Assembly (NCBI GenBank): GCA_032622095.1
Contig: CP136067.1
Coordinates: 43,319,549-43,383,548, forward strand
Reading direction: 5' to 3'
From: Siphonodentalium dalli
Taxonomy: Eukaryota; Mollusca; Scaphopoda; Gadilida; Siphonodentaliidae
DNA length: 64,000 bases
The translations under genes were made by a program, and so were the position numbers. Below are positions 1-64,000 of this stretch, in pieces (the stretch's first letter is position 1; each line of letters starts with the position of its first letter). The notes beneath the pieces were generated by a model that was given only the letters and a program-made list of their open reading frames with translations, did not search any database and had not been told where the DNA came from.

Positions 1-3000
1 ATGTGTACGATATGGCAGTGTTCAGTACATGTAGCCGGGGACTTCTCTCAGTATGTGTACGATATGGCAGTGTTCAGTACATGTAGCAGGGGACTTCTCT
101 CAGTATGTGTACGATATGGCAGTGTTCAGTACATGTAGCAGGGGACTTCTCTCAGTATGTGTACGATATGGCAGTGTTCAGTACATGTAGCAGGGGACTT
201 CTCTCAGTACATGTGTACGATATGGCAGTGTTCAGTACATGTAGCAGGGGACTTCTCTCAGTATGTGTACGATATGGCAGTGTTCAGTACATGTAGCAGG
301 GGACTTCTCTCAGTATGTGTACGATATGGCAGTGTTCAGTACATGTAGCAGGGGACTTCTCTCAGTATGTGTACGATATGGCAGTGTTCAGTACATGTAG
401 CAGGGGACTTCTCGTCAGTATGTGTACGATATGGCAGTGTTCAGTACATGTAGCAGGGGACTTCTCTTCAGTATGTGTACGATATGGCAGTGTTCAGTAC
501 ATGTAGCAGGGGACTTCTCTCAGTATGTGTACGATATGGCAGTGTTCAGTACATGTAGCAGGGGACTTCTCTCAGTATGTGTACGATATGGCAGTGTTCA
601 GTACATGTAGCAGGGGACTTCTCTCAGTATATGTGTACGATATGGCAGTGTTCAGTACATGTAGTAGGGGACTTCTCTCAGTATGTGTACGATATGGCAG
701 TGTTTAGTACATGTAGCAGGGGACTTCTCTCAGTATGTGTACGATATGGCAGTGTTCAGTACATGTAGCAGGGGACTTCTCTCAGTATGTGTACGATATG
801 GCAGTGTTCAGTACATGTAGCAGGGGACTTCTCTCAGTACATGTGTACGATATGGCAGTGTTCAGTACATGTAGCAGGGGACTTCTCTCAGTATATGTAC
901 GATATGGCAGTGTTCAGTACATGTAGCAGGGGACTTCTCTCAGTATGTGTACGATATGGCAGTGTTCAGTACATGTAGCAGGGGACTTCTCTCAGTATGT
1001 GTACGATATGGCAGTGTTCAGTACATGTAGCAGGGGACTTCTCTTCAGTATGTGTACGATATGGCAGTGTTCAGTACATGTAGCAGGGGACTTCTCTTCA
1101 GTATGTGTACGATATGGCAGTGTTCAGTACATGTAGCAGGGGACTTCTCTCAGTATGTGTACGATATGGCAGTGTTCAGTACATGTAGCAGGGGACTTCT
1201 CTCAGTATGTGTACGATATGGCAGTGTTCAGTACATGTAGCAGGGGACTTCTCTCAGTATGTGTACGATATGGCAGTGTTCAGTACATGTAGCAGGGGAC
1301 TTCTCTCAGTATGTGTACGATATGGCAGTGTTCAGTACATGTAGCAGGGGACTTCTCTCAGTATGTGTACGATATGGCAGTGTTCAGTACATGTAGCAGG
1401 GGACTTCTCTCAGTATGTGTACGATATGGCAGTGTTCAGTACATGTAGCAGGGGACTACTCTCTGTATATATGTGTACGATATGGCAGTGTTCAGCACAT
1501 GTAGCAGGGGACTTCTCTCAGTATGTGTACGATATGGCAGTGTTCAGTACATGTAGCAGGGGACTTCTCTCAGTATGTGTACGATATGGCAGTGTTCAGT
1601 ACATGTAGCAGGGGACTTCTCTCAGTAAGTGTACGATATGGCAGTGTTCAGTACATGTAGCAGGGGACTTCTCTGTATATGTGTACGATATGGCAGTGTT
1701 CAGTACATGTAGCAGGGGACTACTCTCTGTATATATGTGTACGATATGGCAGTGTTCAGTACATGTAGTAGGGGACTTCTCTCAGTATGTGTACGATATG
1801 GCAGTGTTCAGTACATGTAGCAGGGGACTTCTCTCAGTATGTGTACGATATGGCAGTGTTCAGTACATGTAGTAGGGGACTTCTCTCAGTGTGTGTACGA
1901 TATGGCAGTGTTCAGTACATGTAGCAGGGGACTTCTCTCAGTGTGTGTACGATATGGCAGTGTTCAGTACATGTAGCAGGGGACTTCTCTCAGTATGTGT
2001 ACGATATGGCAGTGTTCAGTACATGTAGCAGGGGACTTCTCTCAGTATGTGTACGATATGGCAGTGTTCAGTACATGTAGCAGGGGACTTCTCTCAGTAT
2101 GTGTACGATATGGCAGTGTTCAGTACATGTAGCAGGGGACTTCTCTCAGTATGTGTACGATATGGCAGTGTTCAGTACATGTAGCAGGGGACTACTCTCT
2201 GTATATATGTGTACGATATTGCAGTGTTCAGTACATGTAGTAGGGGACTTCTCTCAGTGTGTGTACGATATGGCAGTGTTCAGTACATGTAGCAGGGGAC
2301 TTCTCTCAGTATGTGTACGATATGGCAGTGTTCAGTACATGTAGCAGGGGACTTCTCTCAGTATGTGTACGATATGGCAGTGTTCAGTACATGTAGCAGG
2401 GGACTTCTCTCAGTATGTGTACGATATGGCAGTGTTCAGTACATGTAGCAGGGGACTACTCTCTGTATATATGTGTACGATATGGCAGTGTTCAGTACAT
2501 GTAGTAGGGGACTTCTCTCAGTGTGTGTACGATATGGCAGTGTTCAGTACATGTAGCAGGGGACTTCTCTCAGTATGTGTACGATATGGCAGTGTTCAGT
2601 ACATGTAGCAGGGGACTCCTCTCAGTATGTGTACGATATGGCAGTGTTCAGTACATGTAGCAGGGGACTACTCTCAGTATGTGTACGATATGGCAGTGTT
2701 CAGTACATGTAGCAGGGGACTTCTCTCAGGATGTGTACGATATGGCAGTGTTCAGTACATGTAGCAGGGGACTTCTCTCAGTATGTGTACGATATGGCAG
2801 TGTTCAGTACATGTAGCAGGGGACTTCTCTCAGTATGTGTACGATATGGCAGTGTTCAGTACATGTAGCAGGGGACTTCTCTGTATATGTGTACGATATG
2901 GCAGTGTTCAGTACATGTAGCAGGGGACTTCTCTGTATATGTGTACGATATGGCAGTGTTCAGTACATGTAGCAGGGGACTTCTCTCAGTATGTGTACGA

Positions 3001-6000
3001 TATGGCAGTGTTCAGTACATGTAGCAGGGGACTACTCTCTGTATATATGTGTACGATATGGCAGTGTTCAGTACATGTAGCAGGGGAATTCTCTCAGTAT
3101 GTGTACGATATGGCAGTGTTCAGTACATGTAGCAGGGGACTTCTCTCAGTATGTGTACGATATGGCAGTGTTCAGTACATGTAGCAGGGGACTTCTCTGT
3201 ATATGTGTACGATATGGCAGTGTTCAGTACATGTAGCAGGGGACTTCTCTGTATATGTGTACGATATGGCAGTGTTCAGTACATGTAGCAGGGGACTTCT
3301 CTCAGTATGTGTACGATATGGCAGTGTTCAGTACATGTAGCAGGGGACTACTCTCAGTATATATGTGTACGATATGGCAGTGTTCAGTACATGTAGCAGG
3401 GGACTACTCTCTGTATATATGTGTACGATATGGCAGTGTTCAGTACATGTAGCAGGGGACTACTCTCTGTATATATGTGTACGATATGGCAGTGTTCAGT
3501 ACATGTAGCAGGGGACTACTCTCTGTATATATGTGTACGATATGGCAGTGTTCAGTACATGTAGTAGGGGACTTCTCTCAGTATGTGTACGATATGGCAG
3601 TGTTCAGTACATGTAGCAGGGGACTACTCTCTGTATATATGTGTACGATATGGCAGTGTTCAGTACATGTAGTATGGGACTTCTCTCAGCATGTGTACGA
3701 TATGGCAGTGTTCAGTACATGTAGCAGGGGTCTACTCTCTGTATATATGTGTACGATATGGCAGTGTTCAGTACATGTAGCAGGGGACTTCTCTCAGTAT
3801 GTGTACGATATGGCAGTGTTCAGTACATGTAGCAGGGGACTACTCTCTGTATATATGTGTACGATATGGCAGTGTTCAGTACATGTAGCAGGGGACTTCT
3901 CTCAGTATGTGTACGATATGGCAGTGTTCAGTACATGTAGTAGGGGACTTCTCTCAGTATGTGTACGATATGGCAGTGTTCAGTACATGTAGCAGGGGAC
4001 TACTCTCTGTATATATGTGTACGATATGGCAGTGTTCAGTACATGTATCAGGGGACTACTCTCTGTATATATGTGTACGATATGGCAGTGTTCAGTACAT
4101 GTAGTAGGGGACTTCTCTCAGTATGTGTACGATATGGCAGTGTTCAGTACATGTAGCAGGGGACTACTCTCTGTATATATGTGTACGATATGGCAGTGTT
4201 CAGTACATGTAGTAGGGGACTTCTCTCAGTATGTGTACGATATGGCAGTGTTCAGTACATGTAGCAGGGGACTACTCTCTGTATATATGTGTACGATATG
4301 GCAGTGTTCAGTACATGTAGCAGGGGACTTCTCTCAGTATGTGTACGATATGGCAGTGTTCAGTACATGTAGCAGGGGACTTCTCTGTATATGTGTACGA
4401 TATGGCAGTGTTCAGTACATGTAGCAGGGGACTTCTCTCAGTATGTGTACGATATGGCAGTGTTCAGTACATGTAGTAGGGGACTTCTCTCAGTATGTGT
4501 ACGATATGGCAGTGTTCAGTACATGTAGCAGGGGACTTCTCTCAGTATGTGTACGATATGGCAGTGTTCAGTACATGTAGCAGGGGACTTCTCTGTATAT
4601 GTGTACGATATGGCAGTGTTCAGTACATGTAGCAGGGGACTTCTCTCAGTATGTGTACGATATGGCAGTGTTCAGTACATGTAGCAGGGGACTTCTCTCA
4701 GTATGTGTACGATATGGCAGTGTTCAGTACATGTAGCAGGGGACTACTCTCTGTATATATGTGTACGATATGGCAGTGTTCAGTACATGTAGCAGGGGAC
4801 TACTCTCTGTATATATGTGTACGATATGGCAGTGTTCAGTACATGTAGCAGGGGACTTCTCTCTGTATATATGTGTACGATATGGCAGTGTTCAGAACAT
4901 GTAGCAGGGGACTTCTCTCAGTATGTGTACGATATGGCAGTGTTCAGTACATGCAGCAGGGGACTTCTCTCAGTATGTGTACGATATGGCAGTGTTCAGT
5001 ACATGTAGCAGGGGACTTCTCTCAGTATGTGTACGATATGGCAGTGTTCAGTACATGTAGCAGGGGACTTCTCTCTGTATATATGTGTACGATATGGCAG
5101 TGTTCAGTACATGTAGCAGGGGACTTCTCTCAGTATGTGTACGATATGGCAGTGTTCAGTACATGTAGCAGGGGACTTCTCTCTGTATATATGTGTACGA
5201 TATGGCAGTGTTCAGTACATGTAGCAGGGGACTTCTCTCAGTATGTGTACGATATGGCAGTGTTCAGTACATGTAGCAGGGGACTTCTCTCAGTATGTGT
5301 ACGATATGGCAGTGTTCAGTACATGTAGCAGGGGACTTCTCTCTGTATATATGTGTACGATATGGCAGTGTTCAGTACATGTAGCAGGGGACTTCTCTCT
5401 GTATATATGTGTACGATATGGCAGTGTTCAGTACATGTAGTAGGGTACTTCTCTCAGTATGTGTACGATATGGCAGTGTTCAGTACATGTAGTAGGGGAC
5501 TTCTCTCAGTATGTGTACGATATGGCAGTGTTCAGTACATGTAGCAGGGGACTTCTCTCTGTATATATGTGTACGATATGGCAGTGTTCAGTACATGTAG
5601 CAGGGGACTTCTCTCTGTATATATGTGTACGATATGGCAGTGTTCAGTACATGTAGCAGGGGACTTCTCTCTGTATATATGTGTACGATATGGCAGTGTT
5701 CAGTACATGTAGCAGGGGACTTCTCTCAGTATGTGTACGATATGGCAGTGTTCAGTACATGTAGTAGGGGACTTCTCTCAGTATGTGTACGATATGGCAG
5801 TGTTCAGTACATGTAGCAGGGGACTACTCTCTGTATATATGTGTACGATATGGCAGTGTTCAGTACATGTAGCAGGGGACTTCTCTCAGTATGTGTACGA
5901 TATGGCAGTGTTCAGTACATGTAGCAGGGGACTTCTCTCAGTATGTGTACGATATGGCAGTGTTCAGTACATGTAGCAGGGGACTACTCTCAGTATGTGT

Positions 6001-6904
6001 ACGATATGGCAGTGTTCAGTACATGTAGCAGGGGACTTCTCTCAGTATGTGTACGATATGGCAGTGTTCAGTACATGTAGCAGGGGTCTACTCTCTGTAT
6101 ATATGTGTACGATATGGCAGTGTTCAGTACATGTAGCAGGGGACTTCTCTCAGTATGTGTACGATATGGCAGTGTTCAGTACATGTAGCAGGGGACTACT
6201 CTCAGTATGTGTACGATATGGCAGTGTTCAGTACATGTAGCAGGGGTCTACTCTCTGTATATATGTGTACGATATGGCAGTGTTCAGTACATGTAGCAGG
6301 GGACTACTCTCTGTATATATGTGTACGATATGGCAGTGTTCAGTACATGTAGCAGGGGACTTCTCTCAGTATGTGTACGATATGGCAGTGTTCAGTACAT
6401 GTAGTAGGGGACTTCTCTCAGTATGTGTACGATATGGCAGTGTTCAGTACATGTAGCAGGGGACTTCTCTGTATATGTGTACGATATGGCAGTGTTCAGT
6501 ACATGTAGCAGGGGACTTCTCTCAGTATGTGTACGATATGGCAGTGTTCAGTACATGTAGTAGGGGACTTCTCTCAGTATGTGTACGATATGGCAGTGTT
6601 CAGTACATGTAGCAGGGGACTTCTCTCAGTATGTGTACGGTATGGCAGTGTTCAGTACATGTAGCAGGGGACTTCTCTCAGTATGTGTACGATATGGCAG
6701 TGTTCAGTACATGTAGCAGGGGTCTACTCTCTGTATATATGTGTACGATATGGCAGTGTTCAGTACATGTAGCAGGGGACTTCTCTCTGTATATATGTGT
6801 ACGATATGGCAGTGTTCAGTACATGTAGCAGGGGACTACTCTCTGTATATATGTGTACGATATGGCAGTGTTCAGTACATGTAGCAGGGGACTTCTCTCT
6901 GTAT
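1..6904. repeat. Minisatellite with 52-bp and 56-bp units
   Basis: A head-to-tail array of roughly 130 units fills the left end and continues past base 1. The basic unit is 52 bp and contains GTGTACGATATGGCAGTG, AGTACATGTAGC and GGGGACTTCTC. A 56-bp variant ends in ACTACTCTCTGTATAT. Left of about 1.4 kb nearly all units are the 52-bp type. From about 3.4 kb the two types often alternate, giving a 108-bp dimer. Unit identity is very high, so the array is young or homogenised. It ends at a half unit near 6904. Long reading frames inside it come only from the periodicity and are not genes. Confidence 0.97.
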
Positions 6905-7462
6905 TGATGTTTGGGTTGAAGCTTATGGTGATGACGGATTGAGTGCGTTTTGTCGACCAGCAATTTTTCAGACGCCAAGTAAACATTTCCGACATAAATG
7001 TTCATATTCGCCCCTATATATAGCTGGCACCCCACCAGCTTTGGATTGCGGAGATGTCGGGAATGGATTGACCCAGTCAAAGCTGTTCGAGCAAACTTTG
7101 CCCTCACTTCAAATTCACTTCCAATAAAAACAAAATTGGACAACTTGTGCACATATGTGTTTAATAATACGGGATTGATTATTATTCCGGGTAACAGGAA
7201 TGGAACGAGGATCATGAACTTGTTCCGAGTAACAAGTGACTATTCCGGCGAGGTAACAGGAACAGAGATATAAACTCAATATATATATATGACGTAACTA
7301 GGCATTATATCGATCTTTGATATTTCGACGTTCCGTTGTCGCCATCTACGGTATATTAAATTGTATTGCATGGCAGATTATTTTTGTGCATTAAAATGCG
7401 TAAACCGAATCAACCAACCTTATTTCATAACATGATATGAAGCAGTCCACTGATAATGTTGA
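6905..7462. other. Single-copy spacer between two minisatellites
   Basis: About 560 bp of non-repetitive sequence. A minus-strand frame stays open through it and into the array, but it shows no domain I recognise. I searched it for the missing last exon of the PhyH gene, which should lie on this side, and found nothing convincing. A short ATATATATAT run lies near 7280. Confidence 0.5.
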
Positions 7463-9700
7463 TATACGTATGTAAACCTAGTCTATGAAGAGGTGTGTAA
7501 TGTGGACGGTCATGTACGTATGCAGACCTAGTCTATGAAGAGGTGTGTAATGTGGACGGTCATGTACGTATGCAGACCTAGTCTATGAAGAGGTGTGTAA
7601 TGTGGACGGTCATGTACGTATGCAGACCTAGTCTATGAAGAGGTGTGTAATGTGGACGGTCATGTACGTATGCAGACCTAGTCTATGAAGAGGTGTGTAA
7701 TGTGGACGGTCATGTACGTATGCAGACCTAGTCTATGAAGAGGTGTGTAATGTGGACGGTCATGTACGTATGCAGACCTAGTCTATGAAGAGGTGTGTAA
7801 TGTGGACGGTCATGTGCGTATGCAGACCTAGTCTATGAAGAGGTGTGTGATGTGGACGGTCATGTACGTATGCAGACCTAGTCTATGAAGAGGTGTGTAA
7901 TGTGGACGGTCATGTACGTATGTAGACCTAGATTATGAAGAGGTGTGTACTGAGGTTGGTGTACTTATGTAAAACTAGTTTATGAATAGTTGTGTGCTGA
8001 ATGCGGTGATGTACGTACCGGTATGCAAACCTAGTTTATGAAGAGGGTTGTACCGAGGACGGTCGTGTATGTATACATACATAGTTTATATAGAGGTGTG
8101 TATTGATGACGGTGATGTACGTTTATAGACCTAGTTTATGAAGAGGTGTGTGCTGATGGCGGTGATATACGTATGTAAACCTAGTTTATGAAGAGGTGTG
8201 TGCTGATGGCGGTGATATACGTATGTAAACCTAGTTTATGAAGAGGTGTGTGCTGATGGCGGTGATATACGTATGTAAACCTAGTTTATGAAGAGGTGTT
8301 TACTGTTGACGGTCATGTACGTATGTAGACCTAGTTTATGAAGAGGGTTGTACCGAGGACGGTCATGTACGTATATATATAGTTTATATAGAGGTGTGTA
8401 TTGACGACGGTGATGTACGTTTGTAGACCTAGTTTATGAAGAGGTGTGTGCTGATGGCGGTGATATACGTATGTAAACCTAGTTTATGAAGAGGTGTTTA
8501 CTGTTGACGGTCATGTACGTATGTAGACCTAGCTTATGAAGAGGGGTGTACTGAGGACGGTGATGTACGTATGTAAACCTAGTTTATGAAGAGGTGTTTA
8601 CTGTTGACGGTCATGTACGTATGTAGACCTAGCTTATGAAGAGGGGTGTACTGATGGCGGTGATATACGTATGTAAACATAGTTTATGAAGAGGTGTTTA
8701 CTGTTGACGGTCATGTACGTATGTAGACCTAGTTTATGAAGAGGGTTGTACCGAGGACGGTCATGTACGTATATATATAGTTTATATAGAGGTGTGTATT
8801 GACGACGGTGATGTACGTTTGTAGACCTAGTTTATGAAGAGGTGTGTGCTGATGGCGGTGATATACGTATGTAAACCTAGTTTATGAAGAGGTGTTTACT
8901 GTTGACGGTCATGTACGTATGTAGACCTAGCTTATGAAGAGGGGTGTACTGAGGACGGTGATGTACGTATGTAAACCTAGTTTATGAAGAGGTGTTTACT
9001 GTTGACGGTCATGTACGTATGTAGACCTAGCTTATGAAGAGGGGTGTACTGATGGCGGTGATATACGTATGTAAACATAGTTTATGAAGAGGTGTTTACT
9101 GTTGACGGTCATGTACGTATGTAGACCTAGTTTATGAAGAGGGTTGTACCGAGGACGGTCATGTACGTATATATATAGTTTATATAGAGGTGTGTATTGA
9201 CGACGGTGATGTACGTTTGTAGACCTAGTTTATGAAGAGGTGTGTGCTGATGGCGGTGATATACGTATGTAAACCTAGTTTATGAAGAGGTGTTTACTGT
9301 TGACGGTCATGTACGTATGTAGACCTAGCTTATGAAGAGGGGTGTACTGAGGACGGTGATGTACGTATATACAACCTACATTGTGAAGAGGGGTGTACGG
9401 AGGACGGTGACGCACGTATATAGTCATAGTTTATAAAGAGGCTGTGTTAATGACGGTGATGTACATATGTAGACCTAGCTTATAAGTAGGTGTACCGAGG
9501 ATGCTGTACGTATATAAAAATAGTTTATGAAGAGATGTGTATTGTGGACGGTGATGTACGTATACATGTAAACATGCCTTGTGAAGAGGGGTGTACCGAG
9601 GATGGTGATGTACGTATATATATACGTAGTTTATGAAGAGGGTGTACTAATGACGGAGATGTACGTATGTACACCTAGTTTATTAAGAGGGGATTACTCA
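7463..9700. repeat. 50-bp minisatellite, diverged relative of the 60-bp array
   Basis: About 45 units of roughly 50 bp built on GTACGTATG, AGACCTAG and TATGAAGAGGTGTG. The leftmost units (7510-7920) are almost identical. From about 8290 to 9370 the units differ but form a higher-order repeat of 398 bp: the variant GAGGGTTGTACCGAGG recurs at 8343, 8741 and 9139. On the minus strand each unit contains CACCTCTTCATA followed by a GT-rich stretch, which matches the 3' end and donor of the PhyH exon at 12854-13005. The array is therefore probably an older branch of the adjacent 60-bp expansion. Confidence 0.93.
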
Positions 9701-12700
9701 CGCCGGTGATGTACGTATACATGTATATATAAACCTACCTTGTGAAGAGGGGTGTACCGAGGATGGTGGTGTACGTATACATGTATATATAAACCTACCT
9801 TGTGAAGAGGGGATTACTCACGCCGGTGATGTACGTACACATGTATATATAAACCTACCTTGTGAAGAGGGGATTACTCACGCCGGTGATGTACGTACAC
9901 ATGTATATATAAACCTACCTTGTGAAGAGGGGTGTACTGGTGATGGTGGTGTACGTATACATGTATATATAAACCTACCTTGTGAAGAGGGGTGTACTGG
10001 GGATGGTGGTGTACGTATACATGTATATATAAACCTACCTTGTGAAGAGGGGTGTACTGGGATGGTGGTGTACGTATACATGTATATATAAACCTACCTT
10101 GTGAAGAGGGGATTACTCACGCCGATGATGTACGTACACATGTATATATAAACCTACCTTGTGAAGAGGGGTGTACTGGGGATGGTGGTGTACGTATACA
10201 TGTATATATAAACCTACCTTGTGAAGAGGGGTGTACTGGGATGGTGGTGTACGTATACATGTATATATAAACCTACCTTGTGAAGAGGGGTGTACTGGGG
10301 ATGGTGGTGTACGTATACATGTATATATAAACCTACCTTGTGAAGAGGGTGTACTGGGGATGGTGATGTACGTATACATGTATATATAATCCTACCTTGT
10401 GAAGAGGGGTGTACTGGGGATGGTGATTTACGTATACATGTATATATCAACCTACATTGTGAAGAGGGGTGTACTGGGGATGGTGGTGTACGTATTCATG
10501 TATATATAAACCTACCTTGTGAAGAGGGGTGTACTGGGGATGGTGGTGTACGTATACATGTATATATAAACCTACCTTGTGAAGAGGGGTGTACTGGGGA
10601 TGGTGGTGTACGTATACATGTATATATAAACCTACCTTGTGAAGAGGGGTGTACTGGGGATGGTGGTGTACGTATACATGTATATATAAACCTACCTTGT
10701 GAAGAGGGGTGTACTGGGGATGGTGGTGTACGTATACATGTATATATAAACCTACCTTGTGAAGAGGGGTGTACTGGGGATGGTGGTGTACGTATACATG
10801 TATATATAAACCTACCTTGTGAAGAGGGGTGTACTGGGGATGGTGGTGTACGTATACATGTATATATAAACCTACCTTGTGAAGAGGGGTGTACTGGGGA
10901 TGGTGGTGTACGTATACATGTATATATAAACCTACCTTGTGAAGAGGGGATTACTCACGCCGATGATGTACGTACACATGTATATATAAACCTACCTTGT
11001 GAAGAGGGGTGTACTGGGGATGGTGGTGTACGTATACATGTATATATAAACCTACCTTGTGAAGAGGGGTGTACTGGGGATTGTGGTGTACGTATACATG
11101 TATATATAAACCTACCTTGTGAAGAGGGGTGTACTGGGGATGGTGGTGTACGTATACATGTATATATAAACCTACCGTGTGAAGAGGGGTGTACTGGGGA
11201 TGGTGGTGTACGTATACATGTATATATAAACCTACCTTGTGAAGAGGGGTGTACTGGGGATGGTGGTGTACGTATACATGTATATATAAACCTACCTTGT
11301 GAAGAGGGGTGTACTGGGGATGGTGGTGTACGTATACATGTATATATAAACCTACCTTGTGAAGAGGGGTGTACTGGGGATGGTGGTGTACGTATACATG
11401 TATATATAAACCTACCTTGTGAAGAGGGGTGTACTGGGGATGGTGGTGTACGTATACATGTATATATAAACCTACCTTGTGAAGAGGGGTGTACTGGGGA
11501 TGGTGGTGTACGTATACATGTATATATAAACCTACCTTGTGAAGAGGGGTGTACTGGGGATGGTGGTGTACGTATACATGTATATATAAACCTACCTTTG
11601 TGAAGAGGGGTGTACTGGGGATGGTGGTGTACGTATACATGTATATATAAACCTACCTTGTGAAGAGGGGATTACTCACGCCGATGATGTACGTACACAT
11701 GTATATATAAGCCTACCTTGTGAAGAGGGGTGTACTGGGGATGGTGGTGTACGTATACATGTATATATAAACCTACCTTGTGAAGAGGGGTGTACTGGGG
11801 ATGGTGGTGTACGTATACATGTATATATAAACCTACCTTGTGAAGAGGGGTGTACTGGGGATGGTGGTGTACGTATACATGTATATATAAACCTACCTTG
11901 TGAAGAGGGTGTACTGGGGATGGTGATGTACGTATACATGTATATATAAACCTACCTTGTGAAGAGGGGTGTACTGGGGATGGTGATTTACGTATACATG
12001 TATATATCAACCTACATTGTGAAGAGGGGTGTACTGGGGATGGTGGTGTACGTGTTCATGTATATATAAACCTACCTTGTGAAGAGGGGTGTACTGGGGA
12101 TGGTGGTGTACGTATACATGTATATATAAACCTACCTTGTGAAGAGGGGTGTACTGGGGATGGTGGTGTACGTATACATGTATATATAAACCTACCTTGT
12201 GAAGAGGGGTGTACTGGGGATTGTGGTGTACGTATACATTTATATATAAACCTACCTTGTGAAGAGGGGTGTACTGGGGATGGTGGTGTACGTATACATG
12301 TATATAAACCTACCGTGTGAAGAGGGGTGTACTGGGGATGGTGGTGTACGTATACATGTATATATAAACCTACCTTGTGAAGAGGGGTGTACTGGGGATG
12401 GTGGTGTACGTATACATGTATATATAAACCTACCTTGTGAAGAGGGGTGTACTGGGGATGGTGGTGTACGTATACATGTATATATAAACCTACCTTGTGA
12501 AGATGGGTGTACTGGGGATGGTGGTGTACGTATACATGTATATATAAACCTACCTTGTGAAGAGGGGTGTACTGGGGATGGTGGTGTACGTATACATGTA
12601 TATATAAACCTACCTTGTGAAGAGGGGTGTACTGGGGATGGTGGTGTACGTATACATGTATATATAAACCTACCTTGTGAAGAGGGGTGTACTGGGGATG

Positions 12701-12853
12701 GTGGTGTACGTATACATGTATATATAAACCTACCTTGTGAAGAGGGGTGTACTGGGGATGGTGGTGTACGTATACATGTATATATAAACCTACCTTGTGA
12801 AGATGGGTGTACTGGGGATGGTGGTGTACGTATACATGTATATATAAACCTAC
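9701..12853 (-). repeat. 60-bp minisatellite derived from a PhyH exon-intron junction
   Basis: About 52 nearly identical 60-bp units. Read on the minus strand, each unit is 42 nt encoding VYVHHHPQYTPLHK, then GTAGGTTTATATATACAT. The first 42 nt equal the 3' end of the PhyH exon that ends at 12854, and the next bases equal its splice donor and first intron bases. The array therefore grew from the exon edge, and every unit keeps a GTAGGT donor. Because 60 is divisible by 3, frames stay open for up to about 290 codons, but these are by-products. Marker variants (GGATTACTCACGCC at 10948 and 11668; GGTGATTTACG at 10421 and 11981) show later block duplication of 720 and 1,560 bp. Confidence 0.95.
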
Positions 12854-13005
12854 CTTGTGAAGAGGGGTGTACTGGGGATGGTGGTGTACGTAGACAGGAT
12901 TATTGCTCGCTCGGTTGTATGAAGACAAGAATGCCCAGCGCCGGGTTGGACCACTGTTGGCATCGCTCTTGTGAACGATATTACTGTCGAAAAAGAGACA
13001 ATCAC
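12854..13005 (-). CDS. PhyH-family oxygenase, exon with distal His and 2OG-binding Arg
   Basis: A 152-nt exon between acceptor TTATTTCCAG and donor CACAAG|GTAGGT. It starts with two bases completing a Gly codon and ends in phase 0. It encodes DCLFFDSNIVHKSDAN, then GPTRRW, then NNPVYVHHHPQYTPLHK. In PhyH-family Fe(II)/2-oxoglutarate dioxygenases this is the last double-stranded beta-helix segment: GD-x-FF, the distal metal-ligand His (VHKSDAN) and an Arg about ten residues later that binds 2-oxoglutarate. It continues in phase from the exon ending at 13640. The following intron is filled by minisatellites made from this exon's own 3' end. The final exon was not found and may lie left of the window. 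Closest family type is PhyH / L-proline trans-4-hydroxylase-like; the substrate is unknown. Confidence 0.88.
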
Positions 13006-13199
13006 CTGGAAATAACGAATATATGATAATAAACTCATGGCTCCATCCGAATTTATGTTACCTAAAGTAATTTCATGGCACAGACCAAGTTGTGCAGAGT
13101 ATGGTACACATTTTGGTTTTCAGTTGAATTATATTGTACATACTGAGTAACATGACATTGTATTGTGTTTGAACTGAGAAGTGGCACATATATAGAACA

Positions 13200-13585
13200 A
13201 GAGAACCCAAATTAGAAATGGTAACTCAAGACCATATTATTAGGCATATATAAATTGTAAAATATATTGGTTCCATGAATGCACCACCTCAGAATTCCGT
13301 TAAACAACTAATCCTTCAAATTATTACAACAACTACGGTTTCTCATTCACCACACCAGAAAGCCTCTAAATGCGGACCAAAAATCTACTAATCGGATTAA
13401 ATACACCCCGACACTTCGCAATACGAATTTAGTCTACATTCCAACTGAGACATACTTCATCAGTTATATGTTATATTATGCATTGAGCTCCCGCAATAAA
13501 ATCTTCAAGAATAGCCCAGCCATTGTTCACACTTAAATATCGAAAGCAATTAACGCGGTCATAAAAGTTACATACTGCAACAATG
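13200..13585. repeat. Dispersed repeat, copy 1 (pairs with 27700-28030)
   Basis: This stretch is clearly similar, in the same orientation, to 27700-28030: shared blocks include AACTAATCCTTCAAATTATT, CACCACACCAGAA and CAGCCATTGTT. It lies in the intron between two PhyH exons. The minus strand of both copies contains a short open frame after a TTGCAG. The substitutions between copies are mostly amino-acid changing, so I treat it as a repeat and not an exon. Confidence 0.7.
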
Positions 13586-13639
13586 AGACTTCCGCAACGA
13601 TAGATTCCGCGAATACATACATCCTGCAAATAGTCTAAC

Positions 13640-13752
13640 CGGCACGCAATGTAGAGAGTAAATTTAATTCATATTTCTCCATCACCTCCATGGACACGGT
13701 CAGATCATCCTGGCAGTATACGCCCCCAAGAGGACGTAATCATATGTCTGGT
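13640..13752 (-). CDS. PhyH-family oxygenase, exon before GD-x-FF; frame uncertain
   Basis: The minus strand encodes DDLTVSMEVMEKYELNLL then STLRAG, with donor GCCG|GTTAGA at 13640. Its last base plus the two first bases of the next exon give the Gly of the conserved GD-x-FF motif, so this 3' boundary is well supported. The 5' part is not. A frame beginning near 13752, after a T-rich tract and AAG, gives TRHMITSSWGRILPG, which fits the family's G-T/S-H...GR segment. It then hits TGA at the point where the other frame (CAG GAT GAT) takes over near 13712. Either there is a one-base frameshift (decay or assembly error), or the exon starts at 13709 after CCAG and a separate exon for the GSH...GR segment was missed. 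From 13709 the length is 70 nt, which keeps phase with both neighbours. Confidence 0.65.
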
Positions 13753-13844
13753 CTTACTTGATGGAAAAAAATATATGTCCATATGTGTGGTTTCTGATAA
13801 TTGTTAAAACAAATATGCATACTACATTACACATGTTAAATTTT

Positions 13845-14740
13845 GTAAATCAGTGTTGGGTTTAAATAGAATGGCGTCTAATCACGCGACAAGAGCAGAA
13901 TTGGGCAGATTTCCGATAGCACATGATGCGATAATGAATGCTGTAAGATATATGCTTAAACTGTCTGAAAGAAAACCGAATATGTTACTTCAGAATTCTG
14001 CCCAAATATGCGAGGAATATATAATTCCACCGTTTTTGGCAGAAGCACTTCACATGCCAAAAATAAGCGATTTAGAGAATAACCTATCGCTGGAATATCT
14101 CAATAAAGTCCGGGAAGAATTAAAATGCGTTCATATTCTAACGTTCAAAAACGAAATATTCGATGACAACAAGAAAAATGGTATGAATAAATTAAGAACG
14201 TATCGTTGTTTCAAAGAACAATATGAAATTGAACCATACTTACTCCAAATTACTAATTTTTATACGAGATCGTGTTTCAGTAAGCTTAGAGTAAGCAATC
14301 ATAAGTTGCAGGTAGAGGTTGGGCGACACGCTCAGCCAAAAATACCTTACGAGAAACGCATATGTAAAAAATGTGAAGCAAATGAAATTGAAACGGAAGA
14401 ACACTTTATAATGAGATGTGAAAAACATAACCATTTGCGGAAGAGATTTTTCACTGAAATAGGAGTTCACCAACCAATTTTCGTAAACTTTGATGAAATA
14501 GAAAAGTTCATATTCCTCATGAAGGCTGAACACCCGAGTATATGCAATCTGATCTGTAACATGGTTCGGCAGTTTTCCGCAAATAAATGAGAATATAGTG
14601 TTGAGTTACAAATACATGTTATATATATATTTTATATGAAATTGTCTTGACTTGTGTTTAAATTATCTGTATTATGACAACTGCCCCGCGTGGGTGTATT
14701 ATGTCAATAAAAATGTTATGTTATGTTATGTATTTAGGAC
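13845..14740 (+). mobile_element. 5'-truncated LINE, 3' end with TTATG tail
   Basis: A non-LTR retrotransposon 3' fragment: the last 240 or so codons of ORF2, a short 3' UTR, and a tail of tandem TTATG copies at about 14714-14732 after AATAAAAATG. 5' truncation and a short tandem tail are typical of target-primed reverse transcription. It sits in a PhyH intron, antisense to that gene. I could not find a clean target-site duplication. Confidence 0.85.
13853..14590 (+). pseudogene. LINE ORF2 C-terminal fragment (post-RT domain)
   Basis: A 245-codon frame without an upstream reverse transcriptase. Near the start it has ATRAELGRFPI, matching the GELGRYPL motif found downstream of RT in many mollusc LINE ORF2 proteins. 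It continues with FSKLRVSNHKLQVEVGRH. Around residues 165-190 is a zinc-knuckle-like CKKCEANEIETEEHFIMRC (C-x2-C...H-x4-C), the usual C-terminal finger of such ORFs. The frame is intact to its stop, but without RT and endonuclease it cannot move on its own. The LINE clade is not assigned. Confidence 0.85.
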
Positions 14741-15085
14741 GACACGGGGGACATCTTTTATTAAATATATACTATTGTTAAGATTCTAGTGTATATAATA
14801 ACATGCCTGGAACGTGTAGTACTTGCACCCTATAACATACAGTATTGTTTAATATCCATTTATTAAGTAAAATTTTGAAGTTTCGTGGCCATCACATAAC
14901 TAATTTGTTAAATTTTGAATATCAAAGTGACATTCTCTGGTATATGTACATGTACAATTTATATCTACATGTATATTTGACTTTCGCGACTTTTCAGCAT
15001 AACAAAGTAAACAACTGTGTTAAATTAAATTATGTATGTTGTTGTGACTAGAGGGCTGGAACTCAAACTTTCTAACTGGTTATAG
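14741..15085. other. Intronic sequence without recognised features
   Basis: AT-rich sequence in the PhyH intron between the LINE tail and the coding-like remnant at 15086. It contains TACATGTACA-type motifs near 14945. I see no exon, RNA gene or repeat boundary here. Confidence 0.4.
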
Positions 15086-15430
15086 CACCCCATTTGTTTG
15101 GAATATGTTCAACCCATGCATGGCTTCCAGTCTAAAATTGTGACTGAAAATATGGGAAATAGACCACCATGCAACAACAGATTCCATCTCTCAAACAACA
15201 TCGTCCAAAAAGAACGGAAACTAGCTAACCTGGTTCTTGCTCGACGTAAATGAGTTCACAAACTTTACTCAGCTGCTCAACGCGTTCGACGTCAGAACCC
15301 GTCTGACCTCCGACGAAGTTATGTTCGATCCGCCCAGCTTTATGTGACCCCTTCAGGATCTGGATACAAACGAGAGAAAAAAAACCTGTTGACGTTTCGA
15401 TTCCCGGTATGGGTCAGCCTGATAATTCAT
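15086..15430 (+). pseudogene. Unrecognised basic coding-like remnant with an internal stop
   Basis: After a plausible acceptor (CTGGTTATAG) a frame reads HPICLEYVQPMHGFQ, then KERKLANLVLARRK, a TGA at 15251-15253, and VHKLYSAAQRVRRQNPSDLRR, running on to about 15430. The frame is the same on both sides of the single stop, and the TGA could come from a CGA by one transition. The product would be basic and helix-prone. I do not recognise the family. It lies in a PhyH intron on the opposite strand, so a retro-copied or transposon-borne gene fragment is likely. Confidence 0.4.
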
Positions 15431-15435
15431 TTCTG

Positions 15436-15550
15436 TACAGGGGGGGGGGGGGTGGGGGGGTCGCGCACAAAAATTCCATATATGAGGCGGGGGTGGGTGG
15501 GTCATTTCACCAGGAAAAAATGCGTAAATGACAAAAAATGCTAATTTTTT
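15436..15550. repeat. G-tract repeat family, copy 1
   Basis: Starts with ACAGGGGGGGGGGGGTGG, then alternating G-rich and A-rich blocks including GGGGGTGGGTGGGTC and GGAAAAAATGC. The same order of G-run, GGAAAAAA and short GC blocks recurs at 16920-17065, 19258-19360 and 19635-19795, partly in reverse orientation. It is a short dispersed repeat with G-quadruplex potential. Long homopolymers may be miscounted. Confidence 0.6.
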
Positions 15551-16259
15551 CCTCCACTTAAAATCACTGTTTTTGTGCTCATGTAATCTGTTAATATCAA
15601 CCATATGACACACTATGCTATTTAAAACATACTAACCAGAACTAACTACCATTTAGGGGTGTATGTATGCTGATGTATGTCAAAATTAATGTACCAGATT
15701 TCGACGGATGAAAGATATATTATATAAGCATAATTATGAAATGATTACCATCTTCTGTTCTTAATCCACATAATGGATATTATTTGTTATCAAGATAAAC
15801 TGGATGATACAAACAAAAATAACAGTTCCACTATATTCCACTGGTTTAAAACTATAAAACAAAATAACTCATACAAAACGTTCATACTATTTGGATAACA
15901 ATATGAAAACTTAGCCTTTTGTGATATTAAATCAACCACAGTTATTATTCACAAGTCTAAGCAGTTAGGTACTGTACATATACATGTAATAAGGTAGTAT
16001 ATCTTGGAGTTCCAGTTATTTGACTGCCAATATATATGGTATTGTAATTATTAGTTGTTTGTTCATTATTGGTTGCTTTGATATTCAATTTAGGATATAG
16101 CAGGATAGAGCAATGTAACTATAAAAGTAGCTTTTGGTATTAAAGTCTCAACTTATTCCATATGCAACATAAAGCTAGAATATAAACATGACTAATATGA
16201 ACTTTGTTCTTGAAACTAATTATAAATCATACTAACCTGGATCAAACTGCACAGGTAAT
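15551..16259. other. Intronic sequence without recognised features
   Basis: AT-rich intronic DNA of the PhyH gene. It was read on both strands for the missing GSH...GR exon. No splice-bounded coding segment, repeat or RNA gene was seen. Confidence 0.4.
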
Positions 16260-16452
16260 CTATGCAACTCTCTTCATTCGAACTTTCTCAGAGTCACATA
16301 TCTCATCTGAACAGTCTGATCCAGGATGCTTGTTCTTATAATGGGTTTCCATGTGAAACGTCCAGTAAACCACATTGCACAGGGGGAACCTACATGTATA
16401 CAGACGGTTTGTACAAGGTGACCGTGGCTTGTATATCTCTGCTGGCTTTAAA
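16260..16452 (-). CDS. Possible exon with one C2H2-type zinc finger
   Basis: After AAAGTTTAG on the minus strand a frame encodes LKPAEIYKPRSPCTNRL and then YTCRFPLCNVVYWTFHMET with HYKNKHPGSDC, ending at a stop near 16260. The spacing C-x4-C-x11-H-x4-H fits a C2H2 finger followed by an acidic Ser/Asp stretch. No partner exon was found, and it lies between PhyH exons on the same strand, where an unrelated exon would not be expected. It is more likely a captured or retro-copied fragment than an active gene. Confidence 0.35.
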
Positions 16453-16919
16453 CTAAACTTTATCATCTGATAATAAGTTAATAATACTACCAATTTTTCG
16501 CTAATATTGGTATATGTCAATCTGCAAACCAACATGACATACATACATGTATTTAGACTGAGCTGCTGTGAGTGTGACTTTCCTTGGCTTGGGTCCCAGA
16601 TGAAATTTGTTCTACCCCTATTACTACAGTATTACTATTGGGCCTTGACTCTAAAACATCTTATTCTATTGTTATATAAAAGAATATGGAGTTATTGAGG
16701 ATATCAGGACATGTATTACCTCGTAATTATTATGTTTTATGGCATTATGCCCAATGTTTTTAAGTGCATGCGTTCAGCATTTCCACATTTTATACTAATA
16801 GAATTATCTCCCTTTAGAGCAGTTTAGAGGTTTACTAAAATACTGGGAATAGTATTAAATAATAAGAAATGGAACAATTCTTTGCTAGGCTTTGATTTGG
16901 TTTATATTTTATGTTTTTT
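16453..16919. other. Intronic sequence without recognised features
   Basis: AT-rich intronic DNA. I see no exon, repeat boundary or RNA gene. Confidence 0.4.
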
Positions 16920-17065
16920 GTAAGATTTTGGGGGGTGGGTCCCAAAAATTGGGCGGAAAAAAAAGAAAAAAATTGCAGGTAGAGGGGTGGTGGGTCCCCG
17001 AAAGGGGCAAAAACATTTTTTTCGCCCTATATATGTAAATTTTTTCCGCGACCCCCCCCTGTTCT
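16920..17065. repeat. G-tract repeat family, copy 2 (reverse orientation)
   Basis: Contains TTTGGGGGGTGGGTCCC, an A-rich block, CCCCGAAAGGGGC and TTTTTTCCGCGACCCCCCC, followed by TGTTCTGTACAG. Read in reverse it has the same order as the copies at 19258 and 19635. The internal CCCCGAAAGGGG can fold back. Confidence 0.6.
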
Positions 17066-17285
17066 GTACAGAAAATATTCGGGAATTAATTTTAAGGGTG
17101 ATTTCATCATGTAGACTAATTACCATCCAAAAAAGGCCCACTTAATTTTCGAACCCCCAGATCGCATTATATAAAATATATGTCATATTATATACCATTT
17201 GAAAGAGGAAGCTCCACAACATTGTATTATCAACTTATCCAGTGTGATAAACTGTGAACAGGGACGTGACTAGAGGGTTTCCGTT

Positions 17286-17347
17286 GGGGGGGGGGGGGTG
17301 TCCGCATTGGGAAATTCCAATGCACCCCCCCCCCCTCTCCCCCCCCC
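17286..17347. repeat. Poly-G/poly-C hairpin
   Basis: Thirteen or so G, then TGTCCGCATTGGGAAATTCC, then AATGCA and long C runs. The G and C tracts are complementary around the central GGGAAATTCC, forming a short foldback. Similar G/C-flanked foldbacks occur elsewhere in the window. Homopolymer length is uncertain. Confidence 0.55.
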
Positions 17348-17534
17348 ACTTGAATTAGAATCAGACTAAACACAGTGCTCAGGACTAATATCCTATATAC
17401 TCATAAACCATGGTTGTATATTCCCGTTATGAGCTCATACATTCAGATATTTTAACTATTTTAACCTGAAAAATTGCATAAATCCTAACATCTAGAGGTC
17501 TAACTCCAGACAAATGAACACGGCTACGGGCAAG

Positions 17535-18270
17535 AGATCAGGACACACCGGGCTGACCATGGTTGTTCGGCCCGGTGTGAGAAAATTCTGAAAACTATAC
17601 AAATCGCAAATCCTAGCATCTAGGCTGGCCTCAATTGAAGCTTTCTATAGTGTTGGAAGTTCAAACCTCATACTCCCCCTCAGGTTGGAAAATTCTCTAA
17701 CTATTTCAGTCCACAAGTTTGGCCAAATGTAGTAAAATATTGTTTTGTTAAACTAATTAGCATTTTTGTATTGGCCACGGGGAGGGACAATGAGACACCG
17801 GGCCGACCATGGTTCGGCCGGGTGTGCGAAAATTTTGAAACTGAACAAACAAAATCGCAAAATCCTAGCATCTAGACAAGCCTCAAGCCTTGCTATGGAG
17901 TTGGAAATTTCAAAATTGACACCCCAACTTAGGTTGGAAAATTTCCAACTGATGACAATTCCAATGACAATGTTGACCAAATGTATGACAATATTTGTTT
18001 CTACTGCCCACGGGGGAAGGACCAGGACACAAGCTTTCCAACCTGTCACCCCTCCTAAGGTTGGAAAACTTCCAACTGATGATCATTTCAATCTCAACAT
18101 TTTGACAAAAAATAGGAAAATATGCAAATATTGGTCCAAAAACAATTAATTCCCCCAATAAATTGTTTGAAAATCAAACTACAAGAACATTTTCAACCTA
18201 TTGGTGGTGTGAAATTTTCAACTAATGTTTTGGAAGGTATGAAATTTCCAACTGTTGAACATTTTGACCA
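17535..18270. repeat. About 240-bp direct repeat with GGCCGACCATGG palindrome
   Basis: Two long units and part of a third. Each has a CACCGGGCCGACCATGG-type palindrome (17560, 17800), then AAATCCTAGCATCTAG, then AGGTTGGAAAATT, then CCAAATGTA. Copies are diverged. TTGGAAATTTCCAAC-like palindromes recur up to about 18270. Confidence 0.65.
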
Positions 18271-18305
18271 AAGTTGGTGTCTCACCCCCCCCCCCCCAAA
18301 CCCCC

Positions 18306-18345
18306 CTGTCGACTCGCATATATAAGAGAATGCATTGGCACAGGG
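18306..18345. repeat. Half-copy of the CCAATGCATTCTCTTATATA hairpin
   Basis: GTCGACTCGCATATATAAG followed by AGAATGCATTGGCACAGGG is one arm of the hairpin found inside the 400-bp TTAA MITEs (for example 21703-22102). No MITE ends surround it, so the hairpin exists apart from them. Confidence 0.75.
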
Positions 18346-18850
18346 TAAAAAAATCACAACCGTATCATTCCGACATAACACATGTATTCATCGTATATAT
18401 CTAGTTGAGTTTTATAGCAATAAAGAGAAGAAAATATGACAAAGAGAGCTCACATCCAGTAAATCTTTATCAAGGGGCGCAAATGAAATCCAGTGATTAT
18501 TAACTAAACTAATCTAACCCAACAATGAACCCAACTTCTGGAATTTGGCACAACATTATCCCAACTTTGGATAACCCAACAATTTTAAACCAATTGTTTT
18601 TTTAGTGTAAGTATTTAGTATTGACAGTGTTAACACAGGTCAATAGAGCTTAATATATATGTAGAGATAATAACACTGAAGACACCAGCATCATATGAGC
18701 TGATATGAGCTGATACCAATCGATGGTGAATGATTCGGTTCCGTGTTATCATTGATATGCATTACAATATATATACCCTTGGTGAAAGTCAATCTTTTTT
18801 TGGCGTGTGGTTTCTAATGTCGTGGGAAACCATTATCGCAGAGAGTATAC
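18346..18850. other. Intronic sequence without recognised features
   Basis: AT-rich DNA of the PhyH intron, read on both strands. No exon, repeat boundary or RNA gene was identified. Confidence 0.4.
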
Positions 18851-18858
18851 TAGCCGAC

Positions 18859-19067
18859 CACAGGGGCCTGTAACGCGCTCCGCTGCCCGCCCCCCCCCCT
18901 TTGCGCTGCCCATATACGCCGATGATATATACGCGCCTGCTTCACGCTAATGGTATAATAATAGCACATATTATACCATTAGCGTGAAGCAGGCGCGTAT
19001 ATAGAATCGGCGTATATGGGCAGCGCAAAAGGGGGGCGGACAGCGGAGCGCGTTACGGGCCCCTGTG
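18859..19067. mobile_element. hAT-like foldback MITE, CACAGGGGCC ends
   Basis: An imperfect palindrome of about 209 bp with arms of roughly 95 bp. The ends are CACAGGGGCCTGTAACGCGC and its complement. The arms contain AGCGTGAAGCAGGCGCGTAT. AGCCGAC flanks both sides (18852-18858 and 19068-19074), a seven-base match that fits an 8-bp hAT target duplication with one change. A decayed relative is at 26340-26525. Confidence 0.85.
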
Positions 19068-19257
19068 AGCCGACTCACAGTACGGATCAGCCCGAGATTG
19101 AACAATAGATACGCTGCGCGAGTTTTATGGCTGATTTCATCACGAGGGATGTAAAAACCATAAAAAAAAAGGCCGGCCTCGGTCGATACAGACAAATATT
19201 AATACTTGGCCTCTTGTGATGTACCATCTGGTTGATTATATACCCTATTATTCTCGG

Positions 19258-19795
19258 GTGGACCAGGGGGGGGGGGGGTGAAGAAAAAAAATTACGGCAC
19301 GTATGTCGGGGTGGGTGGGTGGTCAAAGCCACCAACAAGCAATTTTTTCCGCAACTAAAAAAAACATTTCCTGCTTGGGCTTCAAAACCACTTTGAATGA
19401 GAGAAATAATGTAATTCTTACTGGTAAACTGACTGCAGGCAGTTATCTTGTTGTATTTTGTTGCAAATTTTGAAATCCAAGATGGCCGCTGGCAGCCATG
19501 TTTTTTTGGCCGAATGACCTCAAAATGACTCATTCCTATTTACATGTCCATGTTAACATCCATGATAAAAAATATGCACAGAAATTCATATACAGCTGTT
19601 TACAGTGAATTTCCCGCCGCAAATCTCTGTATTAGTGTTAAAAGGGGGGCGGGTGTAAAAAACATGGTCGGAAAAAACTGCCGAAAACGGAAAAAAAATT
19701 GGCGGTGGGGGTGGGTAGATACAAAAAATGATCGAAAGGGAAAAAATGCCATACGTGCCTGAATTTTTTTTCCGACCCCCCCCCCCCCCTGGATG
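19258..19795. repeat. G-tract repeats and a single 167-bp-family unit
   Basis: G-tract copies at 19258-19360 and, in reverse, 19635-19795. They share ACGGCACGTATGTCG or its complement and AATTTTTTCCG. Between them (about 19450-19600) is one reverse unit of the tandem family at 50.7-52.4 kb, recognisable by AAATCCAAGATGGCCGCTGG and GGCCGAATGACC. Confidence 0.65.
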
Positions 19796-19864
19796 GACCA
19801 GCTGTCCCCATACAGTTCTAAAGGTATAGACTGGAATGACCCATATTATTCAGTTGTATGGATG

Positions 19865-20628
19865 TTTTAACCCTTTCTATAATAAATGAATTCTCCCACT
19901 CAGTTATAAAAAATATACATTGCAATATTCTATTATTCCTCTAGTCTGGAGGGGTTTTCAGAAACAAAAAAGCAGACGACAGATAGATAAGATATATAAG
20001 CGCAGAATTGGGAGTCCTGTTTATTGGAGGGAATTTTCAGATATTATTTTCAACAATTAATTAAACAACCTATAGGTCATTTGCTGAACTTATTATCTGA
20101 ACATTTCCTATAGGAGTACTACTCATCAATGAGTATTTATATAGTAAATAGGGTTCATAACATAAGCAGTATGACTATAAGATTTCCCTCAATAAATAGA
20201 CTCCTTCTGCACTTGTGTGTATCTATCGTCTGCTTATATATTACCTGTACATCCCTCCAAATCAATAATAGACCATTCCGATCGGAGAATCCATTTACTA
20301 GAGTATAGAATAGAAAGGGTTAAGATGGTCATACGGTATATTTACCTTATAAAATAGCCGTAATTCACGATGGTCCCACTAACCTGTTCTATACTAAATG
20401 GATTCTCCCTTTCATTTAAACAGCTAGTGTACATTGAAATTATCAATTTTTCATTTGGCGGGATGTTAAGGTGATACAAGTAGACAACACATAGATAAAA
20501 GTGCAGAAGGATTCCTATTTATTGAGGGAAATGTTTTGATTATAAGTTCAACAGTCGTTTGTTGAACTTATTATCTTGACAGTTCCTATGGATAACTACT
20601 CATCAATGATGCTTTAGTATAGACAGGG
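19865..20628. repeat. Tandem pair of MITE-like repeats with GTTCAACA hairpins
   Basis: Two related blocks (about 19865-20330 and 20385-20628) share AAATG(A)ATTCTCCC at the start, a GCAGA(A) stretch, ATTTATTG(G)AGGGAA, TTGCTGAACTTATTATCT or TTGTTGAACTTATTATCT, and ACTACTCATCAATGA. A third partial copy is at about 21485-21660 with AATGTTCAGATAATAAGTTC and TGTTGAACGTATTGTCTG. Each has an inner hairpin around AAGTTCAACA. Confidence 0.7.
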
Positions 20629-21220
20629 TTAAAGGGGTACTGTACGCCAAATGTTGTTGTTGGTTTCTATATTCTCCGAGTCGGAGAATAAGGTAACAAT
20701 TTTTTCATTATTTGAAAGTCTGTTGAGTACGAAGTAGTGTTACGGATGACAAATTTACCGGAATGCAAAAATACAAATTGTCGTTGTCGAGTAATATTTG
20801 TACAGTTTTCAACCAAATGAATCAAATAAAAGTTATATTATAGGCATACTAGTCCCATATAATCATTTAAGTTATTGTATTGTCGCTAGTCAGTGAGTGG
20901 CTTGAGTGTTCTCCCCGTATCATCATAATATTTTTTAGCGATCGTGTGTGCGATCGGTTTAACAAGCCAGTATCCCTCAATTACTTTGTTTGATTACGGT
21001 AATTCGTAATTTAATTGACGCCATTTTATGGCTCCAGTCATAAATTCAATTTATATCAAATTATTAACTTTTAAATTATAAAATTTTAAGATAGCCTATT
21101 AACCTGAGCGTTTACAGAATACATCTTCGACTCAAATTACTTATGTTTCTATATATTATCGATATTAGATCGTTGTTGTCACCGGAAATTTAATGAAAAT
21201 GGCGTACAGTACCCCTTTAA
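20629..21220. mobile_element. TTAA-flanked MITE, AGGGGTACTGTACGCCA ends
   Basis: 592 bp including TTAA at both sides. Terminal inverted repeats are AGGGGTACTGTACGCCA and its exact complement. The interior has no coding capacity and includes the palindrome CTCCGAGTCGGAG. A TTAA duplication is the mark of piggyBac-type cut-and-paste elements. It lies 83 bp downstream (gene sense) of the PhyH exon at 21303. Confidence 0.88.
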
Positions 21221-21302
21221 ATTAATGTCTATTGTGTGTACCGACAGACTATAATTTCGTTAAAATACCCGCGATGTTGGTATTATGCTATGTTATGTTT
21301 AC

Positions 21303-21393
21303 CTGGAGACAACCGTTTTCTTTGTTTGTCACATCCATGGCAATATATGCCGTAATTAGTTGTGGGAAAAGACATCCGTTCTTGTACCAGTAA
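21303..21393 (-). CDS. PhyH-family oxygenase, exon after the HxD motif
   Basis: A 91-nt exon between acceptor TTTTTTCAG and donor CTCCAG|GTAAAC. It begins with one base that completes the Gly codon opened by the previous exon and ends in phase 0. It encodes YWYKNGCLFPQLITAYIA then MDVTNKENGCLQ. This matches the family segment after WHQDYG, where PhyH proteins have YWY...P...A...D..T.ENGCL. The exon is intact with canonical splice sites. Next in order should be the G-T/S-H...GR segment, which is only seen in damaged form near 13.7 kb. Confidence 0.9.
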
Positions 21394-21702
21394 CTGAAAA
21401 AATACTGAAGTTTCAAACCATAATGACATTATTCAATTATAAAAGTGTATACGCATGGAATGACATATTACTCATATGAATTTTGTTCGGGAATTTGGAG
21501 CAGACGAGAGTATGGCGAAAATATAAGACAAGTTCAAAAGGATTCATATTCTTTGGTGAGAAATGTTCAGATAATAAGTTCAACAAACGACCTGTTGTTG
21601 AACGTATTGTCTGAACATTTCCTAAGGGAACTACTAATCAATGAGTATTTAGCGAAGAAATGGTTAACGTATGGTCGAGTCCGGATCTACACATTTTACC
21701 TC

Positions 21703-22102
21703 TTAACCCTTTACCCAACAGAAGGGCCCTGTGCCAATGCATTCTCTTATATATGCCAGTCGACCATAGGTCGCCTCGCATATATAAGAGAATGCATTGG
21801 CTTAACACATTAAAAATTATAAAATTGTTAAAGAATGTAAGAAAAATGGTAAAAAGTGTTTAAAAAAGATTTTTTTTTAGACCAATGCATTCTCTTATAT
21901 ATGCGAGGCGACCTATGGTCGACTCGCATATATAAGAGAATGCATTGGCACAGGGCATAACTGTAACTATCACAATGTGGTCAAGGAGCCGGTTCCAATG
22001 ATATCCATATTTGTATGGTTCTATTGAGACAGACCGAAGATATTTTAGGCTGTTGAAGCTTTATTTGGCCGTTTTTGGCCGGTTTGTTGGGTAAAGGGTT
22101 AA
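21703..22102 (+). mobile_element. 400-bp TTAA MITE with twin hairpins, copy 1
   Basis: TTAA, then terminal repeat CCCTTTACCCAACA, and the exact complement plus TTAA at the other end. Inside are two hairpins of about 67 nt built on CCAATGCATTCTCTTATATA with centre GTCGACCATAGGTCGCC. They are separated by an AT-rich spacer and followed by a unique half (ACCGAAGATATTTTAGGCTG). Four more copies: 27067-27466 (reverse), 39897-40234 (shorter, same orientation), 56271-56670 and 59577-59976 (both reverse). CCC-starting ends with TTAA duplication fit a non-autonomous piggyBac-type element. Confidence 0.93.
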
Positions 22103-22169
22103 CTTCCGAGCAGTGCATATAATATTATTGGAGGAACCCAGTATGCACGTAGACGTTGAATCATCTTAC

Positions 22170-22261
22170 CCGTAATCCTGGTGCCACCTAAAGATACCTC
22201 CGGTGAATGGTTGCTTCAATATAATCTTGGTATGGTAATGGTACACTTCACCACCAAGTAT
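22170..22261 (-). CDS. PhyH-family oxygenase, exon with Fe-binding HxD motif
   Basis: A 92-nt exon, acceptor TATATTGCAG and donor GATTACGG|GTAAGA. It starts in phase 0 and ends with two bases of a Gly codon. It encodes [16 protein letters not shown] then [19 protein letters not shown] supplies the first His and the Asp of the 2-His-1-carboxylate iron site, and the [13 protein letters not shown] strand is characteristic of the PhyH family. Both junction phases match the neighbouring exons at 26550 and 21303. No damage seen. This is the most diagnostic exon of the gene. Confidence 0.94.
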
Positions 22262-22262
22262 C

Positions 22263-22717
22263 TGCAATATATAGATAGGATAATATTTTATTTCACAATA
22301 CAATACATTATACATTAATACAATATAATATAAGTTAATTTATATGTGTATTGTGTGGAGTGCCGTGGCCTATAATGGCCGTCTACCCGGCACCCCTGAA
22401 TGACAAAATACAATCAATAATGGCTACATAAAGAATTTAAATATTTCACTATAATTAGATTAGATTAATATATAAATTGGATTTAAATATTGATATGGAT
22501 TCCAGAGAATAAACAAATAGGTTTCAGTTGTGTGGATATAAATGGATATGAATGAATATGCAACGATCAATTTTCTCAATAACAAGTTTAGATAGATGAT
22601 CATGCGATTTACATGTATACGTTATGTGTGCACACCGTGCAAACGCCAACGCCCCGGTATATACGCCCGTTGTTTGTTCGTGCATTGTCGTTGAATTATT
22701 TTAAAAGATGCATAATT
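22263..22717. other. Intronic sequence without recognised features
   Basis: AT-rich intron sequence with many ATATAA and AATATA runs and a GGCCGTCTACCCGGC stretch near 22376. No repeat boundary, exon or RNA gene was identified. Confidence 0.4.
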
Positions 22718-23175
22718 CGAATTAACGCTCCCAAATTACTATTCCTTAGGCTTCGGGGGGTAAACAATATTTGATTCGAGTCGAGGAACCCACCCATCAA
22801 AGCTCAGGGTGATCAGATATCGATTTTTAATACTTGCCATTTCCCGAGATATGTAATTTTTGGCTGCCTGGCAATTTTTGTTCGTCAAGTCGACTGTCTT
22901 TTGACCAAATTGCGGATGAAGATGGATAATTCTAAAATCCGGTGACTTTGGGTGTTAGATATTTGACAATCATAATGTTGATAAATAACAGGTTTTGGGC
23001 AATTTTATACTATACATGTAGTTGACTGTGGTTATAATTATTTTTGGGCAATTAATCGATTCTGATATCTGAAGCGGCATTAAAAAAAATAATGTTATTG
23101 TTGTTGTTGTTGTTGTTGTTGTTAGAATCTGATGATATTGGGACCATCGAATCGGATTGATACGTACCTTTAATA
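22718..23175. mobile_element. Degraded TTAA MITE of the AGGTACTCAA family
   Basis: Shares GGCTTCGGGGGGTAAA, ATTTGATTCGAGTCGAGGAA, CCATCAAAGCTCAG and, at the far end, GTTGTTGTTGTTAGAATCTG and TACGTACCTTTAA with the intact copies at 28688, 42451 and 57140. One end is lost and the middle is diverged. A (GTT)n stretch occurs at about 23098-23122. Confidence 0.75.
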
Positions 23176-23344
23176 TATTGTATTTCATTTTCACTGAATT
23201 GTATGTATTGTAAAATGTACGTCATTTCTTAACTATGGTTAATGTTGGAAGTCCACGGGAGATATTCCATACCTTAGAATTAGCTTACATGATTAACCAT
23301 TTATTATATACTAAATGGATTCTCGCAATTATTTAAAATTTTTG

Positions 23345-23556
23345 AGTCGGATCGGTCGAGGTCCAGAACCATGCGTATATAAGCGAGGTCAAGGTCAAGG
23401 ACACGGTCGCACGTGAAATTAGACCCGCCCATATTGTTCTCGGGATCAAGGTAGGCCTACATACCAAATTCGAGTAGGAACGGTCGAGCATTTATCGAGT
23501 CTATAAGACATACACCCACATACGGACAGACAGAAGTTCCAAAATATATAATAGAA
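23345..23556 (-). mobile_element. Helitron-like element, GTTCCAAAATATATA family
   Basis: On the minus strand it begins TCTATTATATATTTTGG and GAACTTCTGTCTG, then one unit containing CACGTGCGACCGTGTCC and CTTGACCTCGC. The 3' terminus is missing. It lies just after the 3' end of the neighbouring Helitron at 23557. A full-length relative is at 60776-61180 and a multi-unit copy at about 33230-33810. Confidence 0.7.
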
Positions 23557-24012
23557 CTAGCCGATGAGCCCGACGTTGTCCGGGCTATTCAAAAACCAAA
23601 TTTCAAGTCGATAGCTCTACCCAGCCCGACGTTGTCCGGGCTATTCAAAAACCAAATTTCAAGTCGATAGCTCTACCCGTTTCCGAGATCTGGTCTGCGC
23701 ATGCGCGAAGCTGGCGTCGCACGGGCTCGGCGACCCGATAAAATTCGTATCCGGAGCAAGATACATTCACATACCAAATTTCAAGTCGATAGCTCCACCC
23801 GTTTCCGAGATCTCGTCTGCGCATGCGCGAAGCGGGCGCCGCACGGGCTCGCCAATACGACAACGTCCACCGCCTGGTCAAACTACACACACGTACCAAG
23901 TTTCGTCCCGATCGGTCGAGAATCGTAGATTTGTATTAATGACAAACATACAGACAAACATACAGACAGACAGACAAACAAACAGACAGAGGTCTTCAAA
24001 ATATATATGAGA
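23557..24012 (-). mobile_element. Non-autonomous Helitron, 122-bp-repeat family, copy 1
   Basis: On the minus strand the element starts TCTCATATATATTTTGAAG after a host A and ends with hairpin AGCCCGGACAACGTCGGGCT, eleven bases, then CTAG before a host T. These are the Helitron hallmarks: 5' TC, 3' hairpin plus CTRR, and insertion between A and T. Internally there are about two units with TCTCGGAAACGGGT and GCGCATGCGCAGA. No Rep/helicase is present, so it depends on an autonomous partner. Confidence 0.88.
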
Positions 24013-24555
24013 TGATGTTAAATATGATTCAACGTAATTTCTATACTATAGCAACTATTTCATAATTATATCAGTAGAATTTGATCATTCTGTTGATTGA
24101 TTGTAAACTATTGAAAGTGCACGCCTTCCTTAATTTGAAGAGTGCGTAATTGTGTGATTTTCAATGGAACATTTGTTCACATGGTTGTTGGAACCTGCAC
24201 AATTCGACTTCGATAAAGTAAAAATTAAACGTTCTTAAGTTTACATCGAATTAATTCTACATTGTACCGTTGTTGATCGATTTCACTTTCAAAGTTGAAT
24301 TAGAATGTTATTTACTGAACGTTGCTTTGAGCTATTATTTCGCTGGCGTTGAGTATTTGTTGAGTAAACGAGATCTTCAGTGAAGTGTGTGTCGAAAACG
24401 TTAGCAAATATACCTTGTGCATTCAGCCACCACCAATTAAACTACCCAGTTATTAAAATAAAACCAGTTGGTAACGAGAAGCCGATCACGATCGGCAGAT
24501 GTTTGTTTAACCCATACCTTGGCGATAGTGATTAGCTATTTTCAGCTTGGACGCT
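24013..24555. other. Intronic sequence without recognised features
   Basis: AT-rich intronic DNA of the PhyH gene. No exon, repeat boundary or RNA gene was identified. Confidence 0.4.
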
Positions 24556-24950
24556 AAAATCCTATCTTTAAAAAAAAAGGCCATAATTCTGTTCGAATCA
24601 AACCCAAATTGTTAATTCTATCTGTATTTTGGGTCAAATTCGAAATTTGGTTTCAATCAGATAAATTTGTTTTGAGTTATTGCGGCATGCGTGAATTCTA
24701 AGTCGAAGAAGGGCCATAACTCCGTAAAAAAAAACTCTGATCAAACCCACAATCGAACTCGAACTTGGACTGAGAAACACATATACAAAATTTGGTTCCG
24801 ATCGAATTAACAATGTTTTCGTTATCGCACCATGCATAAAGTATCTACGGACAGAAGGACAGACAGACGGACGAACGACGAGTGGTCAATCCGGACATCG
24901 AAGCTTTGTGTACCACACTATGGTATATATGGGTACACATAAAAATCTAA
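24556..24950. mobile_element. Tandem-core element with (ACGG)-type microsatellite end
   Basis: Two diverged core units of about 160 bp (GGCCATAATTCTGT and GGGCCATAACTCCGT), then ACGGACAGAAGGACAGAC and GACGGACGAACGACG, then a terminal hairpin (TGTGTACC...GGGTACACA). This layout resembles molluscan pearl/Helentron-type elements. The end from the microsatellite to the hairpin is repeated at about 26135-26245. Confidence 0.65.
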
Positions 24951-25199
24951 ATAAATGAATCATTCAATAGGGGCAAAGAGTGTGTCAAAATAATCCAACA
25001 TAAAAAAAGATATATCAGATAACAATTATTTCTGTTAAAATATCAGGAATGTTGAGAAGGGTTAATTTTTTACAACGAAAATCCATGCAAGTTAAGGAGG
25101 AGAAACCTGGAGATATAATATAATGAATAAATGAACAATATAATATAGTCAGTACAATTGATGACCAGGGTTAATAATTTTAACTCTATAAAATTAGGG

Positions 25200-25600
25200 G
25201 ACTGTACCAGGTATGTCACTTGACTATTGCTTTGATATGTTATCACTGGATAGATACAAGTCTATTGACAGCAGACACCAGATAACTATGTGCGAGTTAA
25301 TGAACTCTGGGCCACCACTGTCATTTAATTTTTGCAGTACAGTGAGGTGTGAGATAAGATCATAGAAATGTGAGACTTTATAAAAATAAACAAACACTGC
25401 ACACAACCCAGATGCTGACAGGCTTCTCTGAGTACAGCTCCATTATTCACTTGTTGATAAACAATTATCCCCAGTGTTATTTGTCCGTCTTCAACTAGCA
25501 CTGGCCAAAGATTTTCATGTGAAATGACATCAATAGGGAATGTTATCATTATATTTCTAATAGAGCTGTCCACCACTCCACCATACAGCTTTTAAAATGG
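25200..25600 (-). pseudogene. Unrecognised coding-like remnant in a PhyH intron
   Basis: The minus strand has an 83-codon frame with a protein-like stretch, VDSSIRNIMITFPIDVISHE then NLWPVLVEDGQITLG. The similar-looking segment LQKLNDSGGPEF follows in another frame, which suggests a decayed copy with frameshifts. I do not recognise the family. It lies between PhyH exons on the same strand and shares no PhyH motif. Confidence 0.35.
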
Positions 25601-26130
25601 CTTTGGGCTTACAGGGATATGTAAAACAAATGTAGTCTCAACTTTACATATTGGATATTCACATGATAATTTATTGATCGCATTATATTAAATGCAACTA
25701 TTACAATAAAATCTTCATACAGGACATCACACCTAATTAATGTATTAAACTATCAAATAGTGTTCATTAATAATCCTGGTTCAAGAGTATAAGGGTTAGT
25801 TAATCAAAACCAAATTCCATACAGATGAAGAGAGTGCTAAGGAAAACCTAGATACCGTAAGAAATATGAGGTAAGTCAGAAGAAACGTATTTTACTTATT
25901 GCTTTGGATGGCATGTCTGTGAAAGGGTTAATTATTTCTAAACCAATCATCCAATCGATACTAAAAAATATACAGGTGAGGCATATGTCATCATAAACCT
26001 GCATATAAAATATGAATACAAACGGACAAAAATACTTGAGTTAGAACATGACCATGTAAGGATGGAAAGTGTTTCTAAACAGATAAACCGATCGATTCCA
26101 AAAACTATACAGGTGAGGGTGTGTCATAGC
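25601..26130. other. Intronic sequence with diverged core repeats
   Basis: Mostly unremarkable AT-rich sequence. From about 25900 two weakly similar units appear (GGTTAATTATTTCTAAACC and GTGTTTCTAAACAGATAAAC, each followed by CGAT and TACAGGTGAGG), leading into the microsatellite end at 26135. Confidence 0.45.
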
Positions 26131-26245
26131 AAGTGTTTACGGACAGACGGGCGGACGGACATGACAGACGGACGGACGAACGACGGATGGTTGATCCGGA
26201 CGTCAGCATTAAGTGTACCATACATGGTATGGGTACACATAAAAA
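26131..26245. repeat. (ACGG)-type microsatellite with GTGTACCA hairpin
   Basis: TTTACGGACAGACGGGCGG, GACGGACGGACGAACGACG and a terminal foldback GTGTACCATACATGGTATGG then GTACAC. It matches the end of the element at 24556-24950 and marks another member of that family. Confidence 0.65.
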
Positions 26246-26339
26246 CGAGCCCTGGTGTCAGGTGTGTTATTAATCAGCATGTTCTCGATGACGGAAACGT
26301 CCAGTGCAGATCACGTGATGGTATACCGTTCCTGATTAT

Positions 26340-26525
26340 CCTGTAACGCGCCCCGCTACCCGCGCCCTTGCACTGCCCCTACACGCCGACGCTATATACG
26401 CGCCTGCTTCATGTTAATGGTACTATTATAGTACAATTAACGTGAAGCGGGCGCGTATATATCGTCGGCGTGTAGGGACAGAGCAAAAGGGGGACAGTCA
26501 GCCGAGCGCGTTACAGGCCCATGTG
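26340..26525. mobile_element. Foldback element, diverged relative of 18859-19067
   Basis: About 185 bp, ends CCTGTAACGCGCCCCGC and GCGCGTTACAGG. The arms contain CGCGCCTGCTTCATGTTAAT and GCGGGCGCGTATATATCGTC. It is an imperfect palindrome and its outer flanks are eroded. It ends 25 bp from the donor side of the PhyH exon at 26550. Confidence 0.78.
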
Positions 26526-26549
26526 TCTCACACTAATGATTTCGCTTAC

Positions 26550-26663
26550 ATTTTCGCTTGTGGTCACGATTCTTTCGCATCGAGATACCATCCCGGTGAC
26601 GTCGTCGCCAGGGTGACTCCAGATTGACAGTCGGCCGCCAGGGACCCCATCTCCAGCAGGAAT
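26550..26663 (-). CDS. PhyH-family oxygenase, HPGDD exon
   Basis: A 114-nt exon (38 codons) in phase 0 at both ends, acceptor TAATCGACAG and donor GAAAAT|GTAAGC. It encodes IPAGDGVPGGRLSIW, then SHPGDDVTGMVSRCERI and VTTSEN. The LW-x-HPGDD-x-x-GM-x-x-R-x-E pattern is typical of the PhyH/L-proline-hydroxylase-like subgroup and precedes the GEVYHYHTK strand supplied by the next exon at 22170. Splice sites are canonical and there is no damage. Confidence 0.93.
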
Positions 26664-27066
26664 CTGTCGATTACATTATATACCATTGAGAGAGGAAGCT
26701 CCAGAACATCGTATTATCAACTTATCCGGTGTAATAAGCTGTTGTTTTTGTTGATGTACCGACGTGTTTTCTGTGCTGAAGTTTCATCTGGTCTGTACTG
26801 CAAAGTCTATTTTGTTCATGGAAGGGGAATAACTCTATGTCTTAGTTTGAATTATGTTGCATTGAAAAGGGGGAAATGTTAATTTCTATTACTCTTTATG
26901 GGCAACTTATGAGAAACAGACGTTCCAAACGATGATGAATTATAGTATTTTAATCATATTTTATGCCATATATTGTTATTAAAACCGTATATCAATGCAC
27001 TATAAATAAAAAATCAGTTACTCAAAAGTTAAATGGGCCTATAAAGAAACGGCATCCATGAGTATA
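26664..27066. other. Intronic sequence without a recognised gene
   Basis: AT-rich. The start (ATTACATTATATACCATTG, GAGAGGAAGCTCCAGAACAT, ATCAACTTATCCGGTGTAAT) is similar to parts of 17160-17245 and, in reverse, 58500-58590, so it holds a diverged dispersed repeat. No exon seen. Confidence 0.5.
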
Positions 27067-27466
27067 TTAACCCTTTACCCAACAAACCGGCCAAAACCGG
27101 CCAAATAAAGCTTCAACAGCCTAAAATATCTTCGGTCTGTCTCAATAGAACCATACAAATATGGATATCATTGGAACCGGCTCCTTGACCACATTGTGAT
27201 AGTTACAGTTATGCCCTGTGCCAATGCATTCTCTTATATATGCGAGTCGACCATAGGTCGCCTCGCATATATAAGAGAATGCATTGGCCTAAAAAAAATC
27301 TTTTTTTAACACTTTTTACCATTTTTTCTTACATTCTTTAACAATTTTATAATTTTTAATGTGTTAAGCCAATGCATTCTCTTATATATGCGAGGCGACC
27401 TATGGTCGACTCGCATATATAAGAGAATGCATTGGCACAGGGCCCTTCTGTTGGGTAAAGGGTTAA
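27067..27466 (-). mobile_element. 400-bp TTAA MITE with twin hairpins, copy 2
   Basis: Exactly 400 bp including both TTAA sites, in the opposite orientation to the copy at 21703. It starts CCCTTTACCCAACA and ends TGTTGGGTAAAGGG. Both internal hairpins are complete. Very high identity to the copies at 56271 and 59577 indicates recent movement. Confidence 0.93.
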
Positions 27467-27699
27467 AGAAAACAATCGCGATGGAGCTGGTGGTACATAC
27501 ATTGGGTACGTATATATGTGCCCTTATTTTTCTGAAGAACACCCAAAGGTATAGAATAGCTTTTTGTAGTTTCCTTTAAAAAAGAAAAGTTCCGTCGCCT
27601 GATTGCAGATGATGGGCGAATACACCGTAATAGGCGTGGAATTATTCTGTAATCTCCCACATTTAGAAAGCAACAACATATAATATACAACTTACAAGA
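27467..27699. other. Intronic sequence without recognised features
   Basis: Short stretch with no supported feature. Confidence 0.4.
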
Positions 27700-28030
27700 A
27701 AACCATAATCAGAAATGGTAACGCCCTCAAGATTATATTATTACGCATAAATATAAATATAAATATAAATATAAATATAAAAAAAAGAGTTAAATATATT
27801 GGTTACATGAATCCGTTAAAACAACTAATCCTTCAAATTATTACAAAAAACTACGGCTTATTACTGCAGGTTTCTAATTCACCACACCAGAAGTCTCTAA
27901 ATGCGGATAAAAAATCTGAGTCATTGTGTTCCCGCCATAAAATCTTCAACAGTGGTCCAGCCATTGTTGATATCTAAATATTGAAAGCCATTAATGTGGT
28001 CATAATAGTTACAAACTGCAACTATCAATC
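27700..28030. repeat. Dispersed repeat, copy 2 (pairs with 13200-13585)
   Basis: Same order of blocks as 13200-13585 with scattered differences. It carries a short (ATAAAT)n microsatellite at about 27746-27782 that the other copy lacks. The 6.4-kb element at 28043 inserted just to its right. Confidence 0.7.
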
Positions 28031-28687
28031 CAGCGAATTTTACACTGTGTAGGAACTGTTACATCGGAAGTCGTTCTATCGCCGGTATTGTGATGGTTCT
28101 TGCCTGATTTGTTACGGTTCCTGATGATTGAAAATAATCATTTTTGTGACAAAATCACGCATAATTATAGATATCTTGAATATATTATACTTTCCTGAAT
28201 GAACAGAGGCTGCAGAAGTGCCGTGTTATCGAAACCTGAACTCTAGACCACAATTAACTCGGTATTAGCGAGTTAACGCGTAAATATCAACATGTTATCA
28301 CTGAAAATCAAGCCACGTCGACGCAATTTCTTTGTTTTTCGTGGCGTAAAAATATGAAACACATTCTGAAGACAAACACTGACTATAAAGTATACCCGTG
28401 ATATTCTTCTGTAAAATAGCTGAGAAAGTATCCCGATGGGGTTGATAATTGGGAGCTGTGACCTCGTAATCAACACGGGTGCATGTTACGGTACTATTTC
28501 AAACCAATCACGACTGAGACGGTTCTGTATATGATATTTAGTCGAACGATTTCTGCACTTTGGTCCGAAAATCGTCTTGTGTATCTGACATTTTAAACCA
28601 GATAATGACTGTAGCTTATTTAATTTGCATAATAGAACAGGTATATTAAGAAATAACTCAATAAATACTAGTACCTAATACGGGAGA

Positions 28688-29175
28688 TTAAAGGTACTCA
28701 ACCCGATAAAACTCCTCTCAATTACTATTTCAATGGCTTCGGGGGTCAAAAATATTTGATTCGAGTCGAGGAAGTCACCCATCAAAGCTCAGATTTGTTA
28801 GATATCGATTTTAGAAATATATTATTTTTCATTATCGGGAATTCTTTCTGGCCCAGAAGATAGTAAAAAATTCGTTATTATTACCCACTTGATTATAGAG
28901 TTATCCATCCTTGTCTGTTTGAATAGAATTTTGGCGTAAAATCTCGAGCATGTTACCAAATTGACGGCAGTTATAAGTACTCATCTCGAGAACATAAGAA
29001 TTTTCAAAAATCAATATCTAATGACTCTGAGCTTTGTTTGATGGGTTCCTCGACTCGAATCAAATATTTTTTACCCCCAAAGCCAAAGAAATAGTAATAT
29101 AGGACCCTCTGATCGGATTGTTGTTGTTGGAATCTGTTGAGATGGGGACCCTCTTTACGGGTTGAGTACCTTTAA
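28688..29175. mobile_element. TTAA MITE, AGGTACTCAA family, copy A
   Basis: 488 bp with TTAA at both ends, TIRs AGGTACTCAACCCG and CGGGTTGAGTACCT. The two halves are themselves inverted relatives (GGCTTCGGGGGTCAAA versus GGCTTTGGGGGTAAAA, each with ATTTGATTCGAGTCGAGGAA). It is nested inside the 6.4-kb element. Confidence 0.9.
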
Positions 29176-29813
29176 GTGACATAAATAGGCAGAAATAAAA
29201 TATTGAAAGTCCCGATGAGTATAGTATCATAATCACGCCCGTCTATATAAATGACCAATGGTAATATAAATCTACTCTCATGAGAATATGAGATGTTATA
29301 TTAATTTACTTAATCTGGGCATTATTGAAAGATCCAGGTATGACAATCAATGCCAGCGCCATCATATTTCCTCCTCTGAAGTCCGCCTGAGGGACATTTA
29401 CACATGTTTGTCGCCCAGACATGAATATAACTTATGAAATCACGTTCAACTGAATCATTGATAGGTTTTGACGTGATTGGGATGGCGTGGGACTTGGGAG
29501 GGGTGCTTAATTGGTGTCTATCCCCAACTTGTTCAAAATGTTCAACAGTTACAAATTTCTTATCTTACAATAGATTGGTTTGAAATATAACACCAACAAT
29601 ATGTTGAAATTGTTCTCTTAGTTTGATTTGACAACAATGTAATAGTGGGGAATTTGTCGTTTTTAGACCAACATTTGCATACTTTCCTACACTTTAAACA
29701 TGTAATCAACTGGGGAGAGGAGCCTTATAATCTAAGTTGCATAAATTGTGCTCCAATCCCCAGTGGTTACTCCCTCATCATTCATTACCTCCTCCTCATC
29801 ATTTAATTGTCAA

Positions 29814-30376
29814 TCTCATATATATTTTGAAGACCTCTGTCTGTATGTATGTTTGTTTGTTTGTTTGTTTGTTTGTCTGTCTGTCTTTATACAAATCTAC
29901 GATTCTCGACCGATCGGGACGAAACTTGGTACGTGTGTGTAGTTTGACCAGGCGGTGGACGTTGTCGTATTGGCGAGCCCGTGCGGCGCCCGCTTCGCGC
30001 ATGCGCAGACGAGATCTCGGAAACGGGTAGAGCTATCGACTTGAAATTTGCTATGTGAATGTATCTTGCCCCGGATACGAATTTTATCGGGTCGCCGAGC
30101 CCGTGCGACGCCAGCTTCGCGCATGCGCAGCCGAGATCTCGGAAACGGGTGGAGCTATCGACTTGAAATTTGGTATGTGAATGTAACTTGCCCAGGATAC
30201 AAATTTTATTGGGTCGCCGAGCCCGTGCGACGCCAGCTTCGCGCATGCGCAGACCAGATCTCGGAAACGGGTAGAGCTATCGACTTGAAATTTGGTTTTT
30301 GAATAGCGCTGGGTAGAGCTATCGACTTGAAATTTGGTTTTTGAATTGCCCGGACAACGTCGGGCTCATCGGCTAG
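29814..30376 (+). mobile_element. Non-autonomous Helitron, copy 2a
   Basis: Starts TCTCATATATATTTTGAAG after a host A. It has TGTTTGTTTG/CTGTCTGTCT runs, about three units with CGAGCCCGTGCGACGCCAGC, TTCGCGCATGCGCAG and ATCTCGGAAACGGGT, and ends CTCATCGGCTAG. The 3' end is followed directly by the start of the next Helitron, so this is a head-to-tail pair. The final hairpin half is slightly rearranged. Confidence 0.86.
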
Positions 30377-32084
30377 TCTCATATATATTTTGAAGACCTC
30401 TGTTTGTATGTTTGTATGTATGTTTGTTTGTCATTGATACAAATCTACGATTCTCGACCGATCGGGACGAAACTTGGTACGTGTGTGTAGTTTGACCAGG
30501 CGGTGGACGTTGTCGTATTGGCGAGCCCGTGCGGCGCCCGCTTCGCGCATGCGCAGACGAGATCTCGGAAACGGGTGGAGCTATCGACTTGAAATTTACC
30601 ATGTGAATGTATCTTGCCCCGGATGCAAATTTTATCGGGTCGCCGAGCCCGTGCGACGCCAACTTCGCGCATGCGCAGACGAGATCTCGGAAACGGTGGA
30701 GCTATCGACTTGAAATTTGGTATGTGAATGTATCTTGCCCCGGATACGAATTTTATCGGGTCGCCGAGCCCGTGCGGCGCCCGCTTCACGCATGCGCAGA
30801 CGAGATCTCGGAAACGGGTGGAGCTATCGACTTGAAATTTGGTATGTTAATGTATCTTGCCCCGGATACGAATTTTATCGGGTCGCCGAGCCCTCGCCGA
30901 GCCCGTGCGACGCCAGTTTCGCGCATGCGCAGACAAGATCTCGGAAACGGGTAGAGCTATCGACTTGAAATTTGGTTTTTGAATAGCCCGGACAACGTCG
31001 GGCTCATCGCGAATTTTATCGGGTCGCCGAGCCCGTGCGACGCAAGCTTCGCGCATGCGCAGACGAGATCTCGGAAACGGGTAGAGCTATCGACTTGAAA
31101 TTTGGTATGTGAATGTATCGTGCCCCGGATACGAACTTTATCGTGTCGCCGAGCCCGTGCGACGCCAGCTTCGCGCATGCGAAGACGAGATATCGGAAAC
31201 GGGTGGAGCTATCGACTTGAAATTTGCTATGTGAATGTATCTTGCCCCGGATACGAATTTTATCGGGGTCGCCGAGCCCGTGCAGACCAGATCTCGGAAA
31301 CGGGTAATGTATCTTGCCCCGGATACGAATTTTATCGGGTCGCCGAGCCCGTCCGACGCCAGCTTCGCGCATGCGCAGACAAGATCTCGGAAACGGGTAG
31401 AGCTATCGACTTGAAATTTGGTTTTTGAATAGCCCGGACAACGTCGGGCTCATCGCGAATTTTATCGGGTCGCCGAGCCCGTGCAACGCAAGCTTCGCGC
31501 ATGCGCAGACGAGATCTCGGAAACGGGTGGAGCTATCGACTTGAAATTTGGTATGTGAATGTATCTTGCCCCGGATACGAATTTTATCGGGTCGCCGAGC
31601 CCGTGCGACGCCAGCTTCGCACATGCGCAGACGAGATCTCGGAAACGGGTGGAGATATCGACTTGAAATTTGCCATGTGAATGTATCTTGCCCCAGTTAC
31701 GAATTTTATCGGGTCGCCGAGCCCGTGCGACGCCAGCTTCGCGCATGCGCAAACCAGATCTCGGAAACGGGTGGAGCTATCGACTTGAAATTTGGTTTTT
31801 GAATAGCTATGTATCTTGCCCCGGATACGAATTTTATCGGGTCGCCGAGCCCGTGCGACGCCAGCTTCGCGCATGCGCAGACGAGATCTCGGAAACGGGT
31901 GGAGCTATCGACTTGAAATTTGGTATGTGAATGTATCTTGCCCCGGATACGAATTGTATCGGGTCGCCGAGCCCGTGCGACGCCAGCTTCGCGCATGCGC
32001 ATACCAGATCTCGGAAACGGGTAGAGCTATCGACTTGAAATTTGGTTTTTGAATAGCCCGGACAACGTCGGGCTCATCGGCTAG
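30377..32084 (+). mobile_element. Non-autonomous Helitron, copy 2b, expanded 122-bp repeats
   Basis: Begins TCTCATATATATTTTGAAG at the CTAG of copy 2a and ends with hairpin AGCCCGGACAACGTCGGGCT, then CATCGGCTAG before a host T. It holds about a dozen tandem units of roughly 122 bp (CGCATGCGCAGACGAGATCT, GGAGCTATCGACTTGAAATT, TTGCCCCGGATACGAATTTT). Two internal AGCCCGGACAACGTCGGGCT hairpins at about 30984 and 31432 look like relics of joined copies. Open frames across the units are periodicity effects. Confidence 0.87.
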
Positions 32085-33188
32085 TATTATATATATTGGG
32101 AGACACAATAAATATGTTACAAACAATATAATCAGACATATACACATCTACAGCTCTTCTTTAGAGTTGATCCAAAACTCATGATGGGTGGACAGGAAGT
32201 AGGGAGCAGGTGTGATCTAGTTTTCTATATCACATTTACCCCCCCCCCCCCGAAATGGGCAAGAAACTGGTTTAACGGACATATAATTTAATTTCATTTA
32301 ATTAATATGCTTTGTATTAAATAATGTATCCTCTTTTGCAAAATAAATCATCTCTCTCTCCATCTGTTGGGAACATTTCCAATCTTGTGGGGGGCGGGGG
32401 CGCCAGGTTGGAAACTACCAACACTTGGGAATCTTGAAGCCAGTCTAGATGATTTTTGCAATTTTCAGGTTCAGATATCCACATTTTCTCACTGGGACCA
32501 CGTATCCTGGTTTCTCCCCCGGTTTGCATGGTGGTCAATCAAAGGCTACTAATCAATTCACTTCAGAATGGCATACAATCTAGAGCTATAATGTTCCATG
32601 CAGTTGGGAAAAACCAAAGCCCAGGCCTTGTGCATGAGTTTGGTCTGTTTCAAGGGGATGATGTGGTTGGAAATTCCAAGGTGGACGCCCCAACATTGGA
32701 GACCCTGCAGTCCACGTCCCTGCTTACTTGACACGTTATCAGCGAGGAATAATAATGTGCCTTATAATAGCCAGGTTCAGACACACACAATAATGATTTA
32801 TAATGATTCATTTGTATGAATGTTAGCTAATAATTCAAAAAATCTGTTACTGCATGTTGAATTTAATAGCTGAGCATTCCTACAAATGAAATAACATGAT
32901 TCTTTTCTCTTTGTGTATATGTTACTGCTTGTTGAACTTAATAGCTAAGCATTCCTACAAATTAATCAATATGATTCAAGTCAATTCTCATTACAGCGCA
33001 TTTAGTAACCAAAGGTTTAACATCCATATAATAATATTTGTAACTGTAGGATTCTTGCTTTTAGATATCTTCTATTGAAAAATCAGAGATCCCTAGTCAA
33101 TCTAAAATATGATTGAATGAAATGTTATCTTGCTTGTATAAGCTTTAATAGCTGCATATTATAGAATTCTAGAATTTAACTTAGATAA
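32085..33188. other. Interior of the 6.4-kb element
   Basis: Non-coding sequence with a C run at about 32239-32250 and direct sub-repeats of TTACTGCATGTTGAATTTAA / TTACTGCTTGTTGAACTTAA near 32850 and 32925. It matches 61310-63190 in reverse. Short open frames on both copies are similar but have no recognisable domain. Confidence 0.7.
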
Positions 33189-33229
33189 TCAGCATCCAGC
33201 AAGCGGATGCCCGACATAAACTTCATAAA

Positions 33230-33810
33230 CTGCGTTATCAGAACATTGTATGGGTGTCCACGAACTTTTAACGACATCTTCGTCCGGGCAATTTATTTGT
33301 GATCGTCTCCGCCTGGACAAACTATTGTTCGATCGGCCCGGAAACATGCCTATATGAGCGAATATGGTCAAGGCCAAGGACATGGTCGCACGTGAAATTG
33401 GACCAACCCATATTGTTCCCGGGATCAAAGTAGGCCTACATTATACCAAATTTGAGTCAAATCGGTCGAGGTCCAGAAACATGCCTATATGCGCGTATAT
33501 GAGCGAGGTCAAGACCAAGGACACGGTCGCAAGTAAAATTGGACCCGCCCATATTGTTCCCGTGATCAAAGTAGAACCAGCTACCAAATTTGAGTGGGAT
33601 CGGTCGAGGTCCAGAAACATGCTTATATGAGCGTATCTGAGCGAGGTCAAGGTCAAGGACACGGTCGCACGTAAAATTGGACCCACCCACATTGTTCCCC
33701 GGATCAAAGTAGGCCTACACACAATTTGAGTCAGATCGGTCCAGCAGTTTTTAGAGTCTATAACACACAAATAGATACATACAGACATAAGTTCCAAAAT
33801 ATATTATAGA
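33230..33810 (-). mobile_element. Helitron-like element, GTTCCAAAATATATT family, multi-unit
   Basis: On the minus strand it starts TCTATAATATATTTTGGAAC after a host A. It then has about four tandem units of roughly 120 bp with GGTCGAGGTCCAGAAACATG, AAGGTCAAGGACACGGTCGC and CCATATTGTTCCCGGGATCA (plus-sense). The CTAG end is deleted relative to 60776-61180. The shared position inside both copies of the 6.4-kb element shows it was present before they separated. Confidence 0.8.
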
Positions 33811-34459
33811 TAAAATATAAACCAGATAACTCTATATATCCCGTCTACGCTCACGCTTTCCGAAGTCCAGAGCTATGAAATTTCACTAATGTTAACCGAC
33901 TATTGACTCATGGAAATGTTGGGCCTGTAAAACGAGTTATTTTTCAAACTAACTGGCGACTTTGTGAATTTTGATAGGCGTAACACAGCTTATTGGATAA
34001 GCATAGAAAGGCAGTGAAATTAATGACAAGTGGCGCAAATTTCAACTTAATGCATAGTTTGTTGTGTTTATCTTTGTATACTTTCACAAAATTGGCAGTT
34101 TGAACCATGTACCATGGCAAATATTAGCCATAGTTTTACCCGTATAGAACGATTAAATGGGGAGAGAACCGACTCGATCGGGAGAGAACCCAAACAATTA
34201 TCAAAATTCGCGGTGTGTGTCGTTGTTATGACTCGCACAATGAAAGTTTCTTTATTAACACGCTCATTGGTGCCAAAGATTGTGATGGGATTGAAAATAA
34301 CTAATCGAATTATCACCTAGATGCCTCAAAATTGCGTTTTAACTGTCAAAAAGTCGTGAAAATGTATAATTTCGATCATCAGGAACCGTCACAAATCAGT
34401 CAAGAACCATCGCAAACCGGCCATAGAACGATTTCCGATGTAACAGTTCCTACACAGTG

Positions 34460-35010
34460 GAATTTTATATGATTGATAGAACAAACCACTATTATCATGA
34501 CCGTGTCGTTATTTGTTTAAAATACGTATCAATTGACATATGCGCACCCGTTCCCTCATTCCCGACAATTTTAGGGGATCTCCGCGAATTCGGGGAACAC
34601 CGCAAATAGAACTCCACAAACAGGGACCTACTGCGAATTGTCACAACAGGCTATCTATCAGTTGGTTGAATACTATTTCCCTTTTTACTAAAGTATATTA
34701 ACAAGTAAATATCGAATGACGATACATATATTTTAAACAAGCATTGCAAATAATGTTATAGGGACAAAAAGTCGCAAGACTTGTTCCGTATTATGATGAT
34801 CATGATCATGATATGATTGATAGAACAAACCACTATTATGATGATCGTGTCGTTATTTGTTTAAAATACGTATCAATTGACATATACGCACCCGTTCCCT
34901 CATTAAAACCAACATATTTCGATCATTTTAGGCGACCTCCGCGATTTCGGGGCTTCCGCAAATAGACCTCTGTAAACAGGGACCTACTGCGAATTGTCAC
35001 AACCGGAAAA
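34460..35010. repeat. Direct duplication of about 190 bp
   Basis: Two copies, about 34470-34660 and 34812-35003. Both contain ATTGATAGAACAAACCACTA, GTGTCGTTATTTGTTTAAAA, CGCACCCGTTCCCTCATT and CAGGGACCTACTGCGAATTG. The second ends near CCGGAAAAAGG. The function is unknown. Confidence 0.75.
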
Positions 35011-36522
35011 AGGAAAAACCAATGATCTATTTATAAAAGCTCCACAGACACACGGCGCATTCGGCGACACAGGGCGATCTAAAATTTCCCCATCAGTATA
35101 CACCCGATGGGCGTGAATGAGTGCACGAAGCTTAAGGGTGGCCATGCAGGCTACTGCATGCATATGGTCTATATAACTTAATTACTGTACACACGATGAC
35201 GCAACATCGTTACCGTTACATGTATATACGTATATATGTGTCAACAGAAAAAAAGTTAACAATAATTAATGTTATACATTTCCGGATTTCGCGTGTCACG
35301 GGCGGGTTTCATGTCCAATATTAAAACAACGTGTAACGTGTTGAAGTCATTGTTATGTAACTATGGTTGTCGTATAGTGGCAGTCATTTTATTAAAAACG
35401 ATCGCCAATGAAAATTGCAATTTAAATACATGTATATTGGGTTATTTTTTGTACAAAAGTATTAACCCGTTCAAAACGCGTTGCTGGTTGCGTTCTTTTG
35501 TAGAATTACTTGCGTTTCAATTTTCCATATTTTATAACAGCCTTGACTTTGCATGGCGCGCAATTTTCATCGTTTATGGCCGAAGTCAAAACGTTTTGGA
35601 AATCACTGATATCAGGCGGTGATATAGATGCTCCCTGGTCCGATGTTTTACGACAATGGGTGTGTTAACTAACAATTTTACCTTGTCTGGAAAAGAATTG
35701 GTTCGATATCTGAATGGTGGACAAAAAGGTGCAGTGAAAATGTTCAATCTATGCAGCTCATCGGTATTTAGTCATCTACAGAGAATATGAAGCGGACGAA
35801 TTTCAAGCATGAGTAATTACAATACATTAGACATCGACACATCTAATTTGGATCCAATTGACTTTGGCTTCACCAAAGATGGAAACGCAATGTCTCCATA
35901 ACATGTGACTGTTTGCTCCAACAGACATCATATTAGCACAGTCCTGGTGCATGCAGCTGAGCGAATGACAATATGTTCACGTTTGAGTTAACAGCTATAC
36001 GGACAACCTACACTTGGCATCGAGATTCGCGTGCACCATAACTTCATGAAACAAAAGGATGATGTATCAAGAAAACGGGCGGAGAGAATGAATTCGTTCA
36101 CATCGATGGATGAGGTTCTCATATTGAGCTACCTTTTATAGCCCAGATTCAGTCAATATGAAGGAATATATATTCTGACTAAACCATAAGTTTGATAAAT
36201 ACCATCACCAGGATGGCACAAACCGGTACTGAAGGTTCTTGTTGACAATTAAGTAAAACTAAGATCTTAGCGATTTCCAGCCGCCAACTTGGTGGCCATC
36301 TTACAAACAATCATCACAAATTCGGCTGAAAAGTGAAATAACACATAGAGAACACAATCAGTGTGCTATTACTATGCTTGCTTTTCTGTTTCTTTTTCAG
36401 TAGGCATACAAGCACATCTCTTTGCATGGAAAGGACGGCCATTTTGACCGCCTACTTGGTTTACCAGATTTTCTCAAATTCCTTAAGTAAAGGTTGCCAA
36501 CTATTTTTCTTCACATACTCAC
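35011..36522. other. PhyH intron without a recognised gene
   Basis: About 1.5 kb in which I recognise no domain. A plus-strand frame of 117 codons at 35269-35622 is the longest; it has a hydrophobic middle but no family signature. The stretch 35690-36000 reads like worn coding sequence with several stops. No repeat boundary found. Confidence 0.4.
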
Positions 36523-36604
36523 GGCGTACACAGTATCTTGTATCTCCGAACTATCCTGGATGGTTGTTACTACTTTTGTCATTTCTTCCTTCGAGAATAA
36601 ACCC
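36523..36604 (-). CDS. PhyH-family oxygenase, second recognised exon
   Basis: An 82-nt exon with acceptor CTCATTTACAG and donor TACGCC|GTGAGT. Its first base completes the Arg codon left by the exon at 37797, and it ends in phase 0. It encodes GLFSKEEMTKVVTTIQ then DSSEIQDTVYA. The order 'VR-G-L-x-S-x-EE' is the usual start of the PhyH domain after the N-terminal E-N-G-F-x-x-V-R helix. Both junction phases are consistent. The short exon lies amid long TE-rich introns. Confidence 0.88.
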
Positions 36605-36920
36605 CTGTAAATGAGAATGAAGTACCTAACATAGTTTGTTAACCCTTTTATGCCTGGAGCTTCCTGAGCAGTAATATTACACTAAATGGGCATCATTCTG
36701 TCAAAAAAGGTGGTGCCTGTGATTTACAGGAACCTTAGAAATAACATGAATAATTAGTTGTGTGATGCTGAAATAGAAAAAGGGTGAGTATAATATAAAT
36801 CTACGTTATAAACTGCTACATAAGCATGCATATCATGAATACAAAACAAATTCAGATATATGTGACTTGATTATTTCCATTTACGTACGCCTTCATTGTT
36901 ATATACTCTGCTACCGATAT
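36605..36920. other. PhyH intron without recognised features
   Basis: AT-rich intronic DNA between the second recognised exon and the tandem-core element at 36925. No exon, repeat boundary or RNA gene was identified. Confidence 0.4.
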
Positions 36921-36924
36921 ATGA

Positions 36925-37556
36925 ACAACGAGCATTACTGTTCAAGTTATGAGCTGAACAGACATCGGATGGATCAAACAGCCAACATTTCCAGATAAAC
37001 AAAGATGAATTACTCTAGAATGGAAAAGCAGAACAGAACAATGGAACCCCCTATTGAATGTCCTCATAGCAGTGAACATCTATACCAAATTCCATTGAGA
37101 TCCCAGCACAACTGTTGAAGTTACGACATGAACAGACACCAGACGGACCAAAAAGCCAACATTTCCAGATGAACAAAGATGAATAACTCTAGAATGGAAA
37201 AGCGGAACAAAACGATGGAACCCTCTTTTTAATGTCCTCATAGTAGTGAACATCCATACCAAATCCCATTGAGATCCCAGTACAACTGTCGAAGTTACAA
37301 TATGAACAGACACCAGACGAACCAAAAAGCCAACAAAACGATGGAACCCTCTATTTAATGTCCTCATAATAGTGAACATCCATACCTAATTTCATTGAGA
37401 TCCGAGCACTACTGTTCAAGTTATGACACGAACAGACATCGGACGGACGTACGGACTCACGGACGCACGCACGGACGCACGCACGGACGGACGGACGGAC
37501 GGACGGACAGGTGCAAAACAGTATACCCCCCTTTTTGTTTTAAAGGGGGTATAATA
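36925..37556. mobile_element. Tandem-core element with ACGG microsatellite and hairpin end
   Basis: About three and a half units (GATGAATAACTCTAGAATGG, AATGTCCTCATAGTAGTGAA, CATACCAAATCCCATTGAGA), then (ACGG)n/(ACGC)n at about 37440-37510, then the hairpin TATACCCCCC...GGGGGTATA ending near 37552. Tandem core, tetranucleotide tract and terminal hairpin are the layout of pearl/Helentron-type non-autonomous elements in bivalves. It is inserted in the PhyH intron between the first two recognised exons. Confidence 0.75.
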
Positions 37557-37796
37557 ACCATTGCAATATTACTACTATATAGTAGGTCATTTAGGTGGTG
37601 GTAATCATCAATCAAAATATTGTTTTATATATGCTTTGACAATTCTTATAATTCAGGATGATAAATATTATTATTGTGGGTCTGGAAAACTATTCTAACT
37701 ATGCAAATATTAAAACACCCTATATTACTCTGTGATTTTGACTGTTGTTGTCTGATGTTTCGCATGCGATCGTCTGAAGAGTGACCTTTTGCATAC

Positions 37797-37884
37797 CTGA
37801 CCATGAAAAATCCATGTTCCTCGTAGTCTCTTTTCATTTCATCCGTGCAAACGAACGGACCATCATCTGGCTTATACGAGTACT
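37797..37884 (-). CDS. PhyH-family oxygenase, N-terminal exon
   Basis: An 88-nt exon on the minus strand, acceptor TTTTTCATTTCAG and donor GTCAG|GTATGC. It begins with two bases of a codon and ends with two bases of an Arg codon completed by the next exon. It encodes YSYKPDDGPFVCTDEMKRDY then EEHGFFMVR. 'L/MT...R-x-x-YEE-x-GF-x-x-V-R/K' is the hallmark start of PhyH-domain oxygenases. At least one more 5' exon carrying the start codon must lie further right, because the phase needs one incoming base. I could not identify it. PhyH enzymes are soluble Fe(II)/2OG oxygenases; some are peroxisomal. Confidence 0.88.
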
Positions 37885-38095
37885 CTGAAATGAAAAACAC
37901 CAGTTATATTTGATGGGCGCATGTGTTGAATGTGATTGGATAGTTGACGAACAAATCATCTACCTATATTATTATGCCGCGAAACCAATCGCCGGTCAAC
38001 TTTGAAACACTGCAACACTTACAGTCCAGATCGATATTGGTCGACTTTGCACCAAGAATTCAAATTCACCTCACCATTTTCTTCATTATTATTCA
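37885..38095. other. 5' side of the PhyH gene, first exon not found
   Basis: The first coding exon and promoter of the minus-strand PhyH gene should be here or further right. No start codon with a suitable donor phase could be assigned with confidence. Confidence 0.3.
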
Positions 38096-38485
38096 TTAAG
38101 ACATATTATGGACTTGTTTCGGGTGCGTGAAACTCATAAGTTAATATTCGGTCTCTGTGCCATGGCAGTTGTATACTGAGGAATGTAACTTTCTACAAAC
38201 ATCGCCAAAAATCTCATGCAAACGACCGCACCACTCCATAGAAAACATCGTCTCAACTCACGCTCAATTGTAAATATTTACATCTCGATTCGGGACGCAA
38301 CTATCGGCGATAAATTTACGAAAACGATTTCGCAATGGAGAGTCACTGCATTTACTTATTATATAAGAATGATATGTTGTGTGTTTTAAATTTGGATACA
38401 ATATTTGTAAAAATAACTACTTAGAGCAAAAATATTTTCCATTCTATATTCGATCACCTTACCGGAGTGTTTCACATCACTTTAA
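38096..38485. mobile_element. TTAA-flanked MITE, GACATAGTATGGACTTG family, copy 1
   Basis: About 390 bp with TTAA at both ends, beginning GACATATTATGGACTTG and ending GGAGTGTTTCACATCACT. Copy 2 at 55759-56185 has the same order of blocks, including AATTGTAAATATTTACATCT and GATTCGGGACGCAAC. Sequence identity is moderate, so this is an older family. The TIRs are short. Confidence 0.78.
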
Positions 38486-38489
38486 ACGG

Positions 38490-39056
38490 GCATGTCTCGT
38501 CCATGCCCCCAAATTTATATATACACAATATTGTATATGAGGTATCTCACACCATACCTATATATACGCGGAACATTTCCAAACAAATTCGTCAATAAAG
38601 CGATGAAAATAGGTATGTTGTACATATCATGTATCTTATTTTCCAGTACATTTGAGATCATTTCATTTGTGAGAGTTCAAATGTTTTAATCAGCAGTCGC
38701 GTATAAGTTGAACCTCTATGTATAGACCACTGTAAGACCATCTATAGAGCTGTCTGCGTGAGGCGTTTATGACACCACATCATTTTTATTCTTAAAAGAA
38801 AAGGCACTACGCGAAATACGGAACACGGATGAATATCGACTAGTTTTCAATTTATGGTCGCCAGTTTGGTCGCCATCTTTAATGTAGGTGACCATTTCCC
38901 TACTGACGTGTAAGAGGAATAATTTGCCCCAGTATTCCACACCAACTTGTTATCACGCATCCGTGGGTGGAGTTGTGTAAGAAATAATGTCCATTCATCA
39001 TGTTCATGGCAATGTTGTAAGAAAATAAAAAGGAATGCTTTTGCATTATTTAGCCG
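38490..39056. other. No recognised gene
   Basis: AT-rich sequence. A 65-codon plus-strand frame near 38492 has a hydrophobic run, but no splice context or homology supports it. Confidence 0.35.
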
Positions 39057-39064
39057 TCATCTAG

Positions 39065-39135
39065 CACAGGGGGCCGGAAATATTTTTTTTTTTATTTTAA
39101 TAAAATTTAAAAACAAATTTTCCCGGACCCCTGTG
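39065..39135. mobile_element. Tiny 71-bp hAT-like MITE with exact 8-bp TSD
   Basis: Ends CACAGGGGGCCGGAAA and TTTTCCCGGACCCCTGTG are inverted repeats, with an A/T-rich middle. TCATCTAG flanks it directly on both sides (39057-39064 and 39136-39143). The CACAGGGG terminus matches that of the element at 18859. 71 bp is very small for a mobile unit. Confidence 0.88.
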
Positions 39136-39143
39136 TCATCTAG

Positions 39144-39560
39144 TTATAACATTTTGGATGCGGGACCCGCAGTTAATTAGCCCTATTGTACCAGTGTGAC
39201 TCTATAGCCATTGTCTACAGCAGTCCTAATTCAATTTAATCCTTGCCTATTTATTCATATTGGAACATTTCATTGTCTTTATCACAAGTTTAGAAGGGTG
39301 AAGGGAATTGCCCAATGCGTTCCGAACATCTTACCCGGCCTGCGGCCGGAAACTACCCACTCAAATCACAAGTTTATTGCCATTCATGCTGTATTCAACA
39401 TTTGTGTGTAGTTATCTGTGTCCACTGCCAGAATGTACATACACACTGTACCACTAACATAACAAGTGACAAAATTGTACTAACTTTCTAATATGTTGTA
39501 TGCATCGTTGCACACTCCACATTACCAAAGTATGAGACTATGAGTCTCCAATAGCCATCC
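39144..39560. other. No recognised gene
   Basis: Intergenic-like sequence; short open frames lack domain features. Confidence 0.35.
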
Positions 39561-39564
39561 ATAT

Positions 39565-39757
39565 GGATATTTTAGTAAAAGTAATCAAAAAGTAATCAAA
39601 ATGTAATCATGATTACAGGTACATTTGAAAGTAATCGATTACGATTACGATTACTTGTAATCAAGAAATGTCATGGTTACTGATTACAGATGATTACTCC
39701 AAATTTTGTAATCGATTACTTTGATTACGATTACTGATTGCGATTACCCCAACCCTG
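39565..39757. repeat. GATTAC/GTAATC motif cluster
   Basis: Dense short motifs in both orientations (GTAATCGATTACGATTACGA, TTACTTTGATTACGATTACT) ending GCGATTACCCCAACCCTG. The complement of that end, CAGGGTTGGGGTAATCGC, resembles a hAT terminal repeat followed by subterminal binding motifs. The other terminus was not found. Confidence 0.6.
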
Positions 39758-39896
39758 GTGCGGGTGAGTGTTTCTTCCATGAGATGGAAGGAGAATTCTT
39801 CGCTCCATGTAGTATTGTCAAGCCAGCTTTCTCCGTGTGCTTCTAATAATCGGTTCTAGCTCTGGGGGTTAATCAAATGTCCGTTCAAATAATAGC

Positions 39897-40234
39897 TTAA
39901 CCCTTTACCCAACAGAATGGCCCTGTGCCAATGCATTCTCTTATATATGCGAGTCGACCACAGGTCGCCTCGCATATATAAGAGAATGCATTGGCTTAAC
40001 ACATTTTTTTAGGCCAATGCATTCTCTTATATATGCGAGGCGACCTATGGTCGACTCGCATATATAAGAGAATGCATTGGCACAGGGCATAACTGTAACT
40101 ATCACAATGTGGTCAAGGAGCCGGTTCCAATGATATCCATATTTGTATGGTTCTATTGAGAGAGACCGAAGATATTTTAGGCTGTTGAAGCTTTATTTGG
40201 CCGTTTTTGGCCGGTTTGTTGGGTAAAGGGTTAA
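39897..40234 (+). mobile_element. TTAA MITE with twin hairpins, copy 3, shortened
   Basis: 338 bp including TTAA sites, with CCCTTTACCCAACA ends. Both hairpins are present, but the spacer between them is reduced to TTAACACATTTTTTTAGG, accounting for the missing 62 bp. One hairpin centre reads GACCACAGG instead of GACCATAGG. Confidence 0.92.
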
Positions 40235-40580
40235 AGTAGTAAATAATCAATCAATCAAGACAACTGCAGACCATTATTATATATATCTACATGAGTATAC
40301 AGTATACGAACCTGCAACAGTCGGCATCCTGTGTATTCCCACTTTTGAGGAAAACAGTAAATTCCGAGTTCACAGTCCTGCTGTGTATAATTAAGGTGAT
40401 GTAGAATTGGGAACTCTTCAAGGCGTACTCCAAATTAAATGTTATAACAGTGGCTGTACCTTATCACAAACCACTTTTATCTGTATGTCGCGTAAACTGT
40501 GTACGTGAAAGGTCACACACCACCATTTGTCATATAAATTGCAGTTGAATTGAATTAAGGTGGTATATATATGGGTGCTT

Positions 40581-40701
40581 AAACCAAGTCTTCTCGGCCC
40601 ACACCAGCTTGGTATATCGGTTGGGATGATGCTGTTTTGCATAACATCATCAACCCAGCCAATATCCCAAGCTGGTGTGGGCCGAGAAGACTTGGTCTAA
40701 G
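40581..40701. mobile_element. 121-bp foldback MITE with 8-bp TSD
   Basis: A near-perfect palindrome: arm AACCAAGTCTTCTCGGCCC, then ACACCAGCTTGG, a loop around GCTGTTTTGCATAAC, and the complementary arm. GGGTGCTT lies on both sides (40573-40580 and 40702-40709). The outer CCAAGTCTTCTCG is also the terminus of the 933-bp element at 53984, so the two share a likely transposase. Confidence 0.85.
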
Positions 40702-40709
40702 GGGTGCTT

Positions 40710-41645
40710 TACTATTTCGATGTTCATGCACATGTTTTAAAAGCCAAATGGCGGTTTGGAGGCCCAAATTATACACAAAGAATGTTCCACCCCGTAAAAC
40801 CTGCCGTTATCACAGATCCGGAGGGTGTCACCAACATCGAATTGAATGCATGGGGAGGAATTCTCACGTCGATGTATATGATTATAATATGAGAAAATGT
40901 ATGTTTCCCATTGTAGTATGCAACACACATAATCGCGAAGAACCAAAATAAATTAAGAACCGAATGAAGAACCAAACATACACAACAGACATTCGGGTTC
41001 TACATGGAACCAATCTTGTTTCTAAATTGTATCATCATAGGGGAGAACCAATCTGAGCTGCTTTTGTTCTCGACATATATATCTGGTTCTCGGGATAGAA
41101 TCAGAAAATGGAAGCAAACAGTTCATTTGGGTTCCCCATTTGATTCATTAAATGGCTTCCAGTAAACAATTATGAGTACATGTGGAAAGATTGTGCTGTG
41201 ACACTATGGTACAACTATAAGCACATAAGATGTGTGGTTTCGGAATATTTTATTAGTTCGTAAATACGCTATACCGGTACTATTTAAAATTGCATGATAT
41301 CATACGATGTTGCCGGTTCACCGAAAAGACCCCCAACACGATCTGATGTCTAAAGGAAATATCGAATTATATTTATAAAGTTATTGTTAATTCCATACTT
41401 TGTTTCTCCTATTTATTATATGAGCAATAAAGCCACCCCGTCAGCAATCCAATGATTTCAGTCCAAATTTAAATGGAACACAGTCAATGCATGTGTGCAT
41501 TCATTGGTAATTCAAAGGATGCGCTTGATCTATAGTCTTCCCCAAATCATCATGAAGGGAACCAAAAGAAGATTTGAACCAAACTCCATGGTTCTATGTC
41601 TTGGTATTTGTTTCTCATGGGAACCAAATTTAGAACTTTTTTCTT
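40710..41645. other. No confident gene
   Basis: A plus-strand frame from about 40704 reads AKWRFGGPNYTQRMFHPVKP then AVITDPEGVTNIELNAWGG, which looks protein-like. The second strand and other frames are also open, and no splice partner or family was recognised. The rest is AT-rich and plain. Confidence 0.3.
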
Positions 41646-41649
41646 AGAG

Positions 41650-42160
41650 TGTGTGTTCTTCGTTTGGTTCTCCTACTGAAACAAACCTTGCTATGCGATG
41701 AATTCCATTTTATTATTATGTGTCCGCAACTTGAACAATTACGAAACAAATACATTCCGAAGGCATGTTACGACGAACCTTCGAGAGAACTTTTATTCGA
41801 ACTTCTTAATTCGACCAACCCTGACATATTAAACAATTTGGCAATCTTTATAAAACTCGGGTTGAAAATTTTTTAGTGGAAAGGACACAATCATGAATGA
41901 TGAATAAGGTTCGTAATAAATGCAAATATTGTTTGTTTGTTTGTAGCTTTATTGTGCGTGTTTTGTATATGTTTAGTGTATGCTAATGATGCGTGTTTGT
42001 TTGTTTCAATTTGTCAAATGTATCTTGTATGTTTACAACATCTAGTTTATTGTGATCATTATATATAATGTTCTATATGTGTAAATAGTGTAAATAGTTA
42101 ACCATCGCTCATGTTCCATGTAAAAAATGGCTGAGATTAAAGCATCATTCATAACCAGTT
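41650..42160 (+). mobile_element. 5'-truncated LINE 3' fragment
   Basis: From about 41685 the frame reads LCDEFHFIIMCPQLEQLR then NKYIPKACYDEPSREL, ending in a stop at 41876. The motif EDEFHF-x-x-x-C...LR-x-x-Y-I, followed by a P-S-x-x-x-x-LL helix, is the extreme C-terminus of mollusc-type LINE ORF2 proteins. It is the same class as, but not the same family as, the element at 13845. A short AT-rich 3' UTR follows. Confidence 0.78.
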
Positions 42161-42450
42161 TTGATATCCCGGGGAACCAAATTTTCTCTGTGTGTAATTC
42201 AGATTCACATCTCATTATAAGCTAAATTATCAAATTACTAGATCACAATATATTCGTTGGAAAGCTATACATCGAGAAGTTGTCTAATAGGTTCAAAATG
42301 ACTCTTTGAACTTGTTGTTTGATAGGAACAAAGAATATTTTTTCCTTTAAACATTTACATTTGAACCCAATTAATGTTATATATCACATTATCAGCTTTT
42401 AATTATTTTTTGTGAGTTTACATAATTATTCAACTGCAGTTGGGTTGAAC

Positions 42451-42927
42451 TTAAAGGTACTCAACCCGTAAAGAGGGTCCCCATCTCAACAGATTCCAAC
42501 AACAACAATCCGATCAAAGGGTCCTATATTACTATTTCTTTGGCTTTGGGGGTAAAAAATATTTGATTCGAGTCGAGGAACCCATCAAACAAAGCTCAGA
42601 GTTATTAGATATTGATTTTTCAAATTTGTTATGTTCTCCAGATGAGTACTAATAACTGCCGTAATCTGCTCTGGATGTGTACTCCAAATCTATTCAAACA
42701 GACAAGGATGAATAACTCTAAAATCAAGTGGTAATTTTAACGCAATTTTGACTGAGTTCTGGGCCAGATAGTATTCCCGATAATGAAAAATAATAGATTT
42801 CTAAAATCGATATCTAACAAATCTGAGCTTTGATGGGTGACTTCCTCGACTCGAATCAAATATTTTTGACCCTCGAAGCCATTGAAATAGTAATTGAGAG
42901 GAGTTTTATCGGGTTGAGTACCTTTAA
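42451..42927. mobile_element. TTAA MITE, AGGTACTCAA family, copy B
   Basis: 477 bp with TTAA at both ends and TIRs AGGTACTCAACCCG/CGGGTTGAGTACCT. It is in the opposite orientation to the copies at 28688 and 57140. Interior blocks include ACAACAACAATCCGATC and TTTTCATTATCGGGAATACT (complement). Confidence 0.9.
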
Positions 42928-43661
42928 CATTTATAAATATTTGTTCTGATAAAAAACAAGCCACTCAATTTTGTCTGATGTAATATATCTTCCTTTGAAA
43001 TTAAACAGTACGTTCGTTTAGCCATTTAGTTGAACATCAAAATTTACTATAAAATAAAATCAGAACTTGCACCATGCATGCAAATCGGAGTCATTTTCAT
43101 GTCGAATTTCCATCACTGAATAATTTAGACTCCTTGTTACGTCGGCACAACCTTAATATAAGTTATGGGTCACATCTGGAACGGAACTACAACACCCATG
43201 CACTATTCACAAGGTTAGATCGATCTTTGTACACAAGATTAGTTTTATCTGACTTTAAACAAAAACTATATATAATATGCCATATCTATAAAACTTCAAA
43301 TATAGTTCAGTATAGTGCCGTATGCAACAGAGCTAGAGGGTGTTGTTAAAGGCCCAGACATGATAAAAGTTCCCAGGCGATTATTTATATGTGATAATTT
43401 ACAACGATTATAGCGATTATATAGAGTAACTATAGGCTTAGGCCTATGTAATATACGGTACAATTTTGCTGAATATGTTTTAATATTTATACTCCGTACA
43501 AATCGATAAGGGAAATCTGCAAATGAACTCGTATTTAAAGCAGCAACAGAAAAATTGGGTCGAAAAACAAATGTATGCTTTGGAAGCCTTACAAATGAGG
43601 AAAAATATTTTCTGTTTTTATCATATAAATATCGACGATTGCAATATTATATATGCCGACC
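42928..43661. other. No recognised gene
   Basis: A 91-codon plus-strand frame at 43074-43349 (SHFHVEFPSLNNLDSLLRRH) is moderately protein-like, but I recognise no family and see no exon boundaries that decide it. Confidence 0.35.
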
Positions 43662-43669
43662 ATGCATGC

Positions 43670-45684
43670 GGTATCCAGCTAACTGGGACCTTGGCTAACT
43701 GGGACCTTGGCTAACTGTGACCTCAAGTCAGGCTAACTGGGACCTTGGCTAACTGGGACCTTCTGGCTAACTGGGACCTTGGCTGACTGGGACCTTGGCT
43801 AACTGGGACCTTCAGATATATTATTAATCATTTAATTTTTTTAAAGTCATGAGAAAGTTAAAAACTGGGACCTCAAGTCAGGCTAACTGGGACCTTGGCT
43901 AACTGTGACCTTCTGGCTAACTGGGACCTTGGCTGACTGGGACCTTGGCTAACTGGGACCTTCAGATATATTATTAATCATTTTATTTTTTTAAAGTTAT
44001 GAGAAAGTTAAAAACAAATGAAATGTTAACATTTTAGATAAATAACATTAAACAAAACAGTAAAAACACAATTAGATGGAGTTTTTTTTTAATTAAGATC
44101 TAAAGTATTATTTTTTTATTTAAGACATGACATAATTAGCACACTGCTGAGAGGACCATTTAAATTCAACATTATTTTTTATTTATTTTTTTTATTAAGA
44201 TCCAAAGTATTATTTTTTTATTTAAGACATGACATAATTAGTACATAATTAATACATACCTGTGCTGATATGCTGTGACATTGGGTATCCAGCTAACTGG
44301 GACCTTGGCTAACTGGGACCTTGGCTAACTGGGACCTCAAGTCAGGCTAACTGGGACCTTGGCTAACTGGGACCTTGGCTGACTGGGACCTTGGCTAACT
44401 GGGACCTTCAGATATATTATTAATCATTTTATTTTTTTAAAGTTATGAGAAAGTTAAAAACAAATGAAATGTTAACATTTTAGATAAATAACATTAAACA
44501 AAACAGTAAAAACACAATTAGATGGAGTTTTTTTTTAATTAAGATCTAAAGTATTATTTTTTTATTTAAGACATGACATAATTAGCACACTGCTGAGAGG
44601 ACCATTTAAATTCAACATTATTTTTTATTTATTTTTTTTATTAAGATCCAAAGTATTATTTTTTTATTTAAGACATGACATAATTAGTACATAATTAATA
44701 CATACCTGTGCTGATATGCTGTGACATTGGGTATCCAGCTAACTGGGACCTTGGCTAACTGGGACCTTGGCTAACTGGGACCTCAAGTCAGGCTAACTGG
44801 GACCTTGGCTAACTGGGACCTTCTGGCTAACTGGGACCTTGGCTAACTGGGACCTTGGCTAACTGGGACCTTCAGATATACTATTAATCATTTCATTAAA
44901 ATCAATTTTTATTAAGTCATGAGAAAGTTAAAAACAAATGAAATGTTAACATTTTAGATAAATAACATTAAACAAAACAGTAAAAACACAATAAAAACAA
45001 TATACAAGTCTGCTGGTTTTGCAGTTCTGTGTAGCACGATGGAGGCTGTAGCACTGTATCTGCATGTATATACCCATACAGTACTGGTATGCTGTATTTA
45101 CTCTCTGTCACGCATGTCACGTTCTTCAACTGGTGAGAATACCTGAGTGCATTCTCTGTAAATTGGCCTCTATATAGCTGTCCATATGTTGTCTTTACTG
45201 TTAAATACACTCACTGCTGATGACTGGTCAGTTGTTATAAGTGAACACAAGTAAGCTGACAATCTGATTATGATTGATACATTTTGGTATCCAAAACAAG
45301 CTATCGATATTGGCCGACTTATAATCATTCTGAATTTGGTCGCCGATAAAGCTTTGATGGGTGACTTCCTCGACTCGAATCAAATATTTTTGACCCCCGA
45401 AGCCATTGAAATAGTAATTGAGAGGAGTTTTATCGGATTGAGTACCTTTAAGTCAGGTTGAAACAAATCTAAAACATTTTTGAAGCAATAACATAAATAA
45501 AACAAACAATATTCTATTATCAATGTTCTATTCTACTAATATATGTAATAAATATAACCAAGGTCCCAGTTAGCCAAAGGTCCCAGTTAGCCAAGGTCCC
45601 AGTTGGTCATGGTCCCAGTTATCAAAGGTCCCAGTTAGCCCAAGGTCCCAGTTAGCCAAGGTCCCAGTTAGCTGACATTCCTGC
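43670..45684. mobile_element. 2-kb element with GGCTAACTGGGACCTT arrays at its ends
   Basis: Both termini consist of tandem 16-bp motifs, GGCTAACTGGGACCTT on the left and the complement AAGGTCCCAGTTAGCC on the right (45560-45672). The interior holds further motif blocks at 43855, 44285 and 44735 and a 446-bp direct duplication. The outer flanks are ATGCATGC on both sides (43662 and 45685), a possible 8-bp target duplication, though this sequence is its own complement and so is weak evidence. No transposase is present. A fragment of the AGGTACTCAA MITE is nested at 45345-45452. Confidence 0.78.
45345..45452. repeat. Fragment of the AGGTACTCAA-family MITE
   Basis: Contains AGCTTTGATGGGTGACTTCC, TCGACTCGAATCAAATATTT and TTATCGGATTGAGTACCTTT: one end of the family seen intact at 42451. 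The other end is absent. Confidence 0.85.
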
Positions 45685-45692
45685 ATGCATGC

Positions 45693-46660
45693 TGGTGATG
45701 ATGGAGTATAGCCTATATGGAGACATAGGGAAAATAAATGATTGCTATAGGCCCTAATTAAGATATTCCAAATTTATGACCTAGAAGGATACATGATTGA
45801 ATTAATGTCAAATATCTAGACCATGGCATCTACAGTCGCCTTCTCACTTTGATGCAATTGTTGAAGAAATTCCACGACATGCGTTGGGTTAACAATTACA
45901 CAATGGGGATTCCCCTAATTCTATTTTTAGACCTACTTATTACAAACTTGCGGAATTCACTCGTGCGGGTGTTTGCAGATCTCACTAGTGGCAATGATAT
46001 TTTCAGTGAAAATCATCATTTTATCGCTGTTTTTGTTATCCATAGCAGCTGATGAGGCGGACAATGAGGTTTTTGAGGCGAAGATAGGGCAAGAAAGTTT
46101 TAGTTTTGCGAAAGGACCCAGGTAATTATTGCCGAATATTGAGTTGTACATTTTACAACGAAAATTGGAAAGCTATTTTTCAAGGGAGGTTGTCACCGGA
46201 AAACCTCTCGTATATTGATCAAGGAATTCGACATTACCGTAACGAGAAGGCCGGGCGGTTAGAAGATAGTCATTCACATTATCATGATGAATTTGATGTA
46301 ATTTCATGAAAGTTTCCGCATACTTTTAGGGTTGAATTTGACATCGCTTACAAGCTTACGTGGCAAAATTTCAAGAAAGCAGCGGGGTTCCGCTCACGTT
46401 ATTGTGTTTGGGCACCGTGATGTATGTCCCGATCCAGCGACAATTATCCGCAACAGAGCATTTCAGTGGGATTAGATTTGTAATTTAAAACATTATTTTA
46501 TGGAAATAATGAATGTAGGCCTACATTATATTTTTATAAATTGCCTGAAACGTGTAATTTATCAACATGTTGTTCGATGAAATTTGGCCTTATTATCAAC
46601 AGAAACTTTCAGAAAGTCTCTTAATTTTATAGTTATCCATTTTCATATGCAATTTGGTAC
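45693..46660. other. No recognised gene
   Basis: Several open frames of 60-70 codons overlap on both strands without any domain or consistent splice structure. Confidence 0.35.
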
Positions 46661-46664
46661 GAAA

Positions 46665-47826
46665 CCGTTGTCTCATCGACTGTTTTCTAGGCCACTAATA
46701 ATTCTCGATGGTGAAAAATAATAGATTTCAAAAATTAATATCTAATAACACTGACCTTTGATAAGGAAACGGGCCCACTCGCCCCAGGGCCAGCTCGCCC
46801 CAGTTGACCTGGGCCAGCTCGCCCCGAGCCAGCTCGCCCCGGGCCAGCTCGCCCCAAGGGATAATGTCTTATTTAAGTTGTCGTTTTGGGGTCGTTTTGC
46901 TTGCTTTCTCTGGCTTACAGTCAAGTGATACCATACAAAGTGATACCCAAATCGGTCAACTGATACCCAAGATGTGTATCATTGAATTTGGAATGTTGAA
47001 TTAAATATACACACATTCGAGATCATTATTTGTCCGAACGTCATGTCGGAATATACTCCATTCCTCGATCGAAAATGTGCTTGAGTCGAGCCACTGCCGT
47101 TGTATATAGTCGCAGATACAACGGAACATATTTGTGGTTATGATGTCAGATAAATATTGCACTGCTTATATACGGTATGTGGTCGGCATATGAAAGTGAT
47201 TATCTATCACACTGAAGCCATCTCATCCTCTGAAGTGTGAGGTGTGATTAGTCGACTGGTTACTGTGTAAACAAGCTGCTTCTATTGTTTTGATAGGATA
47301 TGAATGGGGATATTATAACGGCTTCTAAGGGTTTCCCAAACTCCAGAGATATAGTGAGATGAACTCAGAGAATAAGAGAAACTTTAATATCCAGAATGTG
47401 AAAACAGTTCATTATTGTTATTTATGAATTCGCCGGTTCGTCGTTTAAACCAACTAGTGTGATAAACTGCATGGCTATTATCTTTGCTAACAAACATGCC
47501 TAAAGTAATCTAAATGTCAAAATTGATGGTCATAACTCTGAAATATATCATAATCTGAACTTAAGAAATTAATATATTAATATATATTAACTTATTTACA
47601 ACTTTAATACAAATGTAATACCCGGGCCAGCTCGCCCCTGAAAGGTGGGCCAGCTCGCCCCAAAAACGGCCTGGGGCGAGCTGGCCCTGGGGCGAGTGGG
47701 CCCGGATCCTTTGATAACATGTACTAGTAGATGGGTTCCTCGAATCGAATCAAATATTTTTTGCCCCTGAATCCAAATAAATAGTAATTGAGGGGCACTT
47801 ACTAGTAGTAGGATTGTGCATCTTTA
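46665..47826. repeat. AGGTACTCAA-family MITE remnant split by a later insertion
   Basis: The left part (to 46764) has GGTGAAAAATAATAGATTTC and ATTAATATCTAATAAC. The right part (47710-47826) has AGATGGGTTCCTCGAATCGA and ATAGTAATTGAGG. The two parts join across the element at 46765-47709, which gives its empty-site sequence and shows the MITE is older. Confidence 0.78.
46765..47709. mobile_element. 945-bp element with GGGCCAGCTCGCCCC arrays and 8-bp TSD
   Basis: TIRs GGAAACGGGCCCACTCGCCCC-like at left and the complement of GGATCCGGGCCCACTCG at right. Next to each TIR are tandem copies of the GC-rich motif GGGCCAGCTCGCCCC (four or more on the left, about three on the right). TTTGATAA flanks both sides (46757-46764 and 47710-47717). 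The interior is AT-rich and non-coding. hAT-like non-autonomous structure. Confidence 0.88.
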
Positions 47827-47884
47827 AATCTTGTGTAAAAAGTAAAATATTTATTCGAATTCACTCATTTAGCTCCATAACAAG

Positions 47885-48050
47885 TAAATACACAGAACGA
47901 CATGATGTGTAAATGGGTTTGTCGATACGGCACTTGTGCTGTCACGGAAGGATAGAACAAGAGGCGATTGCGCCTAAAGTTCTATCCTTCCATGACAGCA
48001 CGAGTGCCGTATCGACAAACCCAATTACACATCGTGTCGTTCTGTGTTTA
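47885..48050. mobile_element. 166-bp foldback element
   Basis: Arms of about 73 nt: TACACAGAACGACATGATGT, GGGTTTGTCGATACGGCAC, GGAAGGATAGAAC, and their complements, around a centre with GGCGATTGCGCC. Very similar arms suggest recent origin. I could not define the target duplication. Confidence 0.8.
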
Positions 48051-49084
48051 TTACACGCTTCGCATCCTAGAATCCGTGCATTAAAAATACAGGATTAGAA
48101 GGTTTATTCTTTTATTTAAATAGTTCCAGTTTCATGGTTGAGGCGAACATCATGTACGTCATTTTACGTCAAAAAGATGCATATGGAACGAATGTTCCAT
48201 ACGGATTTGTAAATATGGAACAGCAATAACACTGTACTTCTAGGAACAAGCGTGTAATAAATTCAATTTTAGTTCGCTGGAGTGAGAGCCAGCCATGGAT
48301 GATTATATATGCATGTATAGGGGTTGGTGAATGGTCTATGTTTGTCCTTGATCTTGTCAATAGTGAGTCTTTGGAAAAACGGCACATACTAATACAGATA
48401 GTAGATACAGAATATGTATATTTTTCATAAAATCATATTGAATTGACGTAGACTGAATCACACATTGGAATAATTGACTAAAGTCAGGAAAAGTATTTAG
48501 ACAAACTGTTTAAATTGTCGAAACATGTAATTTGAAACAAATCGAGGACGTCAGAATGGTAACGTAATTGACAGTGGACATGACAGACTACAGAAGCCTT
48601 TTTCGCTATGAAGTTTGATGTGCAGTTTCATATTCTTGACCACTAATGCAATGAGTGTCAATGGCACTGATGGGGTCGTTTTCGTAATGTTTTATACCTA
48701 AATGCATACCGTGTGCATTTATGTATACATAAATGCTATATGCTGTAAATAATTGCCATCTAATTCAATTCGAAACTATTTTTCTTCAGAAGTTCTGATA
48801 AAGGCATAAATTTCTTTTAGCACAAGGATAATATTGATCATTGGTCACATATTGATCTTAGTATTAAACAGGGGCTGAAAGAGCTGCATGGTTGTTTGAT
48901 CGATGAACCAAAGAACATGAACTAACAAATATGATCAACACATGTGCATTTATGTAGAAAACACTACGACAATGATCTCTGTCACGTGAATTTACGCGAG
49001 ACTGGTGTGCATTTATGTATACAGGGATGCACACCGTGCGCATCTATGTATAAAACATTACAACGACTCCATTAGCGTCAATGG
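48051..49084. other. No recognised gene
   Basis: TTATTACACGCTT at 48049 and its complement AAGCGTGTAATAA at 48246 may bound a roughly 210-bp element. The palindrome GCATTTATGTATACATAAATGC region lies at 48715-48736. No coding signal was recognised. Confidence 0.4.
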
Positions 49085-49310
49085 CCTGTATGTAGGGTCC
49101 TGCGAATTGGAGATTTTGATCGAATGGAATATCGAATCGAGTCTACGTAATCGAATCGAATATCGAATCGAATCATACCTGTGTGTTGCATTCTCAATTA
49201 GGCATTTAATGTTAATGATTAGACGATTTGAGAAATGTTCTATGAACTTCCATGAAATTCCATCATAACTTGTGTGGCGATCAACCATCGTTCCCGATAC
49301 TATTATCCAC

Positions 49311-50200
49311 CCCATGCATCCGGATATGCTCGTAGCGTAAGACATGCTCGTAGCGGAATAACCACATGGCCCGCCATTTGCACGTCGTCTTTAGTTGTCG
49401 TAAGTTATTTCATAAAAACACGGTGTATTTTACCTTGATTTTTTTTAAACGTTAACAGCGATAATCGGTCTACAGAAATGAGCGGTTGTGGTTTCTGCAA
49501 TTTGCATATTACTGTTCGATAATCGGGTTTTATACGAAAATTATGACCTGAAATACTTACTCGATATAAGTTTTATCAAATTTTAATGAATCTTTGCATT
49601 GACACATTATATAACATACAGTCTCTCAAAGTATGATATCTTAGCTTCAAAATGAACTGGACATGTTTGCAATGTCAATCATATTAGTGCCCGAAAAATT
49701 AGTTTCCATGGAGGCACTCACTTGATTTTGGGGCATGTCTATAGCAAACGTAAAACCACTGCTATAGACATACCATATTTTCTTGGTATGACCTGAATAT
49801 ATGGTTATTTTTTACTATGGAAAATGTAGGAACATGACTGAAAATGTTGTCTATTATATTAAGGGAATATCCGCGGAAATAGCAAAGTATGCAAAGACTA
49901 TATTGTCTGGGATGTTACCACAGAAATTGTAATTTTATGTAAGAAATGCAAATTTTGCCACAATTTTTGGCCTAACTTCCCGGTAAAATAGGATTAAACT
50001 GCGTCCATGTTTAAAGAAGTTTGATGTTCAGTTGGGTAAATTATAGCCACAAATAGTACCACCACCGTCAACCACTGGTATGTGTTGGTTTTGGTGCAAC
50101 ATGTGTCTAACCGCGAACGGTGTGCAAATCGCGGGCCATATGGTTATTCCGCTACGAGCATGTCTTCTGCTACGAGCATATCCGGATGCATGGGGTGTTA
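49311..50200. mobile_element. About 890-bp element with CCCCATGCATCCGGATATGC ends
   Basis: The left end CCCCATGCATCCGGATATGC, GCTCGTAGCG and AGACATGCTCGTAGCGGAAT is matched by its complement at 50131-50200. The interior is AT-rich without a recognised gene. The exact target duplication was not resolved. It is nested in the 4.2-kb hAT-like element. Confidence 0.8.
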
Positions 50201-50304
50201 ACTTCAATTGAGAATTGTTGAGAGAAAAAAAACAGATTAAGACGTCCATGCGGTCGTAATGACGATTAGATATATAACCACTAAACGGATTATCGGAATT
50301 AAAA

Positions 50305-50565
50305 TCACGCGCAATTTGTAGAGTTTGCATGTACATGCACAATTGCAAATCGGCACTCGGAAACACCCGTTTTTATAAACTTGAAGATGCAACAACAGTC
50401 GCAGGGTAGCCTGTTTATGTAGTGCTGGATGCTTAGATGTCTTGTTGGTCCAGACGCTTGCGATTTATATACCACGTTGCATTCATCACACGTGTAAGTT
50501 TCTGCACTACATGCAGCTTTTATCATGTTTAAAATAAACATGAATAACGGACGACAAATTGTCAA
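50305..50565 (-). pseudogene. BED-type zinc finger remnant of a hAT transposase
   Basis: An 86-codon minus-strand frame includes TYTCDECNVVYKSQASG and PTRHLSIQHY at residues 23-49. C26, C29, H43 and H48 give C-x2-C-x13-H-x4-H, the BED finger pattern used by hAT transposases to bind their ends. The catalytic domain is not visible nearby, and nested insertions interrupt the region, so this is a relic. Its place inside an element with hAT ends supports the call. Confidence 0.62.
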
Positions 50566-50650
50566 GTTTCAAGGAACGCTCCGAAACTGAAAGTCAACTT
50601 CAAAAGAAAACACCACCACACGCACTCTTCGACGCCGGGAGCACGTGTTG

Positions 50651-52546
50651 TTAGCTCAACTTTACTTTGTAAAGTTTGAGCTATTGCCATGGCTTGGTAT
50701 CCGTCATGCGTGTGTGCGTGATTCGTCAACAATTTCCTTTAGCACGGGCTACAGTTCGTACCTTTGGTCCGATTATTATGAAATTTGTCATGGATGTTGA
50801 CATTGACATGTAGATGGGAACGAGTCATTTTGGGGTCATTCGTAAAAAAACATGGCCACCATTGGCCATCTTGGATTTCAAAATTCAATCCATTAGCACG
50901 GGCTACAGGCCGTACTGTTCGTCTTATTGTCATCAAATTTGTCATGGATGTTAATTTTGACATGTAGATGGGAACGAGTAATTTTGGGGTCATTCGGCCA
51001 AAAAACATGGCCGCCAGCAGCTATCTTGGATTTTACTCTTTGTATGACTAAATCCTTTGACACAGGCTACAGGTCGTATCTTTGGTTGGATCATCATAAA
51101 ATTTGTCATGGATGTTAACAATGACATGTAGATGGGAACGAGTCATTTTTGGGTCATTCGGCCAAAAAATATGACCACCAGCAGCCATCTTGGATTTTAC
51201 TCTTTGTATGACTAAATTCTTTAGCACGGGCTACAGGTCGTACCTTTAGTCTGATCATCATGAAATTTGTCATGGCTGTTGAAATTGGAATGTAGATGGA
51301 ACGAGTCATTTTGGGGACATTAGGACAAAAAACATGGCCGCCAGCGGCCATCTTTGATTTCAAAATTTAATCCATTAGCACAGGCCTCAGGTCGTACTTT
51401 TCGCCTGATCATCATGAAATTTGTCATGGATGTTAATTTTGACATGTAGATGGGAACGAGTAATTTTGGGGTCATTCGGCCAAAAAACATGGCCGCCAGC
51501 AGCTATCTTGGATTTTACTCTTTGTATGACTAAATTCTTTAGCACGGGCTACATGTCGTACCTTTAGTCTTATCATCATAAAATTTGTCATGGATGTTAA
51601 CAATGACATGTAGATGGGAACGAGTCATTTTGGGGTCATCCGGCTGAAAAACATGGCCGCCAGCAGCAATCTTGGATTTTACTCTTTGTATGACTAAATC
51701 CTTTAGCACGGGCTACAGGTCGTACCTTTATTCTGATCATCAGAAAATTTGTCATGAATGTTAATAATGACATGTAGATGGGAACGAGTCATTTTGGTGT
51801 CATTCGGCCAAAAAACATGGCCACCAACAGCCATCTTGGATTTTACTCTTTGTATGACTAAATCCTTTAGCACGGACTACAGGTCGTACCTAGAGTCTGA
51901 TCATCATGAAATTTTTCATGGCTGTTGAAATTGGAATGTAGATGGGAAACGAGTCATTTTGGGGTCATTCGGACGAAAAACATGGCCACCAGCGGCCATC
52001 TTTGATTTCAAAATTCAATCCATTAGCACGGGCTACAGGTTGTACTGTTCGTCTGATCATCATGAAATTTGTCATGGATCTTAATATTGAGATGTACATG
52101 GGAACGATTAATTTTGGGGTCATTCAGCCAAAAAACATGGCCGCAGCAGCCATCTTGGATTTTACTCTTTGCATGACTAAATCCTTTGGCATGGGCTACA
52201 GGTCATACCTTTGGTCAGATCATTATGAAATTTGTCTTGACTTTTGACATGTAGATGGGAACGAGTCATTTTGGTGTTATTCGGCATTAAAACATGGCTG
52301 CAAGCAGCCATCTTGGATTCTACTCTTTGCATGACTAAAGCTATCAAATGTTTTTGAATTGTTGGAAAACATAGCCGCCAGCAACCGTCTTAGATTTTAC
52401 TTTTGTATACATGTATATATACAGTATATCTCTTCATGTTGATAAACTAGTAAATTAGACATTCAACTTTCCACATTCCATCGACAGTAACACATTAAAT
52501 CATTCCCTTTCCAAGTTGAGCTACAGTGTCATTGACACTTTCATTT
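50651..52546 (+). mobile_element. Element with about ten 167-bp tandem units and terminal hairpins
   Basis: Starts with hairpin AGCTCAACTTTACTTTG...AGTTTGAGCT, followed by a variable GTCATGCGTGTGTGCGTG stretch. It then has units of about 167 bp (TTAGCACGGGCTACAGGTCG, ATCATCATGAAATTTGTCAT, GACATGTAGATGGGAACGAG, CATGGCCGCCAGCAGCCATC) from 50745 to 52390. It ends near 52546 with AAGTTGAGCTACAGTGTCAT. This is a typical mollusc tandem-core element, probably Helitron-related. An isolated unit sits at 19450-19600. Confidence 0.8.
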
Positions 52547-53453
52547 ACATTATCGGCGATATTACAGAACGAATGTTGACTGCGAATTATGCGGAGGATG
52601 GGAAAGTTACATTTATTTTATTGTTAAATACACTTATTAAGTAACTTCATTTGGTTGTAACATATATCAACATACCATGCATAACATCATCTGGCCAATA
52701 TCCATTTGCAATCATATTTCGTTCGAACGACGAATCACTAGAAAAGGGGTTAGTGGTGTACTCCATTGGTACCTCGTGTGCGCGGTTTTAGACAAAACGG
52801 GAACAGGCAATCTGAATAAACTGATGTTTTTGTTGTACAATTTGAAAAAGTAGAATTACACCACAAAACTGGATCGAGATATCCATGGTAACTCGAGTAA
52901 TAACCAATCTGGACAATCGCTATTATAATTTACGCGTGTCGTCTGCGATCTCTGAGCTTTTGGCTACCATGTTCAAAGCTAGAATTAAGATGCATTTAGT
53001 CGTCCTATAGTGGCTAATTACTGGCTATACTTAGGTCTATATTAAATAGCATGCGAACATTCGCGATGTACAATAAGAATTATAAGGTGCATATATTCAT
53101 AATTTTCGGGAATTATATATATGGCACAGAAACAGCGAAGATCGACGTGTGCACTTGTCCGTAAACTGCTTACTTTTTTGTCAGTGTATATTCGAAATTT
53201 CGATTTGGAAATTTCGAATCGAATTTGACTTTCGAATCGAATCGAATATCGAATATTCTCAGGACCCTACCTGTATGTCAATAATATGTACATATGCAAT
53301 GTAGTTAATTTCTGAACAAAGTCTGCTACTTTTTTAATCTGTGAAAATGGTCATGTTAAATGACATATCAGGTATTTTAATTAGCCCACTTTGTGGGCTA
53401 TTGGTTCATTCTCATTCTATGCTGTTATAATGGGATGTCTGGAAGTGATACAC

Positions 53454-53660
53454 AGTAATGCCCTAAATAATTGACTCCTTAACCACAGCAGAATTATGGG
53501 TAATTTTTCAGGATTTAGTCGGAAATATGGCTTGTTGCCATTCATCGGAAAGCTGTGAGAGCTTTCCGATGAATGGCATCAAGCCATATTTCCGACTAAA
53601 TCCTGAAAAATTTCCCATAATTCTGCTGTTGTTAAGGAGTCAATTATTTAGGGAATTACT
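53454..53660. mobile_element. 207-bp foldback element abutting a POFUT2 exon
   Basis: Arms of about 100 nt: AGTAATGCCCTAAATAATTG, CAGAATTATGGGTAATTTTT, GACTAAATCC-type complement, around TCGGAAAGCTGTGAGAGCTTTCCGA. A TA lies at each boundary, so a TA duplication is possible. The right end is 29 bp from, or overlaps, the start of the first recognised POFUT2 exon. Confidence 0.85.
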
Positions 53661-53943
53661 ATACATCCATTAATAAATTTGTTTCGAAGGTATCTGCTAT
53701 ATGACGTTAATAGTGGAGAGGGATTCAACCTCCGGCGTGATGTTTATATGAGGATCGCCTGTCTAATGCAGAACCTGAACAAAGACGAGCCATGGGTGTT
53801 GGTGCTGCCACCTTGGGGCAGACTCTACCACTGGCAGTCTCAGGATGTCGGAGATCAGATAAAAATACCTTGGTCAAGGTTTTTCGATGTCAACAGTCTC
53901 TCAAAATTTATTCCAGTCATGGAATTTGCAGATTTTCTTAAAG
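53652..53943 (+). CDS. POFUT2: Protein O-fucosyltransferase 2, first recognised exon
   Basis: The exon encodes [20 protein letters not shown], then [20 protein letters not shown], then [19 protein letters not shown] and ends [17 protein letters not shown] and [15 protein letters not shown] are near-identical to metazoan POFUT2. This ER enzyme transfers fucose from GDP-fucose to Ser/Thr of folded thrombospondin type 1 repeats; the Glu of the GEGFN motif is the known catalytic base of the family. The donor is AAG|GTAGGT, leaving one base of a codon. The 5' end is either 53652 (acceptor TATTTAG, reading LFRRYLL, favoured because RR is conserved) or 53690 (acceptor TCGAAG). The signal-peptide exon upstream was not found. 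Confidence 0.92.
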
Positions 53944-53983
53944 GTAGGTCAGGTGTGCAACTAGTGAAATACATGTAACAACC

Positions 53984-54916
53984 TAGTCCAAGTCTTCTCG
54001 TACTAAAACTAGCTAAGATTTTGGGATGGAGATGCTAGTATTTAGTCCGAGTTCCAGGCCCATGCATTCCTATGACACTAGTTACGCCCAGGATCTGTGG
54101 CGGGAATCTGTGGTGTATTTTACTCGATTTACCTAACAAAGCAATACATGATGCTATATACATCGGAAAGAGTGACATCTTATGGTCATAATGGTGTATA
54201 ATAATCTAACTTTAATGTTAAATTACACATATAATATTCCGGTTGATTGCCACAAACATCGTTGTTTTTTCTGTTTGTTTACTTAACTGAAAGCCGAACT
54301 CAGGTTCCGAAGAACTTCAGCATTGTCCGGTGTTTGTTTTGGCCGAGACGAATTTCGATACAAACAAAATGGCGGCCCCCATGATGTTCTAATGCTCATT
54401 GTGTTTACACTGTTTTAAACTGTGAGATGGTTGTAATTCCCGTAATTTATTTAATGTATTACATTTATATCTTCAATATGTATTTAATCTATGTATTTAT
54501 TTATTTATTGTCATGTATAATTACGATTACAATGGAGAATTCATCGTGCGTGGTTGATTATAAAATCTACGGAATATTTTCACCGGGAAATGCCGAACGC
54601 AGTTCGCAAGGTCAACTGAGTTCGCATACTTTAAAAAATATGTAAACACTGCGGCAAATGTTTCTTTTCACATTAAATTACCGCTTTCAATTCACAACCG
54701 ATGTGGGTTTCAGATCAAATAGCATGTCTTCTGCGGAAACTATCCGTTTATTGTGGCAATTGTGATATTTTATTTCATATAATTGTGGTTTTATTTGAGC
54801 GGGTCACTAACGCTTAAGTCGTGTCATAGGAATGCATGGGCCTGGAACTCGGACTAAATACTAGCATCTCCATCCCAAAATCTTAGCTAGTTTTAGTACG
54901 AGAAGACTTGGACTAG
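53984..54916. mobile_element. 933-bp hAT-like MITE in a POFUT2 intron
   Basis: About 100-bp inverted ends beginning TAGTCCAAGTCTTCTCG and containing GGGATGGAGATGCTAGTATT and GGCCCATGCATTCCTATGAC. TAACAACC flanks both sides (53976-53983, 54917-54924), an 8-bp target duplication. The interior lacks a transposase and contains AAACAAAATGGCGGCCCCC. It starts 41 bp downstream of the exon donor. Confidence 0.9.
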
Positions 54917-54924
54917 TAACAACC

Positions 54925-55758
54925 ATCAGGCCATGCATTTTGTAATTAGAATATGGCCTGTAAAAAGTATCTTGTGACGGAGGGATGAATTTCATTTTGA
55001 ATAAAATGCTGTATTTGGCTTATCCCTCTCGTGAATGAAGTGTCCTGAAATTTTGCGAAAACCCTGTGCCAATACATTCTCGCGTATATAAGAATATGCA
55101 CTGGCACAGGGTCTTTAATGCTGCACCATCGCAGCTCCCATCATGAAAGGGTTAAAAAACAAAAACTTGGGTAATTATCAATAGCCACTAGGAATGTTTT
55201 GAGAGAAAGTGTTTGTGAAGTAAAACTTTTAACATAAATCCTTGAATTGGGTACCAGCCATAGAATCTTTTTTTTTTTAAAGTTTTTATTGATCAAAATG
55301 ATATGTATGACATATATGTTTACAAACCAGTCATATAATCTGATGTACCAACAATGAACACTTTTATTTTGTTTGAAGTTTTATTTTATTAAACTAGCAC
55401 AAAACTATGTTATTTGAGTGTAGTATATATGTGTTTACAAGTACATGCATAGACTATTTCCTGGTGTGTGCGCCAAAGCAAAATTGTGCGCATGGATCCA
55501 AAATCAGGCACAAAATAAACTGTGCACCTACATTTTTCAAATTCGAAGGACTGCTGACATGTCTTTAATTTGTCCATGGAAATTTGTCATATTTATCTGC
55601 CATTATTGGACTTGGAAAATGCAAATGTTCTATCTGTGCAACACATTTAGCATTGATAATCAAGTACCAAAAGTTGAATTTAAATATATCTTGGTGCATA
55701 TATCTAGTCTTAGACCTATTAGAGGGGAAAAATATCCCGATTATGGGTTTAATCCTGT
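54925..55758. other. POFUT2 intron, mostly plain sequence
   Basis: AT-rich intron. It includes a 50-bp palindrome at 55062-55111 (annotated separately) and a 105-codon open frame at 55445-55762 without recognised domains. Confidence 0.5.
55062..55111. repeat. Stand-alone 50-bp palindrome related to the MITE hairpin
   Basis: CCCTGTGCCAATACATTCTC, GCGTATATAAGAATATGC and ACTGGCACAGGG. This has the same termini as the hairpins inside the 400-bp TTAA MITEs but a shorter centre and no TTAA ends, so the hairpin can occur alone. Confidence 0.75.
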
Positions 55759-56185
55759 TTAAAGACATAGTATGGACTTGTTTGGGTGCGTGAAATTGAT
55801 AAGTTAATACTTAGGCATTATGCCAACCTGGGGAATGTAGCATTATACTAACATATACAATAAGTTAGTACTCAGGCGTTATGCCAATCTGGGGAATGTA
55901 GCATTATACTAATATCATAGAAAATATCCAAGAAATCGGCCGTACCACTCATTAGAAATCACCATCTTAACTACGCTGAATTGTAAATATTTACATCTAG
56001 ATTCGGGACGCAACAATCGCGATAAACAAACACAAATGATTTCGCCATTGAGAGTCAGTGCATTTGGTTAATATATCAGAGTGTGTTGTCCATTTGGATT
56101 AATATTCGTAAACACAACTACTTTGAGCAAGATTATTCTCCAATTCTATTTGATCACCCTGTCGGAGTGTTTCACATCACTTTAA
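55759..56185. mobile_element. TTAA-flanked MITE, GACATAGTATGGACTTG family, copy 2
   Basis: Same blocks as 38096-38485: GACATAGTATGGACTTGTTT, AATTGTAAATATTTACATCT and GGAGTGTTTCACATCACT, flanked by TTAA. It has an internal direct duplication of about 60 bp (TGCCAACCTGGGGAATGTAG and TGCCAATCTGGGGAATGTAG). Confidence 0.8.
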
Positions 56186-56270
56186 TCCATTGATTTTCAC
56201 CACAGTTATGGACCTTTGTGGAATTAGAAGTTATTCTTCCATAGAAACTTATTGCATTACCCACTCTCTA

Positions 56271-56670
56271 TTAACCCTTTACCCAACAAACCGGCCAAAA
56301 CCGGCCAAATAAAGCTTCAACAGCCTAAAATATCTTCGGTCTGTCTCAATAAAACCATACAAATATGGATATCATTGGAACCGGCTCCTTGACCACATTG
56401 TGATAGTTACAGTTATGCCCTGTGCCAATGCATTCTCTTATATATGCGAGTCGACCATAGGTCGCCTCGCATATATAAGAGAATGCATTGGCCTAAAAAA
56501 AATCTTTTTTTAACACTTTTTACCATTTTTTCTTACATTCTTTAACAATTTTATAATTTTTAATGTGTTAAGCCAATGCATTCTCTTATATATGCGAGGC
56601 GACCTATGGTCGACTCGCATATATAAGAGAATGCATTGGCACAGGGCCATTCTGTTGGGTAAAGGGTTAA
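56271..56670 (-). mobile_element. 400-bp TTAA MITE with twin hairpins, copy 4
   Basis: Exactly 400 bp including TTAA sites, complete hairpins, reverse orientation. Its right end lies 59 bp upstream of the POFUT2 exon at 56730, inside the region where branch point and polypyrimidine tract must function. Confidence 0.93.
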
Positions 56671-56729
56671 GCTGAGTGTCAGAGGTCTATGTTACCCCGG
56701 TGTTGCAATAATTATGATGTTTGTTGCAG

Positions 56730-56851
56730 TGAGAGGAGAGCCAGCTATAGATGAGATATATTACCTACAGCGCTATAAAGAAGGATGGGGTGATCACTTC
56801 GAAGAAAAATATGATGAAAGAGAATGCATTGACAATACAGGTTTCTCTGAG
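56730..56851 (+). CDS. POFUT2: Protein O-fucosyltransferase 2, second recognised exon
   Basis: A 122-nt exon, acceptor TTTGTTGCAG and donor TCTGAG|GTATGA. Two bases complete the Val codon opened by the previous exon; it ends in phase 0. It encodes RGEPAIDEIYYLQRYKEGW then GDHFEEKYDERECIDNTG. The family pattern is IDQVYVLQ-x-Y-x-EGW...E-x-x-DERPC, and the Cys of DERECID matches a conserved family cysteine. Intact, with consistent phases on both sides. Confidence 0.93.
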
Positions 56852-56871
56852 GTATGATATTTGTTTGTGAT

Positions 56872-57139
56872 TAGGCTCCTTCGAATCACAATTTTTTTCA
56901 TTGAATCGAATCGAAATGGAGGCAAGATTTCACATCGAATCGAACCTCGATTCAAACTAAATAATCAAAAGTTCAGCGTCATTAACAATTTGTTTTTGTT
57001 GCCAGCGTTTATTGAAACGTACGTGACGAGTAACGTATCAATTCATCATGGCCCTATAACTATATATAAAGCGTATTTTTATGAAATGTTGTTGTTGTTT
57101 CTTGATGATATGGGGACTGCCTGATTGGATTGAGTGCCT
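56872..57139. repeat. Fragments of a TCGAATCG hAT end and an AGGTACTCAA MITE end
   Basis: TAGGCTCCTTCGAATCAC and GAATCGAATCGAAATGG resemble the terminus and subterminal motifs of the 4.2-kb hAT-like element at 49093. The right part, GATTGGATTGAGTGCC before TTTAA, is the end of another AGGTACTCAA-family copy directly next to the full copy at 57140. Confidence 0.6.
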
Positions 57140-57616
57140 TTAAAGGTACTCAATCCGATAAAACTCCTCTCAATTACTATTTCAATGGCTTCGGGGGTCA
57201 AAAATATTTGATTCGAGTCGAGGAAGTCACCCATCAAAGCTCAGAGTTGTTAGATATCGATTTTAGAAATTTATTATTTTTCATTATCGGGAATACTATC
57301 TGGCCCAGAACTCAGTCAAAATTGCGTTAAAATTACCACTTGATTTTAGAGTTATCCATCCTTGTCTGTTTGAATAGATTTGGAGTACACATCCAGAGCA
57401 GATTACGGCAGTTATTACTACTCATCTGGAGAACATAACAAATTTGAAAAATCAATATCTAATAACTCTGAGCTTTGTTTGATGGGTTCCTCGACTCGAA
57501 TCAAATATTTTTTACCCCCAAAGCCAAAGAAATAGTAATATAGGACCCTCTGATCGGATTGTTGTTGTTGGAATCTGTTGAGATGCGGACCCTCTTTACG
57601 GATTGAGTACCTTTAA
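57140..57616. mobile_element. TTAA MITE, AGGTACTCAA family, copy C
   Basis: 477 bp with TTAA at both ends and TIRs AGGTACTCAATCCG and CGGATTGAGTACCT. Complete. It is in a POFUT2 intron. Confidence 0.9.
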
Positions 57617-57842
57617 TACATAGCAAGGAGAATATAATTAAGTACATAGTACATATGTATTTCCAAGAATTTCAAAAGTAAACACCCGATTTTGTTATTG
57701 GCGAACATGAAACCGAAATGAGATATTTGTCAATCGTACTACTATTTGTGCACTGTGACATCATACTGCAGGGATTGTATGCAGAATATATTTATAGTGG
57801 CAGTAATATGAATGATACTAAAATCGTTTAGACTCTGTAATG
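57617..57842. other. POFUT2 intron, no feature
   Basis: AT-rich intron sequence; nothing supported. Confidence 0.4.
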
Positions 57843-57850
57843 CGCAGCTT

Positions 57851-58001
57851 CAAGCCTTGAAATAGTGTGCCTGTCATTTGCAGAATGAGGTCCCCAGAGG
57901 GTGAATTTAGTGACGCTATCCCGCACAGTGGGCTAGCATCACTAAATTCACCCTCTGGGGACCTCATTCTGCAAATGACAGGCACACTATTTCAAGGCTT
58001 G
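57851..58001. mobile_element. 151-bp near-perfect palindrome with exact 8-bp TSD
   Basis: Arms of about 68 nt starting CAAGCCTTGAAATAGTGTGC and containing CAGAATGAGGTCCCCAGAGG, loop around CCCGCACAGTGG. CGCAGCTT flanks both sides (57843-57850 and 58002-58009). Arms are almost identical, implying a very recent insertion. hAT-like foldback. Confidence 0.9.
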
Positions 58002-58009
58002 CGCAGCTT

Positions 58010-58805
58010 GTTCGAGAGTATGATTTTAATTTGACTGTGCCAATCTATATTGCATTTGAAAAAAAGAGTGTGTCTTGACAAGGATCATTATTGCCATAGA
58101 TATGAATATTTTTCAGGTCATTTGCAAAAAAAATCCTGCTTCTTTATTTGGTCCTTCTAAAACTCTTTAAAGGCTTGCTTAATTTTCGAGTCACTGATTA
58201 TTTTATAGTGTCTTGATATACGATTTTAATAAAAATCTATGACTTTAGATATTAAAATACTATAATTCATCACCATTTGGAATGTCTGTGTCTCAGAAGG
58301 TGCCAATAGAGTAATACTAAATAGCTGAAATCATAGAAACATTTCCCCCGTCTCGCTCCCAGAATACAACGGAATTCAAACTAAAATATAGAGTTATTCC
58401 CCTTCCATTGGAAATATTAGACTTTGCAGTAAAATTCAGATATAACTTAAGCACAAATAACACGCCAGTACCTCAACAAAAACAACATTTTCACAGTTTA
58501 TTACACCGGATAAGTTGATAATGCAATGTTTTTGAGCTTCCTCTTTCAAATGGTATATAATATAGCATATATTTTATATAATGTGATCTGGAGTTTCGAA
58601 AATTAAGAGGGCCTTTAATGGTGTATTCAGACTAATTTTTACGAAATATGTTTTATATTTTATTTAGATTTTGGTATATAAAATAACATACTGAAATGAG
58701 AAGCGCTACACGAAAGACGATATTTTATTTGATATTGATTTTAGTGCTCTCCTTTGAATGACTTTACAAAATCAGATACGATGATGAAATTTCTTTCCTT
58801 TTCAG
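58010..58805. other. POFUT2 intron with a diverged dispersed repeat
   Basis: AT-rich. 58350-58600 (AGAGTTATTCCCCTTCCATT, ACACCGGATAAGTTGATAAT, TTGAGCTTCCTCTTTCAAAT) is related in reverse to 26670-26860 and 17160-17240. The T-rich run before the next exon acts as the acceptor tract. Confidence 0.5.
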
Positions 58806-58936
58806 GATGATAAAGGACACTGGCGTGGCTGGTTGTTTGGTTATGATGAAATCTATGCAGGGAAGTTTAAATGTATCTCTGTCCAAGGTCATGCATCAGT
58901 TATGAAGCCCTTTCTATTAAACGTAACATCTGCCAG
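58806..58936 (+). CDS. POFUT2: Protein O-fucosyltransferase 2, third recognised exon
   Basis: A 131-nt exon, acceptor TTTCCTTTTCAG and donor GCCAG|GTAAGC, starting in phase 0 and ending with two bases of an Arg codon. It encodes DDKGHWRGWLFGYDEIYAG, then KFKCISVQGHASVMKPFLL and NVTSAR. It matches the POFUT2 segment YYRGWFWGYE...CLSVQG-x-A...LL-x-NTSAR, including the NVTS sequon-like site. The following family segment (LDRAE...YW-x-x-RRSM) was not found to the right, so the next exon should lie beyond the window or past the large element at 60133. Confidence 0.93.
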
Positions 58937-59576
58937 GTAAGCTAATATGGATATGCATGTACATATGTGTTCTGCAAGTATAGGTCATAACTCACTTGGG
59001 TATCTGTATAAGAATTACAGACCAGGGCACATAACGCTACAGTCTGTATTTATTGTCCAGATACCAATTAAGTGGTTAATAACATTGAAAAACAGATCCA
59101 CACCTCAAAGAAAAATGAATGATGCCACTACCAATACGAAGATTACCTATCAATTACCAGTCAATCAAAGGTTAATTGAATGTTTTGTGGTGTTGTATAC
59201 TCCTGCTGCACGAGTTGCAATTGAATGCTTATTGATTGTCGGAGTACTTTCATGTGTATTACTTATCAGTGTTGATAAATCATTTTCTCTCTGAATTTGA
59301 TGTTTTTATATTGATGACCAACCAAAACTTATACTGCCGAAATATTTGTGCCCCATGCAGGCCCTATCATGACTCCTACTAAGAGTATGATCCGTGATTA
59401 AACTTGTCAAGAGACTGGTTCGATCGTTGAGTCACAGCACGTAGCACCACATATTGTTAGAATTTTACACCTTATGTGCCCCTCTCCTGTTCAGCTTACT
59501 CTCCAATCAATGCCAATTTATTGTTTAGTTTTACCTGATGTTCCTGGCAAAATACAGATTCATAGAAGAAATTATT
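58937..59576. other. POFUT2 intron, no further exon recognised
   Basis: A 115-codon open frame starts near 58947 but begins inside the donor region and has no POFUT2 or other domain, so I read it as intron. Confidence 0.45.
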
Positions 59577-59976
59577 TTAACCCTTTACCCAACAAACCGG
59601 CCAAAACCGGCCAAATAAAGCTTCAACAGCCTAAAATATCTTCGGTCTGTCTCAATAGAACCATACAAATATGGATATCATTGGAACCGGCTCCTTGACC
59701 ACATTGTGATAGTTACAGTTATGCCCTGTGCCAATGCATTCTCTTATATATGCGAGTCGACCATAGGTCGCCTCGCATATATAAGAGAATGCATTGGCCT
59801 AAAAAAAATCTTTTTTTAACACTTTTTACCATTTTTTCTTACATTCTTTAACAATTTTATAATTTTTAATGTGTTAAGCCAATGCATTCTCTTATATATG
59901 CGAGGCGACCTATGGTCGACTCGCATATATAAGAGAATGCATTGGCACAGGGCCCTTCTGTTGGGTAAAGGGTTAA
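59577..59976 (-). mobile_element. 400-bp TTAA MITE with twin hairpins, copy 5
   Basis: Exactly 400 bp including TTAA sites. Reverse orientation, complete hairpins, nearly identical to the copies at 27067 and 56271. Confidence 0.93.
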
Positions 59977-60132
59977 TGGATTGGAGCGATTTGATTGGCC
60001 AAGGGATGTGGATCGGTTTTTAAATCCTCTTATTTCTGGCTGTGTTGATGTATACATGAGACCCATCATGAATTATCATCAGTATTTTCCTCACTGTTTG
60101 GGAACACATAGATTTGATAGTATTGATTTTAT

Positions 60133-63100
60133 CACTGTGTAGGAACTGTTACATCGGAAATCGTTCTATCGCCGGTTTGTGATGGTTCTTGACTGATTTG
60201 TGACGGTTCCTGATGATCGAAATTATACATTTTCACGACTTTTTGACAGTTAAAACGCAATTTTGAGGCATCTAGGTGATAACTCAATTAGTTATTTTCA
60301 ATCCCATCACAATCTGTGGCACAAATGAGCATGTTAATAACGAAACTTTCATTGTGCGAGTCATAACGACAAACACCGCGAATTTTGATAATTGTTTGTG
60401 TTCTCTCCTGATCGAGTCGGTTCTCTCCCCATTTAATCGTTCTATACAGGTAAAACTATGGCTAATATTTGCCATGGCACATGGTTCAAACTGCCAATTT
60501 TGTGAAAGTATACAAAGATAAACACAACAAACTATGCATTAAGTTGAAATTTGCACCAGTTGTCATTAATTTCGGTGAATTACACTGCCTTTCTATGCTT
60601 ATTCAATAACCTGTCAAAATTCACAGTCGCCAGCTAGTTTGAAAAATAACGCGTTTTGCAGGCCCAACATTTCCATGAGTCAATAGCCGGTTAACAATAG
60701 TGAAATTTCATAGCGCTGGACTTCGGAAAGCGTGAGCATAGACGGGATATATAGAGTTATCTGTCTTGTATTTTATCTATTATTTATTTTGGAACTTCTG
60801 TCTGTATGTATGTATTTGTGTTATAGACTCGAAAAACTGCTCGACCGATCTAACTAAGATTTGGTGTATAGGCCTACTTTGATCCAGGGAACAATATGGG
60901 CGGGTCCAATTTCACGTGCGACCGTGTCCTTGACCTTGACCTCGCTCATATAGGCATGTTTCTGGACCTCGACCGATCCAATTCAAATTTGGTATAATGT
61001 AGGCCTACTTTGATCCCTGGAACAATATGGGTGGGTCCAATTTCACGTGCAACCGTGTCCTTGACCATATTCGCTCATATAGGCATGTTTCCGGGCCGAT
61101 CGAACAGTAGTTTGTCCAGTTGGAGACGATCACAAATAAATCCCTAAATAGCCCGGATGAAGAGGGGACACATCGGCTAGTGTTGTCTATTTTCGTAGAC
61201 TTATTTTACTCAACAAAAAGCCAAAAATAAGACTTTAAAAGTTCGTTGACACCCATACAATGTGCTGATTACGCAGTTTATGAAGTTTATATCAGGCATC
61301 CGCTTGCTGGATGCTGATTATCTTGGTTAAATTATAGAATTCTAGAATATGCAGTTATTAAAGCATATACAAGCACAATAACCTTTCACTCAATCATATT
61401 TTAGATTGACAAGAGATCTCTGATTTTTTAATAGAAGACATAACAGACTTTCATTTTTAGAAAATGTAGGGGCGCATAGTCCCGCTTGCTGGGTTTTGGC
61501 CAACTTTTGGGCCCAGGCGCGCAGTTTCTATCAACATAAAATAAACAGCGGATTGCCGGAAATACATTCATAAATGCCGCATAAATTGAATTAGTTAACT
61601 CACGATCGATGTCCAGTGAATCTCTTTGATGGTTTAACACGGCTTAATCCACTATCCATAAGCACAAGTTACACACTATGTTTTATATTGTACATGCTCC
61701 TATATTAATTGTAATTCATAATTATTAATAAAGAATCAATTTAATACTCCATCTCCCGGCCACGTGGTCTCGCTTTGATTTTCCAGGAATTTATGTGACG
61801 TCATAAGCCATACATAGAAATCATTCAAATGTATTTTTAGCTTCGAATCATTCAGACAGATAGTGCATTCGACACCGTGTGACCTCAAATAATTTACTGA
61901 TGTCGGTGATCAAATGTCGGGCGTGTTGATTGACACCGCACTGTGAATGGAAAGTTGTGGAATTGGTAACTAGGTCGCGGCACCTTTGATCTCGCGACAC
62001 ATCATACAGGTATTCTCGCAACGCGGTAATAAAACGGAAAATGGGACACATTATTAACCAATCTCGTCTGGGTAGACACTGAAAATAGCGTTATCAGGTT
62101 CGGCCAACTTCGCTCTCTGTATTTGGCCTAGGTGCGCAATCGATCGCTTGCTGGTTTTCAATTTCAGGCGCGCGATGGTGCGCAAGAGCGATTGTTGTGC
62201 CTCAAAAATGAAAGTCTGATATAAAAAAGCAAAGAATCCTACAGTTACAAATATTATTATATGGACGTTAAACCTTTGGTTACTAAATGCGCTGTAATGA
62301 GAATTGACTTGAATCCTATTGATTAATTTGTAGGAATGCTTAGCTATTAAGTTCAACAAGCAGTAACATATAAAAAAGAGAAAACAATAATGCAGTTACA
62401 AATATTATTATATGGATGCTAATCCTTTGGTGACTAAATGTGCTGTAATGAGCAGCGACTTGAATCCTATTTATTCATTTGTAGGAATGCTCAGCTATTA
62501 AATTCAACATGCAGTAACAGATTGTTTGAATTATTAGCTAAACATTCATACAAATGAATCATTAGAAATCAGTGTTATGGGTGTCTGAACCTGGCTATTA
62601 AAAGGCACATTATTATTCCTCGCTGATAACGTGTCATATGAGCAGGGATGTGGGTTGGAGGGTCTCCAATGTTGGGGCGTCCACCTTGGAATTTCCAACC
62701 GCACCATCCCTTTGAAACATAACAAACTCATGAAGAAGGCCTGGCTTTGGTTTTTCCCAACTGCATGACACATTATAACTCTAGATTGTATGCCATTCTG
62801 AAGTGAATTGATCAGTAGCCTTCGATTGGCCACCATGCAAACCGGGGGAGAAATTCAGGATACATGGGGCCCAGTGAGAAAATGTGGATATCTGAACCTG
62901 AAAATCATCTAGACTGGCTTCAAGATTCCCAAGTGTTGGAAGTTTCCAACCTGGCACCCCACCCCCACAAGATTGGAAATGTTCCCAACAGATGGAGAGA
63001 GAGAGAGAGAGATGATTTATTTTGCAAAAGAGCATACATTATTTAATACAAAGCATATTAATTAAATGTAATTAGATTCTTTGTCCATTAAAACCAGTTT

Positions 63101-64000
63101 CTTGCCAATGGGGGGGGGGGTGTAAATGTGATATAGAAAACTAGATCACACCTGCTCCCTACTTCCTGTCCACCCATCATGAGTTTTGGATCAACTCTAA
63201 AGAACAGCTGTCCATTTGTTTATGTCAAATATGGTTGATTACATGTTTAAAGAGTAGGAAAGTATGCAAATATTGTCTAAAAACAACAAATTCCCCACTA
63301 TTAAATTGTTGTAAAATCAAATTAAGAGAACAATTTCAACATATTGTTGGTGTTAATTTTCTAACCAATCTATTGTAAGATAAGAAATTTGTAACTGTTG
63401 AACATTGTGACCAAAGTTGGGGATAGACACCAATTAAGCACCCCTCCCCAAGTCCCCCCACCACCCCAATCACGTCATAACATATCAATGATTCAGTTGA
63501 ACGTGATTTCATAAGTTATATTCATGCTGGGCGACAAACATGTGTAAATGTCCCTCAGGCGGACTTCAGAGGAGGAAATGTGGTGGCGCTGGCATTGAAA
63601 TATTGTCACATCTGGATCTTTCAATAATGCCCAGATTAAGTAAATGAATATAACATCTCATATTCTCCTGAGAGTAGATTTATATTACCATCGGTCATTT
63701 ATATAGGCGGGCATGATTATGATACTATACTCATCGAGACTTTCAATATTTTATTTCTGCCTATTAATGTCACTTAATCTCCCGTATTAGGTATTTATTG
63801 TGTTAATTCTTAATATACCTGTTCTATTATGCAAATTACATAAGCTACAGTCATATACTGGTTTAAAATGTCAGATACACAAGACGATTTTCGGACCAAA
63901 GTGCAGAAATCGTTCGAATAAATCTCATGTACAGAACCGTCACAGCCATGATTGGTTTGAAATAGAACCGTAACATGCACCCGTGTTGATTACGAGGTCA
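60133..64000. mobile_element. Second copy of the 6.4-kb element, inverted, cut by window end
   Basis: Starts CACTGTGTAGGAACTGTTAC after GATTTTAT and follows the sequence of 34459 back towards 28461 in reverse complement. 60276-60521, 60776-61180 and 62546-63190 match parts of 34316-32200. The last bases (TGCACCCGTGTTGATTACGA) match 28470 in reverse. It lacks the roughly 2.3-kb Helitron pair and the TTAA MITE found in copy 1, so those arrived after the copies separated. The far TIR is outside the window. Confidence 0.88.
60776..61180 (+). mobile_element. Helitron-like element with complete ends
   Basis: Starts TCTATTATTTATTTTGGAAC after a host A, has GTCTGTATGTATGTATTTGT, two units with ACGTGCGACCGTGTCCTTGA, and ends AGCCCGGATGAAGAGGGGAC, then ACATCGGCTAG before a host T. 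It gives the full ends of the family seen truncated at 23345 and 33230. Confidence 0.82.

Follow-up and report, generated by a model that had tools for sequence, protein, structure and literature searches.

A mirage-type minisatellite at an exon-intron junction of a PhyH-type gene, with probable recurrence at homologous exons

The window, a 64,000-nt stretch of DNA (C7:43319549-43383548) from a 2.23-Gb genome assembled into 9 contigs, carries exons of a PhyH-type gene on the minus strand and, within one of its introns, several tandem arrays. In window positions, these features are:

26550-26663, minus strand: upstream exon of the same PhyH-type gene (IPAGDGVPGGRLSIWSHPGDDVTG...)
22170-22261, minus strand: PhyH exon with the HxD motif; 3' end placed from the reading frame
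21303-21393, minus strand: PhyH exon (YWYKNGCLFPQLITAYIAMDVTNKENGCLQ)
15230-15359, minus strand: preceding PhyH exon (ILKGSHKAGRIEHNFVGGQTG...), ending in phase 1
12854-13005, minus strand: array-seeding PhyH-family exon, its 3' end being the seed; preceded by the acceptor ttatttccag
12848-12853, minus strand: first 5' splice site, AAG/GTAGGT, phase 0
9705-12896, minus strand: 60-bp junction array, 53 copies, the first lying within the exon end
7460-9718, minus strand: degenerate ~50-bp tier of the 60-bp unit, 45 copies, with a 398-bp higher-order repeat
1-6904, strand not given: part of an unrelated-looking 52-bp array in the array-bearing intron

The exons of this gene in the window are open and bordered by AG and GT, the 3' end of 22170-22261 being the one that was inferred. 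Read from position 13003, exon 12854-13005 translates as DCLFFDSNIVHKSDANSGPTRRWAFLSSYNRASNNPVYVHHHPQYTPLHK; its 3' end (13005-12854, minus strand) reads ...CACCACCATCCCCAGTACACCCCTCTTCACAAG and is followed by GTAGGT. The exon contains the His of NIVHKS and the Arg of RRW, which we take to be the distal metal ligand and the 2OG ligand, respectively, so its loss should kill the enzyme. A terminal exon, VPDSAIMDCTNMTDMSGKEFLNPKIDKTIKL...QD* (VPDSAIMDCTN...), follows the acceptor TTGTGTTTGTAG at C7:43301479, outside the window. The six joined exon translations (235 aa) matched PF05721 at 89.7 bits (cut-off 22) and solved PhyH-family enzymes with E down to 1.4e-18. The last two exons alone reached 14.1 bits, below the cut-off, and the PhyH family search, which returned 14 hits in the genome, did not pick up exon 12854-13005.

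The distance from the donor to the terminal exon is 30,922 bp, of which 29,777 bp (96%) is tandem repeat. Most of this intron is filled by the 52-bp array, which totals 24.3 kb (C7:43302183-43326452) and lies mostly outside the window. Because the intron ends at a conserved C-terminal exon, the junction array sits within an apparently intact PhyH-type gene. Other repeats were also seen. One dispersed repeat has several copies in the window (~21.6-22.1, 27.0-27.6, 39.9-40.2, 56.2-56.7 and 59.5-60.1 kb), and occurs again at C7:43301.5-43302.0 kb and in L013. Arrays of a 16-bp unit at 43678-44992 and 45558-45672 show GCTAACTGGGACCTTG on one strand and its reverse complement nearby, and GC-rich 122-bp arrays (CGAGCCCGTGCGACGCCAGC...) occupy 30522-32057 as well as 23.7-23.9 and 30.0-30.3 kb.

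TRF called 9705-12896 as a repeat of period 60 with 53.3 copies, 95% matches and a score of 5808, and both the unit listing and the sequence of this interval agree with that call. The initial annotation had described a unit of 42 exonic and 18 intronic nt in about 52 copies, which was close; aligning the exon to the copy that follows it gave 43 and 17 nt, in 53 copies. Its proposed similarity between exon and array stood up to alignment, with 41/43 exonic nt identical between the exon end and the next copy, a length at which chance is negligible. The statement that every unit keeps an intact donor was nearly right: within 12896-9705, AAGGTAGGT occurs exactly 47 times and CCCCAGTACACC 44 times among the 53 copies. 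Plain read-through from the exon, which had been expected to yield a repetitive protein tail, stays open only as far as 12058, which adds 265 aa to the exon; a 58-bp unit shifts the reading frame inside the array, and the open frame stops short of the array end.

The array had been thought to end at 9701, whereas its degenerate ~50-bp tier continues to 7460. This tier accounts for six matches at 68-70% identity (E 7e-22 to 3e-31). With units longer than 75 bp trimmed to 50, identity to the first unit averages 0.94-0.995 across units 1-53 and 0.63-0.70 in the units that follow, and the count of AAGGT in 9704-7460 is zero. The ~50-bp tier is older than the 60-bp tier, and decayed; together the two tiers hold about 98 copies. 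Identity within the 60-bp tier does not form a smooth gradient (0.992, 0.965, 0.995, 0.982, 0.938), with the exon-side units among the most uniform. A variant block recurs 26 units (1,560 bp) apart, which is the mark of block-wise unequal exchange and an indirect sign that array length may be unstable between alleles, the copy number here being that of one assembly.

Long near-identical arrays are difficult for assembly in general, which raises the concern that the repeat was made by the assembler or that the gene is dead. We consider this very improbable, as the exons were found open and with splice signals, the array has internal variants as well as the block repeated 26 units away, and matching architecture is present in two paralogs and in unrelated genes, as described below.

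The order of events could also have been the reverse, with a pre-existing satellite invading the gene and the exon end being overwritten by conversion. An intron that is 96% tandem repeat, in a genome rich in arrays, would suit such a history. However, a genome search with the exon plus array (430 nt) returned 21 matches, covering both tiers, at a single locus, although this search skips common words and further places could exist beyond it. The homologous exons also speak against it. Searched against the genome with E up to 1, the 50-aa exon returned seven loci, its own among them; all seven start in phase 1 and have the donor at the same position. Four of them (L013, L014, L015 and L016) have no TRF-detected array at either junction, L014 and L015 being near-identical copies. 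Since the exon and its donor are common to seven homologous exons, four of them array-free, the exon predates the arrays; the origin proposed in the initial annotation, in which a PhyH splice junction gave rise to the array, is supported. The exon end HHHPQYTPL is moreover conserved as protein among the array-free homologs, which argues against overwriting.

The remaining three of the seven exons have donor arrays, with units of 60, 40 and 66 bp. Paralog A (C7:43278973) carries 31 copies of a 40-bp unit at its donor, and on its acceptor side an array of 92 bp x 8 that shares 22 exon nt. Its donor array shows no decay over distance (identities of 0.903, 0.910, 0.896 and 0.912). In paralog C (C2:69114590) the donor array has a 66-bp unit in about 3-6 copies. 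The exonic part of the unit is 43 nt in the window gene, 39 in paralog A and 53 in paralog C, and the next copy is identical to the paralog's own exon end at 37/39 nt in A and 50/53 in C. This self-match again disfavours a satellite that came first, a history we regard as extremely unlikely.

We read the three arrays as separate births, because their unit lengths and exonic parts differ and each next copy matches its own exon. Judged from these comparisons, array birth has probably recurred at the junction of homologous exons. Concerted evolution of one ancestral array, repeatedly matched anew to its exon, could mimic independent births. Three of the 14 array loci (period at least 20, at least 3 copies) in a 114-kb region lie on homologous-exon junctions, in two paralogs. 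We claim no P value for a hotspot at the homologous exon, because the region was chosen for that feature.

A terminal exon similar to that of the window gene also lies downstream in paralog A (twice), L014 and L015, giving 4/7 loci; for L012, L013 and L016 none was found within the 2.8-3.2 kb searched downstream. In paralog A the two copies are 11.2 and 18.6 kb downstream, at C7:43290358 and C7:43297768 (L009). These lie 7,410 bp apart, with the same translation and the same acceptor, and nearby TRF arrays repeat at the same 7,410-bp offset. An open reading frame after the paralog A array (WVGQFVTALFFIIIYG...), with the look of a transmembrane C-terminus, was considered as the next exon and rejected as a dispersed repeat (2375 genome candidates, of which 150 matches were scored). 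This repeat, at C7:43280349-43280477 (L008) right after the donor array, has a transmembrane-like peptide frame (WVGQFVTALFFIIIYGIMMLYYAIKN...).

The exon's identity, the array with its older tier, the open flanking exons, the array-free homologous exons and the differing paralog units are all observed. The explanation that we hold to be highly probable is that the window array is a 'mirage' minisatellite, a duplication across the junction that grew to ~53 copies and was tolerated since the first donor yields normal mRNA. A short tandem duplication would have spanned the 3' end of the PhyH-family exon, the donor and the intron start, the unit arising via slippage or unequal exchange, and unequal exchange would have expanded it to ~53 copies of 60 bp beside the decayed 50-bp tier. 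Short exon-intron matches are present at the array break points; they are a hint only, since the sequence on the intron side of these points already belongs to the following copy. The spliceosome can presumably still use the first, exon-proximal donor, with the rest of the array spliced out. Tolerance would follow because that donor remains usable, leaving mRNA and enzyme unchanged, and selection would keep the exon while distal copies decay. Against this account stand the uneven identities within the 60-bp tier and the flat profile of paralog A.

Use of donors 2-9 would instead place in-frame 20-aa insertions, one per unit, before the C-terminal exon. The array could on that basis be functional, its alternative donors producing a PhyH isoform ladder in which VGLYIHVYVHHHPQYTPLHK occurs n times, in the manner of IFI6. 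Splicing from donors 1-9 of the 48 in the window gene is predicted to keep the frame open and enter the next exon in phase; in paralog A 10/31 donors, and in paralog C 2/5, are predicted to be in frame without a stop. There is human precedent, in that IFI6 is said to use downstream repeat units as donors and so give three mRNAs (available text of PMC4526556), and boundary tandem repeats in recent paralogs are reported to accompany novel introns and alternative transcripts (available text of PMC2812944). However, of the 48 window-gene donors 32 would put the next exon out of frame and 7 would run into a stop, the 40-bp unit of paralog A is not a multiple of three, AAGGT is gone from the older tier, and lancelet mirages are reported, in the accessible part of PMC3087553, without splicing disturbance. 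We therefore judge a functional ladder unlikely. The decoy donors and repetitive tail proposed in the initial annotation are possible consequences of the array.

Runs of donor motifs were also counted across the genome. Three AAGGTANGT motifs at gaps of 25-55 were found 5,369 times, vs 1,254 for the motif backwards, and CAGGTAAGT tandem runs 1,467 times vs 439. Donor-motif runs are thus 3.3-4.3x commoner than backward motifs, against a control that is not neutral, because single AAGGTANGT motifs number 54,073 and their backward counterparts 149,130. These counts are of matches dominated by long arrays, and loci therefore weigh more: among the matches listed, the initial 36.7 Mb of C1 contained 10 donor clusters and the initial 252.7 Mb contained 15 clusters of the backward control, 4.6x less per Mb. 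Two acceptor motifs in runs of three disagreed, TTTTGCAG being rarer than its control (124 vs 553, 0.22x) and TTTTCAGG commoner (331 vs 194, 1.7x), and a claim on acceptor arrays was dropped. P450 exons were tried as a control for array frequency. In 25/26 loci a single frame covers 407-459 positions of the domain, interrupted by one stop in two of them; they therefore look intronless and are uninformative on junctions, and this control was not used.

For every one of the 10 AAGGTANGT and 12 CAGGTAAGT clusters among the matches listed, the upstream side was inspected, and an exon was called by eye from a frame open from the unit into unique sequence, together with an acceptor-like AG. Four clusters (L043, L045, L056 and L058) were first fetched from inside the array; extension reached the upstream end in all but L058, which sits in a 67-kb stretch of matches. 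A recognisable exon adjoins 7/22 clusters (4/10 for AAGGTANGT, 3/12 for CAGGTAAGT), with a possible exon at two more (L046 and L061); by eye, none was recognisable at 12 of the remaining 13, the upstream end of L058 not having been reached. Pfam matches exceeded the cut-off at only 2/7, a DSL exon at L048 (46.0 bits, cut-off 24.2) and a USP47 C-terminal exon at L055 (47.9 bits, cut-off 27). L049 and L050 carry almost the same exon, in which a zinc finger scores below threshold (13.8 bits, cut-off 21.2), and the exons at L045/L066, where the unit is 99 bp, and at L057 and L059 had no Pfam match. In a simple neighbour comparison, the exonic nt common to the very next copy were 4 at L048, 11 at L059 and 6 at L046; at a longer period of 108 bp, L048 has about 36.

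Several of the exon-less clusters are dispersed repeats or satellites, L053, L054, L060 and L062 having one common unit. The units of these four and of L056, like ...TTTATAGGTTAACCAATACAG/GTAAGTGGGTG..., pair an acceptor-like with a donor-like site and occur at several places in the genome.

By these exon calls, junction arrays are present in several unrelated genes, and the genome-wide donor excess is a lead, not a measured hotspot. A wider reading would make 5' splice junctions a preferred birthplace of minisatellites in a non-lancelet genome, with hundreds of genes bearing donor arrays, and donors outnumbering acceptors because extra downstream donors are tolerated; some arrays would feed in-frame protein repeat ladders and supply raw material for new introns. 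We find this conceivable but doubtful.

Lancelet genomes measure about 0.5 Gb over ~19 chromosomes, against 2.23 Gb in 9 contigs here, so that size and contig count do not suit a lancelet. A search for the mollusc haemocyanin family as a marker of lineage gave no match, which carries no information on the host. The available portions of PMC3087553 and PMC3902484 report mirages in lancelet Adh3, troponin C (TnC), the globins BflGb6/BflGb9 and PGBD5, and describe them as spanning exon-intron boundaries and unstable in length; TnC and PGBD5 are named as mirage genes in the latter (PMC3902484). The present array likewise has a unit across the boundary (43 exonic and 17 intronic nt) and copies in the adjoining intron with splice signals, in the 60-bp though not the 50-bp tier. 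Reported units measure 10-72 bp in Adh3 and 150-160 bp in the globins (PMC3087553), with 60 and 108 bp in PGBD5 (PMC3902484), and those here (60 and ~50 bp) fall within the reported 10-160 bp. As far as the accessible text of PMC3087553 goes, RT-PCR suggested undisturbed splicing, haplotypes varied in copy number (6 and 3 in BflGb6, where the window gene has about 98 in two tiers), and a model of intron gain was drawn from mirages. In the lancelet globin mirage the cluster boundaries escaped homogenisation (PMC3087553, same portion), whereas the units next to the exon in the present array rank among its most uniform. The present arrays also differ in recurring at one exon of a gene family and in the genome-wide excess of donor motifs.

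The feature class is thus already named and not a new type; what is new is the scale, the recurrence and the apparently non-lancelet host. Our literature search returned the name 'mirage' for lancelets only, with human boundary repeats known separately, and no whole-genome survey of junction arrays, most subscription journals being outside its coverage. In the available part of PMC12783039, earthworm metallothionein first-intron minisatellites are not described as exon-boundary copies. Mirages otherwise come, in the sources available, from a few lancelet genes, and new introns have been proposed to arise from them. That proposal would become testable in a genome where mirages are numerous and sister genes stand at stages of 0, about 6, 31 and 98 copies, along with how the spliceosome chooses among dozens of near-identical donors.

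The donor minisatellite of human IFI6 (6-16/G1P3), reportedly described by Turri et al. in 1995, has a 12-bp unit. It too supplies several splice donors, and the available text of PMC4526556 has repeat units used as such; donor use in transcripts is reported there, while the present case is known from genomic sequence. Variable internal tandem repeats in human segmental-duplication paralogs (mean 30-bp units x4) are likewise of minisatellite type, some at exon-intron boundaries and altering the gene structure of recent paralogs, with no description of junction-seeded arrays in the accessible part of that source (PMC2812944). Finally, the Rogers model, in which introns are gained when AGGT proto-splice sites are tandemly duplicated (in the available text of PMC3087553), and the case reported for potato RdRp (PMC4974935) likewise involve tandem duplication that copies splice signals; there a new intron is formed, whereas here an existing intron grew.
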